A DNA stretch of 64,000 bases from Xanthobacteraceae bacterium (GTDB taxonomy: Bacteria > Pseudomonadota > Alphaproteobacteria > Rhizobiales > Xanthobacteraceae). Positions 1 to 64,000 of the stretch are shown here, one piece after another (position 1 is the first letter of the stretch; each line of letters opens with the position of its first letter). The stretch lies in assembly GCA_022844485.1 (NCBI GenBank), contig JALHLQ010000008.1, positions 62,001-126,000 of the forward strand. The letters are read 5' to 3'. The translations under genes were made by a program, and so were the position numbers. A model generated the notes under the pieces. That model was not told the origin of the DNA, did not search any database, and saw only the letters and a program-made list of their open reading frames with translations.

Positions 1-533
1 CCGGTGCCGTCGGCGCCTGGGTCGAAGGCCTCGGCGCGACTGCGGTGAACGCGGGCATTCCGAATTTCTACAACATGGTGCAGACTGGCGTGGGCGACGG
101 CGTGATCCTGATCCCCTCGGGCGCAGTGCCGATCAAGCTGCACGAGGTCGCCCCGCACGTGACCTATGTGAACCTCGGCACGGTGACCTTCGGCGCGTTC
201 GCCGCCAACAAGCAAAAATGGGACGGCCTGCCGAAAGAGGTGCGCGACACCCTGCTGCCGATTGCGCTCGAATATGCGGCGGAGAACATCCGCATCGTCG
301 AGGAGCGCGAGAAGACCGGCCTCGAGCGCATGAAGAAGGAAGGCGCCAAGATCAACACCTTGCCCGAAGCCGAGCGTCAACGCTGGGCGAATGCGATGCC
401 GAACCTTGCCAAGAGTTGGGTCGAGGCAGCCGACAAGCGCGGGCAGCCCGGCAAGCGGATCATGGAGCAATACATGTCCGCGATGCGCGCAGCCGGCGCA
501 AAGCCCGCACGCAACTGGGACAAGGAACTCTGA
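1..533 (+). CDS. TRAP transporter substrate-binding protein DctP, 3' part only
   Basis: The reading frame is open from the first complete codon of the window (position 3) to a TGA at 531-533, so the start lies upstream. The visible ~176 residues look like the C-terminal lobe of a DctP-type periplasmic receptor for organic acids: a segment ending in LHEVAPHVTYVNLG, then 'AANKQKWDGLPKEVRD' and long charged helices. The family is normally ~330 residues, so about half is present. It is followed 82 bp downstream by the fused permease, the usual order of a TRAP operon. The substrate cannot be told from this fragment. Confidence 0.85.
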   Translation, partial: GAVGAWVEGLGATAVNAGIPNFYNMVQTGVGDGVILIPSGAVPIKLHEVAPHVTYVNLGTVTFGAFAANKQKWDGLPKEVRDTLLPIALEYAAENIRIVEEREKTGLERMKKEGAKINTLPEAERQRWANAMPNLAKSWVEAADKRGQPGKRIMEQYMSAMRAAGAKPARNWDKEL

Positions 534-615
534 TCTCCGGATAAGACGAGACGTCCGCGCCACTCCCTGCGCGGCCCTTGTCCTGCGCGTCGCCCAAATC
601 GCGAGCGAAGCCCCG

Positions 616-2586
616 ATGGACAGTTCCGCCAAAGAGGCAGCCTCTCCCGCCCTAATCGGTCCGGCGGCGCGGATCGAGGCCGCCTTCAACCTGGCCTTGT
701 CCGTGGTCAGCGCGGTGTGGATCTTCGCCATCATGGCGCTGGTCTGCGCCGACATCTTCATGCGCAACTTGTTCAATGCGCCGATCTCGGGCGTTGCCGA
801 GTTCATCGCGCTTTCGGTGCCGGCTTGCGTCTTTCTGCAGCTGCCGGCGGCTATTGCGCAGCGCCGGCTCCTGCGCGCCGAACTCGTGATCGGCGCGCTC
901 GAGCGGCGCCGGCCGCGCGTGGCGGCGTTGTTCAATCTGGTGTTTGCGCTCGTCGGTCTGTTCGTCTTCTGGAAAATGCTGGTTTGGGCTTGGCCCGATT
1001 TCACCAAGTCATACGCGAGCGGCGAATATTCGGGCGTGCAGAGCGTCTATCAAATCCCGGTCTGGCCGTTCAAGCTGGCGCTGATTACGGGGGCGGGGTT
1101 CGGTTTTGCGCTGTTTGGGGAGCGCGCGATCCGAGAATTCATGAATCTCGCCGCCCGCGCTTCCGAAACGGACTCCGCGCGCGGCATACGAAGCGGCCTT
1201 GAGGATCTTTTGATCGGGGCGGCCTTTCTCGGCGGGGTGATCGCCTTCGTGGCCGCCATGTGGTTCGGCAATCCGCGGCCTCTGACGGTTGGCGCCCTTT
1301 CGCTTGCCGCCATGCTGCTGCTCGTGCTGCTCGGCATGCCGATCGCGCTCGCGCTGATGAGCGTCTCCTATCTCGGCATTTGGATCGTGCGCAGCGGCGA
1401 GCTGTTTGCGACCAACACGCTGGGCAATGCGGCGTCGACCGGAATCGGCTCCTATGAATTCGGCGTCATCCCGCTCTTCATCATGATGGGACTCGTCTTG
1501 GAGAAAGCGGATGTCGGGCGCGACGCCTTCCAGGTAGCAGCCGGATTGCTGCGCAAGGTGCGTGGCGGGCTTGGCATCGCGACCGTGATGGCGAACGCCA
1601 TCTTTGCCGCGATTGTCGGCAGCTCGATTGCCTCGGCGGCCGTGTTCAGCCGCATTGCCGTCCCGCCCATGGTCGCTCAGGGCTATACGAAGCGCTTTTC
1701 CGTCGGCACCGTGGCGGGCTCCTCCGTGCTGGGGATGCTGATCCCGCCGAGCCTGCTGTTGATCGTGTATGGCCTTGTCGCCGAGGTATCGGTTGGACGG
1801 CTGTTCATCGCTGCCGTGATCCCAGGCATTCTTCTCGCCATCGCTTTCTCGGTTGCGATTTACGCGATGACCTATCTCACGCCGCAATTCGTCGGCGACG
1901 CTCGCGGTGCGAAGAATATCGTCGCGGTGTCCTTCCGCGAGATCGCAACGCGGCTTGCGCCAATCGTTTTGCTCGTCGTCTCCGTCATCGGCGGCATCTA
2001 TTCCGGGCTTTTTACTCCCACCGAGGCGGCGGCAGTCGGCGCTGCCTTGGCGTTCCTGATTGCATTCTGGAAACGCCGCGTCGGCTGGACGGAATTCAAA
2101 TCGATCGTGCTCGAAACCTCGTTCGTATCGGCTGCGATCCTGTTTCTGATCATTTCCGCGAATCTTTATACCCGCCAGGTGGCGCTGACGGGCATTCCGA
2201 TGCACGTCTCGGATTGGGTGATCGGGGCCGGTCTGGACATGGCCGGCTTTCTCGCCGTGTATTTCGTGATCCTGCTCTTGATGGGCATGATCCTCGATTC
2301 GGTGTCGATCATGCTGATCATGCTGCCGATCATGCTGCCGGTCCTGGACACGCTCGACGGCGACAAGATCTGGTTCGGTATCGTGACCACTATCGCCATC
2401 GAAATCGGGCTGTTGACGCCGCCCTTCGGCCTTTCGGTCTATGTGGTGAAAGGCGTACTGCCGAAGGATTTCGTGACGCTCGCTGACGTCTTCATCGGCG
2501 CGATTCCCTTCGTGCTAGTGATGATCGCCGTCACGATTGTGGTGATGGCGTTTCCCGAGCTGAGCCTCTGGCTCCTGCGGCCGTGA
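616..2586 (+). CDS. TRAP transporter fused permease (DctQ-DctM)
   Basis: This is a 656-residue integral membrane protein that forms the sodium-coupled channel of a TRAP transporter and pairs with the receptor just upstream. Residues ~20-190 form the four-helix DctQ small subunit (motif DIFMRNLFNAPISG). Residues ~230-650 form the 12-helix DctM large subunit, with segments such as GMPIALALM, 'GSSIASAAVFSRIAVPPM' and 'YSGLFTPTEAAAVGA'. I chose the ATG at 616 because DctQ homology begins just after it. The open frame runs back to 391, but that part overlaps the receptor gene in another frame and is not membrane-like. Fusion of Q and M into one chain is known in this family. Confidence 0.9.
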   Translation: MDSSAKEAASPALIGPAARIEAAFNLALSVVSAVWIFAIMALVCADIFMRNLFNAPISGVAEFIALSVPACVFLQLPAAIAQRRLLRAELVIGALERRRPRVAALFNLVFALVGLFVFWKMLVWAWPDFTKSYASGEYSGVQSVYQIPVWPFKLALITGAGFGFALFGERAIREFMNLAARASETDSARGIRSGLEDLLIGAAFLGGVIAFVAAMWFGNPRPLTVGALSLAAMLLLVLLGMPIALALMSVSYLGIWIVRSGELFATNTLGNAASTGIGSYEFGVIPLFIMMGLVLEKADVGRDAFQVAAGLLRKVRGGLGIATVMANAIFAAIVGSSIASAAVFSRIAVPPMVAQGYTKRFSVGTVAGSSVLGMLIPPSLLLIVYGLVAEVSVGRLFIAAVIPGILLAIAFSVAIYAMTYLTPQFVGDARGAKNIVAVSFREIATRLAPIVLLVVSVIGGIYSGLFTPTEAAAVGAALAFLIAFWKRRVGWTEFKSIVLETSFVSAAILFLIISANLYTRQVALTGIPMHVSDWVIGAGLDMAGFLAVYFVILLLMGMILDSVSIMLIMLPIMLPVLDTLDGDKIWFGIVTTIAIEIGLLTPPFGLSVYVVKGVLPKDFVTLADVFIGAIPFVLVMIAVTIVVMAFPELSLWLLRP

Positions 2587-2604
2587 GACGCTTATGCGGC
2601 GCGG

Positions 2605-5223
2605 TCAAGCCGCTTCGTTTTCGTTCGAGCCCGCGGGTTTGTCGAAATCCAGCAGCGAAACCGGCATCGGGCGAGCGAACAAGAAACCCTGGGCGTGCGT
2701 GCAGCCGGCCGCGCGCGTGAGTTGGAGCTGCTCCTCGGTTTCGACCCCTTCGGCCACGGTTTCGATTCCGAGGCTCCGACCAAGACCGGCAATCGCGCTG
2801 ACGATCGCTCCGCAATCGCCGCTGGTCGCCAATTCGGACACGAAGCCCCGGTCGATCTTCAATTTATTGAAAGAAAATTGACGCAAATAACTGAGCGACG
2901 AATAGCCGGTGCCGAAGTCGTCGAGAACGATCGAGACCCCTAGATTCTGAAGTTGACGCAGGATGGCTAGGTTCTGATCGTTGCGATGAAACAGCACGGT
3001 TTCAGTGATCTCTAGCTCAAGCCGCCGTGGATCGAGGCCGGATTGCTTCAGCGCATCGGTGACGACATCGACCAGATTCGATTTTCGGAAATGGACCGGA
3101 GACAAATTCACCGCGACGTTGATGTACGAGGGCCAGCTTGCGGCGTCATTACAGGCTTGAGCCAAAACCTGTTCGCCAATGGACACAATCAACCCGATAT
3201 CTTCCGCGAACGGGACGAAGCTGGCCGGTGGCAGCAGGCCTTTGACCGGGTGACGCCACCGGACCAGGGCCTCCATGCTGGAAATCTGCTTTGTGGCGAC
3301 GCTGATGATGGGCTGATAATGGAGGATGAATTCTCTTTTCGAGGCGGCGACCTTCAATTCGCTTTCCAAGGTGCGCCTGGCCCGCAAAGCCGTGTCCAGG
3401 TCCGGATCGAAGAATGCGAACCCACCCTGCCCTTCCGACTTCGCCTTGTAGAGCGCGAGATCGGCTTTCTTCAGGAGCTCATCGGCATCAAGCCCGTGCG
3501 TCGGCGCAAACACGACGCCGATGCTTGCCGCGATCTCGACAGTATGGCCATTGAGGTCGTATGGCGCGCCCACCGCTTCAGAGATTTTCTTGGCGAGGAG
3601 AACCGCTTGCTCCTCCGCTTCGGGATGAAGGGATTGAATGACGGCGAATTCGTCTCCGCCCAGCCGCGCCACGACGTCGGCCGCGCTCACGCATTGACGC
3701 AGCCTTTTCGCGACTTCAATCAGCAGGCCGTCGCCTACGGGGTGACCCAAGGTGTCGTTGACGTCCTTGAAGCGGTCCAGATCCATCAACAAGACCGCAA
3801 AATGCTCGTTGCCGCTGATGCGGGCGAGAGACTTTCCGATCTCCTCCTGGAACAGATGACGATTGCCGAGATCGGTGAGGAAATCATAGCGCGCCAAATG
3901 ATTGATGCGCGCCTCATTGCGCTGCTGCTCCGTAATATCGGTGTGCGTCGTGACCCAACCGCCCTCCGCCATCGGCTGGCGTGAAACCGCGATCGTTCTT
4001 CCGTCGCTCAGCCGTTGGACCTGGTAGGTAGCGCTGGTGACGGGCGCCAGCCGCTCTTTCATGTAATCGTCCGGACTGTCGTAAGCGAAAATACCCCGCG
4101 CGATCCTGTGCTCGATAATCGTCGCAAGCGGCGTTCCTGGTCGAACCTGTTCCTGGCCCAAACCGTAAAGCCGAGCATATCTCTCGTTGGAGATCACAAC
4201 CTTCTGGTCCGCATCGAACATGCAGAGGCCCTGGCTCATATTCGCCAGCGTCGTGTGGAGCTGAGCGGACTTTCGTTGAAGACCGAGCTGAAAGCGGAAG
4301 GTGAACCAGATCGCCAACATCAGAACGAGCGTGACAAAGAAGGCGATCGCGATCTGCTTGATGCGCTTGCTTTGAAAGACCGCGAATGCCTCGTCTTCCG
4401 CAAGGCCAACCAGCACGTGCAGCGGCAGATCCGCGACTTTCCGATAGCCAAAATAGCGGGTCACACCGTCCACGGCGCTTCGACCGACATAGACCCCCGT
4501 TCTCTCCTGCTGCAGTCGCTCGAACAACGTCGTGCCGTGAAACGCGTCACCGGTGCCGGCGGAACTGCCGCCCGACGCGCGCGCACGCACAATTCCGTCG
4601 CTGCCGACCAAGGTGATCGACCCCCGTGCGCCGATGTCGATCGAGCGGTAGAACGTCGTCAGATAGCCCGGGTCCAAAGCCGCGGTCACCACGCCGTTGA
4701 AGCCGCCATTCTTTGCAAGGATCGGACGGGTCAACTGGATCGACCATTTGCCGCTGGTGCGCCCAACGAGCGGTTTGCCGATAAACAGCTCGTCTTTCCT
4801 GGATAGTTTGTGCACCTGGATATGTTCACGATCGTTGAGGTCAACCGGGCGCATCACCGGCATTTGTGATGTGCTGATGAGAAATCCGTTACGGTCGACA
4901 AGGCCGACTTGGTGAACAATGTCCATCGAGAAGAGACCGCCGCGGGACCAGCGGCTGATGTCGAACTCGGCCGGATTGTGCTGGTACGCGTCCCTGATGA
5001 CGAGAAGCATCTGGTCCACTGCACGGATCGAGCGCACGATGTGTTCCTCGACCGCAAGCGCAAGATTGGACGCCGTCTGCTGCGTCATGCGGCCGGTTTG
5101 CCGCTGCTCCTCGTGAAGATTGTAAAAGGCGCTCAACCAAACCAAAAGGATCGTGAAGGCGCCCAGGAACTTGATCGCGTGCCGCTCAGTGGCAGGCACT
5201 GCCAGTTCTGCAACCTTGAGCAC
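2605..5223 (-). CDS. Cache/PAS sensor GGDEF-EAL protein (c-di-GMP turnover)
   Basis: This 872-residue inner-membrane signalling protein contains both a diguanylate cyclase and a c-di-GMP phosphodiesterase domain. Order: membrane helix ~19-35, periplasmic Cache-like sensor ~40-290, membrane helix ~291-308, PAS ~322-430, GGDEF ~443-600, EAL ~620-865. The GGDEF motif is exact (residues 522-526), so cyclase activity is possible. The RxxD inhibitory I-site five residues before it reads SAAD, so product inhibition should be absent. The EAL domain keeps EAL (651-653) and DDFGTGYSSL (768-777), so it is probably active as well. It is convergent with the TRAP permease (18 bp apart) and stands alone. 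The net activity and the sensed ligand cannot be predicted. Confidence 0.93.
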   Translation of the reverse strand: MLKVAELAVPATERHAIKFLGAFTILLVWLSAFYNLHEEQRQTGRMTQQTASNLALAVEEHIVRSIRAVDQMLLVIRDAYQHNPAEFDISRWSRGGLFSMDIVHQVGLVDRNGFLISTSQMPVMRPVDLNDREHIQVHKLSRKDELFIGKPLVGRTSGKWSIQLTRPILAKNGGFNGVVTAALDPGYLTTFYRSIDIGARGSITLVGSDGIVRARASGGSSAGTGDAFHGTTLFERLQQERTGVYVGRSAVDGVTRYFGYRKVADLPLHVLVGLAEDEAFAVFQSKRIKQIAIAFFVTLVLMLAIWFTFRFQLGLQRKSAQLHTTLANMSQGLCMFDADQKVVISNERYARLYGLGQEQVRPGTPLATIIEHRIARGIFAYDSPDDYMKERLAPVTSATYQVQRLSDGRTIAVSRQPMAEGGWVTTHTDITEQQRNEARINHLARYDFLTDLGNRHLFQEEIGKSLARISGNEHFAVLLMDLDRFKDVNDTLGHPVGDGLLIEVAKRLRQCVSAADVVARLGGDEFAVIQSLHPEAEEQAVLLAKKISEAVGAPYDLNGHTVEIAASIGVVFAPTHGLDADELLKKADLALYKAKSEGQGGFAFFDPDLDTALRARRTLESELKVAASKREFILHYQPIISVATKQISSMEALVRWRHPVKGLLPPASFVPFAEDIGLIVSIGEQVLAQACNDAASWPSYINVAVNLSPVHFRKSNLVDVVTDALKQSGLDPRRLELEITETVLFHRNDQNLAILRQLQNLGVSIVLDDFGTGYSSLSYLRQFSFNKLKIDRGFVSELATSGDCGAIVSAIAGLGRSLGIETVAEGVETEEQLQLTRAAGCTHAQGFLFARPMPVSLLDFDKPAGSNENEAA

Positions 5224-5458
5224 GGGCTGGACCCATGCAGGCGGACTTTTGGGCGGCGCTGGTCGGGTTGTCGTCAGGTGTCAGCCCCCGGGCAGGTAAT
5301 CCGACACCCTAGGTCCAAGTCCCATTACCGCTTCTAAATTGTCGAAGCTTTTCGGTGTTACCGTCGACGGCTGGTTAATTGCTGCACCGCAGCGGATTGC
5401 ACGCCCCCATACCCAGCGCCTGATACAAGCAGATTACAGCCCGGTCGCTTTTTCGCCG

Positions 5459-6175
<717 letters not shown>

Positions 6176-8614
6176 TCACTTTGCGTCCGGGACGCTCCCG
6201 GGCGGCAGCGAGGCTGCGTGCTCCGCAATCTGCCCCGCCGTCACAAACCAGATCTCGGAGCGCCTTGCAACAATATGGGACAGCGCGCGGCGGAGATGAC
6301 GCAAGCGGTATGGCTGGCCGACGATATAGGGATGCAGCGCCATGCCCATCACCAGAGGGGTCTTCTTCGACTGCTCAAGCATCTCGTCGAAATTCCCGAT
6401 GATGATGTCGGCGAAGTCGGCTGCCGTGTCATTGCGGGCGACGATCGCGGGAATATCGTTGACCTCTTGCGGATAGGGCACGCTCAAGAGCCGCCGCCCC
6501 GAGCGCGTCGCAAGCCACACCGGCTGATCGTCCATGCACCAGTTCAGCGTATAGGCGTAGCCGCATTCGGCCAGCAGGTCGGGGGTCAGCGCACTCTCGG
6601 AAATCCACGGGCTCAGCCAGCCCTTTGGCGGCTTGCCTTCCGCATCAGTGATGACGCGCGTCGCCTCCGCGATCAGCGCGCGCTCGCTCGCTTCGTCCAA
6701 AATGCCTTGCCGCTCCGAATTGGTGCGGCCGTGACCGACGATCTCATCGCCGCGCGCCCGGAACGCCGCCATGACTTCGGGGCAGTAATCGTAAATCGCG
6801 CTGTTTACGAGAACCGAAACAGGCAGCGCGAGTCCATCGAAGAGATCGAGCAAGCGCCACGCGCCTACGCGGTTGCCGTAGTCGCGCCAGGCATAATTCA
6901 ACACGTCCGGCTGCGGTCCTCCGGGCGCAAGCTCCGCACCCAATCCTTCGCCGAAAGCGAAGTGTTCCAAATTCAGCCCGATATAGACAGCAAGGCGCTT
7001 ATCGCCCGGCCAGACGTAATCCGGCCGGTCTCGCATGCCGCGATAGGCGTAGCGACCGTGCTGCCGGACACGGAGCAGCGGGGTCCCGGTTTCGATAGCG
7101 GGTTCGGAACGGTATTGTTCGTCGGGCAACCGGCGATGAACATGATGCGTGCAGCGCGCCTGGGCTTTGCAGAAAGCACCGACGATGTCATGGGCTGCGG
7201 CCGCCGCTTCGGTAGCTTGCGCATTCGCAGCGTCGAGCCGCTCGGCCGCCTCGAGCGCGCGGCTTCGCAGGCGATCCTCATCGAGCGTCAGCATGCGGCC
7301 TTCATGCAACACGAGCTTCCCATCGATCATCACGCTGCGAATGGCCGCGCCGTTCTCCGAAAACATCATCTGCATGATGGGCGCGCGCAACGGCACATAA
7401 TGACAGTATTGGGCATCGAGCATAACGAAATCGGCGCGATAACCGACCGCGACGCGGCCGATGTTCTCGAAACCCAAGACCTGCGCGCTGCCGACCGTCG
7501 CCATCTCAAAGGCCGCTGCCGCCGACAGCCACGCCTCCGGGTCCGGATCGGCGATACGCGAAAGATAGGCCGCAAGCCGCGCAGTCTCGAACATGTTTTG
7601 GCCGTCGGAGGTGTTGCTCGAGTCTGTGCCGATGCCGACGGCGAGTCCGGCCGCGCGCATCTTTCGCGCCGGAGCAACGCCCGATCCAAGCCGCAGATTG
7701 CTCATCGGATTATGCGCGACGCGCACCCCGGCGTGCGCCAGACGGGCAATGTCGTCGTCGTCGATCCAGATGGCGTGAGCGGCGCTGAGGCGATCGGACA
7801 AAAAACCGATGCGACCGAGATGCGCGACCAGACTCTTGCCGTATTTGCGCAGCCCGAGCACCGCCTGCGTTCGCGATTCCGCAAGATGCGTCTGGATGCC
7901 GATATCCATGTCGCGAGCGAGCGTGCTGCAGGCTTTGAGAAAGTCGTCTGAACAGTGCAGCGGGATCGTCGGCGCGATTCCGGGGCGAATTTGGTCACGG
8001 TCGAACGGCCAGGATGCGAACGCCGCCTCGCAGGCGCGGATGCTCGTCTGGTAGGGCGCAAGCGCCAGCTTTTCGACGCGTTCGCGCTGGGCGCCGCTGA
8101 AGGCGTCCATCAGCCCGGGCAACGCTTGATAAAGGGTCTTGTCGGCCATCATCGGCGCGACCACCGCGCGCATGCCGACATCGGCATAGGCCTGGGCCAC
8201 GGCGTGCAGGCCATCCACGGAGGGGGCCGGGTATTCGACGAAAAGGTCGTAGCAGGCGGTGCAGCCTTTGCGGACCATCTCAACGGCCGACAACGCGGCG
8301 CTCAGATATTTGTCTTCGAGCGTCCGGCTGGCATTGATCGCGACCGAGGCATTGAGAAATAGTTCGAGATTGACGCGGTCGCCTACGGCCCCACGGCCGA
8401 GAGCGCCTTGCGCATGCGTATGCGCATTCACGAGCCCGGGCATGATGAGATGGTCGCCGGCGTCGAGTGTTTCGGCATCGGAGGGGCGTTCGCCACCTGG
8501 CGGCTTCAGGGCCACGATCATGCCGTCGCGAATTATGATATCCGCAGCAACCACGTCAGTGGTCAGCGGGTCCACAATCTTCCCATTGGCGAGAACGGTC
8601 GGACGGCCGAGCAT
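6176..8614 (-). CDS. Amidohydrolase / polysaccharide-deacetylase-like fusion protein
   Basis: This 812-residue protein fuses two hydrolases. Residues ~1-460 are an ATZ/TRZ-type metal amidohydrolase (cytosine deaminase/chlorohydrolase family): VNAHTH (H65, H67), QTHLAE (H243), AAHAIW (H280) and GTDSSN (D331) supply the usual metal and catalytic residues. Residues ~515-805 are a polysaccharide deacetylase-fold domain of the PuuE/allantoinase-like branch (YIGLNLEHF, VGHGRTNSE, GWLSPWISES), without the classical TFDDG. The ATG at 8614 has GAGG four bases upstream; a GTG at 8665 is an alternative start. It is the last gene of the importer operon transcribed from ~11.4 kb. Hydrolysis of a C-N bond in an imported heterocycle, amide or guanidine compound is inferred; the substrate is unknown. 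Confidence 0.85.
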   Translation of the reverse strand: MLGRPTVLANGKIVDPLTTDVVAADIIIRDGMIVALKPPGGERPSDAETLDAGDHLIMPGLVNAHTHAQGALGRGAVGDRVNLELFLNASVAINASRTLEDKYLSAALSAVEMVRKGCTACYDLFVEYPAPSVDGLHAVAQAYADVGMRAVVAPMMADKTLYQALPGLMDAFSGAQRERVEKLALAPYQTSIRACEAAFASWPFDRDQIRPGIAPTIPLHCSDDFLKACSTLARDMDIGIQTHLAESRTQAVLGLRKYGKSLVAHLGRIGFLSDRLSAAHAIWIDDDDIARLAHAGVRVAHNPMSNLRLGSGVAPARKMRAAGLAVGIGTDSSNTSDGQNMFETARLAAYLSRIADPDPEAWLSAAAAFEMATVGSAQVLGFENIGRVAVGYRADFVMLDAQYCHYVPLRAPIMQMMFSENGAAIRSVMIDGKLVLHEGRMLTLDEDRLRSRALEAAERLDAANAQATEAAAAAHDIVGAFCKAQARCTHHVHRRLPDEQYRSEPAIETGTPLLRVRQHGRYAYRGMRDRPDYVWPGDKRLAVYIGLNLEHFAFGEGLGAELAPGGPQPDVLNYAWRDYGNRVGAWRLLDLFDGLALPVSVLVNSAIYDYCPEVMAAFRARGDEIVGHGRTNSERQGILDEASERALIAEATRVITDAEGKPPKGWLSPWISESALTPDLLAECGYAYTLNWCMDDQPVWLATRSGRRLLSVPYPQEVNDIPAIVARNDTAADFADIIIGNFDEMLEQSKKTPLVMGMALHPYIVGQPYRLRHLRRALSHIVARRSEIWFVTAGQIAEHAASLPPGSVPDAK

Positions 8615-8680
8615 TGGGCCTCGTCGAAGGTACGAAGGGACGGCCGGTTCAGCCGCCCCTTTCACATCAATGCCCCAACC

Positions 8681-9724
8681 CTAGTTCGAAAGGAACTTCA
8701 TTTCACGCTCTTGTCGCGGTGGCAGGAAGGAGCGGTCGAACACTTCCGAGGGCGCCGGGGCGCGCGGCAGCTCGTAGCCTTCGACGACGATCGCGATCGC
8801 CGCCGCAAGCCGATCGTCCTTGAGGTCGCCCAGGCCGACCTCGCTGTTCTCCGGAGAGACCATCAGGTTCGACAGCGAGAATTTCAGCCGCCGCGTCTCG
8901 ACCGGGATGTCCACGAGATTGTCATACCGCGCAACCGCCTCCATGGCCGTCTTCTGGTCGGCAGCGACCTCAATCGCCGCGCGGTTGACGGCACGGACGA
9001 GGCCGGCCACCGCCTTCGGGTTCCCCTTGATCAGCCGCCGCGAGACCATGAGTCCGTTCGAATAGAGGTCCAGGCCGTGATCGCCGAAGGTGAGCCAGCG
9101 ATAATCCTTGTCCGGGTCCTGCCGGTTCTGGACGAGGTTGAAGTAGCTCGTGATGTTGAACACCATGGCGGCGTCGATCTGATCGCGGATCAGCATCGGT
9201 TCTTGCAGGTTGGGCGCCATGTTCTGAAATTTCACTTTGCTGATGTCGATGCCGTTCTTCTTGGCGAAAACTGGAAACATGCGCGTGGTCGGCGTGCCCT
9301 GCGCGCCGCCGACCACCCGGCCCTCGAGATCCTTCGGTGACTTTATCCCGCTGGTCGCTTTGGTGACGATGGCGAAAGGCGGGCGGTTCCACATCTGGTA
9401 GACCATTACGGGCGATTCGTTGGGCCGCGTGGCCGCGTTCTGAATGATCGCATTCATGTCGCCGAACCCGGCGTCATAGGCGCCGCCCATGATGCGCGTG
9501 ACCGTCGCCGCCGAACCCTCACCCTGGTCGATCGTGACATCGAGGCCCTCGCGCGCGAAGTAGCCCTTGTCCTTGGCGACGAAGAAAGCTGCGTCGCTGC
9601 CCTGCGTCTTCCATCCGAGCGTGAACTTAATTCTCGTCGGCTCCTGCGCGGCGGCGGGCGCCGCGTAAGCGAGCGCTGCAAGGAGCGCGACGATCAGGCT
9701 GAACATCCGTGTCATGATTTTCAC
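8681..9724 (-). CDS. ABC transporter substrate-binding protein (NMT1/SsuA-like)
   Basis: This is a 347-residue periplasmic receptor. It has a signal peptide of about 27 residues ending AAPAAAQEP, then the NMT1/THI5-SsuA fold: IKFTLGWKTQGSDAAFFVAK, 'KGYFAREGLDVTIDQGEG' and a hinge region near GRVVGGAQGTPTTRMFP. This family binds sulfonates, nitrate, thiamine-pyrimidine precursors or other small heterocycles. The stop lies 66 bp before the start of the downstream fusion hydrolase, and the permease gene ends 33 bp upstream, so all four genes form one operon. The ligand is probably the substrate of the fusion hydrolase. Confidence 0.9.
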   Translation of the reverse strand: MKIMTRMFSLIVALLAALAYAAPAAAQEPTRIKFTLGWKTQGSDAAFFVAKDKGYFAREGLDVTIDQGEGSAATVTRIMGGAYDAGFGDMNAIIQNAATRPNESPVMVYQMWNRPPFAIVTKATSGIKSPKDLEGRVVGGAQGTPTTRMFPVFAKKNGIDISKVKFQNMAPNLQEPMLIRDQIDAAMVFNITSYFNLVQNRQDPDKDYRWLTFGDHGLDLYSNGLMVSRRLIKGNPKAVAGLVRAVNRAAIEVAADQKTAMEAVARYDNLVDIPVETRRLKFSLSNLMVSPENSEVGLGDLKDDRLAAAIAIVVEGYELPRAPAPSEVFDRSFLPPRQEREMKFLSN

Positions 9725-9757
9725 CTCTTGGCAGAATGATCGGTTATGGGCCGACGC

Positions 9758-10531
9758 TCAGACGACCGCGAACTCCGTCTTGCGGTGGGCCCATCGCGTC
9801 GTGCGCCGTTCGACAAAGGAAAAGGCGACATAGAGAACGACCCCGAGGCCCGCGAGAATGAAGAGACCAGCGAACACCAGCGAGACGTTGAAAGACGACG
9901 AAGCGGTGATCATCATGTTGCCGATGCCCCGATTCGAGGCGACCGTCTCGGCGATGACCGTGCCGACGAAGGACAGCGTCACTGCGACTTTCAGCGATGC
10001 AAAGAAGTAGGGCGCGCAGCGCGGCAGGCCGACATTCCAGAGAATGTCGAGTTTGGAGGCCTTCATCGTTCGCAGCACGTCTTCGAGCTCCGGCTCGGTG
10101 GTCGCAAGCCCCGTCGCGACGTTCACGACGACGGGGAAGACTGCGATGATCATTGAGGTGAGCACGGCCGGAACGGTGCCGGCGCCAAACCACAAGACGA
10201 AGATCGGCACGACCGCCACTTTCGGAATGGACGAGAAGCCGACCAGCAGCGGATAAGCGACGTCATAGGCGAGCTTCGAGGAGCCGATCAGAAGGCCGAG
10301 CAGAACGCCGGCCGACACGCCCAATGCAAAGCCGACGAGCGTGGTGGCGAGCGTCTGCGCGGTGTGCGGGAGCAGCGCCGGGGCTTTATCCCACAGCGTG
10401 GTCGCCACTTGGCTCGGGCGCGGGAGCACGAGATCGCTCACGCCGAGCATCAGGCAGAGCAATTCCCACAGCACGAAGAAGCCGACGAGCAAGGCGAGCG
10501 AGGCGGCGCGATGTTTCACCCCCTCGCTCAC
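9758..10531 (-). CDS. ABC transporter permease (SsuC/TauC type)
   Basis: This 257-residue inner-membrane permease has about six helices. It carries the binding-protein-dependent transport fold with an EAA-type loop around 'MKASKLDILWNVGLPRCAPY' and the family's typical 'GTVIAETVASNRGIGNMM'. Its ATG overlaps the TGA of the upstream ATPase gene by four bases, so translation is coupled. The receptor gene follows. Both permease sites of the transporter are presumably formed by a homodimer. Confidence 0.9.
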   Translation of the reverse strand: MSEGVKHRAASLALLVGFFVLWELLCLMLGVSDLVLPRPSQVATTLWDKAPALLPHTAQTLATTLVGFALGVSAGVLLGLLIGSSKLAYDVAYPLLVGFSSIPKVAVVPIFVLWFGAGTVPAVLTSMIIAVFPVVVNVATGLATTEPELEDVLRTMKASKLDILWNVGLPRCAPYFFASLKVAVTLSFVGTVIAETVASNRGIGNMMITASSSFNVSLVFAGLFILAGLGVVLYVAFSFVERRTTRWAHRKTEFAVV

Positions 10532-11379
10532 GCGGCCGCTCCGAGCCTTACGGTGGATCCGGCGCGTGCGCCCACGATCAAAGTCCGGAGGCGCTGGTTC
10601 AGAGCAGTGAACGAGCTCTCATAGGTCATGTCGATGGTACGCGGACGTGCGAAGGGAACGGCTTCGTCGACGAGAATGCGGCCGGGGCGCGCGCTCATGA
10701 CCATGATTCGGTTGGCCAGGAACGCGCTTTCGCGCAGGTCGTGCGTCACGAGCAGAACCGTCGGCTTCCTCGCAAGCCACAGCTCCTGCAGCGTGGCCCA
10801 GAGCTCTTCGCGTGTGAATTGATCGAGCGCCCCGAAGGGCTCGTCGAGCAACAGCAAGGTCGGGTCGTGGATCAGCGCGCGGCAGAGCGAGGCGCGCTGC
10901 TGCATGCCGCCTGAGAGCTGCCAGGGATAGCTGTCGCCAAAACCGGCGAGACCGACTTGCGCAAGCAGCGCGTCCGCCCACTCGCGATACTCGCCGCGCT
11001 TCTTGCGCGCCCAATCGGCGCGAAACGGCTGCACGATTTTGAGCGGCAGCATTACGTTCTGACGGACCGAGAGCCACGGCAAGAGGGTCGGATTCTGAAA
11101 GGCCATGCCGATGCGGACATCTTCGGCCCCGACCTCACGGCCGGCAACGAAGACATAGCCGCTCGTCGCCGGGATGAGTCCGCTGACCAGCTTGAGAATG
11201 GTGGACTTGCCGCAGCCCGATGGTCCGACGAGGGCTACGAAGTCGCCCTGCCCGATCTCGAACGAGGTCTCCGCGAGCGCGTGCACAGCGGACGCGCCGC
11301 GGCCATAGGCGAGCGTCGCCGCCTCGAACTCGATCAGCGCCGGTGTGACCTCGTTCGGGGCATACGTGACAGCATCCAT
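10528..11379 (-). CDS. ABC transporter ATP-binding protein (SsuB/TauB type)
   Basis: This is a 283-residue ATPase that drives the importer encoded just downstream. Walker A GPSGCGKST, signature LSGGMQQR and Walker B LLLLDEPFGALD are all intact, followed by the switch region LLVTHDLRES. The chosen ATG at 11379 gives an N terminus of normal length. The open frame extends to 11496, but the added 39 residues are Arg-rich and unlike the family, and no strong ribosome site decides between the two. It is the first gene of the four-gene operon; the promoter should lie in 11380-11619. Confidence 0.88.
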   Translation of the reverse strand: MDAVTYAPNEVTPALIEFEAATLAYGRGASAVHALAETSFEIGQGDFVALVGPSGCGKSTILKLVSGLIPATSGYVFVAGREVGAEDVRIGMAFQNPTLLPWLSVRQNVMLPLKIVQPFRADWARKKRGEYREWADALLAQVGLAGFGDSYPWQLSGGMQQRASLCRALIHDPTLLLLDEPFGALDQFTREELWATLQELWLARKPTVLLVTHDLRESAFLANRIMVMSARPGRILVDEAVPFARPRTIDMTYESSFTALNQRLRTLIVGARAGSTVRLGAAA

Positions 11380-11619
11380 GGCTTGGGCAGGCGAGACGGG
11401 TTTCACGAATCTCCTCGCGCGAACGGCTTCTGCCGATCGGATCGCCGCCCGATGTCGGCGTCCGGGCAGCCCGCGCATCCGGCTTGCAGGACGCATGCCA
11501 GTTCTTAGGGGCCGAGAACGGGGACGATGCGGAGCGATCGGTGCGGGCGTGAGCCGCGTTCGCTCAAGAAATGATCAATCAATGAGGTTTTCTGCGCATT
11601 TATGGAGCAGCGGTGCTTA

Positions 11620-13242
11620 TCACGCCAGAGCGCGAAGACCATCCCGCGAAGCTGCCGGCGATGAGTTCGACATGGACATGCGCCACTTCGCCAGCTCCTG
11701 CAATTCCACTATCGGTTGCTCGGACACGACGTGCAGCCGTCCGGCAAAGACCGCTCCCTCGTCGCCGTCGATCGATATCCAATCACCCTCTGCGATCGGG
11801 ACCTCGCCCAGCACGGCGCGACGGAGCGACTCGTCGACAATCAAAGACGGGCAACCCACGACGCAGGGTTTTCCCATCTGCCTAGCCACCAGCGCGGCGT
11901 GAGCCGTGCGGCCGCCGATTGCGGTGACGATGCCGGCCGAGACCGAAAACCCTTCCACATCGGCCGTGCTCGTATCCGGACGCACTAAGATCACCGAGTC
12001 GCCACAGCTTGAAAGCCTCTTTGCCGCCTCCGAATTGAACGCCGCACGCCCGACCGCGACGCCGCCGGAGACCCCCAGCCCGCGCGCGGCGGGCTCCCGC
12101 CGCTCGGTGAAACGGGTGATCGCCAACGAGTCGAGATCGAGGCTTGCCAGCCGGCGCAAAGCCTCTTCCGGCGCAATCATTCCTTCTTGAACGAGATCGA
12201 TGGCGATCCGCAGCGCGGCACGCGGACTGCGCTTGGCCGCGCGCGTTTGCAGGATCCAGAGCGCCCCATCTTCGATCGTGAACTCCACATCCTGGATGTC
12301 GCGATATTCGTGTTCCAGCCGCGCGAGAAAGCTGTCCAACTGCCCCGCGTAAGCCGCCAGCGCGGACGCGCCGAGAGGCTCCGGCGTCCGGCGTCCGGAT
12401 ACGACGTCCTCCCCTTGCGCGTCGATCAGCACCTCGGTCACAGAGTGCCGCGCGCCGCTCGATGGATCACGCGAGAAGGCGACCCCGGAGCCGGAGGTCA
12501 GCCCACGATTGCCGAAGACCATCGCCTGCACGGTCACGGCCGTGCCGGCGAGGTGCTGCAGATTCTCAAGTCGCCGATACGCGCTCGCCCGCTTACCGGT
12601 CCAAGAAACAAAGACGGCATGGGCGGCTGCCGCGAGTTGCTCCGTCGCCTCATCGGGCACGTGCGCGTCCAGATCGGAGAGGAACGCAACATACATGGAC
12701 GCAAGCCGCTCCAGAGCTTCGCTGTCCAGATCTTGATCGCTCGCCGCTTCCTCTTGGACAATGAGACTCTGCAGCCGAGCCGAGAACAGCGCCGGGTCGA
12801 GACCCAGCACGGACTCGGCATAGCCTTCCAGAAAGCGGCGCCGGCAGTCCCACGCGAAACGCGCGCTGCCGCTCTGGCGAATGAGCCCGCGCGTGGCCGC
12901 GGATGTGCATCCGACATTCAGCACCGTGTCCAACATGCCCGGCATCGACCGCGCTGCGCCCGATCGAACGGAAACCAAAAGAGGGTTGCGGCGATCGCCA
13001 AAGCGCCGGCCGGTTTCCGTTTCCAGGAACTTAATGCCTGTCTCCAGCGCATCGTTCATGTCCAGCGTCGCGCGCCGGTCGCCTGCGACGATTGCGGCGC
13101 ACAGCCCAACTGGCAAGACAAAGGCTGGCGGCACCGGCAAACCGAGCTCGGCCATCCGAGCAAGATTCGCCGCCTTGGCGCCGATCTCTTCAACGGTTGC
13201 TGCCGCCGGAAAACCTGCTCGAATGCGCACAATCTCGACCAT
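11620..13242 (-). CDS. Half-length PPDK-like protein (ATP-grasp plus phosphohistidine domain)
   Basis: This 540-residue protein resembles the N-terminal 60% of pyruvate phosphate dikinase. It contains a nucleotide-binding region with FGDRRNPLLVSVRSG (81-95), SMPGMLDTVLNVG, GSGVAFSRDPSSG and 'FTIEDGALWILQTR', then the swivelling phosphohistidine domain with GGRTAHAALVARQMGKPC, in which H448 is the expected phospho-acceptor. The C-terminal PEP/pyruvate-binding barrel of ~350 residues is absent, and the gene ends cleanly rather than by frameshift. It should therefore be able to phosphorylate H448 from ATP but not complete the PPDK reaction alone. It lies 9 bp downstream of the 641-residue PhoU-like gene, so a shared task is likely. 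Confidence 0.85.
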   Translation of the reverse strand: MVEIVRIRAGFPAAATVEEIGAKAANLARMAELGLPVPPAFVLPVGLCAAIVAGDRRATLDMNDALETGIKFLETETGRRFGDRRNPLLVSVRSGAARSMPGMLDTVLNVGCTSAATRGLIRQSGSARFAWDCRRRFLEGYAESVLGLDPALFSARLQSLIVQEEAASDQDLDSEALERLASMYVAFLSDLDAHVPDEATEQLAAAAHAVFVSWTGKRASAYRRLENLQHLAGTAVTVQAMVFGNRGLTSGSGVAFSRDPSSGARHSVTEVLIDAQGEDVVSGRRTPEPLGASALAAYAGQLDSFLARLEHEYRDIQDVEFTIEDGALWILQTRAAKRSPRAALRIAIDLVQEGMIAPEEALRRLASLDLDSLAITRFTERREPAARGLGVSGGVAVGRAAFNSEAAKRLSSCGDSVILVRPDTSTADVEGFSVSAGIVTAIGGRTAHAALVARQMGKPCVVGCPSLIVDESLRRAVLGEVPIAEGDWISIDGDEGAVFAGRLHVVSEQPIVELQELAKWRMSMSNSSPAASRDGLRALA

Positions 13243-13251
13243 CGACTCTCC

Positions 13252-15177
13252 TCAGGCCGCCAAGTCGGCCATCACGTGCTGCTGCAGCAGATGTCCGAGG
13301 CCGGCGAGATGGTCCGTGGCACGTTCCAAGGCCCGGGCGAGTTCAAGAACTGGCAGCGCCGCGCGGGGATCGCAGTCTCCGCGCAGGACGCAAGCCGTCG
13401 CAGCGCGCTCGGCGGCGTCGGCGGCGTGTTCGATATCGGTGAGGTGCGTTGTCGCTGCGAGCGCATGATCGGAATCAGCCCGGTGTCCTTCGGGAACCTC
13501 GGCCGCCGCGTCGACTCCGGATGCTGCCGCTTCGCTGCCGCGCACAGCGTGGCGGCAGAGATCGAGCACCGGCTGCAAGATATCCCCAGGGACGGTTTTC
13601 GGAAGCAGCGACGCGATGAAAGCCGCCTGTTCGAGATCGTCGATCGTATCCTCTGCAGCGTTGGACAACCGGCCGACGACCGGATGGGCATTGAGGCGCG
13701 CGACCTCGTTGCGAGCATCCAGCGCGATGCGATCGGCCTTTTCTTCTATTCGTTTTGCTCGTTCCGTCAGGCTCGCGCCGTCAACAGGCCTGCCAGCGTG
13801 CAGGTCAGCCACGTGCTGCGCGATCTGAGCTGCAATATCGCGCGCAAGACCCAATTGACGCACAATGGTGGCAAGCAATGCATTGTCGCCGCGTCCAAGT
13901 CGCTGCAGGAACTCGGCAGCGACAGCGTCGCGCGCCAGGCGAATAGATCGGCCTTCCAATAGAGATTGCGCGCATATCCGCAGAACGCTCTTCAGGAACG
14001 TAATCGCACCCTCCTTTCCGAGTACGATGTCGAGCCTCTCGCCGAAACCGATCCGAGCGGGCGCCGCATGGCGGATCGCAGAGGCGACCAGTTCCGTCCC
14101 TCCGAGCTCGAGAAATGCGCGGTGGCCAAGCCTCTGGCGCGCCGCCCATTCGAGAATCTGAATCGCATCAGCCTTTCCGGCGAGCGGACGGAGCGCCTTG
14201 CGGGCCTTATTCCAATCGATCAAAAAAACGAGCGCCGCGCCTACTGCCGTGATGAATGCATCGCGCCTGCCCGTGTTGTCCGCATCCAGTCGACCGGTCA
14301 CGAGATAGAAGACGCTCTCTTCCAGCTCGTCGGCCCGGTCACGCTCGAGTCCGCTCCAGTGCGCCGAAAATCCGTCAAACATCGAAACAAAAAACTTGGC
14401 GCGCGGACGATGGACATCGGTGTAGGTGACCGTCGCAGAATTGCCTTCGACGCTCACGACGAGAACATGGGCGTCGGTTGTTCCGATATCATTCTGGATC
14501 ACAAGCCGCTGGTCGACGCGTGTTGCCGTTGTGTCGAGCCCGGGGTGATCGAATTTCAAAGCGCGCGTGCTTTCAATGCCCCGCATGAAAGCCTCGAGCA
14601 CGTGCCGATCCTCGACGGACAGTCCGAATGCGCGCGCCCCGGCGACACTTTCCTCCGCGCAGCCGGCGGCAAGGCGATTGAGCGCCTTGTGGAGATCCAT
14701 AACCAACCTATGGACGCTGTCGCCATCGATTCCGGATATCGCGGTCAGGCGCACGATCTGCGCACGCGTCATCTCACCCGTTTCCGACAAAGCGAGCTGT
14801 GAGGCAAGCGCGGCCATTCTGCCCGACGCCGCCTCCCCCTCTTCGGCACTGCCGTTTTGAACAGCGCGGATCATCGTTCGCAAATCTTGCGCAAGGGCCT
14901 CGGTCAACGGCTTCAACCCTGGCGCCGATATGACATCGCCGATCGTGAACTTCGCGCCCGAAACGAGCACGCGTATATCGACGGGATCCACCCCGGCGGC
15001 CCGACACTCAGACCCAAGGTCGATTGACGTCCCGGCCGGGGAGCCCGCGCGGTGGGCCGCAGCTTGCAGGGCGCTCATGCGCACCTTGGCGCGATCGTTA
15101 GCCGCAAGCCCCTCGGCCACGAGGTTCGGCAGCAGAACGCCGGTCTCTCCCAAGTGCTCGACGATAAGGGATTTCAT
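13252..15177 (-). CDS. Uncharacterised 641-residue protein with PhoU/DUF47-like C-terminal region
   Basis: I do not recognise the whole protein. Residues ~1-430 are soluble and mixed alpha/beta, with no signal peptide; they include 'LKFDHPGLDTTATRVDQRLV', 'VQNGSAEEGE' and a segment rich in charged helices. Residues ~450-640 look like a PhoU/DUF47-type helical bundle: RAKRIEEKADRIALDARNEV, AAEDTIDDLEQAAFIASLLP and LTDIEHAADAAERAA, with regularly spaced acidic and His residues that could bind metal. The gene is translated just before the half-PPDK (9 bp gap). It begins 92 bp after the HlyD-like gene on the same strand, so it may have its own promoter. PhoU-like domains usually handle phosphate or metal signalling; the function here is unknown. 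Confidence 0.7.
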   Translation of the reverse strand: MKSLIVEHLGETGVLLPNLVAEGLAANDRAKVRMSALQAAAHRAGSPAGTSIDLGSECRAAGVDPVDIRVLVSGAKFTIGDVISAPGLKPLTEALAQDLRTMIRAVQNGSAEEGEAASGRMAALASQLALSETGEMTRAQIVRLTAISGIDGDSVHRLVMDLHKALNRLAAGCAEESVAGARAFGLSVEDRHVLEAFMRGIESTRALKFDHPGLDTTATRVDQRLVIQNDIGTTDAHVLVVSVEGNSATVTYTDVHRPRAKFFVSMFDGFSAHWSGLERDRADELEESVFYLVTGRLDADNTGRRDAFITAVGAALVFLIDWNKARKALRPLAGKADAIQILEWAARQRLGHRAFLELGGTELVASAIRHAAPARIGFGERLDIVLGKEGAITFLKSVLRICAQSLLEGRSIRLARDAVAAEFLQRLGRGDNALLATIVRQLGLARDIAAQIAQHVADLHAGRPVDGASLTERAKRIEEKADRIALDARNEVARLNAHPVVGRLSNAAEDTIDDLEQAAFIASLLPKTVPGDILQPVLDLCRHAVRGSEAAASGVDAAAEVPEGHRADSDHALAATTHLTDIEHAADAAERAATACVLRGDCDPRAALPVLELARALERATDHLAGLGHLLQQHVMADLAA

Positions 15178-15269
15178 GGCCCATTGCGTTGTACAGAAAC
15201 GCCGTCCGATGGCATGGTCGTATGACAGTCATGTTACAATGTGGATATCTCGTGCGCTTGGCTCGCGCT

Positions 15270-16589
15270 TCAGTCTTCGCGCCAGGCGCGTGATATCGCT
15301 TCAGTCATCGGCTGCATCAAGTATTCAAGCGCTGTTCTCTCGCGTTTCTTGATGAGGACGTCGGCGGGCATGCCCGGCTGCACGGTCTCTGCGAAAGGAA
15401 GCTGTTCGACCGAAGGAAGCTCGATGCGGGCCAGGTAGAACGGCTGACCGGTGCGGGAATCCGACAGCCTATCCGCCGAGACGTAGGAGACGCGGCTCGT
15501 GAGGGTGCTCGCCATGCGCTGCTTGAGCGCCGTTAGACGGACTTCAGCCTCCATCCCGACACTCACATTGTCGATGTCGGTGGGTTGAACTTGCGCCTCC
15601 ACGATTAATTTCTCGGCCTGCGGCACGATCTCCAGGATCGTCTCGCCTGCCTTGACGACCCCGCCTACGGTATGCGCGGACAGGCCGACGACGATCCCAG
15701 CCGCCGGCGCACGAATGTCGACATGGCCGAGCGTCGTCCGCGCGGCCGTTACCCGTTCTTCCAAGTCCGCAATCTGCGTTTGAACATCGCGGATCTCCTT
15801 CACGACATTCTCACGGAACGCTCTTTCAAGCTGCATGAGTTCCAGCTTGGTCACGCCGATGCTGACTTGTGTGCGGGCGATCTCGGCCACGCGCTCGCCT
15901 CTGGTGCCGTGCAGGCGCGCCGCATCGCGCTCAAGCGCAAGCACGCGCGTTTTCGGCGTGATGTTCTTGCTGAGCAGATCGCGGAGGCCTTCAAGCTCCT
16001 CTTCGACAAATCCAATCTGCTTCTCGAGAGCGACTTGCTGAGCCCGCAGTCCGGCGATCTCCTGGTCGAACTGAGCGACACGCTGGCTGAGAATCGACTG
16101 CTGACCGAGGAGGGAAGACCTGCGCGCCTCGAACACCATTTCCTGCGCACGGATCATTTCCGCCAGTGTATGTTCGCTGCGGCGCTCCTCGAGGTCATCC
16201 GGCCAGCGCATGGCGCTGCCGTCGCGCTCCGCCTTGAGTCGCACTTCGAGAATTCGCGCCGAATCGAGCGCAGATTGCACGATGCCAAGCGTTGCGCGCG
16301 CGCGGGTATCGTCAAGCCGGGCGAGCAGGGTTCCCGGCTCGACTCGCGTTCCGTCTTGAACCAGGATCGCACGAACGACCCCACCTTCCAGATGCTGAAC
16401 GAGCTTTCGGTTGCCCTCGACCTTGATCACACCCGGCGCGATGACCGCACTGGCAAGCGGCGCGAAACCAGCCCACCCGGCGAGTCCGCCGATCGTGAAC
16501 GCGATGACGACGAACCCGCTCAGGATTGCCGGCCGCGTGTCAGTTTTCGCGATGCTCTCGGAAGGCGGGGGACGATGAGCCACTGCCAT
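15270..16589 (-). CDS. Type I secretion membrane fusion protein (HlyD/PrtE family)
   Basis: This 439-residue periplasmic adaptor links an inner-membrane ABC exporter to TolC. A short cytoplasmic N terminus is followed by one membrane helix (~21-42). After it come a lipoyl half-motif (GVIKVEGNRKLVQHLEGG), a long coiled-coil hairpin (~95-290) and the second lipoyl half plus beta domain (VDIRAPAAGIVVGLS, PTDIDNVSVGMEAEVRL). The ATG at 16589 overlaps the TGA of the exporter gene by one base (TGATG), which fixes the start; the open frame continues upstream without family similarity. No TolC-type gene is in the window. Confidence 0.9.
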   Translation of the reverse strand: MAVAHRPPPSESIAKTDTRPAILSGFVVIAFTIGGLAGWAGFAPLASAVIAPGVIKVEGNRKLVQHLEGGVVRAILVQDGTRVEPGTLLARLDDTRARATLGIVQSALDSARILEVRLKAERDGSAMRWPDDLEERRSEHTLAEMIRAQEMVFEARRSSLLGQQSILSQRVAQFDQEIAGLRAQQVALEKQIGFVEEELEGLRDLLSKNITPKTRVLALERDAARLHGTRGERVAEIARTQVSIGVTKLELMQLERAFRENVVKEIRDVQTQIADLEERVTAARTTLGHVDIRAPAAGIVVGLSAHTVGGVVKAGETILEIVPQAEKLIVEAQVQPTDIDNVSVGMEAEVRLTALKQRMASTLTSRVSYVSADRLSDSRTGQPFYLARIELPSVEQLPFAETVQPGMPADVLIKKRERTALEYLMQPMTEAISRAWRED

Positions 16590-18316
16590 CAGCGTGCCCC
16601 CACATTGACAACCCCGACCCCGGCGTCGCGGAGCGGCGACACGGGTCGCGTCACCTTCGCAAGAACCTCGCTGCGGGGCCCGCACATCTCCACCATACCA
16701 TCGCGCAACACGAGAAGGGTGTCGACCGCCATGGTCAGCGTTGGACGATGGGCGATCACAATAACCGCCGCGCCGTGCGCTTTGATGGCGAGAATACCCG
16801 CTTTGAGCGCCTCCTCGCCTTCCGCGTCCAGGCTGGAATTCGGCTCGTCCAGAACGACAATAGCGGGAACGCCGTAGAAGGCGCGTGCGAGCGCGATCCG
16901 CTGGCGCTGCCCGCCAGAGAGCGCCTCACCCTCGGCACCGATACGCGTGTCGTAAGCCTGCGGCAGCCGCAAGATCATGTCGTGGACGCCGGCAAGGCGT
17001 GCGGCAGCAATGATCAAATCAGGACTCGCGGCTTCGTCGAAGCGGGCAATGTTGTCAGCCACCGTGCCATCGAACAACTCGACGTCCTGGGGCAGATAAC
17101 CAATGCGCCGACCCAGATGGGCGGGATCGAAATCGCCAAGAGCGGCACCATCGAAACGTATGTCGCCCGACAGAATCGGCCACACGCCAACGAGGGCGCG
17201 CGCCAAAGTCGATTTGCCGGCTGCGCTGGGTCCAATGACGCCAAGCGCCTCGCCTCGCGAGAGTGCGAACGAGACGCCTTTCAGGATGGGTTTCACGCGC
17301 CCAGGCGGCGCGACGAAGATGCTCGAAACCGCAACCTCGCCGCACGGGTCCGGCAAGCGCATGCGCTCGGGCCTTTCCACATGTTTCGACAAGGCTTGGC
17401 TGAGCCGCGTATAGGCACCGCGCGCCAAGCCGTAGCTGCGCCACGACGCGATGGCGCCCTCGACCGGCGCCAGCGCTCTCGCCATCACGATCGACGCGGC
17501 GATCATCGTTCCGGCGGTGATGGTGTTATCAATCGCAAGCCAGGCGGCGGCCGAGAGCATGCCGACCTGCAGAAACAGGCGCCAGAACTTGGCAAACGCG
17601 GTGAAGTGGGTGGAGACATCGGCTATCCTTGCCTGACCGCGAACCGCCCGGTTGTGATAAGCGCGCCAGCGCCCGCGAATGCCCGAGCGCATCCCCATCG
17701 CTTCAATCGCTTCGGCACTGCGCAATGCGGATTCCGCGAAACCCGTGGCGACAATGGCATGGTTCGTCGTCTCGCGCGCAGTCCGCTTCGTCAGCGTCTC
17801 GTTTGCAAGCGCGGTCAGAAGCAGAACGAGGGCGCCGAAAACTGCAATCCATCCGAGCCAGGGATGCAGCAGGAATATCACGGCAATGAACAATGGCGTC
17901 CATGGCGCATCAAAGAGCGTCGGCAGCGCACTGCCGCTGACGAACGATCGCACGGTATCCAGGTCGCGGATCGATTGAGCGGAGGGCTCGGACCGCTTGT
18001 GAACCCTGTCGACGACGCAAGATGCAAAGACCGGATCGCCCAGCTCGCGATCGAGCATGGCGCCGACACGGCCAAGAATGCGCGAACGGAATAAATCAAG
18101 GAGTCCCAGAGCCGCAAGAAGCGCGACCGCCAACCCCGTCAACAAGACAAGCGTCGGCACACTGCGCGAGGTCAAAACATGATCATAAACGTGCAACATG
18201 TGCAGAGGCACGGTCAGCAGCAGCATGTTCATGAAAAAACTGAACATGCCGGCCGCAATAAGCGCGCCGCGCATGCGGGCCAGCACGCGAACGAGTGGAT
18301 TGGTCCGATCGGCCAT
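16589..18316 (-). CDS. Type I secretion ABC exporter (PrtD/HlyB family)
   Basis: This 575-residue exporter has a six-helix transmembrane domain (~15-300) followed by an ATPase domain. Walker A GPSAAGKST, signature LSGGQRQRIALARA and Walker B VVLDEPNSSLD are intact. No N-terminal C39 peptidase or C39-like domain is present, as expected for PrtD-type exporters of RTX proteins. It is co-transcribed with the HlyD-like adaptor (one-base overlap) and divergent from the RTX protein gene at 18589, the obvious cargo. Confidence 0.92.
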   Translation of the reverse strand: MADRTNPLVRVLARMRGALIAAGMFSFFMNMLLLTVPLHMLHVYDHVLTSRSVPTLVLLTGLAVALLAALGLLDLFRSRILGRVGAMLDRELGDPVFASCVVDRVHKRSEPSAQSIRDLDTVRSFVSGSALPTLFDAPWTPLFIAVIFLLHPWLGWIAVFGALVLLLTALANETLTKRTARETTNHAIVATGFAESALRSAEAIEAMGMRSGIRGRWRAYHNRAVRGQARIADVSTHFTAFAKFWRLFLQVGMLSAAAWLAIDNTITAGTMIAASIVMARALAPVEGAIASWRSYGLARGAYTRLSQALSKHVERPERMRLPDPCGEVAVSSIFVAPPGRVKPILKGVSFALSRGEALGVIGPSAAGKSTLARALVGVWPILSGDIRFDGAALGDFDPAHLGRRIGYLPQDVELFDGTVADNIARFDEAASPDLIIAAARLAGVHDMILRLPQAYDTRIGAEGEALSGGQRQRIALARAFYGVPAIVVLDEPNSSLDAEGEEALKAGILAIKAHGAAVIVIAHRPTLTMAVDTLLVLRDGMVEMCGPRSEVLAKVTRPVSPLRDAGVGVVNVGAR

Positions 18317-18588
18317 CGTTGATGCGTTGATGCGGCTCGCTGGGCCGGAGCCAAAGCTGTCCCGGAGCGGGAGCGCTGTGGTTCCGATCGTTCTTCGAGG
18401 GCCGCGGGTAGGAGAAGATTACGACAGCTGAATGACATCCCGCCATTCGGTTCGCCGACAGACAAGGCTCCTGTGAACAAGTGAGAAAAGCGGACCGGGC
18501 GTCGCGGCATGTTCATTCGGAGGTCACCGTTCTGTTACCGATCGAAGCTAGGGAGCGCCCGTGATGAACAAAACAGGGAGCTCCTCTC
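18317..18588. promoter_or_regulatory. Divergent intergenic region between exporter and RTX gene
   Basis: This 272 bp region holds no convincing gene. It must contain the start signals for both the minus-strand secretion genes and the plus-strand RTX gene. AGGGAG lies about 12 bases before the ATG at 18589. I cannot assign -35/-10 elements or an operator with confidence. Confidence 0.5.
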
Positions 18589-20571
18589 ATGTCGAAGGCA
18601 TTGATGGCGGGTGGACCATTCGGCTTTGGCCGATTCAAGTTTGGCACCGATCGAGATGACATGCTGCTTGGATCGAACGCGAATGAGTGGTTTTTCGGTT
18701 TCAACGGTCACGACACGATTTTCGCGCGCGGCGGCAACGATCATGTCTTCGGCGGCCGCGGCCATGATCGGATCGACGCCGGAGCCGGCAACGACTGGGT
18801 GTTCGGCGGCGACGACAATGATGGCATCGTGGGCGGCGAGGGCAACGATCACCTGTATGGTGACGAGGGCAATGATCTGCTGCTTGGCGGCGCGGGGCGC
18901 GATGTTCTGAACGGCGGCGAGGGCAGCGACAAGTACATGATCCGCGTCGGCACGGACGTCGACACGATCGAAGGTTTCGAAGCCGACGACAAGATCGACC
19001 TGCGCGCGTTCAACTTCGCGTCGGCGCAGGCGGTTATCGACGCGTTTCAGCAGGTTGGCCAACACGCCATTCTCAACCTGGGTGGTGGGGATCAGATCAT
19101 CCTGCGCCACACGCGGGTGGACGATTTGCATCTCAATCAGTTCATCGTGTCGGATGCGGAAACCGGCCCCAGCAGTTCGGCTTCGCCCTACGTCATTGGC
19201 GTCGATCCGAACGTCTCGACCGTATCGCTGCTCACGGTCGGCGACCAGGTTGGCTTCAAGTCTGACGGCGTGACACCCTGGAAGATGGTCGGCATTCCGG
19301 ACGGGCTCGGCGCGTTCGACAATGGCGATGGAACGTTCACGGTTCTGATGAACCACGAGCTTCGCGGCGATGCCGGCGTTGTGCGCGAGCACGGCGCGAA
19401 AGGCGCGTTCGTGTCCAAGCTCATCATCGACAAAACGACACTGCAGGTCCTGGAAGGATCAGACCTGATCAAAGACGTCTATCTGTACAATTCCGCGACA
19501 AATTCCTTCTACGATCCGCTGGTCGGCGGCGGCCCGCTGACCTCGCCCGCGATCGGCCGGCTCTGCTCGGCTGATCTGCCAGAACTCTCCGCCTTCTACA
19601 ATGCGGCGAGCGGCAAGGGGACGATGGAGCGCATCTTCATGAACGGCGAGGAGGTCGGAACCGAAGGCCGCGCCTTTGCCCACATCGTGACCGGCGCGGA
19701 AGCCGGGGATTCCTATGAGCTCGCCTGGCTCGGCAAGTTCTCGTGGGAGAATTCGGTCGCCAATCCTTACACCGGTGACAAGACCGTGGTCGCCGGGCTC
19801 GACGACGTCACCGATGGACAGGTCTACTTCTACTTCGGCGACAAGACGAATACCGGTCTCGCGATCGAGAAAGCCGGCCTGACCAATGGAGAGCTGTTCG
19901 GCTTGAAGATTCACGAAATGGCGACGGAGAGCAGCGCGCCAAACCCGCTCGGCCTAGACAACCGGTCGGTCTTCAGCCTGGTTAATCTCGGGGACGTGAG
20001 CGGCCAAACGGGCGCCTCTCTGGAGACAGAGAGCAATAGTCTCGGCGTGACGCGCCTTCTCCGCCCCGAGGACGGCGCCTGGGATACCGTGTCGGACGAC
20101 AGGTTCTACTTCGTCACGACGGCGAGTTTTACCGGACCCAGCCGGCTATGGGCGGTGGATTTCGAGGACCCCTCGGACCCGACCAAAGGCGGTACCGTCT
20201 CGCTGCTGCTCGACGGCACAGAAGGACAGAAGATGATGGACAACATCACCGTCAACAAGGAAGGCAAGGTCATCATCCAGGAAGACCCAGGTAATCAAGA
20301 TCATCTTGCCAAGATCTGGGAATATGATCCGCTGACGGACCAGCTGAAGCTGCTCGCGCAGCACGACCCGGACCGTTTCGATCCGACCAATGTCGGCGGC
20401 GAGCCCTTCCTGACACGCGACGAGGAATCGTCGGGCATCATCGATGTCACCGACATTCTGGGTTCAGCCGGACAGAAGGCGTATCTGCTCGATGTCCAGG
20501 CCCATTACTCGATTCCCGGCGAACTGGTCGAAGGCGGACAGCTCCTCGTCATGTATCAGGATATGGTCTGA
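18589..20571 (+). CDS. Secreted RTX protein with PhoX/DUF839-like domain
   Basis: This is a 660-residue protein without a Sec signal. Residues ~20-115 carry about eight calcium-binding RTX nonapeptides (GGNDHVFGG, AGNDWVFGG, EGNDHLYGD, EGNDLLLGG, AGRDVLNGG). Residues ~120-185 look like the serralysin-type region that follows RTX repeats (DTIEGFEADDKIDLRAF). Residues ~190-660 resemble the DUF839/PhoX or phytase-like beta-propeller group (FDNGDGTFTVLMNHELRG, MDNITVNKEGKVIIQEDPGN, 'DEESSGIIDVTDILG'). A calcium-dependent phosphatase or esterase role is inferred. The RTX block is N-terminal, the reverse of most type I substrates. The neighbouring divergent PrtD/HlyD genes are the likely export route. 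Confidence 0.85.
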   Translation: MSKALMAGGPFGFGRFKFGTDRDDMLLGSNANEWFFGFNGHDTIFARGGNDHVFGGRGHDRIDAGAGNDWVFGGDDNDGIVGGEGNDHLYGDEGNDLLLGGAGRDVLNGGEGSDKYMIRVGTDVDTIEGFEADDKIDLRAFNFASAQAVIDAFQQVGQHAILNLGGGDQIILRHTRVDDLHLNQFIVSDAETGPSSSASPYVIGVDPNVSTVSLLTVGDQVGFKSDGVTPWKMVGIPDGLGAFDNGDGTFTVLMNHELRGDAGVVREHGAKGAFVSKLIIDKTTLQVLEGSDLIKDVYLYNSATNSFYDPLVGGGPLTSPAIGRLCSADLPELSAFYNAASGKGTMERIFMNGEEVGTEGRAFAHIVTGAEAGDSYELAWLGKFSWENSVANPYTGDKTVVAGLDDVTDGQVYFYFGDKTNTGLAIEKAGLTNGELFGLKIHEMATESSAPNPLGLDNRSVFSLVNLGDVSGQTGASLETESNSLGVTRLLRPEDGAWDTVSDDRFYFVTTASFTGPSRLWAVDFEDPSDPTKGGTVSLLLDGTEGQKMMDNITVNKEGKVIIQEDPGNQDHLAKIWEYDPLTDQLKLLAQHDPDRFDPTNVGGEPFLTRDEESSGIIDVTDILGSAGQKAYLLDVQAHYSIPGELVEGGQLLVMYQDMV

Positions 20572-20603
20572 TCCGGCGCGCTCTGCATCGGACGAGTTTC
20601 TTC

Positions 20604-20631
20604 AAGGTCCGCCGATTGCTCGGCGGACCTT
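20604..20631 (+). terminator. Rho-independent terminator, possibly bidirectional
   Basis: A perfect 11-bp stem (AAGGTCCGCCG / CGGCGGACCTT) with the loop ATTGCT is followed by a short T-rich tract. It lies 33 bp after the RTX stop codon and just before the end of the convergent CYTH gene, so it can serve both. Confidence 0.85.
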
Positions 20632-20646
20632 GTCTTTGTGCCATGA

Positions 20647-21147
20647 TCAACGAGTGACCGCCGCAGTCTCGCCGCGGCCGCCCCACCAGCGAAACGGCCG
20701 CTCGCACAAGGAGCTATTGTAATATTGGGGCTGCCCGGTCACTTCGGCTCCGATCCAATCCGGCGTTTCGAACCGCTGCTGCGGGTCACGCAATTCGATC
20801 TCCGCAATGACGAGGCCGCTGTTCTCGCCGGCAAACACATCGACTTCCCATGCAAGGTTGCCCCACGGAATCACATGGCGCACCTTGTCGATGACAGCGC
20901 CTTCCCGAAGCTGTAGCAGCGCTTCGGCCTCAAGGACCGGGATGCTGTATTCCAGTTCGAGGCGACGGAGATCTGGTGCCCGGGATTTGATCGTAAGAGT
21001 TGCGGTGGTGGCGTTCTTGATGCGAACCCGGATCGACGCCTTGCCATCGGTTTTCAAATAGGCTTGGCGGATGACGGCTTGCTCGGTCGCAAGCTCTCGC
21101 CACGTGTCTCCGCACACCAAGAACTTGCGCTCGATTTCATACGCCAT
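20647..21147 (-). CDS. CYTH-domain protein (triphosphatase family)
   Basis: This 166-residue single-domain protein begins with the family signature EIERKFLV (ExExK, residues 4-8). It continues with the alternating charged strands of the triphosphate tunnel: SIRVRIKNATTATLTIKS, LELEYSIP and WEVDVFAGENSGLVIAEIEL. CYTH proteins bind triphosphorylated substrates with divalent metal and often hydrolyse inorganic tripolyphosphate. It lies 27 bp after a small hypothetical gene on the same strand, probably in one transcript. Confidence 0.9.
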   Translation of the reverse strand: MAYEIERKFLVCGDTWRELATEQAVIRQAYLKTDGKASIRVRIKNATTATLTIKSRAPDLRRLELEYSIPVLEAEALLQLREGAVIDKVRHVIPWGNLAWEVDVFAGENSGLVIAEIELRDPQQRFETPDWIGAEVTGQPQYYNSSLCERPFRWWGGRGETAAVTR

Positions 21148-21174
21148 GCCGTCGCTCCGTATGACCTGCGGCGC

Positions 21175-21612
21175 TCAATTATCCGCCTTGCGCGCGAGGA
21201 GCGCATCCGCGCTCTTGGTGATCCCGAGAGCGAACTCCTTCGCGGGCCCCGGCTTGAGGGCGTAGGCCGATTGCCCCGGCGTCTGGTGATCGAAAACCAC
21301 GAGCACGACGCCATGGCGTTCCGCATCGGTGGTGACCATCCACTTCTTGGGCACTTTCACCGTAACCGCCTTCGGATCTGCCGCGCTGCCGCTCTTATCA
21401 GCCGCAGCCTGCGGCATCGGCTTCGGCACGGCGGGCTCGGCGCGCGCGCCTGCTGAGGCCTGGGTGAGCGCGGCAATGACCTGTTCTCGGCATTCGATCG
21501 GCATCACGATTCTCATGTCGCCGACATATCTGGTGGCAAGGGTCAGCGTCAGCTCGGCGCCGTCCTCGGAGATCTGGCATGCCTTTACGTCGGTGATGGA
21601 AATCGAAGACAT
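21175..21612 (-). CDS. Hypothetical protein, 145 residues
   Basis: I do not recognise this protein. It is soluble, with no signal peptide. The N-terminal ~50 residues form a beta-rich segment (TDVKACQISEDGAELTLTLA) ending in RIVMPIECREQV. A Pro/Ala-rich linker (~55-75) separates this from a second beta-rich part (KKWMVTTDAERHGVVLVVFD). It is upstream of and co-oriented with the CYTH gene. The two-block layout with a low-complexity linker suggests two small domains; no function can be given. Confidence 0.6.
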   Translation of the reverse strand: MSSISITDVKACQISEDGAELTLTLATRYVGDMRIVMPIECREQVIAALTQASAGARAEPAVPKPMPQAAADKSGSAADPKAVTVKVPKKWMVTTDAERHGVVLVVFDHQTPGQSAYALKPGPAKEFALGITKSADALLARKADN

Positions 21613-21685
21613 CGAAAAGCGCTTTCTCAGGACCAGGATGGGGCTTGGGACATCAGCGTCGGCTAACGTCTATCAACCCCCTTTG

Positions 21686-21793
21686 TTGCAAACCAGCCGA
21701 AGCGTTCGCCGGAAAAGAGCATGAAGCTCTGGAATCCGCAAACGGACGCGACCCAGCGCGTGGTCCGCGGGGCCCCCGACGTTACTTGCAAAC
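21686..21793. promoter_or_regulatory. Pair of TTGCAAAC motifs upstream of the 14 kb operon
   Basis: TTGCAAAC occurs at 21686-21693 and again at 21786-21793, exactly 100 bp apart. The second copy is part of the inverted repeat CTTGC-AAAC-GCAAG (21785-21798). They lie 150 and 45 bp upstream of the first gene of an operon that contains a MarR-family regulator. Operator function is inferred only from position and symmetry. Confidence 0.35.
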
Positions 21794-21837
21794 GCAAGAA
21801 TTCGGTGAAAGGCTGGGGCCTGCGGGAGGAAGCGCAT

Positions 21838-22917
21838 ATGAGGATCGCGGTCCTCGGAGGCGGAAATGGCGGCCATGCCGCGGCGGCGGACCTGACCGAC
21901 CAGGGCCATGAGGTCGCGTTCTGGCGCCGCGACGCCGCGGCGCTCGCACCGTTCAATGAAGGCCGCGTGCTCATCCTCGAGGATTCCCGAGGGACCCGCA
22001 ACGCAACGCCGAAGCTCGTCACCGCCGATCTCGGCGCCGCCGTGCGCGGGGTGGAGCTCATCGTCATCCCCTCGCCGGCTTTTGCGCAGGGCGACATTGC
22101 GCGCGCGCTCGCGCCGCACCTGTCCGGCGGTCAGATCCTCTTTCTGCCGCCGGGCACGTTTGGCAGCTACGCCATGGTGCAAATCCTCCGCGACGCAGGA
22201 TGCCGGGCGCGCGTCGCCATCGCCGAGACCGGGACGCTGCCTTATCTCACGCGCAAGCACGGACCCGACACGGTCGCGATCACGATCCGCGCCAAGCGGC
22301 TGCCGACAGGCGTGTTTCCGGCGGTCCTGCACGAGCAGGCGATGCGCACGATCGCGCAGGTTTATCCGGCCGTCGAACCGGTCGAGGACGCCCTGTCGGC
22401 AGCATTGATGAATGCCGGACCGATCATTCATCCGCCGCTGATCCTGATGAATGCCGGGCCGCTCGAGCATTTCGAGCGCTGGGACATCCACAATGAGGGC
22501 ACGCAGCCTTCCGTGCGGCGCGTCATGGACGCGCTTGACAATGAGCGGATCGCCGTCCGCGAGGCGCTGGGCTACAAGCCCTACCACTTCCCGATACGCG
22601 ACCATTACGCCACCGACCATTGGATGTACGGCGACGCGCATGATCGGCTCGTCGTCAGTGGAGACTGGCGCGAGAGGATTGTGCTCACACAGCACCGCTA
22701 CATGACGGAGGACGTGCATTACGGCCTTGCTTTCCTGGCGTCGGTCGCCGACTGGGCCGGTGCGCCAGCGCCGGTCGCGACCGCGCTCCTCTCGATCGCG
22801 TCGGCGGTCTGCGAGCGCGACTTGCGGCACGGCCCGCGCACGTTGGAGGCGCTGGGGCTTGCCCGGATGAAGCGCAACGATTTGCAAAGCCTCCTGCGCA
22901 CTGGAGAGCCCCTATGA
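21838..22917 (+). CDS. NAD(P)-dependent opine dehydrogenase (octopine/nopaline dehydrogenase family)
   Basis: This 359-residue protein has an N-terminal Rossmann domain (MRIAVLGGGNGGHAAAADL) and the helical octopine-dehydrogenase C-terminal domain. The latter includes NAGPIIHPPLILMNAGPLEHF, with a His matching the catalytic position, then EALGYKPYHFP. Such enzymes interconvert an amino acid plus a 2-oxoacid and an N-carboxyalkyl amino acid (opine). The ATG at 21838 is supported by GGGAGGA seven bases upstream; the longer open frame to 21721 lacks similarity. It overlaps the next gene by four bases and heads a run of 15 co-directed genes, so opine breakdown is more likely than synthesis. Confidence 0.88.
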   Translation: MRIAVLGGGNGGHAAAADLTDQGHEVAFWRRDAAALAPFNEGRVLILEDSRGTRNATPKLVTADLGAAVRGVELIVIPSPAFAQGDIARALAPHLSGGQILFLPPGTFGSYAMVQILRDAGCRARVAIAETGTLPYLTRKHGPDTVAITIRAKRLPTGVFPAVLHEQAMRTIAQVYPAVEPVEDALSAALMNAGPIIHPPLILMNAGPLEHFERWDIHNEGTQPSVRRVMDALDNERIAVREALGYKPYHFPIRDHYATDHWMYGDAHDRLVVSGDWRERIVLTQHRYMTEDVHYGLAFLASVADWAGAPAPVATALLSIASAVCERDLRHGPRTLEALGLARMKRNDLQSLLRTGEPL

Positions 22918-23927
22918 GCGCAATGCATGTCTCCTGCCTCGGTGCCGGACGGATGAGCCGCGGAATTGCGCTCGCCTTCGCCTTGAAGGGGCATTCGGTC
23001 GGCCTGCTCGATGTCAAGGCGCGTTCGCAAGAAGAGGCGCGGGCGACGCGCGAGGCGGCCTTTGCGGAGATGGCGACCGATCTCGCTGCATTCGCCGAAG
23101 CCGGCGAGGATTTGGCGCGCGACGCCGCAACGGTGCTATCGCGCGTCGGCTACGTCCGTCCGGACGGCGCGCGCGCGGAGCTTGCGCAAGCCAGCGTCCT
23201 GTTCGAGGGGGTCCCGGAAGTTCTCGACGTCAAGCGCGCGGCGTTCAACACCATCGCCGCCGATCTGCCGCCCAGGCTCATCATTGCGTCCACCTCGTCG
23301 ACGTTCTTATCCACCGAACTTGCGGCGATGGTCGGAAATCCCGGCCGGTGCCTGAATGCGCATTGGCTCAATCCGGCCTACCTCATTCCGCTGGTCGAGG
23401 TGTCGCCGCATCCGCAGACCGATCCGGCGGTGACCGATGCGCTGATCGCCATTCTCGAACGGATCGGAAAAGCGCCGGTGCGCTGCGGCGTGAGCCCGGG
23501 CTATATCGTTCCCCGCCTGCAATCGCTGGTGATGAACGAGGCCGCTCGCATGATCGAGGAAGGCGTGGCCACGCCGGCCGATATCGACCGCGCCACACGC
23601 TTCGGCTTCGGCCCACGCTTCGCCGGAATGGGCGTCATCGAATTCATCGATTTCGGCGGGAATGATATTCTTTATCACGCGAGCCGATACCTGGCGCGGG
23701 AACTCGGCGATGCGCGTTACGCGAGCCCCGCGATCGTCGAGCGGCACATGACAGACAGGCTCAACGGCATGCGCGACGGCAAGGGGTTCTACGACTGGTC
23801 CTCGATCGACCCGGCCGCCTACCGAGCGAGCCTGCTGAAGCGGCTGCGTGCGCTGATCGAGGCCGGCTCACGCGGCAATGGATTGGAAGCGGCGCGAGAG
23901 CCGCAACGCAAGCGAACGTCGGACTGA
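22914..23927 (+). CDS. 3-hydroxyacyl-CoA dehydrogenase-like oxidoreductase
   Basis: This 337-residue NAD-dependent dehydrogenase has the Rossmann start CLGAGRMSRGIALAFA. The catalytic region contains the conserved His (CLNAHWLNPAYLIPLVEV), followed by the C-terminal helical domain (SPGYIVPRLQSLVMNEAARM). It resembles 3-hydroxybutyryl-CoA dehydrogenases and the related L-gulonate or carnitine 3-dehydrogenases, so the substrate may be a free hydroxy acid rather than a CoA ester. Its start overlaps the opine dehydrogenase stop (ATGA). No acyl-CoA partners are in this operon, which favours the free-acid reading. Confidence 0.8.
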   Translation: MSAMHVSCLGAGRMSRGIALAFALKGHSVGLLDVKARSQEEARATREAAFAEMATDLAAFAEAGEDLARDAATVLSRVGYVRPDGARAELAQASVLFEGVPEVLDVKRAAFNTIAADLPPRLIIASTSSTFLSTELAAMVGNPGRCLNAHWLNPAYLIPLVEVSPHPQTDPAVTDALIAILERIGKAPVRCGVSPGYIVPRLQSLVMNEAARMIEEGVATPADIDRATRFGFGPRFAGMGVIEFIDFGGNDILYHASRYLARELGDARYASPAIVERHMTDRLNGMRDGKGFYDWSSIDPAAYRASLLKRLRALIEAGSRGNGLEAAREPQRKRTSD

Positions 23928-23955
23928 CATTCGCGAAACAGGGAGAGAAAACGCC

Positions 23956-24948
23956 ATGCCGAATCCGAACGCGATGCTTCGCATGCTGATCGCGCTCGCC
24001 GCGACGATGCCCATCGCCAGCGCTACAGCGCAAGAGCCGCCGACGCTTCGAGTCGGCTGGACCATCCCGGCGGAAGAAACGAAATACCTGATGATGCGCC
24101 GCCCCGAGCTGTTTCCGGAGCTCGGCAAGTCCTACAAGATCCAATGGATCCAGTTTCAGGGCACCACGCCGATGGTGCAGGCGATGGTGGGCGGCGCGCT
24201 CGACTGTTCGACGCAGGCTCCGCTATCGCTGGCGCAAGGCGCACTGAACAGCGGCCTCAAAGCCATGATCGTCGCGCAGCATGTCGGCGAAAAGCCCGGC
24301 CAGTTCTCCGTCTATTGGGCGGTGAAGGACGACTCGCCGATCCGTTCGGTGGCCGATCTCAAGGGCAAGACGATCGGCATCAATGTCTATGGCTCCGGCA
24401 TCGCCGGCCCGCTCGCGCTGCATCTTCGGCGGCACGGTCTCGATCTCGATAAGGACGTAAAGCTGGTCGAGACCGGATTTCCCGGGTCAGAAGACGCCAT
24501 CCGCTCCGGCCGCGTCGACGCCGGGGTGCTCAACCAACCTTTCGCGTCGCGCGCGGAAGCAAAGGGCGGCCTCCGGCGGCTGTTTTCGCTTGCCGACGAG
24601 CAGAAGGACATCGTGCACATCATGGAGGTCTGCAGCGCCGGCATCGTCGAGAAGGATTCCGCGCTGGTGCGCCGCTACGTGCGCGACCTGACATCAGCGA
24701 TGTCGCTTGTGCTTGCTGACCGCGACCGTACGATGAAAGTCGTCTCCGAGGTCACCCGCGCGCCAATCGAGGTTCTCGACACGTACCTTCTCAAGCAGAA
24801 CGATTTCCATCGCGAGGCGGGCGCGAAACCCAATCTGACCGGCATTCAGGCGATGTTCGACATCTATACGAAAGCCGGCATGATCAAGGACAAGCTCGAC
24901 GTGACAACATTCGCGCGAAACGATCTCATGGCGCCGATCGGGCCGTGA
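23956..24948 (+). CDS. ABC transporter substrate-binding protein (NMT1/SsuA-like)
   Basis: This is a 330-residue periplasmic receptor with a signal peptide ending ASATAQEPP. The mature chain follows the aliphatic-sulfonate-binding pattern: LRVGWTIPAEETKYLMMRR, QFQGTTPMVQAMVGGALD and 'SVADLKGKTIGINVYGSG'. The ATG at 23956 is preceded by GGGAGAGA; the frame is open further upstream, overlapping the previous gene. It is followed directly by ATPase and two permease genes, forming a complete importer. Confidence 0.9.
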   Translation: MPNPNAMLRMLIALAATMPIASATAQEPPTLRVGWTIPAEETKYLMMRRPELFPELGKSYKIQWIQFQGTTPMVQAMVGGALDCSTQAPLSLAQGALNSGLKAMIVAQHVGEKPGQFSVYWAVKDDSPIRSVADLKGKTIGINVYGSGIAGPLALHLRRHGLDLDKDVKLVETGFPGSEDAIRSGRVDAGVLNQPFASRAEAKGGLRRLFSLADEQKDIVHIMEVCSAGIVEKDSALVRRYVRDLTSAMSLVLADRDRTMKVVSEVTRAPIEVLDTYLLKQNDFHREAGAKPNLTGIQAMFDIYTKAGMIKDKLDVTTFARNDLMAPIGP

Positions 24949-25769
24949 GCAAACCGATCCGGCCGGCGGAGGTTGGGCGCAGCGCGGCCGGCGCCGCCGT
25001 GTCCGTGCGCGGCATCGGTAAGACCTTCGTCGTTTCCGGGCGGCCTGACCACGTGGCGCTTTCGGATATCTCGTTCGACGTGGCGCCCGGCGAATTCGTG
25101 TCCATCATCGGGCCGTCGGGGTGCGGGAAATCGACACTCCTATATATCGTCGGCGGGTTCATCGCGCCCAGCTCCGGCGAAGTCTTGACCAGCGGCAAGC
25201 CGGTGCGCGGACCGGGACCCGATCGCGGGCCGGTCTTCCAGGAATTTGCTTTGTTTCCGTGGAAAACGGTGCTGGGCAACGTCATGTACGGACCTCGTCA
25301 GCAAGGGATGGGAAAACGTGCCGCGCAGGCGCGCGCCCGCGAGTTGCTGTCGCTCGTGCACCTGTCGCGTTTTGAATCGTACTATCCGCGCGAGCTGTCC
25401 GGCGGCATGAAGCAGCGCGTCGCCATCGCGCGCACGCTCGCCTATGATCCCTCGACCCTGCTCATGGACGAACCGTTCGGATCGCTCGACGCCTATACCC
25501 GCACGGTGATGCAGAACGAGTTGCTCGCGATCTGGGAACGCGATCGCAAGACGGTGCTGTTCGTCACGCATGCGGTGGAGGAAGCGGTTTTCCTGTCCGA
25601 CCGCGTGATCATGATGTCGCGTTCGCCCGGGCGCGTCAGCGAATCGATCGCGATTGATCTGCCGCGCCCGCGCGTGAGGGACGCGCTGCTGCTTAATTCG
25701 CGTTATCAGCATCTCGTCTTGCGCATCGAGACCTTGATGCGGCAAGCGCATGCGGAGGATCAGCGATGA
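24945..25769 (+). CDS. ABC transporter ATP-binding protein (SsuB/TauB type)
   Basis: This 274-residue ATPase starts at a GTG that overlaps the receptor stop (GTGA). Walker A GPSGCGKST, signature LSGGMKQRVAIA, Walker B LLMDEPFGSLD and the H-loop LFVTHAVEEA are all present. It energises the importer formed with the two permeases that follow. The next gene overlaps by four bases. Confidence 0.92.
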   Translation: MSKPIRPAEVGRSAAGAAVSVRGIGKTFVVSGRPDHVALSDISFDVAPGEFVSIIGPSGCGKSTLLYIVGGFIAPSSGEVLTSGKPVRGPGPDRGPVFQEFALFPWKTVLGNVMYGPRQQGMGKRAAQARARELLSLVHLSRFESYYPRELSGGMKQRVAIARTLAYDPSTLLMDEPFGSLDAYTRTVMQNELLAIWERDRKTVLFVTHAVEEAVFLSDRVIMMSRSPGRVSESIAIDLPRPRVRDALLLNSRYQHLVLRIETLMRQAHAEDQR

Positions 25770-26578
25770 TCGCATCAGCGCGATCCCGCGTTCCGCCGGC
25801 CCGATATGCAGGCCTCATGTCGTTGCTGGCGGCCGCCGTGCTGCTTGTCTTGTGGGAAGTCGCCGCGCGCGCGATCGCGCTCGACGCCTTCCCGCCCGCC
25901 CACCAAGCGATTGCGGAGCTCCCAGCCCTTGTTCGGGACCGCGAGGCGCTTGCCGACATCGGCGGATCGCTGTGGCGCATGGCGGCGGGTTTCGCCCTCG
26001 CCGTCTTCATCGCAGCCCCGCTCGGCATCTGCATGGGCCGCTCGCGCGCAATTGCGGCGGCCGTGAATCCAGTCGCCGCCATATTCTATCCGATCCCGAA
26101 AGCAGCACTTATGCCGCTACTGCTCCTGTGGCTCGGCGTCGGCGACGCCTCGAAGGTGTTCGTGATCTTTCTCGCCACGAGCCTTCCGCTCCTTTATCAC
26201 AGCCAGCAGGGCGCACGATCCGTCGACGAAAAGATCGTGTGGTCGGCGATGGCGATGGGAGTTGGGCGCATGGCGCGGCTCTTTCGTATCATCCTCCCCG
26301 CCGCCCTGCCGGAAATCCTGATCGGCTGCCGCGTGGCCCTGACCATGTCGCTGATCGTCATGGTGACATCGGAAATGATCGCGCGCGAATCCGGCGCGGG
26401 AAACATTCTCTTCAACTCGCTCGACATGGCGATCTATCCGCTGGTCTATGCGATGATCCTGATCATTGGCGTGATCGGATTCCTGATCGATGCCGCCTTC
26501 GAGCGGGTCCGCGCGCATCTCGTGCGCTGGGCCGAGAGCGCGGAAGCCGGCGCCCTGCCCCTGTTTTCCTCCGGGTAA
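25766..26578 (+). CDS. ABC transporter permease 1 (SsuC/TauC type)
   Basis: This 270-residue permease has about six membrane helices. The coupling loop lies near 'WSAMAMGVGRMARLFRIILP' and the typical VTSEMIARESGAGNILF segment follows. Its ATG overlaps the ATPase stop by four bases, and a second, divergent permease follows after 5 bp. Two different permeases suggest a heterodimeric channel, which is less common in this transporter class. Confidence 0.9.
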   Translation: MIASARSRVPPARYAGLMSLLAAAVLLVLWEVAARAIALDAFPPAHQAIAELPALVRDREALADIGGSLWRMAAGFALAVFIAAPLGICMGRSRAIAAAVNPVAAIFYPIPKAALMPLLLLWLGVGDASKVFVIFLATSLPLLYHSQQGARSVDEKIVWSAMAMGVGRMARLFRIILPAALPEILIGCRVALTMSLIVMVTSEMIARESGAGNILFNSLDMAIYPLVYAMILIIGVIGFLIDAAFERVRAHLVRWAESAEAGALPLFSSG

Positions 26579-26583
26579 CATCC

Positions 26584-27351
26584 GTGCGCATCCGACTTTC
26601 AGGAGATTTTCTCACCGGCGCCGTGTCGCTGCTGGTTCTTTTCGGCGTCTGGCAGACGGTTGCCGCGGCCGGGCTCGTCAGCCCGCATTTCCTGCCCTCG
26701 CCGCTCGCGGTCGCCCGCCGTCTCATCGAGCTTTTGCCCACTCCACTGTTCCTGAGCCATCTCGGACAGACGCTGATCCGGCTGTCCGCCGGATTCGCGA
26801 TCGCTCTCGTGCTCGGCGTCGGACTCGGCCTTGCTGCTTCACAAAGCCGGACGGCCACCGCTCTTCTGCAGCCGCTCGTGCGCGTGCTCGCGCCGATCCC
26901 GAAAATCGCGCTCTATCCCGCGTTGATCCTGACGCTCGGCTTCGACCATGCCTCGAAAGTGACGCTGGTCGCCGCTGACGCGGTCTTCCCGATCCTGCTC
27001 GCTACCTTCCACGGCGCCCGCCTGGTCGAGCCAAAGCTGATTTGGTCGGCGCGCTCCGCCGGTTGCCCGCCATGGCTCGTGCCGTTCAGCGTCGTTCTCC
27101 CGGCGGCGCTGCCGATCATCCTGGTCGGCTGTCGCATCGGCCTGATCATCGCCTGTATCGTCGTCTTCCTCGCGGAGATGATCTCGTCCTCCGACGGGCT
27201 CGGCCATTTGCTGGTGCGCGCCGCGCGATCGTTCCAGACGACCGACATGTTCGTGCCGCTCGTCTTGATTTCCGCCATCGGCCTCATGGCCAGCGCATTG
27301 ATCGAAGCCTTGCGCGTGGGACTTGTCGGGGAATCAGGCCGCGGCGCATGA
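26584..27351 (+). CDS. ABC transporter permease 2 (SsuC/TauC type)
   Basis: This is a 255-residue permease with the same fold as its upstream neighbour: GVWQTVAAAGLVSPHFLPSP, coupling loop 'WSARSAGCPPWLVPFSVVLP', VVFLAEMISSSDGLGHLL. I chose the GTG at 26584, five bases after the previous stop. The open frame runs far upstream through the other permease gene in another phase and is not membrane-like there. It overlaps the MarR gene by four bases. Confidence 0.88.
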   Translation: MRIRLSGDFLTGAVSLLVLFGVWQTVAAAGLVSPHFLPSPLAVARRLIELLPTPLFLSHLGQTLIRLSAGFAIALVLGVGLGLAASQSRTATALLQPLVRVLAPIPKIALYPALILTLGFDHASKVTLVAADAVFPILLATFHGARLVEPKLIWSARSAGCPPWLVPFSVVLPAALPIILVGCRIGLIIACIVVFLAEMISSSDGLGHLLVRAARSFQTTDMFVPLVLISAIGLMASALIEALRVGLVGESGRGA

Positions 27352-27872
27352 GGCACGAAACCCAACGCTACGAGGGCCATGACCGGTTCATCCCCTATCT
27401 CTTGAACCGGGTGGTTCTGAAATTGAACGCCGGATTCCAGCGCGAGCTCGAGGCGCGCGGCATGACGCTGACGCATTGGCGCGTGCTTGCGTTTCTGAGC
27501 CGGAGCGAAGGTCTGCCGATCACCGCGCTGGCCGAAGCCACGGTAACGAAAACCTCGACGCTGTCGCGCGCTCTCGTCGCCATGGCGCGGCGGCAGTGGA
27601 TTTCGAGACATCCGGTCAAGGCCGATAACCGGGCCGTGGTCATCCGCATCGGTGAGAAGGGCCGCGTGCTGTTCGACGAGTTGCTGTCGATCGCCTTGCA
27701 GCTAGAATGTCGGGCGCTCGCCGGCCTCTCATCGACCGCAATCGATGCGATGCGGCGCTCGCTCGGCCGGATCGAGGCCAATCTCGACCGCCGGCCCAGC
27801 CGCGCGGCAGCGAAAAGCGCCGACGTTTCGCGCCGACAATCCAGCGCCAAACACAAGCGGAGCACCCGATGA
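27348..27872 (+). CDS. MarR-family transcriptional regulator
   Basis: This 174-residue winged-helix protein has the MarR architecture: N-terminal helix FIPYLLNRVVLKLNAGFQRE, recognition region ITALAEATVTKTSTLSRALVAM, wing DNRAVVIRIGEKGRVLFDE. The last ~30 residues are basic and probably disordered. The ATG at 27348 overlaps the permease stop; the gene is embedded mid-operon, so it probably autoregulates the whole unit. Candidate operators are the TTGCAAAC motifs upstream of 21838. Confidence 0.88.
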   Translation: MRHETQRYEGHDRFIPYLLNRVVLKLNAGFQRELEARGMTLTHWRVLAFLSRSEGLPITALAEATVTKTSTLSRALVAMARRQWISRHPVKADNRAVVIRIGEKGRVLFDELLSIALQLECRALAGLSSTAIDAMRRSLGRIEANLDRRPSRAAAKSADVSRRQSSAKHKRSTR

Positions 27873-28180
27873 TCCTGGAACTCGTGCTATTCAAGAACCC
27901 GCCGGGCATGACACGCGACGCGGAGATGGAGGCGGCGCGCGCAGTCGTGCCGAAATGGCTCGCGAACAAAGACCTCCTGCGCAAGCATTTTATCCGCTCG
28001 GACGATGGCTATGGCGGCGGGGTCTATATCTGGCCCTCGCGCGAGGCCGCGCAGGCGGCGCATGACGAAGCCTGGATGCAGTCCGTCGAGCGGCGGACCG
28101 GAGGGCGCCCGGAGATCCGCTATTTCGACCTGATGATCGTGCTGGATACCAAGACGCAAGAGGTGAAGGAGTTTGCTTGA
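27869..28180 (+). CDS. Small YdhR/dimeric alpha-beta barrel-like protein
   Basis: This is a 103-residue protein, too short for firm assignment. MILELVLFKNPPGMTRDAEM at the start, GGVYIWPSREAAQAAHDEAW in the middle and EIRYFDLMIVLDT at the end match the pattern of YdhR-like or EthD-like ferredoxin-fold proteins, which act as small mono-oxygenases or isomerases. It overlaps the MarR gene by four bases, so it belongs to the operon. Confidence 0.6.
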   Translation: MILELVLFKNPPGMTRDAEMEAARAVVPKWLANKDLLRKHFIRSDDGYGGGVYIWPSREAAQAAHDEAWMQSVERRTGGRPEIRYFDLMIVLDTKTQEVKEFA

Positions 28181-28257
28181 CCTCATCCCCGTTCCGGGGA
28201 GGCATCGCCTGCAAACTTGCGCTTTTGCGGCAATTGGGCGAGGTTGCGCGCACTTCC

Positions 28258-30060
28258 ATGACGGTCATCAATCCCAACCCGTTCACGACGCGTCCCGAAA
28301 TCGAGGGCATGTTCGGCGTTGTCACGTCGACGCACTGGATCGCCAGCGCTATCGGAATGGCCGTCTTGGAGAAAGGCGGAAACGCCTTCGATGCCGCCGT
28401 CGCCACCGCCTTCACGCTGCAGGTGGTCGAGCCGCATTTGAACGGCCCGGCGGGGGACGTGCCCGTCATCCTCTACGATGTGCGGCGCGGTAAGCCGGAG
28501 GTGATCTGCGGACAAGGCCCCGCGCCCGCGGCCGCGACCATCGCTCGCTATCGCGACCTCGGACTCGACATGGTGCCCGGCACTGGCCTGCTCGCCGCCT
28601 GCGTGCCCGGAATGTTCGAAACCTGGATGCTGCTCTTGCGAGACTACGGGACGATGCGCCTCGCCGACGTGCTGACGCCGGCCATCGCCTATGCCGGCAA
28701 CGGCCATCCGCTGGTCGAGCGGGCGAGCGCAACGATCGCGACGGTCGAAGACCTCTTTCGCGCCCACTGGCCGACCTCGGCCGCCATCTATCTGCCGGGC
28801 GGCAACGTCCCCTCCCCCGGGGCGACGTTTCGCAACCCGGCGCTGGCGGCGACCTACGCCCGAATCCTCAAAGAAGCGGAGTCCGCCGGTGCGGATCGCG
28901 TGCGACAGATCGAGCGCGCGAGAGAGAGCTGGTCGCGCGGTTTCGTCGCCGAAGCAATCGACCGGTTTTGCCGGACGCAGGACGTGATGGACGTGAGCGG
29001 CGCGGCGCATCGCGGCCTGCTCACGGCCGACGACATCGCAAAATGGCAACCCGGGGTCGAAGCGCCGCTCACCTACGATTATGGCCGTTATACCGTGTGC
29101 AAAGCCGGCGTCTGGAGCCAGGGGCCGGTGATGCTGCAGCAGCTGGCGCTGCTCAAGGGCTTTTCGCTCGAGGGCGTCGATCCGTGCAGTCCCGACTTCG
29201 TGCATCTGCAAGTCGAATGCGCGAAGCTCGCCTATGCCGACCGCGAGAAGTTCTATGGCGATCCCGATTTCGTGGATGTGCCGATCGCAACGCTGCTGTC
29301 GGACTCCTATAACGCCGAGCGGCGAAAGCTTGTCGGCCGCCACGCCTCGCTCGAATTGCGCCCGGGTTCGGTCGAAGGGTTTGGCGCGCTGGTGAAGCTG
29401 CGGAACGAGGAAGGCCAGCGGCTTGCCGTCGGCGCGATGGGCGCCGGCGAGCCGACAGTCGGCAGGCTCGGTCAGGTACGCGGCGACACTGTGCACTTCG
29501 ATATCGTCGACCAAGTCGGAAACATGGTCTCGTCTACGCCGTCAGGCGGCTGGCTGCAATCCTCGCCGGTTATTCCCGAACTCGGCTTTTGTCTGGGCAC
29601 GCGCGCGCAGATGTTCTGGCTCGAGGAAGGACATCCGGCGGCGCTGGCGCCAGGCAAGCGCCCGCGCACGACGCTGTCGCCGACACTCGCGATGCGCGAC
29701 GGCGAGCCGTACCTCGCCTGGGGCTCTCCAGGCGGCGACCAGCAGGACCAATGGACGACACAGTTTTTTCTGCGTCACGTGCATGCCGGCATGACCTTGC
29801 AGGAGGCGATCGACGCGCCGGCTTGGCATACGGAGCATTTCCCGATCTCCTTCTGGCCGCGCACGGCGCGTCCGGGCGTGCTTGTGGTCGAGGGCCGCCT
29901 GCCGAACGAGACGATCAGAGAGCTTGAAGGGCGCGGCCATGTCATTGAGGTTGGACCCGAGTGGTCCGAAGGCCGCCTGACAGCCGCCTCTCGGGATGGC
30001 GCGCGCCGCCGCGCCGCCGCCAATCCACGCGGCATGCAGGCCTATGCGGCTGGGCGTTAA
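28258..30060 (+). CDS. ggt: Gamma-glutamyltransferase family hydrolase
   Basis: This ~600-residue Ntn-hydrolase is made as a precursor that cleaves itself into large and small subunits. The nucleophile is Thr411 in RGDTVHFDIVD; the usual second Thr of the TTH motif is Val here. Substrate-loop residues appear in SSTPSGGWLQSSPV and 'GSPGGDQQDQW'. No Sec signal peptide is evident, so it may act in the cytoplasm on imported gamma-glutamyl compounds. The ATG at 28258 is chosen for the N terminus (TVINPNPFTTRPEIEG); a TTG at 28177 overlapping the previous stop is an alternative. Confidence 0.88.
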   Translation: MTVINPNPFTTRPEIEGMFGVVTSTHWIASAIGMAVLEKGGNAFDAAVATAFTLQVVEPHLNGPAGDVPVILYDVRRGKPEVICGQGPAPAAATIARYRDLGLDMVPGTGLLAACVPGMFETWMLLLRDYGTMRLADVLTPAIAYAGNGHPLVERASATIATVEDLFRAHWPTSAAIYLPGGNVPSPGATFRNPALAATYARILKEAESAGADRVRQIERARESWSRGFVAEAIDRFCRTQDVMDVSGAAHRGLLTADDIAKWQPGVEAPLTYDYGRYTVCKAGVWSQGPVMLQQLALLKGFSLEGVDPCSPDFVHLQVECAKLAYADREKFYGDPDFVDVPIATLLSDSYNAERRKLVGRHASLELRPGSVEGFGALVKLRNEEGQRLAVGAMGAGEPTVGRLGQVRGDTVHFDIVDQVGNMVSSTPSGGWLQSSPVIPELGFCLGTRAQMFWLEEGHPAALAPGKRPRTTLSPTLAMRDGEPYLAWGSPGGDQQDQWTTQFFLRHVHAGMTLQEAIDAPAWHTEHFPISFWPRTARPGVLVVEGRLPNETIRELEGRGHVIEVGPEWSEGRLTAASRDGARRRAAANPRGMQAYAAGR

Positions 30061-30078
30061 GGCTTTCGAGGGAGACGC

Positions 30079-30792
30079 ATGACCTGGTCGATCATCGCGC
30101 GCGACGCATCCGGTCGTTTCGGGATCGCAGTGGCGACCCGGTTCTTTGCCGTCGGCGCGCTCGTTCCGCATGTCAAATCAGGCGTCGGCGCGGTCGCCAC
30201 GCAGGCGCTGGTAAACCCGTTTTTCGGCACGGAGGGCCTGTGTCTTTTGCAGGACGGCAAGAGCGCGCAGGCGACGATCGCGACGCTCGTCGCCGCCGAT
30301 GCGGGCCGCGATCACCGGCAGGTGCATGCAATTGACGCCCAAGGGCGCACCGCCGCGCATACCGGGACCGCCTGCGTGACCTGGTGCGGGCATATTGCAG
30401 GCGACCAGGTGTCGGTCGCCGGCAACATGCTCGCGGGCGGGCGCGTGATTGATGACACGCTGTCGGCGTATCGGGCCCACGATGCGCTTTCGTTTCCGCG
30501 CCGCCTGATCGCGGCGCTGCGGGCGGGCGAAGCGGCCGGCGGCGACAAGCGCGGCAAGCAATCAGCCGCGCTCGTCATCTGCGGCGAAGAGGACTGGCCC
30601 GATCTCGATCTGCGGGTCGATGATCACCCCGATCCGCTTTCCGAACTTGAGCGGCTCGAACGGGTGAGCCGCGACTATGCCGTGCCGTTCCGGCGTTTCC
30701 TGCCAAGCCGCCGCGATCGCGTCGGGGTGACCGATCGTCGCGTCATCGAGAGCGAAATCGCCAAGGCGCTCGCCGCCGAAAGCCCGCCATGA
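30079..30792 (+). CDS. DUF1028 family protein (predicted Ntn-hydrolase fold)
   Basis: This 237-residue protein begins MTWSIIARDASGRFGIAVAT and contains GVGAVATQALVNPFFG, VHAIDAQGRTAAHTG and VAGNMLAGGRVIDDTL, which are hallmarks of DUF1028. The family is thought to have a proteasome/Ntn-hydrolase-like fold and is often found beside peptidases and peptide transporters; its chemistry is unproven. Here it sits between GGT and a Dpp-type importer, which fits an amidohydrolase acting on an imported conjugate. Confidence 0.88.
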   Translation: MTWSIIARDASGRFGIAVATRFFAVGALVPHVKSGVGAVATQALVNPFFGTEGLCLLQDGKSAQATIATLVAADAGRDHRQVHAIDAQGRTAAHTGTACVTWCGHIAGDQVSVAGNMLAGGRVIDDTLSAYRAHDALSFPRRLIAALRAGEAAGGDKRGKQSAALVICGEEDWPDLDLRVDDHPDPLSELERLERVSRDYAVPFRRFLPSRRDRVGVTDRRVIESEIAKALAAESPP

Positions 30793-31778
30793 GCGGCGCG
30801 CCGCTGCTCGAGATCGACAATCTCAGGGTCGTCTTTCACGGCGACCGCGGGCGCAAGACGCATGCAGTCGACAGCGTTTCGTTGACGGTCCGGCCGGGCC
30901 AGACACTGGGGCTGGTCGGTGAGTCCGGCTGCGGCAAAAGCGTCACCGCGCTTGCGATCATGGGGCTCCTGCCGAAAGCCTCCGCGGAGGTCACCGGCAG
31001 CATCCGCTTCGAGGACACGGATTTGCTTCGACTTCCCGACAGCGCGATGCGTGACCTGCGCGGCGATCGACTCGCGATGATCTTCCAGGAGCCGATGACC
31101 TCGCTCAATCCGAGCTACACCATCGGCAACCAGATCGCGGAATCGCTGATCCGCCATCGTGGCCTGTCGCGGCAGGAAGCGCGTCGACGCTCCATCGCAC
31201 TCTTGCGGCAGGTCAAAATTCCCTCGCCCGAACAGCGCGTGGACGATTATCCGCACCGGCTCTCCGGCGGCATGCGGCAGCGGGCGATGATCGCGCTCGC
31301 GCTTGCCTGCCATCCCAAGCTCTTGATCGCGGACGAACCGACGACCGCGCTCGACGTGACCATTCAGGCGCAGATTCTCGATCTCCTGCGCGAACTGAAA
31401 GCCAATACCGACGCCGCCATCATTCTCATCACCCATGACCTCGGCGTGGTTGCCGAAGTCTGCGACGAAGTCGCGGTGATGTATGCGGGAGAAATCGTCG
31501 AGCGGGCGCCGGCGGAGGCGCTGTTTGCCTCGCCGCAGCATCCCTACACCATCGGCCTGCTCGGATCGATTCCGCGGCTCGACCGCCGCGCGGAGACGCT
31601 CGCCGCCATCGAAGGCATGGTGCCGAGCATGGCGAGGCCGCCATCGGGCTGCCGCTTCGCGCCACGCTGTCCGTTCAGACGCGAGATGTGCGTGAGGACG
31701 TCGCCGCAGTTTGCCACCATCGGCCAAGACCACGGAACGCGCTGTCTGCGGGCGCCGCTTGAACAGGTGTTCGCATGA
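30789..31778 (+). CDS. Dipeptide/oligopeptide ABC transporter ATP-binding protein (DppD/OppD)
   Basis: This is a 329-residue ATPase with Walker A GESGCGKS, signature LSGGMRQR and Walker [13 protein letters not shown]. The C-terminal oligopeptide-transporter extension has the Cys motif CRFAPRCPF, as in OppD. It overlaps the DUF1028 gene and the partner ATPase gene by four bases each. It forms a heterodimer with the following DppF-like subunit. Confidence 0.93.
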
Positions 31779-32899
31779 GCTCGCCGCTGCTCGAGGTCGA
31801 AGCCCTCACCAGACATTTCGTCGTGCGGCGCTCCCTGTTCGGCCGTCCGACAGCGATCGTAAAAGCGGTGGAGGCGGTGAGCTTTTCGCTGGAGGCCGGC
31901 AAGACGCTGGCGCTGGTCGGCGAGTCCGGCTCCGGGAAATCGACTATCGGCCGACTGGTGCTGCGGCTGATCGAGCCGACCAGCGGCCGGATTCGTTTCG
32001 AAGGACGCGATGTCACCGCGCTCGGAGAGTCCGAATTCGCACCGCTGCGGCGCAATGCGCAGCTCATCTTCCAGGACCCCTATGCCTCGCTCAATCCGCG
32101 CATGACGATCGGGCAAATCCTCGCCGAGCCGCTTGCGCTTCACCGCATCGTGCCCGCCTCCCACCGACGCGAGCGTGTCGCGGAACTGCTGCAGCTGGTC
32201 GGCCTCGACCCGCGCGCGGCTCGCCGCTACCCGCACGAATTCTCGGGCGGCCAGCGGCAGCGGATCGCGATTGCGCGCGCGCTGGCGGTCGAGCCGAAGC
32301 TCGTCGTTTGCGACGAGCCGGTGTCGGCGCTCGACGTGTCCATTCGCGCGCAAGTGCTCAATTTGCTGCGCGACCTGCAAGCGCGCCTCGGCCTCGCCTA
32401 TATCTTCATCTCTCACGATCTCGCGGTGGTGAAGCACATTGCCGACCGTATTGCGGTAATGAATTTCGGCCGTATCGTGGAAATCGCAACGAACGAGGCG
32501 CTGTTCGGCGAGCCGCGGCACCCCTATACGCGGGCGCTGCTCTCGGCGATTCCGGTGCCCAATCCGGCCGCGCGGCGGGAAAGGATCATGCTGCGCGGCG
32601 AGATGCCGAGCGCGCTGCAGTCCCCGGCCGGATGCAGCTTCCATACCCGGTGCCCGTTCACGATAGCGCGCTGCGAGACGGAGCGGCCGGCGTTAAGCGG
32701 CGGCCCGCATGCAGCCGCCTGTCACCGGGCGCACGAATTGCCGTCCGCAGCCGACATCGTTCCGCGCGAGGGTCGCTTCTCACCGCATTTGGAACGCCTG
32801 GTAAATGCATTTCGGCATAAGAGCGATGGGCAATCGGGATTGAGAGATGATAACGTGCAGACAGCCGGACCAACGAGCATTCGCGCTCAAGTGGATTGA
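31775..32899 (+). CDS. Dipeptide/oligopeptide ABC transporter ATP-binding protein (DppF/OppF)
   Basis: This 374-residue ATPase has Walker A GESGSGKST, signature FSGGQRQRIAIA, Walker B LVVCDEPVSALD and a C-terminal CSFHTRCPF motif. About 45 residues after the normal end (beyond CHRAHELPS) are an unmatched polar tail. The stop lies 12 bp before the receptor gene. It is the second ATPase of the peptide importer. Confidence 0.92.
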   Translation: MSSPLLEVEALTRHFVVRRSLFGRPTAIVKAVEAVSFSLEAGKTLALVGESGSGKSTIGRLVLRLIEPTSGRIRFEGRDVTALGESEFAPLRRNAQLIFQDPYASLNPRMTIGQILAEPLALHRIVPASHRRERVAELLQLVGLDPRAARRYPHEFSGGQRQRIAIARALAVEPKLVVCDEPVSALDVSIRAQVLNLLRDLQARLGLAYIFISHDLAVVKHIADRIAVMNFGRIVEIATNEALFGEPRHPYTRALLSAIPVPNPAARRERIMLRGEMPSALQSPAGCSFHTRCPFTIARCETERPALSGGPHAAACHRAHELPSAADIVPREGRFSPHLERLVNAFRHKSDGQSGLRDDNVQTAGPTSIRAQVD

Positions 32900-32911
32900 G
32901 GGAGGACAAGG

Positions 32912-34423
32912 ATGAGAGCGTTTCGCCTCGCGGCTGCAGCCGCGCTTGTGTTCGCATCGAGCAGCATCGGCTCGGCGCAGACCACGTTGCGGATCGGCCT
33001 GGCCGAAGACCCCGATATTCTCGATCCGACTCTGGCGCGCACCTATGTGGGCCGCATCGTGTTCTCGTCGTTCTGCGACAAGCTCTTCGACATTGACGAG
33101 AAACTCAACGTCGTGCCGCAGCTTGCGCTCAGTCACGAGACCTCGCCCGACGGCAGGACAGTGACGATCCGGTTGCGCCCGAATGTCACCTTCCATGATG
33201 GCGAGAAGCTCGACGCGGAAGCCGCGAAATTCTCGCTTGACCGGCACATGACCATGACCGGCTCGTTCCGCAGGCCAGAACTCGCGGCGGTGGAGCGCAT
33301 CGAGGTGGTCGATCCCCTCACGATCCGGCTCATGCTGAAAACGCCCTTCGCACCGCTCATCTCGCAGCTCACCGATCGCGCCGGCATGATGGTCTCGCCG
33401 AAGGCGGCACAGGCGGCCGGGGACCGATTCGGGCTGCGCCCGGTTTGCGCCGGGCCATACAAATTCGTCGAGCGCGTGCAGCAAGACCGCATCGTCGTCG
33501 AGAAGTTCGCGGATTATTGGAACAAGGACCAGATCCACATCGACCGTATCATCTATCTGCCGATCGTGGACGCAACTGTGCGTCTCGCCAACCTGAAAAG
33601 CGGCGGCCTCGATCTGATCGAGCGCCTGCTTGCGACCGACATCAAGGACGTGCGCTCCGATCCGAGGTTGCGGCTGTCGACCGCGCTCGAGCTCGGCTAT
33701 CAAGGCATGGACATCAATGTCGGCAATGGCGAGCGTGCCAAGGGGCCGCTTGGCAGCTCGGCAAAAGTGCGCCAGGCACTGGATTTGGCGATCGACCGTC
33801 AGGCGCTTAATCAGGTCGTGTTCAACGGCGAGTTCGTTCCGGGCAACCAGTGGGTCAGTCCCGAACACCCTTATTATCAGGCGGCCTTTCCGGTGCCGAA
33901 ACGGGACGTGGCCCGGGCCAAGGCGCTGCTCAAGGAAGCCGGCGTGACCACGCCCTTCGAGGTCGACTTCATGGTGCCGAAGGGGGCAGAGACGCAGGCC
34001 GTGGCCGAGGTGATCCAGGCGATGGCGGCAGAGATCGGCATCACCATGAAGATCCGCGTGACCGAATTCGCCACCTCGCTCAAGCAGGCGGAAGCAGGCG
34101 AGTATCAGGCCTATCTGCTTGCCTGGAGCGGCCGCACTGACCCGGACGGCAATCTCTACATCTTCCACAAGTCGAAGGCGCCGCAGAACTATCCCGGCTA
34201 TTCCAATCCGGAAGCGGACAAGCTGCTGGACGAGTCGCGCATTCCCTCCGACATGGCGCAGCGCAAGGCCATCTATGAGAAACTCACGAGAGTCATTCTC
34301 GCCGATGCGCCAAAACTCTATCTTTATCATCGGCGGGTGCTGATCGCGCATACGGCGCGGCTGGAGGGCTACCGGCAAATGCCGGATGGACTCGTGCGGG
34401 TCGTCGGCTTGCGCCTGAAATAG
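32912..34423 (+). CDS. Peptide ABC transporter substrate-binding protein (SBP family 5, DppA-like)
   Basis: This is a 503-residue periplasmic receptor. The signal peptide ends FASSSIGSAQ and is followed by TLRIGLAEDPDILDPTLART, the typical start of family 5. YEKLTRVILADAPKLYLYH lies near the C terminus. Ligands of this family include di- and oligopeptides, opines, glutathione and nickel chelates. With opine dehydrogenase and GGT in the same operon, an opine or gamma-glutamyl peptide is the favoured guess. Confidence 0.93.
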   Translation: MRAFRLAAAAALVFASSSIGSAQTTLRIGLAEDPDILDPTLARTYVGRIVFSSFCDKLFDIDEKLNVVPQLALSHETSPDGRTVTIRLRPNVTFHDGEKLDAEAAKFSLDRHMTMTGSFRRPELAAVERIEVVDPLTIRLMLKTPFAPLISQLTDRAGMMVSPKAAQAAGDRFGLRPVCAGPYKFVERVQQDRIVVEKFADYWNKDQIHIDRIIYLPIVDATVRLANLKSGGLDLIERLLATDIKDVRSDPRLRLSTALELGYQGMDINVGNGERAKGPLGSSAKVRQALDLAIDRQALNQVVFNGEFVPGNQWVSPEHPYYQAAFPVPKRDVARAKALLKEAGVTTPFEVDFMVPKGAETQAVAEVIQAMAAEIGITMKIRVTEFATSLKQAEAGEYQAYLLAWSGRTDPDGNLYIFHKSKAPQNYPGYSNPEADKLLDESRIPSDMAQRKAIYEKLTRVILADAPKLYLYHRRVLIAHTARLEGYRQMPDGLVRVVGLRLK

Positions 34424-34435
34424 CGTCAACGCGCG

Positions 34436-35377
34436 ATGCTGACCTTTCTCGGCAAGCGGCTGCTGCAGCTCATCCCGACGCTTTTCTTCGTGTCGGTGAT
34501 CATCTTTTCGCTGCAGCAGCTCCTGCCGGGCGACCCCGCCGTGGTGATGGCGGGCGAGGAGCGCGACCCCGAGGTCATCGAGCAGATTCGAAAACAATAC
34601 CGCCTCGACCAGCCGCTGCCGGTGCAATACGTGTTTTGGATCAAGGGCGTGCTCTCCGGCGATCTGGGCGAATCCATGCGGATCAAGCAGCCGGTCCTCT
34701 CGCTGATTGCCGAAAAGCTGCCGGTTACGATGCAACTTGCATCGATGGCCATCGTCATTGCGCTCTCGATCGGCGTCGGCGCCGGCATCGTGTCGGCGGT
34801 GAAGAAGGACAGCGTCTGGGACTATGTGGCGAACGGATTCGCACTGTGGGGCATCTCGACACCGAATTTCTGGCTCGGCATCATGCTGATCTTTCTGTTC
34901 TCAGTGAAACTCGGATGGCTTCCGGCCTCCGGCTATGTGCGGCTCTCCGAAGACTGGCGCGCGAGCCTCGCCTCCACCATCATGCCGGCCTTCGTCCTCG
35001 GCAACGCGATCGCGGCGATCCTGATGCGGCATACGCGCAGTGCCATGCTGCAGGTCTTGGAAAGCGATTACGTGCGCACGGCGCGCGCCAAGGGCCTGCT
35101 CGAGCGGACGGTTATCCTCAAGCACGCGATGCGCAACGCGCTGACGCCGGTGATCACGCTGGGCGCGCTCGAATTCGGCACGCTGCTGTCGGGCGCCGTT
35201 CTCACCGAGCAAATCTTCAGCATTCCGGGATTCGGCAAATTGATCGTGGATGCAGTGTTCAATCGCGATTACGCGGTGGTGCAAGGCGTCGTGCTGGTGA
35301 CGGCGACGACGTATATCATCCTGAATCTGCTGGCGGATGTGGCCTATATTCTGGTCAATCCGCGGCTGCGCGGGTGA
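34436..35377 (+). CDS. Peptide ABC transporter permease (DppB-like)
   Basis: This 313-residue permease has six membrane helices. The N terminus MLTFLGKRLLQLIPTLFFVS, the motif QLLPGDPAVVM, and the coupling loop 'YVRTARAKGLLERTVILKHA' are those of DppB/OppB. It starts 12 bp after the receptor stop. Confidence 0.93.
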   Translation: MLTFLGKRLLQLIPTLFFVSVIIFSLQQLLPGDPAVVMAGEERDPEVIEQIRKQYRLDQPLPVQYVFWIKGVLSGDLGESMRIKQPVLSLIAEKLPVTMQLASMAIVIALSIGVGAGIVSAVKKDSVWDYVANGFALWGISTPNFWLGIMLIFLFSVKLGWLPASGYVRLSEDWRASLASTIMPAFVLGNAIAAILMRHTRSAMLQVLESDYVRTARAKGLLERTVILKHAMRNALTPVITLGALEFGTLLSGAVLTEQIFSIPGFGKLIVDAVFNRDYAVVQGVVLVTATTYIILNLLADVAYILVNPRLRG

Positions 35378-35381
35378 GGCG

Positions 35382-36272
35382 ATGGCCGACGTGACGCTTA
35401 CTGCGGCGCCGCCCGGTGGAGACGACGAGACAATCGAGACGCCGGCGTGGCGAGCATTGCGGCGGCTGTTGCGCCGCAAAGGCGCGGTGTTCGGCCTTTT
35501 CGTAGTCGGATTGCTGGTCGCGCTTGCGCTGTTTGCACCCTTGATCGCGCCGCACGATCCAAATCTCCAAACCTGGAGCGCCGTGCGCAAGCCGCCCTCG
35601 CTGCTCTATTGGTTCGGCACGGACGATGTCGGACGCGACGTGCTCTCGCGCGTGATCTATGGCGCGCGCGCCTCGCTCCTGGCGGGCGTGATCTCTGTTG
35701 GAATCGCGCTCTGTGTCGGCGTGCCGCTTGGCCTGATCGCCGGCTACACGGGCGGATTCGTCGACGCGCTACTCGGGCGCATCACCGACGCGATGCTCGC
35801 CTGCCCGTTCCTCATTCTGGCGATCGCACTCGCCGCCTTTCTCGGTCCAAGCCTCGGCAATGCCATGATCGCCATCGGGATCACGACGACGCCGATTTTC
35901 GTGCGGCTCGCGCGCGGACAGGTGATGGCAGTGAAGGTGGAGGATTATGTCGAGGCGGCGCGCGCCGTCGGCAATCCGCACTGGCGGATCGTCCTCGTGC
36001 ACATCCTTCCCAACATTCTGCCGGCACTGTTGGTGCAGGCCACGCTGTCGGTTGCCGCCGCGATCATTGCGGAAGCCGCCTTGTCGTTTCTCGGCCTCGG
36101 CCAGCAGCCCCCGGCCCCCTCGTGGGGCAGCATGCTCAACTCGGCGCAGCGCTTTCTGCTCAACGCCCCGTGGATGGCGGTATGGCCGGGTTTCGCTATT
36201 TTCCTCGCGGTGCTCTCGTTCAATCTCGTCGGTGACGGATTGCGCGATGCGCTCGATCCACGCTCGCGGTGA
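35382..36272 (+). CDS. Peptide ABC transporter permease (DppC-like)
   Basis: This is a 296-residue permease with the DppC N-terminal helix (RRLLRRKGAVFGLFVVGLLV), 'HDPNLQTWSAVRKPPS', FGTDDVGRDVLSRVIYGARA and the coupling loop 'VEAARAVGNPHWRIVLVHIL'. The ATG at 35382 lies four bases after the previous stop. It is the last intact gene of the operon. Confidence 0.93.
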   Translation: MADVTLTAAPPGGDDETIETPAWRALRRLLRRKGAVFGLFVVGLLVALALFAPLIAPHDPNLQTWSAVRKPPSLLYWFGTDDVGRDVLSRVIYGARASLLAGVISVGIALCVGVPLGLIAGYTGGFVDALLGRITDAMLACPFLILAIALAAFLGPSLGNAMIAIGITTTPIFVRLARGQVMAVKVEDYVEAARAVGNPHWRIVLVHILPNILPALLVQATLSVAAAIIAEAALSFLGLGQQPPAPSWGSMLNSAQRFLLNAPWMAVWPGFAIFLAVLSFNLVGDGLRDALDPRSR

Positions 36273-36677
36273 CGCCCACTCTCGTGTTGAGACGGTTGCC
36301 GTTTTGAGGCGTGCTACCCCGTTTGCCTGAGCGTGGGAGATACCTCAGTACCTCAGCGTGTCACACGGCCGTAATGAGCCGACCGCAGGTCCCGACGTTT
36401 TCTCACCACAAGGTACCCATGTCTGCGGTATGAAACGTAACCTATGTGTCTGGAACGGACCGTTGCAGGCTGGCTGGCGACTGAGTGTGGATCGAACCCG
36501 TCTCGTGGGCAAAAATCCCTGCTAACAGGGAATTTTGCAGGGAGTTTCTCGTGTTCGGCTAATTTTCCGGAGCTTGCAGAGTCCAGAAGCAACGCTGCCA
36601 GGGAAGATTCTGCAAATTCCCTACCTAACTGAACAGGGAATTCTGGCTCTCGAACAGCGAACCCCAATTCGCCTATC
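36273..36677. repeat. Non-coding repeat-like region with palindromic CCCTG/CAGGG units
   Basis: No credible gene is seen in about 400 bp. The region contains a hairpin at 36512-36536 (AAAATCCCTG / CAGGGAATTTT, loop CTAA, one bulged T), which could also terminate the operon, and a second inverted repeat at 36615-36642 (AATTCCCT / AGGGAATT). CAGGGA occurs repeatedly between them. Short ORFs here translate to the low-complexity 'NREF'-like strings often seen around decayed insertion sites in rhizobia. Confidence 0.5.
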
Positions 36678-38010
36678 AGAGGGCGACCTTATGTTGAGTT
36701 GACGAATGAGGTCGGCCGGCTGGCGGCGGGCCTGTCGGATCTCGGCATCAAGAAGGGCGAGGCGGTCGGCATCTACATGCCGATGATTCCCGAAATGGTC
36801 GTTTCCTTTCTCGCGCTCTCGCGACTTGGCTGCATCGTGCTGCCGTTGTTTTCAGGATTTGAAGCGGACGCAATTGCGACCCGGCTGAACGATGCCGAGA
36901 CCGTCGCCGTAATCACCTGCGACGGCGCGCTTCGGCGTGGCCGCTCTGCAGATGCGATCGAGCGCGATCTGAGGCAACTCGGCGTCGCCTGCGAGCGCAT
37001 TCGCGGACGCGACGGCTTGGGCGATCACATCGTCGCGCGATATATCGCCCCCGGCGTCAGCGGCGCGCCCGTGCTCGTCATGGGACACATCGATACCGTG
37101 TGGAATGTCGGTACGCTGGCGCAGCGTCCCGTGCGTGTTGAAGGCGACCGCGTTTACGGCCCCGGCATCTATGACATGAAGGCCGGCTCGTATCTCGCTT
37201 TCTACGCGCTGAAGCGCATCGTCGTGGAGGATCGCGTGGCGCCGCGACCAATCGTTGCGCTTTTCAATGCCGACGAGGAGATCGGCAGCCAGACCTCGCG
37301 CAAGATCATCGAGCGCGAGGGTCGGCAGGCCGCGTATGTGCTGGTGCCCGAGCCTGCCATTGCCCCAGGTGGCCGCCGTCACCTCGCGCAAGGGCTGGGG
37401 GCGTTTCCGCATGAAAGCCTTCGGACATCCGTCCCATGCCGGCGGAAACCACGCCGAAGGCCGCAGCGCCATCCGCGAGATCGCGCGGCACATTCTGGAA
37501 CTCGAGGACATGACCGATTACGAACGCGGCATCACCGTCCGTCAATGTCGGCGTTGTCCGCGGCGGAACGCTGCTCAACGTGGTGCCGGCTGAAGCAGAG
37601 ATCGAGATCGATGTGCGTGTGCCGAACGAGGGCGACGCGGAGCGCATGGCAATACTTCTGCATCGACTCAAGTCGCACGATCCCGATATCCGCGTCGAAG
37701 TGGACGGCGATTGGAATCGCCCACCCTTCGCCAAGACCGAGCGCGGCGCGCGCTTGTGCCAAGCTGCGGCCGAGCTCGCTCGAGAGCTCGGCTTCGAATT
37801 GCCTGAACCATGCGCGGCGGCGTCTCCGACGGCAACTTCACTGCAGCACTCGGCCGCCCGACGCTCGACGGGCTCGGCTGCGGCGGCCACGGTGCCCATG
37901 CCGAGGACGAGCACATCCTGATCAGCTCGATCGCCAACCGCGCGGCATTGATGATCAATATGCTGGCCTCCGCCGATTTCCAGCAGCGGGCGCTTGGGCC
38001 CGAAAGCTGA
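36678..38010 (+). pseudogene. Chimeric pseudogene: acyl-CoA synthetase N-terminal piece joined to frameshifted M20 peptidase
   Basis: From ~36678 to ~36930 the translation matches the start of an AMP-forming acyl-CoA synthetase (NEVGRLAAGLSDLGIKKGEA, YMPMIPEMVVSFLALSRLGC). It then runs in frame into an M20 peptidase of the glutamate-carboxypeptidase type (PVLVMGHIDTVWNVG, VYGPGIYDMKAG, NADEEIGS). The peptidase is broken three times: near 37366, at 37536-37543 by a tandem CGTC duplication, and near 37808. After the shifts, KGWGRFRMKAFGHPSHAGG, NVGVVRGGTLLNVVPAE and [19 protein letters not shown] continue the peptidase in other frames. It cannot make a full enzyme. Confidence 0.88.
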
Positions 38011-38136
38011 GCCAGGGCGTGGCCATCCTCCGTACAGGTCGACACCGTGGAGTTTATCATCCAGACGGTATTCCAGTGCTTTGTGTGCTGAAAGACCGAA
38101 TTCCGACGCCAACTGTTTCTTGGCCGTGACCTGAGA

Positions 38137-38180
38137 AATGGCGGAATCAAAATCCGCTGCCTTACCGCTTGGCTGCGCCC
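38137..38180 (-). pseudogene. tRNA-Gln 5' fragment
   Basis: 38137-38174 are identical to 52499-52536 of the intact tRNA-Gln, followed by one mismatch and five more matches. On the minus strand this covers the 5' acceptor strand, D arm, anticodon arm (TTG) and start of the variable loop. The T arm and 3' acceptor strand are missing, so it cannot be functional. It lies between the M20 pseudogene and the MFS gene. Confidence 0.85.
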
Positions 38181-38203
38181 AAGAAGGCGTGTGAGAGCGC
38201 GAA

Positions 38204-39481
38204 TCACCCAATTCGCTCCGCGCTCCGCCGCGCAATCGACGCGAATACGGACGCGACTGCGGCAGCCAGCGCGAGCAGCAGGAACGCCGATCTATAGCCG
38301 CCGAGCAGCGGCGCCGCCATCCCGAACAGCGCAGGGCCGACGAACACGCCGAGATAGGTGAGCGACAGAATGATCCCGGTCGCCTCTCCGACGCGTCCGG
38401 CGGGAGCGAGCCGCGCCGTCTCTGCCAAAAAGACGCCGTTCCAGCCGATCGCGGTTGCCCCCAGCAGCGTCAAGACAACGACGGCAAGCGAGGCTGACCG
38501 TGCCGCGAAGGCCAGCACCAGCGCGAGCGCGACGATCACGACGCCGATCGCCAGCAGAGTGCGCAAACCCTGATGCGTTGCGTCGGCTGCAAGCCCCCAC
38601 CCGACGCGTCCGATCACCCCCGCGACCTGAACCAAGCCGAGAACCATCCCTGCCATGACGATGGACAGCCCGTAATCTTCGACGAGGAGGACGACCAGAA
38701 AGGTGACGAGGCAGACCTGAACCGCAGCGAGAAGGAAGCCGATGGCGCAAAGATGTCGCAGCGGCGCGACTGCCAGCATCGACCAGATGCCCTCGAGGGG
38801 AGCGCGGAAAAGCGCATGTGAAGCGTCTCGGTCGTCATCCCACCGCGCCCGGGCGAACGCGAAGACGAGCGCAATCGATGCCGCCGCAAGCGCCGTCGCG
38901 AGGAGCGGCGCCCGCCAATCCACGAGTTCGGCGAGCGCCGGCGCGGTCAGGCCAGCGAGCACCCCGCCCAGCGGCACGCCGGTCTGTTTCAGCGAAAAGA
39001 CGAAGTTGCGCCGATGCGCGGGGGTAAAGCGCATCAGCAGATGGGATGCGGCCGGATTGGGGAGCCCATAGCCAATCCCCATCAAGATCGAGCCAACCGC
39101 GATCATTGCGAGCGACGCCGTCGCCGAAAGCGTAAGGCCCGCCGCCGCCAGGAGAAGCGCGATCTGATTCGTGCGCACGGGTCCGAACCGCCGCACGAAC
39201 CGGCCGCTGACGAGCGAAATCGCCGTCGCGAAGGCATACATCAGGCTGACCTGGAACCCGATCAGGGCGGAGGGCACGCCGAGCGACGCCGCCGCACGCG
39301 GCGCAATCGCCGGCAAGATCATCGTGGCCATCGAGACGAGCGCCTGCACGGCCGTCGCGGCAGCGACGATCAACGCGGTGCGCGCGCCGAACCGTGGATT
39401 CGTCAGGGCTCTCACGAAAATACGGGCGCAGAGATCGCGCGCTCCTCCTCCGTCTCGGGTACGGCTGCAGCCGCAAGACAC
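38204..39481 (-). CDS. MFS transporter
   Basis: This ~425-residue major facilitator protein has 12 predicted helices. Typical segments are QVSLMYAFATAISLVSGRFV followed by RRFGPVRTNQIALLLAAAG (the loop 2-3 signature region), PNPAASHLLMRFTPAHRRN and FSLKQTGVPLGG. The GTG at 39481 has AGGAGGT just upstream; a second GTG at 39415 is possible and gives a more usual N terminus. It is next to the CoA-transferase gene on the same strand (75 bp) and may carry the acid that cluster consumes. The substrate is unknown. Confidence 0.88.
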   Translation of the reverse strand: MSCGCSRTRDGGGARDLCARIFVRALTNPRFGARTALIVAAATAVQALVSMATMILPAIAPRAAASLGVPSALIGFQVSLMYAFATAISLVSGRFVRRFGPVRTNQIALLLAAAGLTLSATASLAMIAVGSILMGIGYGLPNPAASHLLMRFTPAHRRNFVFSLKQTGVPLGGVLAGLTAPALAELVDWRAPLLATALAAASIALVFAFARARWDDDRDASHALFRAPLEGIWSMLAVAPLRHLCAIGFLLAAVQVCLVTFLVVLLVEDYGLSIVMAGMVLGLVQVAGVIGRVGWGLAADATHQGLRTLLAIGVVIVALALVLAFAARSASLAVVVLTLLGATAIGWNGVFLAETARLAPAGRVGEATGIILSLTYLGVFVGPALFGMAAPLLGGYRSAFLLLALAAAVASVFASIARRSAERIG

Positions 39482-39556
39482 AGCACCTCCTGCACCGACG
39501 CGTTGCCGATGCGCGAAACCGCACGCGCTGATGCACGGCAGCGGGATCCTCGCTTC

Positions 39557-40711
39557 TCAAGCATGTCCCGCGGCGCGCGGCGGCGCACCCGTATCGACGA
39601 ACTCGGCGGTATGCTCGCCGAGCAGCGGCGGCGGAGCGAATTCCGGTTCGCAGCCGGCGATCTTGAACGGCGTGCCGACCAGGCGAAGCGCGCCATCCGG
39701 CGTCGGAATGGTGACGACCATGTCGCGCGCCGTCGTCAGGGGCGAGTCCAATGCCTGATCCAGCGTCTCAACGCCGGCCACCACAATGCCGAGCGGAGCA
39801 AGCCGACTAACCCAGGCGTCCGCCGTCGCGTTCTTCAGCAAGGTTGCGACCTCGCCAAGGACCAATTCGCGATTCTCCGAGCGCCCACGCATGGTCGCAA
39901 AGCGCGGGTCGGAGAGCCAGTGCGGTCGATCGACCTCGGTCGCGAGCCGGCGCCAAAACTCGTCGTGCGAAACGAACATGGCAAGATAGCCATCTGCGGT
40001 CGCGAATATCTGTGCCGGCACGATATAGGGATGAGCGCCGCTTTCCTGGCGGGCCGGGCGCTCGCCGGCATTGAGAAAGGCGCTCGCCAGATAATTCATC
40101 TGCGAGAGCATTACGTCGTAGAGCGATACATCGATCTGACCGCCGCGCCCTTGATAGATCAGGGCCAAAAGGCCGAGCGCGCCCATGATGCCGGCCGAAT
40201 TGTCGACCACCGAGTAGCCGGTCTTCGTCGGCGGCCCGCGGGGGTCTCCGGTCAGCGCCATGATGCCGGCGAGCGCCTGGATGACGTAGTCGTAAGCCGG
40301 GCGGTCCGCGAACGGCCCCTCGAGGCCGTAGCCCGTCAGCGCGAGACAGGCGATGCTCGGATTGATTTGGGCAAGCGCTTTATGCGTGAGGCCGAGCTTG
40401 TTGATGGCCGAAGGACGGAGATTGGTCAAAAGCCCCTGCGACTGCCGCACCAGCTTTTCAAAAGGCCTGCGCCCTTCGGCCGACGCGAGGTCGAGCACCA
40501 CGCTCTTCTTGTTACGGTTCAGGCTGGCAAAATAGGTGTTGTGTGGCCCCACCATGTGCGGACCGACCGAGCGCGCGATGTCGCCCGAACCCGGCGACTC
40601 GATCTTGATCACGTCGGCGCCAAGGTCGGCCAGCAGCATGCCGCAATAAGGCCCGGCGAGCATGTGGCCGACTTCGATGATGCGCACACCGGCGAGCGGC
40701 CGCTGGTTCAT
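39557..40711 (-). CDS. Class III CoA-transferase (CaiB/BaiF/formyl-CoA transferase family)
   Basis: This 384-residue protein moves CoA between carboxylic acids through an enzyme-bound aspartyl anhydride. MNQRPLAGVRIIEVGHMLAG is the standard start. 'IESPGSGDIAR' and LNRNKKSVVLDLASAEGR follow, and the catalytic Asp is D199 in DVSLYDVML. Its ATG overlaps the stop of the B12-binding subunit gene by four bases. It probably activates the free acid fed into the mutase pathway, or recovers CoA from its product. Confidence 0.92.
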   Translation of the reverse strand: MNQRPLAGVRIIEVGHMLAGPYCGMLLADLGADVIKIESPGSGDIARSVGPHMVGPHNTYFASLNRNKKSVVLDLASAEGRRPFEKLVRQSQGLLTNLRPSAINKLGLTHKALAQINPSIACLALTGYGLEGPFADRPAYDYVIQALAGIMALTGDPRGPPTKTGYSVVDNSAGIMGALGLLALIYQGRGGQIDVSLYDVMLSQMNYLASAFLNAGERPARQESGAHPYIVPAQIFATADGYLAMFVSHDEFWRRLATEVDRPHWLSDPRFATMRGRSENRELVLGEVATLLKNATADAWVSRLAPLGIVVAGVETLDQALDSPLTTARDMVVTIPTPDGALRLVGTPFKIAGCEPEFAPPPLLGEHTAEFVDTGAPPRAAGHA

Positions 40712-41115
40712 GTCGCGAGCTCCTGTGCGATCGTCTCGACGACGTGCTCGATCCGCATGTCAGCGGTAAAGACGCCGCGCACCCCGGCACCCGTGAGTAC
40801 GGCATGGTCTTCGGCCGGAATGGTGCCGCCGACGAACACAATAATGTCCGCGCCGTCGAGCGCCGCAAGCGCTTTGATCGTCTCGGACACAAGCTCGTTG
40901 TGACTGCCGGATAGGAGGCTCAAACCGACCGCGTCGACATCTTCATCGACGGCGACGCGGGCGATGAATTCCGGCGTCTTGCGCAGGCCGGTGTAGATCA
41001 CTTCGGCACCGGCGTCGCGCAACGCGAGCGCGATCACCTTCGCACCGACGTCGTGACCATCGAGCCCGGGCTTGGCGATCAGGATGCGCTTGCCTCGCAG
41101 ACTCGGTGCCTTCAT
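40708..41115 (-). CDS. Acyl-CoA mutase small subunit (cobalamin-binding)
   Basis: This 135-residue B12-binding domain has the base-off signature DxHxxG in GLDGHDVGAKV, where the His ligates cobalt, followed by SLLSGSHNELV and VFVGGTIPAEDHAVL. It is the separate small subunit of a methylmalonyl-/isobutyryl-/2-hydroxyisobutyryl-CoA mutase-type enzyme. The ATG at 41115 has GGAG nearby; the frame is open to 41304 without similarity. The large subunit gene is 115 bp upstream on the same strand. Confidence 0.92.
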   Translation of the reverse strand: MKAPSLRGKRILIAKPGLDGHDVGAKVIALALRDAGAEVIYTGLRKTPEFIARVAVDEDVDAVGLSLLSGSHNELVSETIKALAALDGADIIVFVGGTIPAEDHAVLTGAGVRGVFTADMRIEHVVETIAQELAT

Positions 41116-41230
41116 GGCTCCGTTCTCCAAGAGAGGGATGAGTTTTGGTCGAATCGGGCTACCTTGCCGAACATTCTGATTTGCGCGTGATCTTTCCGAA
41201 ATCCGGTGTCCACCTTTCGGGATCATGCTT

Positions 41231-42883
41231 TTAGAGCCTGATCGGCTCTTGGAATTCGCCCCAGCAGCTCTTGAGGACCGACACCATCTCGCCGACGCTG
41301 GCATAGGCGTGACAGCACTCGATCAGGATCGGCATGAGGTTCTCATTGTCCGTTTGTGCGGCAGCGCGCAGCCGCTCGAGCCCCACCGCAACACACGCCT
41401 GGTCACGTTTCACACGCGTCGCGGTGAACTTCTCGACCACGCGACGCGCCGCCTGCGGATCGATACGGAAGACTTCGCCGACCTCATTCTTCTGGTCCGG
41501 CCGCCGGAAATGGTTTTGGCCGACGACGACCGTGTGGCCGCGATCGATCGCTTCCTTGCGCGCGCGGGCGCGCTGGGCAATCCGCGTCTGCAAGTAGCCG
41601 TCCTCGATCGCCCTCTCGACGCCGCCGTAAGCGTCGATCTCCTCGATCACGGCGCGCGTCTCCTGCTCCATCTTGTCGGTAAGCCACTCGACGTAATAAC
41701 TGCCGCCGAGCGGATCGACCGTGCGCGCGATTCCGCTCTCGTAGGCGACGATCTGCTGCGTGCGCAGCGCGATCTCGGCGGAGGTTTCGGTCGGGATCTG
41801 AAAGGCCTCGTCGAAAGCGCAGGTGAAAATCGATTGCGCGCCGCCGAGCACAGCTGCCATGTTCTCGATTCCGACGCGAACGATGTTGTTGAGCGGCTGC
41901 GCCGCAGTGAGCGAGGACCCGCCGCAGACGACGCCAAAGCGGAATCGCTGGGCCTCCGGATCGGTGATCCCGAAGCGCTCCTCGACAAGCTTGGGCCACA
42001 GCCGCCGCGCGGCGCGGAATTTGCAGACTTCCTCGAAGAAATCCATGTGAACATAGAAGAAGAAAGACAGACGACGCGCGAAGCGCGTCGCATCGCCACC
42101 ACGTCGCAGCAGTTCGGCGACATAGGCGAGCCCGTTGGCGAGCGTGTAGCCGATCTCCTCGACGGCGGTGGCGCCGGCGTCACGCACATGCGCACCGGCG
42201 ATCGAGATGGGATTGAAACGCGGCGTCTCGTCCGTCGAGAATAGAACGGTGTCGGCGATCAATCGCATTGACGGGCGCACCGGAAAAATCCAGGTGCCGC
42301 GGGCGACATATTCCTTGAGGATGTCGTTCTGGATCGTCCCGGTGAGCTTGGCGCGCGGGACGCCCTGCGTGTCGGCTACCGCGCAATACATCGCATAGAT
42401 GATTGCCGCCGTGCCGTTGATGGTAAAGGAAGTCGAAATCTTCGACAGATCGATGCCGTCGAAGAGGACTTCCGCTTCGGCAAGACTTGAGAGTGACACG
42501 CCCACCTTGCCGACCTCGGGCCGCGCGATCGGATCGATCGGATCCAGCCCGCACTGCGTCGGGAGGTCGAGAGCGACCGACAGGCCGGTCTGGCCAGCGT
42601 CCAAGAGGAAGCGGTAGCGGGCGTTGGTGTCCTCGGCACTGCCGAAGCCGGAATATTGCCGGATGGTCCACAGCCGGCCACGGTATCCATCGGGAAAGAT
42701 GCCTCGCGTGAACGGCGGCTCGCCGGGGTGGCCCGGATCGAGATCGTGCGCCATTACCGCGTCGACCACAGCCGGCACCTCGATGCCCGACGGGGTCACG
42801 GCGGAAAGCTGCGGCGCAGGCAGATTCGACGGCAAAGACTCAATGATTTCCCCAGGGCTCGCTGCAGTTGCGACTTTGCTCAT
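41231..42883 (-). CDS. Acyl-CoA mutase large (catalytic) subunit with non-canonical active site
   Basis: This is the 550-residue TIM-barrel half of a B12-dependent acyl-CoA mutase; the B12 domain is on a separate gene. Using Propionibacterium methylmalonyl-CoA mutase numbering from memory, a constant offset of 12 aligns Tyr89 with Y77, Thr195/Gln197 with T183/Q185, Arg207 with R195 and His244 with H232. The Tyr/Arg pair favours a dicarboxylic acyl-CoA. However, Tyr243 is replaced by A231 (GAHVRD instead of GYH) and the Gln330 position by Val. The start at 42883 overlaps the crotonase-gene stop (ATGA). The substrate cannot be named. No MeaB/ArgK-type chaperone gene is nearby. Confidence 0.9.
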   Translation of the reverse strand: MSKVATAASPGEIIESLPSNLPAPQLSAVTPSGIEVPAVVDAVMAHDLDPGHPGEPPFTRGIFPDGYRGRLWTIRQYSGFGSAEDTNARYRFLLDAGQTGLSVALDLPTQCGLDPIDPIARPEVGKVGVSLSSLAEAEVLFDGIDLSKISTSFTINGTAAIIYAMYCAVADTQGVPRAKLTGTIQNDILKEYVARGTWIFPVRPSMRLIADTVLFSTDETPRFNPISIAGAHVRDAGATAVEEIGYTLANGLAYVAELLRRGGDATRFARRLSFFFYVHMDFFEEVCKFRAARRLWPKLVEERFGITDPEAQRFRFGVVCGGSSLTAAQPLNNIVRVGIENMAAVLGGAQSIFTCAFDEAFQIPTETSAEIALRTQQIVAYESGIARTVDPLGGSYYVEWLTDKMEQETRAVIEEIDAYGGVERAIEDGYLQTRIAQRARARKEAIDRGHTVVVGQNHFRRPDQKNEVGEVFRIDPQAARRVVEKFTATRVKRDQACVAVGLERLRAAAQTDNENLMPILIECCHAYASVGEMVSVLKSCWGEFQEPIRL

Positions 42884-43683
42884 TGTGCGCTCCGGCTGAG
42901 GATCTTGTGAGCGGCCGCCCAATGGTCCTCGTGGACCCAGGCCTCGGCGAAGCCTTTTGTCTCGATGTCTTCAAGCTCGCGGCGGCTCGCGCCGCATCTG
43001 TGCGCCACGGCCAGAGCCTTGAAGGCAGCCAGGACCTGACGCGGCTGCGCGAGGAACGGCGTGATGAAGTGATCGATGGCGGTCGCCAGCGAGGTGTCCG
43101 AGCTTGCGACGTCGTCGATCAGGCCGAGCGCCCGCGCGTCTGCGGCATCGAGCAGGTCAGCCCGGGCAAGCAGCGACAACGCCTTGCCGGGGCCGACAAG
43201 TGCGCCGAGATCGATGCCGCCGCCCCAGGCGGTGGTGATCGCGAGCTTGCCTTGCACGAAACCGATCCGTGCATGCGGCGCTGCAACTCGGAAGTCGCAC
43301 GCCACCGCCAGCTCCGCGCCACCGCCGAGCGCATCGCCATTCAGGGCCGCGATCACCGGCACAGGAAAATGGCGGATAACGTCGAGAACGCTGCGCGTCT
43401 CCCGCGACATCTGCTCTGCGGCGGCGACGGTGCGGATGCTGGAGAGTTCGATCAGATCGCCACCTGCCGCGAAGCTCTTCTCGCCGGCACCACTCAAGAC
43501 CGCCACCTTGATCCGCTCATTGCCGGCGTGAGCCGCGAACGCCTCTTTGAGCAACGCGAGTGCTGGCCGGCTCAGCGCGTTGCGCTTCTCCGGGCGATTG
43601 ATCGTCACGTCGAGCCGAGCTCCGTCCCGGGCGACGAGAACGAGTTCGCCTTCTCCGGACGCCACCGAGGCAGAGGAGGGCAT
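42880..43683 (-). CDS. Crotonase-fold protein (enoyl-CoA hydratase/decarboxylase family)
   Basis: This 267-residue protein has crotonase landmarks: RPEKRNALS, the oxyanion hole segment FAAGGDLIEL, and NGDALGGGAELAVACD. The first catalytic Glu (Glu144 of rat hydratase) is kept as E124. The second (Glu164) is Lys146 in FVQGKLAITTAWGGG, so ordinary hydration is unlikely. The W-G-G segment recalls ethylmalonyl/methylmalonyl-CoA decarboxylases. It is the first gene of the mutase/CoA-transferase operon and diverges from an IclR regulator. Confidence 0.85.
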   Translation of the reverse strand: MPSSASVASGEGELVLVARDGARLDVTINRPEKRNALSRPALALLKEAFAAHAGNERIKVAVLSGAGEKSFAAGGDLIELSSIRTVAAAEQMSRETRSVLDVIRHFPVPVIAALNGDALGGGAELAVACDFRVAAPHARIGFVQGKLAITTAWGGGIDLGALVGPGKALSLLARADLLDAADARALGLIDDVASSDTSLATAIDHFITPFLAQPRQVLAAFKALAVAHRCGASRRELEDIETKGFAEAWVHEDHWAAAHKILSRSAQ

Positions 43684-43709
43684 GCCACGCGAGACCCTAC
43701 TTGTTTCGG

Positions 43710-43720
43710 TATTCTGAATA
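43710..43720. promoter_or_regulatory. Candidate operator TATTC-T-GAATA
   Basis: An 11-bp palindrome lies in the 120-bp gap between the divergent crotonase and IclR genes, 27 bp from the crotonase start. IclR proteins often bind short palindromes in such gaps. The assignment rests on symmetry and position only. Confidence 0.3.
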
Positions 43721-43803
43721 TGCTTTCCTATAGCTGAAAATGGCGGGGCCGGTCAACGAAATTGAGTGCGCCCTCTGGCTAGGAACGGTGCAGGCAGCAG
43801 GCG

Positions 43804-44571
43804 ATGAGCGGCCAGGATCTGGTGAAGGCAGCGGCACGGACATTGGCGCTGTTCGAGGTGTTCGCGCGCACGCGCGCGCCGATGTCGCTGACCGAGCTCG
43901 CGCAGCAGATGAAGTCGCCGATTTCCAGCTGCCATGCGCTGGTGCGAACGCTGCAGGCGCGGGGCTATGTGTATGTGCTCGACGAGCGCAAGCGCGTTTA
44001 TCCGACCAAGCGGCTTGCGGTGATCGCGCAGGCGATCGCCGCCCATGATCCGGTGATCGAGCGCCTCTCGCCGATCCTGCGGCGGTTGCAGAACGTCACG
44101 GGGGAGACGGTGCTGATGGGGAAGCGGCAAGGCGACGCGGTCACCTATCTCGAGGTGATCGAAGGCGTGCACACGATCCGCTATGCGGCGCAGCCGGGAG
44201 ACACCAAGCCCCTGCATTCAAGCGCCATCGGCAAGGCGATGCTCGGGGCACTTGACGAGCAGGAGCATCGCCGCCTTCTTCAGCGGCTGAAGCTGCCGCG
44301 AGTCACCGATCGCACCATCACCGATCCAGAGGACTTGCGTGCCCAGATCGCGGCGAGCCGCAGGCGCGGTTACTTCGTCACCCGCGGCGAGAACGTGCCG
44401 GACGTGATGGCCATCGCTATCGCTCGGCAGATCAACGACCAGCCTTATGGCATCGCCATCGCGGGGCCTATCGCGCGCATCGAAGCGCGGTTCGATGTGT
44501 GCGTCACCGCGTTGATGGACGCGGGAGCTGCTATCGACCGTCTCGAAACGCGCCTGCGCGGTGCCGCGTGA
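43804..44571 (+). CDS. IclR-family transcriptional regulator
   Basis: This is a 255-residue regulator. An N-terminal winged helix (residues ~5-65: TLALFEVFARTRAPMSLTEL, SSCHALVRTLQARGYVYVL) precedes the IclR effector-binding domain (HSSAIGKAMLGAL, YFVTRGENVPDVMAIAIA). It is divergent from the acyl-CoA mutase cluster and upstream of a Bug receptor, so it probably controls one or both in response to an organic acid. Confidence 0.92.
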   Translation: MSGQDLVKAAARTLALFEVFARTRAPMSLTELAQQMKSPISSCHALVRTLQARGYVYVLDERKRVYPTKRLAVIAQAIAAHDPVIERLSPILRRLQNVTGETVLMGKRQGDAVTYLEVIEGVHTIRYAAQPGDTKPLHSSAIGKAMLGALDEQEHRRLLQRLKLPRVTDRTITDPEDLRAQIAASRRRGYFVTRGENVPDVMAIAIARQINDQPYGIAIAGPIARIEARFDVCVTALMDAGAAIDRLETRLRGAA

Positions 44572-44620
44572 TTAACGTGCAAACGCCCCCCCAAAACGCC
44601 AACCGGGAGGAGATGGAGCG

Positions 44621-45601
44621 ATGAACAGGACCGGGGTATCGGGCCGCATGATCTTGGCGCTGGCATGCTTGCTTGCCGTGGCCACGTCCGCCGCTGCGGA
44701 CAAATATCCGTCGAGGACGGTGAGGATCGTCGTGCCGCAAGCGCCCGGCGGCGCAACCGACGTGTTTGCCCGCAAGATCGGCCAGGTGTTGAGCGAACGC
44801 TGGGGTCAGCCGGTGGTGGTGGAAAATCGGGCCGGCGCGGGCGGGGTGGTCGGGACCGACGCGGTCGCGAAATCGCCGGCCGACGGCTACACTCTTCTCG
44901 TCACCTATGCGGGCTCGCAGGCGATCAACCCGAGCCTCTATCCCAACATCCCGTTCGACTCGGTGAAGGACTTTCAGCCGATTGGGACGATCGCAGTGAC
45001 GCCGTTCTTCCTGATCACGGCGCACAAGCTGCCGGTAAAGACCGTCGCGGAATACGTCGCCATGGCGCGCGCCAAGCCGGAAAGCATCACCTATGCGTCG
45101 GCGGGCAATGGTTCAGTGAACCACCTGCTTGGCGAAATGCTCAAGATGGAAGCCAAGATCAAGATCCTGCACGTTCCCTATCGCGGCGCCGCGCCCGCGA
45201 TCACGGATGTCATCGGCGGACAAGTCGATTCCGCTTTCGCCAGTGTGCCTTCCGTGATTCAGATGGTTCGCAGTGGCACAGTGCGTGCGCTCGCAGTGAG
45301 CAGCGCGCAGCGCGTCGCCGTCGCGCCCGACGTGCCGACGATTGCGGAATCCGGTTATCCGGATTTCGACGTGAACCCGTGGTGGGGAATTTTCGCCCCG
45401 GCCGGCATCGATACGGCTACCGTGCGCAAGATTAATGCGGAGGTCGGCGAGATCCTCCGGACGCAGGACATGAAGGACTTCCTTGCAGCGCAGGGCGCCG
45501 AGCCATTCATCCGCTCTCCGGAGGAGTTTCGCAAACTGCTGCAAGCCGATATCGCAAGGTGGGCCAAGGTCGTAAAGGCCGCGGGCGTCACACTAAACTG
45601 A
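44621..45601 (+). CDS. Bug-family periplasmic receptor (TctC-like)
   Basis: This 326-residue protein has a Sec signal (to ATSAAA) and the Bug fold: YPSRTVRIVVPQAPGGATDV, VVVENRAGAGGVVGTDAVA, SPADGYTLLV and HVPYRGAAPAITDVIGG. Bug proteins bind carboxylates or amides, usually for a tripartite tricarboxylate transporter. No TctA or TctB gene is in the window, so it is an orphan receptor. GGGAGGAG lies ~10 bases upstream of the ATG. It is 49 bp after the IclR gene. Confidence 0.92.
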   Translation: MNRTGVSGRMILALACLLAVATSAAADKYPSRTVRIVVPQAPGGATDVFARKIGQVLSERWGQPVVVENRAGAGGVVGTDAVAKSPADGYTLLVTYAGSQAINPSLYPNIPFDSVKDFQPIGTIAVTPFFLITAHKLPVKTVAEYVAMARAKPESITYASAGNGSVNHLLGEMLKMEAKIKILHVPYRGAAPAITDVIGGQVDSAFASVPSVIQMVRSGTVRALAVSSAQRVAVAPDVPTIAESGYPDFDVNPWWGIFAPAGIDTATVRKINAEVGEILRTQDMKDFLAAQGAEPFIRSPEEFRKLLQADIARWAKVVKAAGVTLN

Positions 45602-46127
45602 GCCAAGCGGGACCGGTCAGCTGCGTCGCCTCGGCCCTTCAGCTGGCTTTGGTGATCATACTCGCGCGCGTCTTCGTTGCACACGCATTTGCTCTTGGGT
45701 GAGATCGAGGCCATTCGCCCAGGCTGCGGGTACGACGATCGCACTGGTCGGATTGGCCGTCGCGGCAAACGCGGCCTTGTAACAGACCCGGTAGCGTCAA
45801 ACGGGCGAAAAGACCGGCTGATTCAATTTTCGACCGGTATCAGTGCTTTCCAACCGACCCCCAAGCAGCAAATCCGGACATCGAAGAGACGTGACCAGAC
45901 AAAGACGCGGAGAATCTGCGCATGCGGCCAAAGCAAACGGGGCAAACCACTGCAGAGACCGGCTGAAGCGGCGCTAACCCGCGGAACTGTTGCGCGTTCT
46001 CTGAAAGAACAGAAGCCGCCGCACAGCGGGCTGCTGCCGGCTGGCTGGGGCGCCAGGATTTGGGACGGCCGCCAGCGAGCGCACTCAGCCGACAAGGCGC
46101 CTCGGCCTACCTGAGAATAACCTTTTG
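45602..46127. other. Gene-free stretch before the insertion element
   Basis: About 525 bp without a supported gene. The ORF at 45677-46114 has no recognisable sequence and an erratic composition. The only identifiable content is the tRNA-Gln 3' fragment at 46039-46060 and the left flank of the insertion sequence. Confidence 0.6.
46039..46060 (-). pseudogene. tRNA-Gln 3' fragment (possible attachment-site remnant)
   Basis: These 22 bases are identical to 52467-52488, covering the 3' end of the intact tRNA-Gln: CCA, acceptor strand, 3' T stem and part of the T loop. The orientation is the same. Duplicated tRNA 3' ends typically mark the far end of an integrated element. No integrase gene accompanies it. 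Confidence 0.7.
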
Positions 46128-46129
46128 AG

Positions 46130-47559
46130 TCGTCCGTTAAGAAGCTGATTGAGCATTGATTGGATTGTGAAGGCGCACAGGAGCGCGTTCCGGATCAGGC
46201 GCAAGAGAATCCTCAACTAGGCGAGGACGAGGCGGAGATTGTGTCCGACGGCTGTGAGGATGGCGTTTGCGGCGTCGCCGGCGCAACCCTTGAGATAGCA
46301 ACGGCCGAGGTGACCATCGGTCTTCATGTGGCCGATCACGGCTTCGATGGCGAGCGACGTCGCAGTTCGCGTTTGATGACACCGAACACGCCGCGCTTCT
46401 GCCCGGAGATGAAGACGCGGCGCGGGTTCTCGGCGTCGTGACCGCGGTATCTCTTGTCGACATAGGCGCGCTCGATCGGGCAGCCGGTGAGCTTTTCGGT
46501 GGCTTTGATGACGGCGCCGAGCGTATGGCCGTCATAAGGATTGCCGGGCAGCGCCTTGGCGTGCAGCACGAACTGGCCGCCGGGCGCGCGGGCATTGCTG
46601 GTGACGATCGAGGCCTTGACGCCAAACTCATAGGGCGCGCTGGCTTTGCCCTTGCCGATCCACTCGACCTCGGAAGCATGGAAGGAATAGAGCTTCCAGC
46701 CGCGCTGGCGCTGCTTTCGGGAGCGGATCTGTGATGCGCGCGCGAGCGGGATAGCGAAGGCCTCCTCCAGCACCGGCTGCCCCGCGATCTTGCGGCGGAT
46801 GTCGCGGATGATGCGGCCGAGCCGTGTGCGCAGGAGGCGCAGTTCTCGTAGTCCCTGCTTCCTCGCCAAGCGGTTCAATCCTTTGATCGCGGCATGCAGC
46901 AGCTTGGCGTCGGTCGGGAAGCTGATCGCCTTGGGCTGCACTGTCGTGTCGACGGTCACCCGCTTGAGGTCCTTCGTCTGCAGCGCGCCGCTTGCATGCG
47001 CGATCCGCAGGCTCTCGGCCAGCAAAAGCTCCAGCCTGTCGCCGAGACGCTTCCGCCAATGGCTGAGGTCGGAGCGCTCATGCGGGAAGGCATGCTGGAA
47101 GAACTCTTCGCCGGTGAAGTACTGGAAATAGGGGTCGTGGACCCAGCGCTCGCACACCGCCTCGTCAGACAGGGCGTAGATGTGCTTGAGCAGCAAGAGC
47201 CCGATCACGAAACGGGTCTCGATGCCCGGCCGCCCCTTGTTGCTGTAGAGCGGCGCGATCTCACCGTCGAGCCACTCCCAGTCGACCTTGCCGGCAAGCT
47301 GCACCAGCTCATGTTTCATGTTGATGATCTACTCGAGCCTGGCCCGGAACAGATCGTCTGATCCTGTCGTCTCGCGCTGTCTCGGTCGCATCGTCCCCTC
47401 CGACGCGACAACAGAATCATGCTTCGCAGGACAAGGGAATCGCGAAAACGAAATTGCAAGGTTCCGAGCATCACGCCCGCAAAACCCTGCAATCTTAAAC
47501 CCGCCAAAAAAGCAAAAATCGACTCTCGATCAGCCGCTTAAGAGTTCTTCACAGACGAC
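46130..47559 (-). mobile_element. IS5-family insertion sequence, degenerate
   Basis: The element is bounded by imperfect inverted repeats: left TCGTCCGTTAAGAA inward from 46130, right (reverse complement) TCGTCTGTGAAGAA ending at 47559, differing at two positions. TTTTGAG flanks both sides (46123-46129 and 47560-47566) as a target-site duplication candidate. It is ~1.43 kb long and carries one transposase gene broken by a frameshift. Exact ends could shift by a base because the final G/C is shared with the direct repeat. Confidence 0.75.
46217..47319 (-). pseudogene. IS5-family DDE transposase, frameshifted
   Basis: The main frame (47319 to 46336, 327 residues) has the IS5-type N terminus (GRPGIETRFVIGLLLLKHIY, WVHDPYFQYFTGEEFFQH), the first Asp in VTVDTTVQPK and the second in AYVDKRYRGH. 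Near 46350 a one-base loss shifts the frame. The continuation in the other frame reads AIEAVIGHMKTDGHLGR and ends at a TAG (46217-46219). This splits the R-x3-E-x6-K part of the catalytic YREK motif, so the catalytic Glu is lost from the main product. Confidence 0.88.
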
Positions 47560-47599
47560 TTTTGAGGCTCCACGTCTATGCACACGCTTGGCCGGAGGC

Positions 47600-48463
47600 T
47601 TATTCACTCTCCATATGCTTTCGTTCGAACTCCCAGACGCGTTCGAATCCCATAAGCTGCGAGAAGTCGGCGAAAGAGTAGAGTTCGCCACCCCATGCCT
47701 TGCTCGAGCCTTTCGCGCGGATTTCTCCGTAGACGGATCGCAAGGCGGCGCCCATCGCGAGAAAGCCGGAGGCCGGAAAGATGGCGACCTTGAAGCCGAG
47801 CTTTTCGAGTTCGGCGCGATCCAGAAGCGGCGTCCGGCCACCTTCCACCATGTTAGCAATGAGCGGAAGATCGAATGCGCGCCCGATCTGCGCCATCTCC
47901 TCGACGGTTTCCGGGGATTCGATGAAGAGCAGGTCGGCGCCAGCTTTCGCGAAGGCTTCCCCACGCCGCAACGCTTCATCCAGTCCGAGCGTCGTCCGCG
48001 CGTCGGTGCGCGCAATGATCAGGAAGTCCCTCGACGTGCGGGCCTCGGCGGCGACCTTGACGCGCCGGACGGCGTCTTGCAGCGGCACGACGCGCCGTCC
48101 GAGCGTGTGCCCACACTTCTTCGGAAACTCCTGGTCCTCAATCTGGATCGCCTGCGCGCCCGCCGCTTCGTAGCCTCGCACGGTGAAATCGACATTGAGC
48201 AATCCGCCGTAACCCGTGTCGCCGTCCGCGATCAATGGCGTCGTCGTGCTCTGCGCGATCTGCCGTACACGGCCGACCATATCCGTATAAGTCGCAAGTC
48301 CCGCATCGGGTAGCCCGAGATAGGACGCAACGACTCCGTAGCCGGTCATGTAGAGCGCATCGAATTCCATTTTGTCGGCAATCTTTGCCGAGATCATGTC
48401 GAAAACACCGGGGGCGGAAATCAGGCCCGGCTGCGTCAGCCGCGTCGAGAGCGAATTGATCAT
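47600..48463 (-). CDS. Isocitrate lyase / PEP mutase superfamily enzyme
   Basis: This 287-residue TIM-barrel protein has MTGYGVVASYLGLPDAG, the metal-binding IADGDTGYGG, and the lyase signature KKCGH with its catalytic Cys. These features fit 2-methylisocitrate lyase, oxaloacetate decarboxylase or carboxyphosphonoenolpyruvate mutase relatives. The ATG at 48463 is preceded by AAGGA; the frame is open to 48532, overlapping the permease gene. It is the last gene of the ABC operon that starts at ~51.76 kb, so it may act on the imported acid. Confidence 0.88.
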   Translation of the reverse strand: MINSLSTRLTQPGLISAPGVFDMISAKIADKMEFDALYMTGYGVVASYLGLPDAGLATYTDMVGRVRQIAQSTTTPLIADGDTGYGGLLNVDFTVRGYEAAGAQAIQIEDQEFPKKCGHTLGRRVVPLQDAVRRVKVAAEARTSRDFLIIARTDARTTLGLDEALRRGEAFAKAGADLLFIESPETVEEMAQIGRAFDLPLIANMVEGGRTPLLDRAELEKLGFKVAIFPASGFLAMGAALRSVYGEIRAKGSSKAWGGELYSFADFSQLMGFERVWEFERKHMESE

Positions 48464-48479
48464 GGTCCTTCCATATGAT

Positions 48480-49217
48480 TCATGGCGCCACACGATGGTG
48501 CAGCCGGTGATCGAGCCAAAGCAGCACAGCATTGGCCGATACGGCGACGACCGCGAGCAGCAGGATCGTCGCCATGATCGCGGCGACGTCGTGCAGGCCG
48601 ATGGCGTTCATGATCAGGTAGCCGAGTCCACGCTGTGAGGCGAACATCTCGCCGATCAGGACGCCGAGCAGCGTCAACGAGAAGCCAATCCGAAGACCCG
48701 ACACGATTTCCGGCAGCGCGCCGGGAATGACGATGGTGAGGAGCGTCTGCGCGCGGGAGAGATGCAGCACGCGCGCGGTCTTCAGGTAAACCGGCGAGAG
48801 ATTGCGCACGGCGTTCATGGCGAAGATCGCAATCGGAATGATGCCGTGAATCGTCCCGAACGCGATCTTGGCCGGCAGGCCCAGGCCGAAGATCAGAAGG
48901 ATGACAGGGTAAAGCGTGACTTTCGGCAGACTGTAGATCGACACGAGCATCGGCTCCGCCACCTGCGCGCCGGTGCGGTTGAGTCCGAGCATCAATCCAA
49001 GGCCGAGCCCTCCTGCGATGGCGAGCAGGAGAGCATAGACGAACGCTTTGGCCGTTTCTGCGGCATGCGGCCAGAAGCGGGCGCTGTTCACCATGCTCCA
49101 AGCCTTGGCCACGGTATCCGCAGGCGAAGTGAGCGCAAACGGCGCCGCAAGATGAAGCGCGTGCCAAACTGCGAGGCCCGCCGCCACGAGCAGAACGAGG
49201 TCAAAGCTTCGGCGCAT
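48480..49217 (-). CDS. ABC transporter permease (SsuC/TauC type)
   Basis: This 245-residue permease has about six helices. 'LGLPAKIAFGTIHGIIPIAIF' and the coupling loop YLKTARVLHLSRAQTLLTIV are followed by GVLIGEMFASQRGLGYLI. It begins three bases after the stop of a second permease and ends 16 bp before the PEP-mutase-like start. With its neighbour it probably forms a heterodimeric channel. Confidence 0.9.
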   Translation of the reverse strand: MRRSFDLVLLVAAGLAVWHALHLAAPFALTSPADTVAKAWSMVNSARFWPHAAETAKAFVYALLLAIAGGLGLGLMLGLNRTGAQVAEPMLVSIYSLPKVTLYPVILLIFGLGLPAKIAFGTIHGIIPIAIFAMNAVRNLSPVYLKTARVLHLSRAQTLLTIVIPGALPEIVSGLRIGFSLTLLGVLIGEMFASQRGLGYLIMNAIGLHDVAAIMATILLLAVVAVSANAVLLWLDHRLHHRVAP

Positions 49218-49220
49218 CGC

Positions 49221-49970
49221 TCAGCGTCCCAGCCGACGCAAAAGGTGCTGCTCATAAGTGTGAAACAGCGCGTTCACGACTGTCACAAGCAGGATAACGA
49301 AGAGCATCAGGGCGTACATTGTCGCATTGTCAAAGTTGTTGAACGCATAAGCAATCGAGTAGCCGATGCCTGATGAAGCCATGATGAATTCGGCCGCAAT
49401 GACACCGATGAACGAATAGGCGATCGCGAGCTTGATGCCCGTGAACAGGTACGGAACGGCGCTTGGAAGCTTAATCTGCAACGCCACCGCGATGGGTCCC
49501 ATTCGATACATCTTCCCAGTCTTGACCAGCACACGCGGGATCCGGTCGAACCCGTTTAGCGTGGCGATGATCATCGCAACGATGCCGAACAGGAATCCAA
49601 TGGCGACGATCGCGCCGCGGCCAAGACCGAACAGCACGATGAACAGCGGGTAGAACGCGAAGAAAGGCAAGGCGTAGTAGCTCGCGAGAAAGGGATCGAC
49701 CGCGCGGCGTACACGCGGAAACGCATGAACCGTCGCGCCGATCACGAACCCTCCTGCAACAGACATGACGAAGGCGAGCGCAACATTGCCGAGCGTCTGA
49801 GTCATGTCGGCGTTCGCTTCGCCGCTCGCCAGGATATCCCAAAGCCGCCCCGTCATGGCCGAAGGCGCGATCAGGATGCGCGGACTGATGATGCCCGCCT
49901 GACAAAGACTCTCGAGGGCGAGAACGAAGCCTGCGACCACGATCAGCCGCAACACACCGACGCGACTCAT
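49221..49970 (-). CDS. ABC transporter permease (SsuC/TauC type)
   Basis: This is a 249-residue permease with the same fold as the next gene: YYALPFFAFYPLFIVLFGLG, the coupling loop VLVKTGKMYRMGPIAVALQI and GVIAAEFIMASSGIGYSIA. Its ATG overlaps the stop of the ATPase gene by four bases. Confidence 0.9.
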   Translation of the reverse strand: MSRVGVLRLIVVAGFVLALESLCQAGIISPRILIAPSAMTGRLWDILASGEANADMTQTLGNVALAFVMSVAGGFVIGATVHAFPRVRRAVDPFLASYYALPFFAFYPLFIVLFGLGRGAIVAIGFLFGIVAMIIATLNGFDRIPRVLVKTGKMYRMGPIAVALQIKLPSAVPYLFTGIKLAIAYSFIGVIAAEFIMASSGIGYSIAYAFNNFDNATMYALMLFVILLVTVVNALFHTYEQHLLRRLGR

Positions 49971-50821
49971 CGGCCCGCTCCCTGGCCGATCGCCTTAAGC
50001 GACTCCTCCCGAAGCAGCGACCATAAACGTGTCGTGACGGCTCCGAATCGGGCATCCGCGGCGATGCGCGAGTCGCGCTCGCGCGGCCAGCTCGTCGCGA
50101 CTTCCTCGATGATGCGCCCTGGCCTCGCTGACATGACGCCGATGCGGTCCGACAGCATCGCCGCCTCGTCGAGTGCGTGCGTGATCAGCAGCACCGTCGC
50201 CCCGGTTTCACGCCAAATCTTGAGGAGCTCGTCGCCCATGATGAGCCGCGTCTGCGCATCGAGCGCACCGAACGGCTCGTCCAACAGGATCAGCCGCGGC
50301 TGGGTCACGAGCGTGCGGGCGATGCAAACTCGCTGGCGCATGCCGCCCGATAACTGCGCCGGATAGGCCTTGGCGAAATCAACAAGACCCATGAAGCGCA
50401 GCGCATAGTCGACACGCCGCGCGACCTCGGCCGCTTCGAGACCGGCGCGCCGAAGGCCGAATGCGATGTTGTCGGCGACGGTGAGCCAAGCGAAGGACGC
50501 GTCCTCCTGGAACACGACCCCAACTCCGTCTGGCACGACGGCTCCAACGACCGCGCGCCCCTCGAAACTCACTTGCCCCGAGGTGGCAGGCGACAATCCG
50601 GCAAGCACGTCGACGAGTGTCGACTTGCCGCAGCCCGAAGGCCCGATCACAGAGAAAAATTCACCACGCCGCAAGACGAGATCCACGCCCGCGAGCGCTT
50701 GCACCCCTGGATTTCCATCGATTCCTGCATACACTCGCACGACATCGCGCATTTCCGCATGCGCATCGGCCATCGTGTGGTCCCGCGCTATACGATCGCG
50801 CGGAACCGGAGTGACGCTCAT
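49967..50821 (-). CDS. ABC transporter ATP-binding protein (SsuB/TauB type)
   Basis: This 284-residue ATPase has Walker A GPSGCGKST, signature [12 protein letters not shown], Walker B LILLDEPFGALD and the H-loop LLITHALDEA. The ATG at 50821 overlaps the receptor stop (ATGA), which fixes the start; the frame continues upstream to 50941 as a shadow of the receptor gene. Confidence 0.92.
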   Translation of the reverse strand: MSVTPVPRDRIARDHTMADAHAEMRDVVRVYAGIDGNPGVQALAGVDLVLRRGEFFSVIGPSGCGKSTLVDVLAGLSPATSGQVSFEGRAVVGAVVPDGVGVVFQEDASFAWLTVADNIAFGLRRAGLEAAEVARRVDYALRFMGLVDFAKAYPAQLSGGMRQRVCIARTLVTQPRLILLDEPFGALDAQTRLIMGDELLKIWRETGATVLLITHALDEAAMLSDRIGVMSARPGRIIEEVATSWPRERDSRIAADARFGAVTTRLWSLLREESLKAIGQGAGR

Positions 50822-51759
50822 TTTAGGTAACTCGTGTCGACGACCTTGCTCCAGTCGACCTTGCCTTCCACCTCGCCGACGATCTGCAATCCCTTGATCA
50901 TGTTGTCCATGGCTTCGTATTCGAACTCGCCGCCGCTCCAATACTTGAGCGCGATAAGGTTCTTGATTGCGGTGAGCGCAATGGCCTCTTCGATCGCGTA
51001 GTGCTTGGACACGATCTTGGCCGTCTCTTCCGGATTGGCGTAGACGAAGTCGACCCCCTTCTTGCGCGCTTGCACGAGCTTGCGCAGCTTGTCACCGTTC
51101 GCTTTTGCGAATTCGGTCGTCGTGACTCCCACGGTCTGCACCATCGGCGGCAATTCTTCGCTGACATGGAATACGGGCTTGAACTTGCCTTTCATCCTCG
51201 CCCAGATCGGGTCCATGATCGGGGCCGCCGCCACCGCCTTCTGCTCGACCATCGTGAGACCAGCGCCGATCCCGCCAGCCGCCACAGGCTGCGACTTGAT
51301 GCCATGTTTCTCGCTGACCATGATGAGCAGCATGTCCGTGACGGACTTCGGCGAGGTGATCGCGACTTTCTTGCCCGCCAGATCTTTGATCGACGAAATT
51401 CCGGAGTCGGGCGTTGTCACCCACAGGATTTCGCCCGCGGTGCGCACGCCGCTGTGGATGATCTTGAGATCGATCCCTTGCTTCATCGCCGCCACGACAG
51501 CCGAAAGCGCAACTTCGCCGTACGGCATATCCGCCGCCACCACATTGCGCATCGTGGTGCCGCCGCCCTTGGAGGTCAGCACGCCGTCGATGTCGAGGCC
51601 GCGCTCCTTGTAAAAGCCCTTCTCGATCGCAACAGCGTAGGGAGCGCCATACATCAGGACGCCCCAATGCGTGACAGTGATTTGCTCAGAACGGGCTTGG
51701 CCTGCTGCGAGCAGAGCAACCGCTGCTGCGATCACCGCGACCGACTTGAGAATGCGCAT
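50818..51759 (-). CDS. ABC transporter substrate-binding protein (NMT1/SsuA-like)
   Basis: This is a 313-residue receptor with a Sec signal ending AAGQARSEQ, then ITVTHWGVLMYGAPYAVAIE, KGFYKERGLDIDGVLTSKGG and 'DLAGKKVAITSPKSV'. The ATG at 51759 is preceded by GGGAGGA, a strong ribosome site. First gene of a five-gene operon (receptor, ATPase, two permeases, PEP-mutase-like enzyme). Confidence 0.92.
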   Translation of the reverse strand: MRILKSVAVIAAAVALLAAGQARSEQITVTHWGVLMYGAPYAVAIEKGFYKERGLDIDGVLTSKGGGTTMRNVVAADMPYGEVALSAVVAAMKQGIDLKIIHSGVRTAGEILWVTTPDSGISSIKDLAGKKVAITSPKSVTDMLLIMVSEKHGIKSQPVAAGGIGAGLTMVEQKAVAAAPIMDPIWARMKGKFKPVFHVSEELPPMVQTVGVTTTEFAKANGDKLRKLVQARKKGVDFVYANPEETAKIVSKHYAIEEAIALTAIKNLIALKYWSGGEFEYEAMDNMIKGLQIVGEVEGKVDWSKVVDTSYLK

Positions 51760-51813
51760 CGAATCCTCCCTCGCGCGCTTGAAGCACAGCTGCATAAAAA
51801 TGATGAGCGTTAA

Positions 51814-51826
51814 ATGGTAGCACCAT
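51814..51826. promoter_or_regulatory. Candidate operator ATGGT-AGC-ACCAT
   Basis: A perfect inverted repeat (5-bp arms, 3-bp spacer) lies 55 bp upstream of the receptor start in the AT-rich leader of the ABC operon (51760-51900). The position suits a promoter-proximal operator; the binding protein is unknown. Confidence 0.3.
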
Positions 51827-51999
51827 GTTTTATCGAATGAAATAAGGGAAATCGCAAATTTCGAGCAATAACAAGTTCCCGACAACGCGCCCGCGCGCTC
51901 TCGCAGAAGGTGCAAATTGAGCATCGACCTCTTGTGGCCACTTGTGGGGACAGGCCGCGCTGCATTTCTGTGCACGAGCACGGAGGGGGCATCCGTAAG

Positions 52000-52395
52000 C
52001 TAACCTGGGTGCCAGAACCTCCGGAAATCCGGCGCGCGTTTCTGCGAGAACGCATCAAGGCCTTCTTGCCATTCCGCGGGCGGTACATCCTTGAGGGTGG
52101 CACGCACTCGCTCCCAATCCGTTGGAGCGTGTCCATAGTGCGCGCGTTTCGCGGCTGCGATCGTGCCAGGTCCAGTTTGCGAGACGATTTGGGATGCCAG
52201 AGCGACCGCCGCGTTCACAACGTCGGCGGGCGCATCGACCACTTTGTTGACGAGACCAAGCTTTTCGGCCTCTGCGCCCGTCAGGCGGCGTTGCGTCAAG
52301 ATCAATTCTAGCGCGACACGGCTGCCGACAATTCTTTGCAAGCGTGCTGAAGCCGTATTCGGGATGACGCCGACCCCGACTTCAAGAGACTCGGT
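52000..52395 (-). pseudogene. Enoyl-CoA hydratase C-terminal fragment
   Basis: Reading from ~52395, SLEVGVGVIPNTASARLQRI and VGSRVALELILTQRRLTGAE are a good match to the second half of a crotonase, ending with QEGLDAFSQKRAPDFR. The N-terminal ~110 residues with the oxyanion hole are absent, and a stop codon (TAG) lies just upstream in frame. It abuts the intact tRNA-Gln, as expected for a gene cut by an insertion or deletion there. Confidence 0.82.
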
Positions 52396-52469
52396 CGTGA
52401 CTCGCTAACGCCCGGACAACTCGTGATATTTCCCACGTGGTTGAGCCGAGGAACGGAGACCGCTCTGGC

Positions 52470-52544
52470 TGGCTGGGGCGCCAGGATTCGAACCTGGGAA
52501 TGGCGGAATCAAAATCCGCTGCCTTACCGCTTGGCTACGCCCCA
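52470..52544 (-). tRNA. tRNA-Gln (anticodon TTG)
   Basis: The sequence folds into a full cloverleaf: acceptor TGGGGCG/CGCCCCA, D arm GCC..GGC, anticodon stem GCGGA/TCCGC with loop TTTTGAT, T arm CCAGG-TTCGAAT-CCTGG, and encoded CCA. The anticodon TTG reads Gln CAA/CAG. Partial copies lie at 38137-38180 and 46039-46060. Confidence 0.97.
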
Positions 52545-52663
52545 ATGCCGACAGGCACAGGCGGCGGGACCATACCGGCCGCTCCCGAGCCAATCAACGA
52601 TCTCGTCCGTGGCGAGCTGTGTTGCGGGGGCATGAGGCCAGGGCTATAAGTCCGCCGGCTAGT

Positions 52664-52740
52664 CGGAGTGTAGCGCAGTCTGGTAGCGCACCTCGTTCGG
52701 GACGAGGGGGTCGCAGGTTCAAATCCTGCCACTCCGACCA
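52664..52740 (+). tRNA. tRNA-Pro (anticodon CGG)
   Basis: A full cloverleaf is formed: acceptor CGGAGTG/CACTCCG, anticodon stem CCTCG/CGAGG with loop TTCGGGA, T arm GCAGG-TTCAAAT-CCTGC, and encoded CCA. The anticodon CGG reads Pro CCG. It is divergent from the tRNA-Gln 119 bp away. Confidence 0.97.
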
Positions 52741-52841
52741 TTCCTTGAATGCTGTCCAGCAGCACATCGCATCGTTGAACGGCAGTCGGGCCCGGCCTCC
52801 CAACCGCCTTCGCGCCCGCCGGCCCGGTGCGCCCCACAGCG

Positions 52842-52876
52842 AAAAGGCGCATCGCCATTCCCGATGCGCCTTTTTT
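52842..52876 (+). terminator. Strong Rho-independent terminator, bidirectional
   Basis: A 13-bp perfect stem AAAAGGCGCATCG / CGATGCGCCTTTT with the 7-base loop CCATTCC is followed by T residues on the plus strand, with AAAA on the other side. It lies ~100 bp after tRNA-Pro and ~35 bp past the stop of the convergent DUF892 gene, so it can end both transcripts. Confidence 0.9.
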
Positions 52877-52911
52877 CGAGCACTCCGGCGTCATTCGCCT
52901 GGCGCCAAGCC

Positions 52912-53592
52912 TCAAGCCCGCTTGCGCGAGGCCGCCTTGCGCTTGGACTGCGTCTTGCGGCCGGAGGACGAGCTCTTGCGGCCGGTCGACGCCGAGCGCC
53001 GTCCGCCGCCGGACTTGCGCGCCGCCGCCGCCTTCTTGCGGGAACCGCCGCCGCTGGCGCGCTTGCTGCCGGAACTGCCGCTCCGGCTGCCGCTTGCCTT
53101 CGGGTTCACGCGGCTCTCGGCCATCTGGTTCAGCTTCTTGTCGGTCGCCTTCTCCTGCTCAAGGATTTCCTTGAAAAGCTTCGCCACGTCGCGCCGTTTC
53201 ATCTCCTGCGCCCAGGCCGTCATCGTGCCGTAGCGCGTGATCTCATAGTGTTCGATCGCCTGCGCGGCGCCCACAATGGCGACATCGCGCAACTCGGGAT
53301 CCTGCACCTCCTGCATGACCTCCTGGCCTTCACGGATGATGCCGTCCATGGCCGGGCACTCCTTGCCCCTCGGTTCCTGACCGTGCATCTCGAACACTTT
53401 CTTAAGCCGCTCGATCTGGCCTTGCGTCTCCTTTTGATGCTGCTCGATCATCTGCTTCAGCTTCGGATTCGAAGCCTTCTCGATCATCTGCGGCATCGAT
53501 TTCAGAATCTGATTCTCAGCGTAGTACATGTCCTGCAGTCCGTGAAGGAGCAGGTCTTCCATCGAAGCGATCTCGCCCTGCGATCCAGCCAT
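52912..53592 (-). CDS. DUF892 (YciF-like) ferritin-fold protein with histone H1-like tail
   Basis: Residues ~8-165 of this 226-residue protein are a DUF892 four-helix bundle (MEDLLLHGLQDMYYAENQIL, 'MIEQHQKETQGQIERLKKVF', AAQAIEHYEITRYGTM) with the spaced Glu/His residues of a ferritin-like di-metal site. Family members are stress-linked, and their activity is unproven. Residues ~168-226 are almost only Lys, Arg, Ser, Gly and Ala, like a histone H1 tail, suggesting DNA binding. AGGAGGT precedes the ATG by four bases. Confidence 0.88.
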   Translation of the reverse strand: MAGSQGEIASMEDLLLHGLQDMYYAENQILKSMPQMIEKASNPKLKQMIEQHQKETQGQIERLKKVFEMHGQEPRGKECPAMDGIIREGQEVMQEVQDPELRDVAIVGAAQAIEHYEITRYGTMTAWAQEMKRRDVAKLFKEILEQEKATDKKLNQMAESRVNPKASGSRSGSSGSKRASGGGSRKKAAAARKSGGGRRSASTGRKSSSSGRKTQSKRKAASRKRA

Positions 53593-53665
53593 TACAACCT
53601 CCTGGAATTTTGGCTATGCAGCGAGACAAGCTTCCAGCGCAACCAAGGTTCCCGAGCGAGGCCGC

Positions 53666-54736
53666 ATGACCCCGTTTTTGCACGTCCCCGTCGACATCCT
53701 TCGCGCGCAGATCGCCATGATCCTGCGCGCCTGGGGCATGCCCGAGGACCAATGCGAGCAAACAACCGAGGCGCTCGTCACCGCCGACCTGCTCGGCATC
53801 GACAGCCACGGGCTCGCGCTGCTGCCGCTCTATGAGGAGATCCGCCGCTCCGGAAAGCTCGTGATTGCGCCGGACATCCGCGTCGTGCGCGACGTCGGCG
53901 CGGTCGCACTGGTCGACGGCGGAGGCGGCTTCGGCGAAGCGCCGGCGACGCGCGCGATGGACCTGGCGACCGCGAAGGCCGCAACGCTCGGCATCGGCGC
54001 CGTCGCCGTGCGAAACTCGAACCATTACGGCGCCGCCGGCGTCTATGCGCTCCGCGCGGCGGAGCGCGGCTTTATTGGCATTTCGACCTCGGCCACGTTC
54101 AACACCGCCGTCGTCCCGACCTTTGGCAAGGTGCCGATGCTCGGCACGAACCCATTCGCCTTCGCCGCGCCGGCGCGGCGCAACCCGCCCTTCCTGCTCG
54201 ACATGGCGACCAGCACGGTGGCGATCGGCAAGGTGAAGCTCGCGCTGATGGCCGGACAAAAGCTGCCCGACGGCTGGGTAATGACCAAGGACGGCTCCTG
54301 GCAGCACGATCCCGCGACGGCCCTGCTCGACCGCCTGCTCACGCCGCTCGGCGGCGACCGCCTGCATGGCGGCCACAAGGGCTATGGCCTCGCGGTCATG
54401 GCGGAAATCCTCTCCACCGTGCTGGCCGGCGGCAGCTTTACTCCGTTGCGCGCGCCGGATGCGGACCGCTTCAATGTCGGCCATTGCCTGATCGCCCTCA
54501 ATCCGCGCCTGTTTCGCGACGACGGCGGCTTCGAAGACGACCTCGACGCCATGCTGGATGCTCTGCGCGCCACCCCGCCGGTCGACCCCGCGCGGCCGGT
54601 GATGACGGCCGGCGATCCCGAGCACGCGAACCGAGCCGAGCGGGGGCGCAGCGGCATTCCGGTTCCGCGCAAGCTGGCGCAGGCAATTCTCGGCTTGTGC
54701 GAAAGCGCCCGGGCCGATTACCTTCTCGGTCAATAA
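53666..54736 (+). CDS. Ldh-family NAD(P)-dependent oxidoreductase (malate/L-lactate dehydrogenase type)
   Basis: This 356-residue protein of the type-2 malate/lactate dehydrogenase (YlbC/YiaK) fold has the catalytic His in LLGIDSHGLALLPLY, then VRNSNHYGAAGVYALRAAER, GTNPFAFAAPA and HGGHKGYGLAVMAEILS. Members reduce 2-oxoacids or oxidise 2-hydroxy acids, including sugar-derived ones. It is followed 37 bp later by a TAXI receptor and, further on, a dehydratase, which fits sugar-acid or hydroxy-acid catabolism. Confidence 0.9.
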   Translation: MTPFLHVPVDILRAQIAMILRAWGMPEDQCEQTTEALVTADLLGIDSHGLALLPLYEEIRRSGKLVIAPDIRVVRDVGAVALVDGGGGFGEAPATRAMDLATAKAATLGIGAVAVRNSNHYGAAGVYALRAAERGFIGISTSATFNTAVVPTFGKVPMLGTNPFAFAAPARRNPPFLLDMATSTVAIGKVKLALMAGQKLPDGWVMTKDGSWQHDPATALLDRLLTPLGGDRLHGGHKGYGLAVMAEILSTVLAGGSFTPLRAPDADRFNVGHCLIALNPRLFRDDGGFEDDLDAMLDALRATPPVDPARPVMTAGDPEHANRAERGRSGIPVPRKLAQAILGLCESARADYLLGQ

Positions 54737-54773
54737 GGCGCGCGGGCCGATCGCGCGTCACAGGGAGGATTTG

Positions 54774-55724
54774 ATGATGCGACGCCTCTTTTCCGCTTAC
54801 GCTTTGGCCGCGCTCGCTGCCGCATTCGCGGGGCCGGCTCATGCCACCGACCTGAAATTGATGACCGGCCCGCAAGGCGGGGTGTGGATTCCGCTCGGCG
54901 GGCAATTGAAGGACATGTGGGAGAAGGCGGTCCCCGGGCTCTCGGTGCAGGCCTTGCCCGGCGCCGGCATCGCCAATGTGCGCGGCGTCGAGGAAGGCAA
55001 GGCCGATATCGGGTTCGGCAATTCGATCTCGACCGTGGACGCGGTGATCGGCAATCAGCCTTTCACCAAGCCGCACGAGAATGTCTGCAATGTCGCAACC
55101 CTTTATCCGCAATATTTCCAGGTCGTGGTGCGGGCGGACGCCGGCATCAACTCGGTGAAGGATTTCAAGGGCAAAGGCGTCAGCACGCAGCAGCGCGGCA
55201 ATACCGGCGAACTCATCACCCAGCATCTCCTGCGCGTGCATGGGCTCTCCTACAATGACGTGAAGATGAGCTTCGTCTCCTATACCGACTCGGTGTCGCA
55301 GCTGCAGGACGGCCACGCGCATGTGTTCACGCTGGGCACGACGATTCCGTCCGGCGCCGTGATGGACCTCGCCTCGGCGCGCGAGGTGAGGCTGCTCGAC
55401 TTGAGCGACAGTCTCGAGGGCATGCGCAAGATCAATCCGGGCTACACCTTGGTCACCGTGCCGAAGGGCACCTATCCGAAGCAGGACAAGGACGTGAAGG
55501 TGATCGGCTACGCGACGCACATCGTCGCTTCCTGCAAGCTGCCGGCCGACACCGTCTACACCATGACCAAAGCCATGGCGCAGAACATCCCGACGCTCGC
55601 CTCGGTCAACAAGGCGATCGCCGGGCTCACGCCGAAGGACATGGCGGAGGATATCGGCGTGCCGTTCCATCCCGGCGCCGCCCGCTTCTACAAGGAGGCG
55701 GGGATTCAGGTGAAGGCCAGGTGA
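54774..55724 (+). CDS. TAXI-family TRAP transporter receptor
   Basis: This is a 316-residue periplasmic protein with a signal peptide ending AGPAHA, then LKLMTGPQGGVWIPLGGQLK, 'VEEGKADIGFGNSISTVD' and FKGKGVSTQQRGNTGELI. These are typical of TAXI receptors, which serve fused TRAP permeases and may bind glutamate-like or other carboxylates. AGGGAGGA lies upstream of ATG 54774. The matching permease follows after 171 bp. Confidence 0.92.
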   Translation: MMRRLFSAYALAALAAAFAGPAHATDLKLMTGPQGGVWIPLGGQLKDMWEKAVPGLSVQALPGAGIANVRGVEEGKADIGFGNSISTVDAVIGNQPFTKPHENVCNVATLYPQYFQVVVRADAGINSVKDFKGKGVSTQQRGNTGELITQHLLRVHGLSYNDVKMSFVSYTDSVSQLQDGHAHVFTLGTTIPSGAVMDLASAREVRLLDLSDSLEGMRKINPGYTLVTVPKGTYPKQDKDVKVIGYATHIVASCKLPADTVYTMTKAMAQNIPTLASVNKAIAGLTPKDMAEDIGVPFHPGAARFYKEAGIQVKAR

Positions 55725-55895
55725 CCTTCATCGCTCCCCCGACGGGGAGCCCATAGAATGCGTCATCGAGATGATCCTCGATGCGCGTGCTCGCCGAATG
55801 CCTCCACTGCGGCGCGGAGCCTGTCATCAAACGGCGCTTCGCGCCGATCAGTCGGCGATGCCCCATCCGAGAAGGGGATGAAGTAAGGTCAACCG
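55725..55895. repeat. Intercistronic hairpin-bearing segment
   Basis: The gap between the TAXI receptor and its permease holds two stem-loops: GCTCCCC/GGGGAGC at 55733-55750 and CATCGAG/CTCGATG at 55764-55783. No T-tract follows, so processing or attenuation of the receptor/permease ratio is more likely than termination. Its translation also resembles a short intergenic string I associate with other rhizobial genomes, so it may be a repeat family member. Confidence 0.4.
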
Positions 55896-57761
55896 ATGAA
55901 GCTCGACCTCAGCTATGGCGGGATTGTGCGGCTCACCGTCACGGCGGTCGGCGTCGCCATGGCGCTGTGGCACATGTGGATCATCGCCACCGGGCCGCCC
56001 GAGGCGATTATCTTTCGCGGCACGCATCTCCTGTTCGCCCTGGTGCTGACGTTCCTGATCTATCGCCGCACCGCTTCGCAAGCGGGACAGCCGCCGACCG
56101 TCCTCGATCTCGTAGCGCTGGCGCTCGCCGCCGCGCCGATCCTCTACCTGTTCTTCAACTACGAATACCTCGTCAACCGCATCTTCTACATCGACGATCT
56201 CACCACCGCCGACATGGTGCTCGGCGTCGTCATGATCGCGATGATCATCGAGGGGACGCGGCGCGTCATCGGCTGGGCCTTGCCGATCACCGCGCTGGTG
56301 TTTCTGGCCTATGGCCTGTTCGCGGCCCGGCTCGAGCCGATGCGGATCCTCGATCAGCTCTTCATGACGACGGAGGGAATCTTCGGAATCCCGCTGTCGG
56401 TGTCCGCTGCTTACGTGATGATCTTCGTCCTCTTCGGGAGCGTCATGGAGCGCACCGGAACCGGGCAATTGTTCATGGATTTCGCCATGGCGCTGACCGG
56501 ACACACCGCGGGCGGCCCCGGCAAAGTCTCCGTCGTGAGCTCGAGCCTGTTCGGCACGATCTCCGGCAGCGCGGTCGCCAACGTCATGGTCGACGGACCG
56601 ATCTCGATTCCCCTGATGAAGCGTTCCGGCTTTCCGCCGCATTTCGCCGCCGGCGTCGAGGCCACCGCATCGACCGGCGGCCAGATCATGCCGCCGATCA
56701 TGGGCGCGGCCGCCTTCGTGATGGCCGAGTTTCTCGCCGTCTCCTATGGCCAGGTGGTCGTCTGGGCGCTGATCCCGGCCATCCTCTACTATGTCGCCTG
56801 CTTCGGCGCGGTGCATTTCGAAGCCAAGCGGCGCGGCCTGATCGGGCTGCCGCGATCGGAACTGCCGCGCATGCGCGTCGTGATGCGCGAACGTGGACAC
56901 CTGTTCATTCCGGTCGTGCTGATCCTGGCCGTCATGTATTCCGGCTATAGCGCGCCGCTCGCCGCGCTCATCGGCACCCTGTCCTGCTTTCCAGTGGCGC
57001 TGATGCGCTCGTCAACACGCGGCTACGTGACGATCGAGAACATGATCGAGGCGATGGCGGACGGGGCGAAGAACGCGGTCGCGGTCGCGCTCGCCTGCGC
57101 CTGCGCCGGCATCATCATCGGCATCGTCACGCTGTCGGGACTCGGCATCGTTTTCACGCAATTCGTCGTTGGGCTCGCCAAAGAGACGCTGCTCGCCGCG
57201 CTCCTGCTCACGATGGTGGCGGGCATCGTGCTCGGCATGGGGATGCCGACGACGCCGGCCTACATCATCATGACCGCGCTCCTGGTTCCCGCGATCATCA
57301 AGCTCGGGGTGGTCGAGCCCGCTGCACACATGTTCGCCTTCTATTTCGCGGTGCTCTCGGCGATCACGCCGCCGGTCGCGCTCGCGGTCTATGCGGCGGC
57401 CGGGCTCGCGAAATCCGAGCTTTGGGCGAGCGGCTGGGCGGCCGTGAAGATCGGCGCCGCCGGATTCATCGTTCCGTTCATGTTCGTCTATGAGCCGGCG
57501 CTGCTCATGATCGGCGAGTGGCCGAAAATCATCTGGAGCTTCGGCACCGCCTGCATCGGCATTCTTCTGTTCGCCGCCGGGCTGCACGGATTCCTGATCA
57601 CCGCCGCATCGTTCTGGCAGCGCGCGCTCCTGATCGTCGCCGGGCTCTCGCTCGTGGACCCCGGCCTCTATACCGACCTGCTCGGGGCGGCGCTCGCCGG
57701 AATCGTGATCGCCGCGCAGGTCTTCGAGCGGCGCGCGGCCACAGCCAAGCCCGCAGGCTGA
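55896..57761 (+). CDS. TRAP transporter fused 4TM/12TM permease (TAXI-associated)
   Basis: This 621-residue membrane protein has an N-terminal DctQ-like four-helix part (~1-120) followed by the DctM-like 12-helix part. Segments include SVVSSSLFGTISGSAVANVM, TASTGGQIMPPIMGAAAFVM and GMGMPTTPAYIIMTALLVPA, all family signatures. It forms the channel for the TAXI receptor encoded upstream. Confidence 0.93.
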   Translation: MKLDLSYGGIVRLTVTAVGVAMALWHMWIIATGPPEAIIFRGTHLLFALVLTFLIYRRTASQAGQPPTVLDLVALALAAAPILYLFFNYEYLVNRIFYIDDLTTADMVLGVVMIAMIIEGTRRVIGWALPITALVFLAYGLFAARLEPMRILDQLFMTTEGIFGIPLSVSAAYVMIFVLFGSVMERTGTGQLFMDFAMALTGHTAGGPGKVSVVSSSLFGTISGSAVANVMVDGPISIPLMKRSGFPPHFAAGVEATASTGGQIMPPIMGAAAFVMAEFLAVSYGQVVVWALIPAILYYVACFGAVHFEAKRRGLIGLPRSELPRMRVVMRERGHLFIPVVLILAVMYSGYSAPLAALIGTLSCFPVALMRSSTRGYVTIENMIEAMADGAKNAVAVALACACAGIIIGIVTLSGLGIVFTQFVVGLAKETLLAALLLTMVAGIVLGMGMPTTPAYIIMTALLVPAIIKLGVVEPAAHMFAFYFAVLSAITPPVALAVYAAAGLAKSELWASGWAAVKIGAAGFIVPFMFVYEPALLMIGEWPKIIWSFGTACIGILLFAAGLHGFLITAASFWQRALLIVAGLSLVDPGLYTDLLGAALAGIVIAAQVFERRAATAKPAG

Positions 57762-57798
57762 ACGAGGCAGGGCGATGAACAGTGACAAGGAGACGATG

Positions 57799-58779
57799 AT
57801 GGTTTCGCGTCGGCAAGTATTGATGGGGGTATCGGGACTGGGCGCGGCTGTGGCGTTCGGCACGGGCCGCGCATTCGGTCAGCAGGATTACCCGGCGCGC
57901 CCGGTGCGCTGGATCGTGCCCTACCCGCCTGCCGGCACGACCGACATCCTCGCCCGCATCATCGGCCAGCACCTGTCGGAAAAGCTCGGCCAGCAATTCG
58001 TCATCGAGAACAAGCCGGGAGCAGGCAACAATATCGGCACGGAATTCGTCGTGAACGCGCCGCCCGACGGCTACACGCTGCTCCTCGTCAATCCCGCCAA
58101 CGGCATCAACGCCACGCTCTACAAGAAGCTCTCCTTCGTGTTCCTACGCGACATCGCGCCGGTCGCGGGCCTCGTGCGCGTCCCCAATGTGATGTCGGTC
58201 AATCCGAACTTTCCCGCCAAGACGGTCGCGGAGTTCATCGCCTACGGCAAGGCCAATCCCGGCAAGATCAACATGGCCTCTTCCGGCAACGGCACCTCCG
58301 TCCATCTGTCGGGCGAAATGTTCATGGCCATGACCGGGATCAAAATGACCCACGTCCCCTATCGGGGCGCGGGGCCGGCGCTGATCGACCTCATGGCCGG
58401 CACGGTGGATGTGATTTTCGACAACATGCCCTCCTCGATCGAGCACATCCGCGCGGGCAAGCTGCGCGCGCTGGCGGTCACGACGGAAAATCGCTCCGAT
58501 GCGCTGCCCGGCGTGCCGACCGTCGCTGAAACCGTGCCGGGCTACGAGGCGAGCGCCTGGTTCGGCATCGGCGCACCGAAGGATACGCCGCGTCCCATCA
58601 TCGAGAAGCTCAACAAGGCGGTGAACGAGGCGCTGGCCGATCCGAAGATCAAGGCGCGGCTCGTCGAGCTCGGCGGGACGCCGCTCATCGGCACGCCGGA
58701 AGATTTCGGCAGCATCGCGAAGGCGGAAACCGAGAAGTGGGAAAAGGTCGTGAAGTTCGCCGGAGCGTCAATCGACTGA
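57799..58779 (+). CDS. Bug-family periplasmic receptor, Tat-type signal
   Basis: This ~326-residue receptor has the Bug pattern YPARPVRWIVPYPPAGTTDI, FVIENKPGAGNNIGTEFV, PPDGYTLLL and HVPYRGAGPALIDLMAG. The N terminus SRRQVLMGVSGLGAAVAFG has a twin arginine followed by a hydrophobic stretch, so Tat export is likely. AAGGAG is spaced six bases from the ATG at 57799; ATGs at 57796 and 57775 are alternatives. No TctA/TctB genes are present. It sits between a TRAP transporter and a dehydratase, suggesting the same substrate class. Confidence 0.9.
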   Translation: MVSRRQVLMGVSGLGAAVAFGTGRAFGQQDYPARPVRWIVPYPPAGTTDILARIIGQHLSEKLGQQFVIENKPGAGNNIGTEFVVNAPPDGYTLLLVNPANGINATLYKKLSFVFLRDIAPVAGLVRVPNVMSVNPNFPAKTVAEFIAYGKANPGKINMASSGNGTSVHLSGEMFMAMTGIKMTHVPYRGAGPALIDLMAGTVDVIFDNMPSSIEHIRAGKLRALAVTTENRSDALPGVPTVAETVPGYEASAWFGIGAPKDTPRPIIEKLNKAVNEALADPKIKARLVELGGTPLIGTPEDFGSIAKAETEKWEKVVKFAGASID

Positions 58780-58879
58780 GATTTCCCCCTTTCACCAGGC
58801 GGGAGAAGCAAACGCGCATGCGGATCACACCCGTAGGCGCTTTGCCCATGCCTTCCGGCTCAGAGTATTGTCCCCTCCC

Positions 58880-60607
58880 ATGACAAAGCGGAAAATCCCC
58901 ACTGAATTGCGCAGCCATCGCTGGCTCGGGGTGCAAGACTTGCGCGCCTTCGGCCATCGCTCGCGGCTTCGCCAGTCCGGCTTCGACGCCGAGGACTGGG
59001 GAGGCAAGCCGGTCATCGCCATCGTCAATACCTGGAGCGACATCAATCCCTGCCATGCGCATCTGCGGACGCGGGCGGAAGAGGTCAAGCGCGGCGTGCT
59101 GCAGGCGGGCGGCTTCCCCGTCGAGTTGCCGGCCATGTCGCTTGCGGAAACCTTCGTGAAGCCGACGACGATGCTCTATCGCAATTTCCTCGCCATGGAG
59201 ACGGAGGAACTGTTGCGCTCGCATCCGATCGACGGCGCGGTGCTGCTCGGGGGCTGCGACAAGACCACGCCAGCGCTGATCATGGGCGCGATCAGCATGG
59301 ACCTGCCGGCGATCTACGTGCCCGCCGGGCCGATGCTGCGCGGCCATTGGCGCGGGCAGACGCTCGGCTCGGGCTCGGACGTCTGGAAGTACTGGGACGA
59401 AAAGCGCGCGGGCAACATCACGGAGACCGACTGGAGCGAGATCGAGAACGGCATTGCCCGATCGTTCGGCACCTGCATGACCATGGGCACCGCGGCGACG
59501 ATGATGTCGATTGCCGAGGCGCTCGGCCTCACCTTGCCCGGCGCCTCCTCGATCCCCGCGGCCGACTCCGGTCATCCGCGCATGGCCAAAGCCTGCGGCC
59601 GGCGCATTGTCGAGATGGTGTGGGAGGACCTGACCCCCTCGCGCATTCTCTCGCGCGCATCCTTCGACAACGCCATCACGGTGCACATGGCCCTGGGGGG
59701 TTCCACCAATGCCATCGTGCACCTCGTGGCGATGGCGCGCCGCGCGGGCATCGCGCTCGATCTCAAGCGCTTCGACGAAATTTCGCGGCGTGTGCCGGTG
59801 GTCGCGAACCTTCGGCCGGCGGGCGCCTATCTGATGGAGGACTTCTTCTACGCCGGAGGCTTGCGCGCGCTGATGGCCATCATCGCAGACAAGCTCGACC
59901 TCACCTGTCCGACCGTGACAGGTCAGACGCTCGGCGAGGGCCTGGCGAGCGCGCAAGTGCATCTGCCGGAGGTCATCCACCCGCTATCGAAGCCGGTCTA
60001 TGCGGAAGGCGCGACCGCGATCCTCACCGGCAATCTCGCCCCGCGCGGCTGCGTGATGAAGCCGGCCGCGGCCGAGCCGCGCTTCCTGCGCCATCGCGGA
60101 CCGGTCCTCGCCTTCGAGGACTACGACCACATGGCGCGTGAGATCGAGCGCGACGACCTCGCGGTGACGCCGGACCACGTCCTCGTGCTGAAAAACGCGG
60201 GGCCGAAGGGCGGCCCCGGCATGCCGGAATGGGGCATGCTGCCGATCCCGCGCAAGCTCGTGCGCACCGGCACGCGCGACATGCTGCGCATATCCGACGC
60301 GCGCATGAGCGGCACGAGCTACGGCGCCTGCGTCCTGCATGTCGCGCCGGAGAGCTTTGTCGGCGGGCCGCTCGCGGTCGTGCAAACGGGCGACGAGATC
60401 GAAGTGGATGTCTCGTCGCGCCGGATTCACCTGCATGTGAGCGAGGAGGAACTGGCGCGCCGTCTCGCCGCCTGGCGCGCGCCTGCGCCGCGCTATGCAC
60501 GCGGCTACGGGGCGATGTTCTCAAGCCATATCGGTCAGGCCGATGAAGGCTGCGATTTCGATTTCCTCGCCGCGCCGGGTAAGATTCCGGAGCCGGACAT
60601 TCATTGA
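58880..60607 (+). CDS. IlvD/Edd-family dehydratase (aldonate or dihydroxy-acid dehydratase)
   Basis: This is a 575-residue Fe-S dehydratase. The cluster cysteines are C58 (SDINPCHAHL), C126 (LLGGCDKTTPA) and C199 (FGTCMTMGTA). 'HMALGGSTNAIVHLVAMAR' and 'ISDARMSGTSYGACVLHVAP' complete the signature. The ATG at 58880 is taken; a TTG at 58868 is possible. The sequence style and the transporter/oxidoreductase neighbourhood fit L-arabonate/D-xylonate-type dehydratases better than branched-chain IlvD. It overlaps the convergent bioY gene by 7 bp. Confidence 0.9.
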   Translation: MTKRKIPTELRSHRWLGVQDLRAFGHRSRLRQSGFDAEDWGGKPVIAIVNTWSDINPCHAHLRTRAEEVKRGVLQAGGFPVELPAMSLAETFVKPTTMLYRNFLAMETEELLRSHPIDGAVLLGGCDKTTPALIMGAISMDLPAIYVPAGPMLRGHWRGQTLGSGSDVWKYWDEKRAGNITETDWSEIENGIARSFGTCMTMGTAATMMSIAEALGLTLPGASSIPAADSGHPRMAKACGRRIVEMVWEDLTPSRILSRASFDNAITVHMALGGSTNAIVHLVAMARRAGIALDLKRFDEISRRVPVVANLRPAGAYLMEDFFYAGGLRALMAIIADKLDLTCPTVTGQTLGEGLASAQVHLPEVIHPLSKPVYAEGATAILTGNLAPRGCVMKPAAAEPRFLRHRGPVLAFEDYDHMAREIERDDLAVTPDHVLVLKNAGPKGGPGMPEWGMLPIPRKLVRTGTRDMLRISDARMSGTSYGACVLHVAPESFVGGPLAVVQTGDEIEVDVSSRRIHLHVSEEELARRLAAWRAPAPRYARGYGAMFSSHIGQADEGCDFDFLAAPGKIPEPDIH

Positions 60608-61248
60608 TCACCGCGCCGGCGCGCGGCGAACAGCCAGCCGGCGCGCACGAGGGCGGCGGCGAGCGCGGTCTTCACGAGATCGCCGAGCAGGAACGGCAAA
60701 AGGCCGACGGCAACCGCCTTCTCGAACCCGATCCCGAGGCCGGAGGACGTTTGCGCAAGCCAGGCGAGCCAAGCGACGCCGCAGATCATGACCGCCGCGC
60801 TGCCGGCGAGCATCGCCGCGAAGAGGCGGATGACGCTGCGGTCGGCACCACGCTCGGCGAGAGCGCCGACGATCGCAGCCGCCAGAACGAAGCCGATCAG
60901 ATAGCCCCCCGTCGGGCCGAGCAGATAGAGCGGGCTCGCCGCGGCGGGCGGCGTGTTGGTGAACACCGGAAGCCCGAGCATGCCCTCGGCGAGATAGAGC
61001 AGTACGGTGGCCACCGCGAGACGCGACCCGTAGCTTGCGGCGAGTATCGCGAGCGCGAGCGTCTGCAAAGTGGTCGGCACGGGATAGAACGGAACCTTGA
61101 TCTTCGCTGCCAGCGCCAGGAGGGCGGTCCCGAGCAGCGCGAGGATCACAAGACGCAGCAGACGGCTCGAAAAGCTCCGCCGCATCTCCGGCCACAGCGC
61201 GCCGATCAACGTGACAGGCGGTTCCAATACGGTCGCTTCGCTGCGCAT
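60601..61248 (-). CDS. bioY: Biotin transporter BioY
   Basis: This 215-residue S component of a biotin ECF-type transporter has six helices. KIKVPFYPVPTTLQTLALAI, PVFTNTPPAAASPLYLLGPT and GGYLIGFVLAA are the BioY signature segments that line the biotin site. BioM and BioN are not adjacent; solitary BioY can import biotin in some bacteria. I looked for a BioR-type site upstream and saw none. Confidence 0.95.
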   Translation of the reverse strand: MRSEATVLEPPVTLIGALWPEMRRSFSSRLLRLVILALLGTALLALAAKIKVPFYPVPTTLQTLALAILAASYGSRLAVATVLLYLAEGMLGLPVFTNTPPAAASPLYLLGPTGGYLIGFVLAAAIVGALAERGADRSVIRLFAAMLAGSAAVMICGVAWLAWLAQTSSGLGIGFEKAVAVGLLPFLLGDLVKTALAAALVRAGWLFAARRRGDQ

Positions 61249-61363
61249 GGCCGGTGTCCCTCGCTTGTGGGCGGCGGTGTTTGGGGCCGGCCGCCCATGT
61301 CTTTAGTCCGCTTCGTATAGGTCCTTTGGCCTGCTCCCTCAAGCATGGGCTCCAAGCATGGGT

Positions 61364-61702
61364 TCACTGTGCGCTCATGAAGACTAGCAACAAGGACAGG
61401 CCGACCAGGTTGATGGCCCAGCCAATGGTGAGCCAGCGCGCAAACCAGGACCAGACCTGCGGATCGACGCCGAACGGGCGGCCGCTGATGTTCTCCGCGC
61501 AGCGCCACACACTCACAAGAATCCACACCGTATAGAGGGCCAGAAAGACGAGCAGGACGATGAGGACCGGAATGCTGATCCAGTTCAAGAGTCCGAGAAC
61601 GGCGATGGCCGCAGCAATCGCGAAGCTGGCGGCCACGCCGTAGACCCAGAAAATCTTCCATAGCGGACCATTGCCGGACCAATAGGACCCCACAAACGTC
61701 AT
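61364..61702 (-). CDS. Small membrane protein, 112 residues
   Basis: This hypothetical protein has three predicted membrane helices (~16-42, 45-66, 88-108). GSYWSGNGPLWKIFWVYG at the start and SVWRCAENISGRPFG in the middle loop are distinctive. Small membrane proteins with a 'W(K)xFWxYG' start are common in proteobacteria, with no known function. GGAGGT lies seven bases before the ATG at 61702; the longer open frame upstream has no similarity. Confidence 0.75.
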   Translation of the reverse strand: MTFVGSYWSGNGPLWKIFWVYGVAASFAIAAAIAVLGLLNWISIPVLIVLLVFLALYTVWILVSVWRCAENISGRPFGVDPQVWSWFARWLTIGWAINLVGLSLLLVFMSAQ

Positions 61703-61912
61703 TGCAGACCTCCGCGCGAATGATCCCTTTTTTTCATTATGGACCTGGGCGCGAAGACTGTGCAAAAAGCCGAGGCATATCAGGTGCCCCGAAAGCGAAT
61801 GGTCGGAACCCTCGCTTCGTCCCGCTTTGCGTTGCACAAACGTATCAAGTCGGCGTGAGCCGATGCTCGCCGCCGCGTGCGCAATCATCCACCAATCGAG
61901 ACATCACGGCCG

Positions 61913-62827
61913 ATGACCGACGACATTCCTTTCGACAAGCGCTTCGACCTCGAACCTGGCGAGGTCGAGCAGGTCATGCCCGGCGTGCGCCGGCTGGTCG
62001 CCCGCAATCCGGGGCCGTTCACGTTCAAGGGCACGGTGACCTATATCGTCGGCCACGGTCAGATCGCGATCGTCGACCCGGGGCCGGACGATCCAAAGCA
62101 TCTCGATGCGGTGCTCGACGCCGTGCGCGGCGAGACGGTGACGCACATCTTCGTCACCCATACGCATCGCGATCATTCGCCGGGCACGCCGCGCATCAAG
62201 CAGGCGACCGGCGCGGCAGTCTTGGCCGAAGGGCCGCATCGCGCCGCGCGTCCGCTACACATCGGCGAGATCCATCCGCTCGATTCGTCCGGCGACATGG
62301 AGTTCCGTCCCGATGCCCTCCTGCGCGACGGCGACGTCATCGCCGGACCCGGCTGGACCATCGAAGCCATCGCCACGCCCGGCCACACCGCCAACCACCT
62401 GGCATTCGCCTTTCGGGAGGCGGACGCGATCTTCGCCGGCGATCACGTCATGGCCTGGTCCACCTCCATCGTCGCCCCGCCTGACGGCGCGATGAGCGAC
62501 TACATGGCGTCCCTCGAACGCATCGGGCGGCGCGCCGAGAGCGTGTATTTCCCCGGACACGGCGGGGCGATCAAAGACGCGCCGCATTTCGTGAAGCACT
62601 ACATCGCGCACCGCCAGGCGCGCGAGGCTTCGATCCTGCACCGGCTGCACAAGGGCGAGGCGGACATTCCGACGCTGGTGCGCGCAATCTATATCGGGCT
62701 CGATCCGCGGCTGTCGGGGGCCGCAGGCCTGTCCGTGCTGGCGCATCTCGAGGACCTGGTGGCGCGCGGTGTCGTTGCGACCGACGGCCCGCCCTCGATC
62801 GCCGGCCGCTACCGCTTGGCGGGCTGA
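61913..62827 (+). CDS. Metallo-beta-lactamase-fold hydrolase (LACTB2/glyoxalase II-like)
   Basis: This 304-residue hydrolase has the metal motif THTHRDH (H83, H85, D87, H88), later His/Asp ligands in TPGHTANHLAF and FAGDHVM, and a C-terminal winged-helix-like region (~235-304) typical of the LACTB2 branch. Substrates in this group range from thioesters to RNA. The ATG at 61913 is chosen over an open frame from 61877. It ends 19 bp inside the convergent DUF1499 gene. Confidence 0.9.
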   Translation: MTDDIPFDKRFDLEPGEVEQVMPGVRRLVARNPGPFTFKGTVTYIVGHGQIAIVDPGPDDPKHLDAVLDAVRGETVTHIFVTHTHRDHSPGTPRIKQATGAAVLAEGPHRAARPLHIGEIHPLDSSGDMEFRPDALLRDGDVIAGPGWTIEAIATPGHTANHLAFAFREADAIFAGDHVMAWSTSIVAPPDGAMSDYMASLERIGRRAESVYFPGHGGAIKDAPHFVKHYIAHRQAREASILHRLHKGEADIPTLVRAIYIGLDPRLSGAAGLSVLAHLEDLVARGVVATDGPPSIAGRYRLAG

Positions 62828-63660
62828 GCGCCCTTGGCCGGGGGCTGCACGCCCTTGGCCTGACGCTGCTGCGGACGCGGCTTTTCCTCTTCGCCGAGCG
62901 TCTCATCGATCGCCTCCGACAATCCGCGGATGCGTGCGGCATTCGTGCCGAAATCGCTGCGGCCATAGCGCGATGCGGAGCGGAAATCGATGCGAGTGCC
63001 GTCGGGCACCGGACGGATGCGCACGACCACGTCGTCACGAAATCCGAAGATCAGCGTTCGCGCCACCGCCTCGATGCGGCCTTCGCGCCGGTTCGCCTGC
63101 GGCGGGCGCGCGTCAACCACTCGCCATTTGAGCTTGTTGATCACGTTCATCGCGGCGTCGAACGACTGCTGCGGCGTCGAGCCGACGACGAGGGGCTCGA
63201 TCTCGGGATAGGCAACGCGCTGCAGTTCAGCCGCCGTGAGGCCGGCATAGGCGGCCGGATTGGCATCCCGCGGGCGAAGCCGGGCAATCGCCTCGAAGCG
63301 AGGCGGATCGAGCGGATCGGTCGTCACGTCGGTAATCTGCGGCAGCTGGTAGGCGCGCAGGCCGAGATAGGACGGATAGGCGAGCAGTGCGACGCCGATG
63401 ACGAAAGCGGTCAGGGCAATCCCGATACCGGGATTGCCGGAGCGCCAGATGATGATCCCGGCCGCGAAGGACAACACAATCCCGATCACCGCCATGATCA
63501 GCGCCGCGCCGATCGTGGCGAGCGTCGGCCCGATGTCAAAGAATCCGCCGCGCGCAATGAGGATCGCCAAGAGCATGATGGCGACGGCAAACAGCGCCAC
63601 CCGGCGCGCCCAGATGGCGGTCTTCGATGTCGGCTCCGCAGCAGGGCGGCGACGCAGCAT
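62809..63660 (-). CDS. DUF1499 membrane protein
   Basis: This is a 283-residue protein. Three N-terminal membrane helices (~20-110) precede a DUF1499 domain (~130-265: FDAAMNVINKLKWRVVDARP, IEAVARTLIFGFRDDVVVRI, DFRSASRYGRSDFGTNAARI). A Gln/Pro/Lys-rich tail ends the protein. The family's role is unknown. Its ATG overlaps the M48 peptidase stop by four bases, so the two are translated together. Confidence 0.9.
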   Translation of the reverse strand: MLRRRPAAEPTSKTAIWARRVALFAVAIMLLAILIARGGFFDIGPTLATIGAALIMAVIGIVLSFAAGIIIWRSGNPGIGIALTAFVIGVALLAYPSYLGLRAYQLPQITDVTTDPLDPPRFEAIARLRPRDANPAAYAGLTAAELQRVAYPEIEPLVVGSTPQQSFDAAMNVINKLKWRVVDARPPQANRREGRIEAVARTLIFGFRDDVVVRIRPVPDGTRIDFRSASRYGRSDFGTNAARIRGLSEAIDETLGEEEKPRPQQRQAKGVQPPAKGAQPAKR

Positions 63661-64000
63661 CACGGTCCCGAACAGATGCGCTTGAGCGCGGACCATTCCT
63701 CCGCACTGAGCAGGGGTCTTGGCGAACTTTTCGAGGCCGCCGCGTCGATGGCGGCCACGCGCTCTTTGGTTTCGGGATGGTCCAACAGGATCTTCACGCC
63801 GGGATGCGTGGCGCCGGAAACGCGCGTGAGAAACGCGCCAAGGGCTCTGGCATCGCCGCCGACGGTATTCATGAGCGCCACGCCGTAGCGGTCGGCCGCC
63901 GCCTCCGCCTCGCGCGAATAGGAAGCGTTCAAGACCGTCTTCGCTGCGATCACCACCGCGCCCCCGCCGACAAAGTCCCCGAGCAGAATGCCAAAGAGGA
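63660..64000 (-). CDS. M48-family metallopeptidase, C-terminal part only
   Basis: The frame is open to the window edge, so only ~113 residues are visible. YSREAEAAADRYGVALMNTV is the region carrying the third zinc ligand (Glu) of M48 peptidases. The later segment HPGVKILLDHPETKERVAAI matches the family's 'HPxxxxR' end. The HExxH motif would lie beyond the window. Confidence 0.85.
   Translation of the reverse strand, partial: LFGILLGDFVGGGAVVIAAKTVLNASYSREAEAAADRYGVALMNTVGGDARALGAFLTRVSGATHPGVKILLDHPETKERVAAIDAAASKSSPRPLLSAEEWSALKRICSGP

Follow-up and report, generated by a model that had tools for sequence, protein, structure and literature searches.

A half-length pyruvate, phosphate dikinase and its 641-residue partner: a probable phosphate-passing machine not described before

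The chemistry of pyruvate, phosphate dikinase (PPDK) is reversible and uses Pi (PMC13400623). A truncated PPDK is not in itself a new kind of protein as one, VadK (Mtb Rv1127c), is already known; it autophosphorylates on His422, was co-expressed for solubility with its operon partner, Rv1126c, and pulls down enzymes of the methylcitrate cycle (PMC13400623). With VadK it was shown that a PPDK which has shed the pyruvate barrel can act as a histidine kinase. From HpeHI, CreHI and PpsAB it is also clear that dikinases can be divided over two proteins (PMC12167813). Here we describe a second half-PPDK lineage, linked to one fixed and dedicated partner of 641 residues (referred to as P641 in what follows); no published description of the pair was found.

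The two genes lie side by side on the reverse strand of the window, by which we mean the whole 64,000-nucleotide stretch of Xanthobacteraceae DNA that was analysed. P641 (641 aa, 13252..15177, (-)) is the upstream member and is followed, after a spacer of 9 bp, by a half-PPDK of 540 residues (11620..13242, (-)), whose Shine-Dalgarno element, GAGGAGAG (13246..13253, (-)), as read from the sequence, overlaps the TGA stop of P641. Both open reading frames are present as the first-pass annotation had described them, and its account of the shorter product as the N-terminal domains of a PPDK lacking the barrel is confirmed in reading frame, domain matches and phosphohistidine. The half-PPDK consists of an ATP-grasp nucleotide-binding region (PPDK_N, E=7.9e-42) and a phosphohistidine swivel domain (residues 416-496; 11755..11997, (-); PEP-utilizers, PF00391, E=1.1e-21), and a Pfam search gave no match to the PEP/pyruvate barrel (PEP-utilizers_C, PF02896). 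It aligns with residues ∼17-512 of solved PPDKs, themselves 873-874 residues long, and is, judged by its sequence, a PPDK that ends after the phosphohistidine domain. The phosphohistidine, H448 (codon 11899-11901, (-), within the motif GGRTAHAALVARQM), is invariant among the relatives compared. All of the 8 catalytic positions checked (K23, R93, D318, E320, Q332, R334, T446 and H448) are intact, in the window's copy as well as in 18 relatives, and the half-PPDK should still be able to load phosphate from ATP onto its histidine.

Pairing of the two genes is very strongly conserved. The half-PPDK follows P641 at 91 of 94 loci, the remaining 3 being contig ends, and at 10 of 10 further loci sampled at the class level, so that the search for the gene pair suggested by the first-pass annotation finds it kept, on the same strand, in 101 of the 101 loci with enough contig to show the neighboring gene. 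None of the tested loci has the pair split, and the junctions are either short gaps or 4-nt overlaps of stop and start. Co-occurrence points the same way: in an order-level sample of 297 genomes P641 is found in 12 and the half-PPDK clade that goes with it in the same 12. The genes that flank the pair vary between genera, and because they are not conserved it is the two genes that are the unit; no functional theme and no conserved metabolic pathway emerge among the neighbors, and phosphate transporters are absent from the commonest flanking families. P641 and the half-PPDK are one obligate unit. Adjacency and co-inheritance are evidence of a shared role, not of phosphoryl transfer as such. When a collection with one genome per species was scanned once, 372 stretches were confirmed to encode relatives, some of them in Bradyrhizobium and other cultivable soil bacteria.

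A split PPDK, with the barrel on a gene of its own, was also considered and rejected. In the window's genome, which is 98.5% complete, PF02896 occurs only in a complete PPDK and in a PtsP-type enzyme I, and there is no barrel-only gene. The complete PPDK raises the question of whether its barrel receives the phosphoryl group of the half-PPDK, or is complemented by it, with P641 incidental, and in each of the 12 pair-bearing genomes of the order sample there were at least 2 matches to the half-PPDK. We regard this as very improbable, however, since the full-length enzyme has all its domains and can do without a helper, and since at every locus it is P641, and no barrel gene, that accompanies the half-PPDK. 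The pair is never split in the loci tested and a barrel-only gene is absent, so that neither of the two observations named in the first-pass annotation as refuting its proposal was made, and P641 becomes the leading candidate for the phosphoryl partner.

What P641 might contribute was approached through its two parts. The first-pass annotation had noted that the last ∼190 residues look like PhoU/DUF47, and while the window's P641 on its own gives a PhoU match of only E=0.6, below threshold, family profile and predicted fold both uphold the assignment. PF01865 (PhoU_div) is matched by 6 of 11 relatives, with a best value of 8.5e-7, and TIGR00153 by 18 of 73; the family profile matches genuine PF01865 proteins and the PhoU-like protein of PDB entry 3L39 (E=2.6e-8), an entry that the C-terminal domain, as modelled, also matches in fold (TM score 0.81 by target length). 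At the level of family and fold, then, these ∼190 residues are a PhoU_div/DUF47 domain, lying within a helical region of this type that spans residues 412-641 (13252..13944, (-); PF01865 in relatives, 3L39 by profile and fold). Its three ExxxD motifs, E478/D482, E583/D587 and E618/D622, are invariant in their motif residues, and such a domain suggests phosphate or metal sensing.

The regulatory sequence upstream lends no further weight to this suggestion. Pho-box matches in the window are as many as expected by chance, and the idea that a Pho box precedes the pair here was rejected; most relatives carry a FixK/FNR-like (low-oxygen) box upstream of the pair, which is absent upstream of the window's copy. 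A link of the pair to phosphate or metal would thus have to be drawn from the PhoU-type ExxxD motifs and a Pho-box-like match at chance level. Of the original proposal that P641 is the phosphoryl partner in a system tied to phosphate or metal status, the partnership has gained from the obligate pairing and the lack of a barrel-only gene; the tie is a conjecture. The same motifs could be taken to mean that P641 is the input side, regulating or feeding the half-PPDK, for example by placing or removing a phosphoryl group on a phosphate or metal cue, with the half-PPDK running backwards (AMP + PPi -> ATP) or being gated. The reversibility and Pi dependence of PPDK chemistry (PMC13400623) are compatible with such a scheme, but neither sequence nor fold searches recognized a phosphatase or kinase domain in P641 and we consider it improbable.

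The N-terminal part of P641, residues 1-411 (13945..15177, (-)), is large, conserved and has no known structural relative. Across 71 sequences it contains 46 invariant columns, with H156, H163, H211, N229, D230, H237, D254, R259, D321, N323, R326 and K327 among the invariant polar residues, and its predicted model is a confident one (pLDDT 90, pTM 0.80). The first ∼410 residues match nothing in Pfam, NCBIfam or the PDB, a fold search returned no PDB entry at E<=0.001 and none from viral libraries, there is no fold match to rifampin phosphotransferase, and no recognized catalytic fold was found. A phage or defense system was considered and set aside, P641 having no PADLOC or PHROGs match and the half-PPDK matching only a generic phage 'kinase' family. 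A statistically weak lead is the motif DSVHRLVMDLH (residues 153-163; 14689..14721, (-)), in which H156 and H163 are invariant and which resembles DSYHTVWFELH of the VadK partner family (DSxHx6H). Homology of P641 to Rv1126c was rejected as the likeness is limited to a motif of 20-22 columns with an hhalign probability of 3-9%; the motif was kept as a lead. An Rv1126c profile search found no such protein in the window's genome, and when the family was extended into genomes of Pseudomonadota, all that matched were short segments of its N-terminal part.

The shared motif also bears on the question of whether the half-PPDK is a regulatory histidine kinase like VadK, one that, once autophosphorylated, would bind or modify metabolic enzymes elsewhere, P641 serving as a stabilizer, sensor or transcription regulator and not as acceptor. 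The VadK pull-downs and the use of Rv1126c for solubility (PMC13400623) are in keeping with this, as is the annotation of some Rv1126c-like proteins as MarR-like regulators. Nevertheless, the 46 invariant columns are more than a mere chaperone or regulator would lead one to expect, and no metabolic pathway is conserved near the pair. In addition, 18 P641-linked half-PPDKs form one clade with 100/100 support, separate from the VadK types, and P641-type half-PPDKs fall below the curated NF004531 cut-off of 456 bits (450.1 for the window's protein and 404.7, 450.0 and 440.8 for three relatives, as against 867.6 and 785.4 for the VadK-type proteins tested). A role of this kind is, in our judgment, rather unlikely, if by no means negligible.

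Our preferred reading, to which we assign a probability of roughly 50%, is that the pair is a two-component dikinase with P641 replacing the pyruvate barrel as the acceptor side; together the two proteins probably form a phosphate-passing machine of a kind not described before. That the two proteins bind each other, that P641 is the recipient, what the acceptor is and what the tail does are inferred, as follows. ATP would phosphorylate His448 of the half-PPDK by the PPDK reaction (ATP + Pi -> AMP + PPi + His-P), P641 would stand in for the missing PEP/pyruvate barrel, and the swivelling His domain would dock on the new N-terminal region and hand the phosphoryl group to an acceptor there, which may be a small molecule held by P641 or one of the histidines of P641 (H156 and H163 are candidates), with the PhoU_div tail gating the reaction through metal or phosphate binding. 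In its favor are the strict pairing, the intact catalytic positions, the lack of a barrel-only gene and the wealth of invariant polar residues in the N-terminal region. By analogy, VadK autophosphorylation (PMC13400623) and the two-protein split of HpeHI, CreHI and PpsAB (PMC12167813) are precedents. Counting against it, known two-component dikinases are split elsewhere and the N-terminal region of P641 has no recognized catalytic fold.

A more tentative extension, which we would hold as doubtful, makes the first ∼410 residues of P641 a novel acceptor module serving phosphohistidine kinases that derive from PPDK. The module would either phosphorylate a metabolite or set up a new relay through histidine, with the PhoU_div domain as the metal or phosphate sensor that gates it and, in many cases, with low oxygen controlling the pair. 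A central metabolic enzyme would then have traded its barrel for another acceptor on two occasions or more, for P641 here and for an Rv1126c-like protein in VadK, and DSxHx6H would be the docking or acceptor motif that both have in common. Because the partner is a single fixed one and the lineage occurs in cultivable bacteria, the question of the phosphoryl acceptor can be put to a direct test with the two proteins and a single histidine mutant.

It is useful, finally, to set the pair against what is known. With VadK (NCBIfam NF004531/PRK05878) the window's half-PPDK has in common the barrel-less architecture of ATP-grasp and phosphohistidine domains, the conserved catalytic residues and an operonic second protein; that second protein is, however, an Rv1126c-like one of ∼200 residues in the case of VadK, whereas here it is P641, with its PhoU_div tail, and is encoded upstream. 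Canonical PPDK (TIGR01828) shares its N-terminal ∼510 residues and active-site residues with the half-PPDK, which lacks the PEP/pyruvate barrel and scores 526.5 bits against a cut-off of 843.45. PhoU_div/DUF47 proteins (PF01865; PDB 3L39, 2IIU/2OLT) have the fold and ExxxD motifs of the P641 C-terminal domain, but in P641 the domain is fused behind a region of ∼410 residues without a match in the libraries searched. HpeHI, CreHI and PpsAB spread dikinase chemistry over two proteins, as is proposed here, yet they give the ATP-grasp domain a protein to itself and put the His and substrate domains together on the second (PMC12167813), whereas the present pair combines ATP-grasp and His in a single protein, with the proposed acceptor side separate.

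Both genes called in the first-pass annotation were recovered with the coordinates and sizes it had assigned, that of a 540-residue truncated PPDK (half-PPDK) at 11620-13242 and that of its 641-residue partner (P641) at 13252-15177, both on the reverse strand and separated by 9 bp, with a Shine-Dalgarno sequence, GAGGAGAG, overlapping the TGA of P641. In domain searches half-PPDK matches PPDK_N (E 7.9e-42) and PEP-utilizers (E 1.1e-21) and no C-terminal domain, in keeping with the PPDK lacking a PEP/pyruvate barrel described earlier, and residues 19-505 align with approximately 17-512 of Clostridium PPDK structures (873-874 residues). The active site is intact: K23, R93, D318, E320, Q332, R334, T446 and the phosphohistidine H448 are identical in 18 aligned P641-linked half-PPDKs and in full-length PPDKs, the sole exception being position 446 of the Methylibium enzyme. 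By the structure alignment, the active-site positions correspond to K22, R92, D321, E323, Q335, R337 and H455 of Clostridium PPDK.

Relatives were drawn from the 12 of 297 sampled genomes of the order in which P641 is present, from a scan in which each species was represented by a single genome (the best 80 of 372 confirmed stretches) and from plasmids. Half-PPDK adjoins P641 on the same strand in 91 of 94 loci, the remaining three (L031, L068, L093) ending at a contig edge, and in 10 of 10 further class-level loci, giving 101 of 101 testable loci, somewhat fewer as independent cases since a few species were fetched twice from two collections. The gene pair is real and the pairing obligate, which answers the question of co-occurrence raised in the first-pass annotation. 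In one of these loci, at L025:8276-9932, half-PPDK is broken into two overlapping frames by a frameshift or sequencing error, with P641 intact. Intergenic gaps are mostly 3-21 bp, several being -4 (stop/start overlap) and more negative values reflecting ORFs extended upstream, and pairwise divergence in one protein tracks that in the other (r = 0.98), in line with expectation for co-inherited genes. When the order sample was searched with half-PPDK, half-type matches were, among the matches listed, confined to P641 genomes (weak cases resembling VadK, the truncated PPDK of M. tuberculosis, may fall outside these), with the frameshifted G210 scoring lower. Gene order beyond the pair varies between genera, neighbours are often on the opposite strand, and Pfam tallies of 122 neighbouring genes reveal no theme. 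Among the papers searched, none has both DUF47 and PPDK and none deals with the pair.

The barrel family, PF02896, is found twice in the window's genome (44 contigs, 98.5% complete), in a complete PPDK of 918 residues (PPDK_N, PEP-utilizers, PEP-utilizers_C) and in a PtsP-type enzyme I (GAF, PEP-utilisers_N, PEP-utilizers, PEP-utilizers_C). With no barrel-only gene in this genome, a split PPDK, the counter-case named in the first-pass annotation, is rejected. In each of the 12 P641 genomes half-PPDK has two or more matches, of which the second is as a rule a full-length PPDK whose barrel half-PPDK might share; next to an obligate pairing with P641 such sharing seems scarcely credible.

Domain and family searches with the window P641 on its own gave only matches below significance, and the PhoU/DUF47 tail suspected from the sequence holds at the level of the family. 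PF01865 (PhoU_div) is matched by 6 of 11 diverse members (best 8.5e-7) and TIGR00153 by 18 of 73, while the P641 profile, run over genomes, retrieves other PF01865 proteins and aligns with the PhoU-like protein 3L39 of the PDB over profile positions 455-637 (E 2.6e-8). An AlphaFold2 model was obtained from 71 sequences (pLDDT 89.7), and for its C-terminal domain Foldseek ranks 3L39 first (E 2.6e-4, TM 0.81 by target length), followed by PhoU structures. Invariant E478xxxD482, E583xxxD587 and E618xxxD622 match the ExxxD pattern of PhoU proteins, which supplies metal-cluster ligands. The profile also picked up another PhoU_div fusion, a NUDIX domain followed by PhoU_div (L133:925-2058 and L135:922-2076).

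Residues 1-411, modelled alone with pLDDT 90 and pTM 0.80, have no PDB match with E <= 0.001, the best reaching 0.055 and TM values not exceeding about 0.3, and none in sequence searches. Because the invariant columns here are many (46 in 71 sequences of 37-61% identity to the window's P641) and in many cases polar, including H156, H163, N167, H211, N229, D230, H237, D254, R259, D321, N323, R326 and K327, they suggest an active or binding site. P641 is a new type of partner, with a region that resembles no fold in the PDB.

The best-supported reading, to which we assign a probability of about 50%, is a two-component dikinase in which half-PPDK would be an ATP-driven phosphohistidine donor, P641 would stand in for the barrel on the acceptor side and the PhoU_div tail would serve as regulatory module. 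The first-pass annotation had likewise cast P641, or something it binds, as partner in a two-component system. Pairing, intact active site, domain make-up and the absence of a barrel-only gene are established; complex, transfer, acceptor and sensing are inferred. A module that runs in reverse or acts as a gate is an alternative that we consider improbable.

Upstream of P641 most relatives (L034, L054, L066 and some 30 other loci) carry the element [AG]TGACA-n4/5-ATGAATGATCT[GA]GC[GT]CAAT, in most cases 49-73 bp ahead of the start codon; with a 19-bp weight matrix and leave-one-out scoring, 36 of 49 less redundant loci exceed the 99% level of shuffled sequence. It is absent upstream of P641 in the window, L099, L049 and L082. 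The right-hand part closely resembles a FixK2/FNR box (FixK2: TTG[AC]-N6-[TG]CAA, PMC6710368), with A replacing the first T. Matches to WTG[AC]N6[TG]CAA precede 29 of 49 P641 genes and 17 of 473 controls, an odds ratio of 39 (p 7e-23, for loci not fully independent and with W allowed after the motif was seen); with strict TTG the count falls to 5 of 49. For bacteria carrying the element, regulation by a CRP/FNR protein at low oxygen may reasonably be proposed.

In the window a type I secretion adaptor gene precedes the pair, 92 bp upstream. It belongs to a stretch, 15270-20571, that also holds a gene for a PrtD-like ABC transporter and, divergent from these two, one for a 660-residue protein that has RTX repeats and matches PhoX (alkaline phosphatase) weakly; this protein may be a secreted phosphatase encoded beside a dedicated exporter. 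Pho-box-like matches occur on the reverse strand upstream of P641 (15222-15239, 3 mismatches) and between the divergent genes (18421-18438, 2 mismatches), the three in the window equalling the number given by chance. Downstream of the pair and on its strand (6176-8665), beside an NMT1/SsuA-type ABC transporter, is a gene for an 829-residue fusion of amidohydrolase and polysaccharide-deacetylase/PuuE-like domains.

The barrel is likewise missing from VadK (Rv1127c), which uses ATP and Mg2+ to autophosphorylate at His422. VadK interacts with enzymes of the methylcitrate cycle, and for solubility it was expressed together with its operon partner Rv1126c (PMC13400623). The chemistry of half-PPDK is presumably similar, and a regulatory kinase of the VadK kind, with P641 as accessory, is a tentative alternative that we hold to be unlikely. 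VadK-type loci were recovered from actinobacterial and other plasmids, many with an Rv1126c-like gene close by. In a maximum-likelihood tree of 35 proteins the 18 P641-linked half-PPDKs cluster together with 100/100 support, separate from both the VadK types and the full-length enzymes, and with the NF004531 model P641-type proteins score 405-450 bits, below the 456-bit cut-off, vs 785-868 for VadK types. By these sequence measures half-PPDK is placed outside the VadK family, as a separate lineage of an already known kind of truncated PPDK.

P641 residues 153-166 (DSxHRLVMDLHKAL) and the C-terminal end of Rv1126c-like proteins, DSYHTVWFELHEDL, form the top alignment in a profile comparison (P 0.016 with full P641, 0.0035 with residues 20-176). 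With full P641 it scores 25.9, higher than every one of 150 column-shuffled versions of that profile (best 23.2). Common descent is not established because the HHalign probability is only 3-9%; the likeness hints at a candidate docking or acceptor site. In L113 (a Mycobacterium avium plasmid), L143, L144, L145, L150 and L147, VadK-type half-PPDKs and Rv1126c-like proteins lie near separate PEP-utilizing (phosphohistidine) enzymes and near enzymes of acyl-CoA or aromatic metabolism, the Rv1126c-like domain being fused to an AMP-binding protein in L144 and to a PEP-utilizing enzyme in L147. Dikinases divided over two proteins are known from the phenol-phosphorylating HpeHI, CreHI and PpsAB (PMC12167813), which are, however, split at another place than P641 and half-PPDK.
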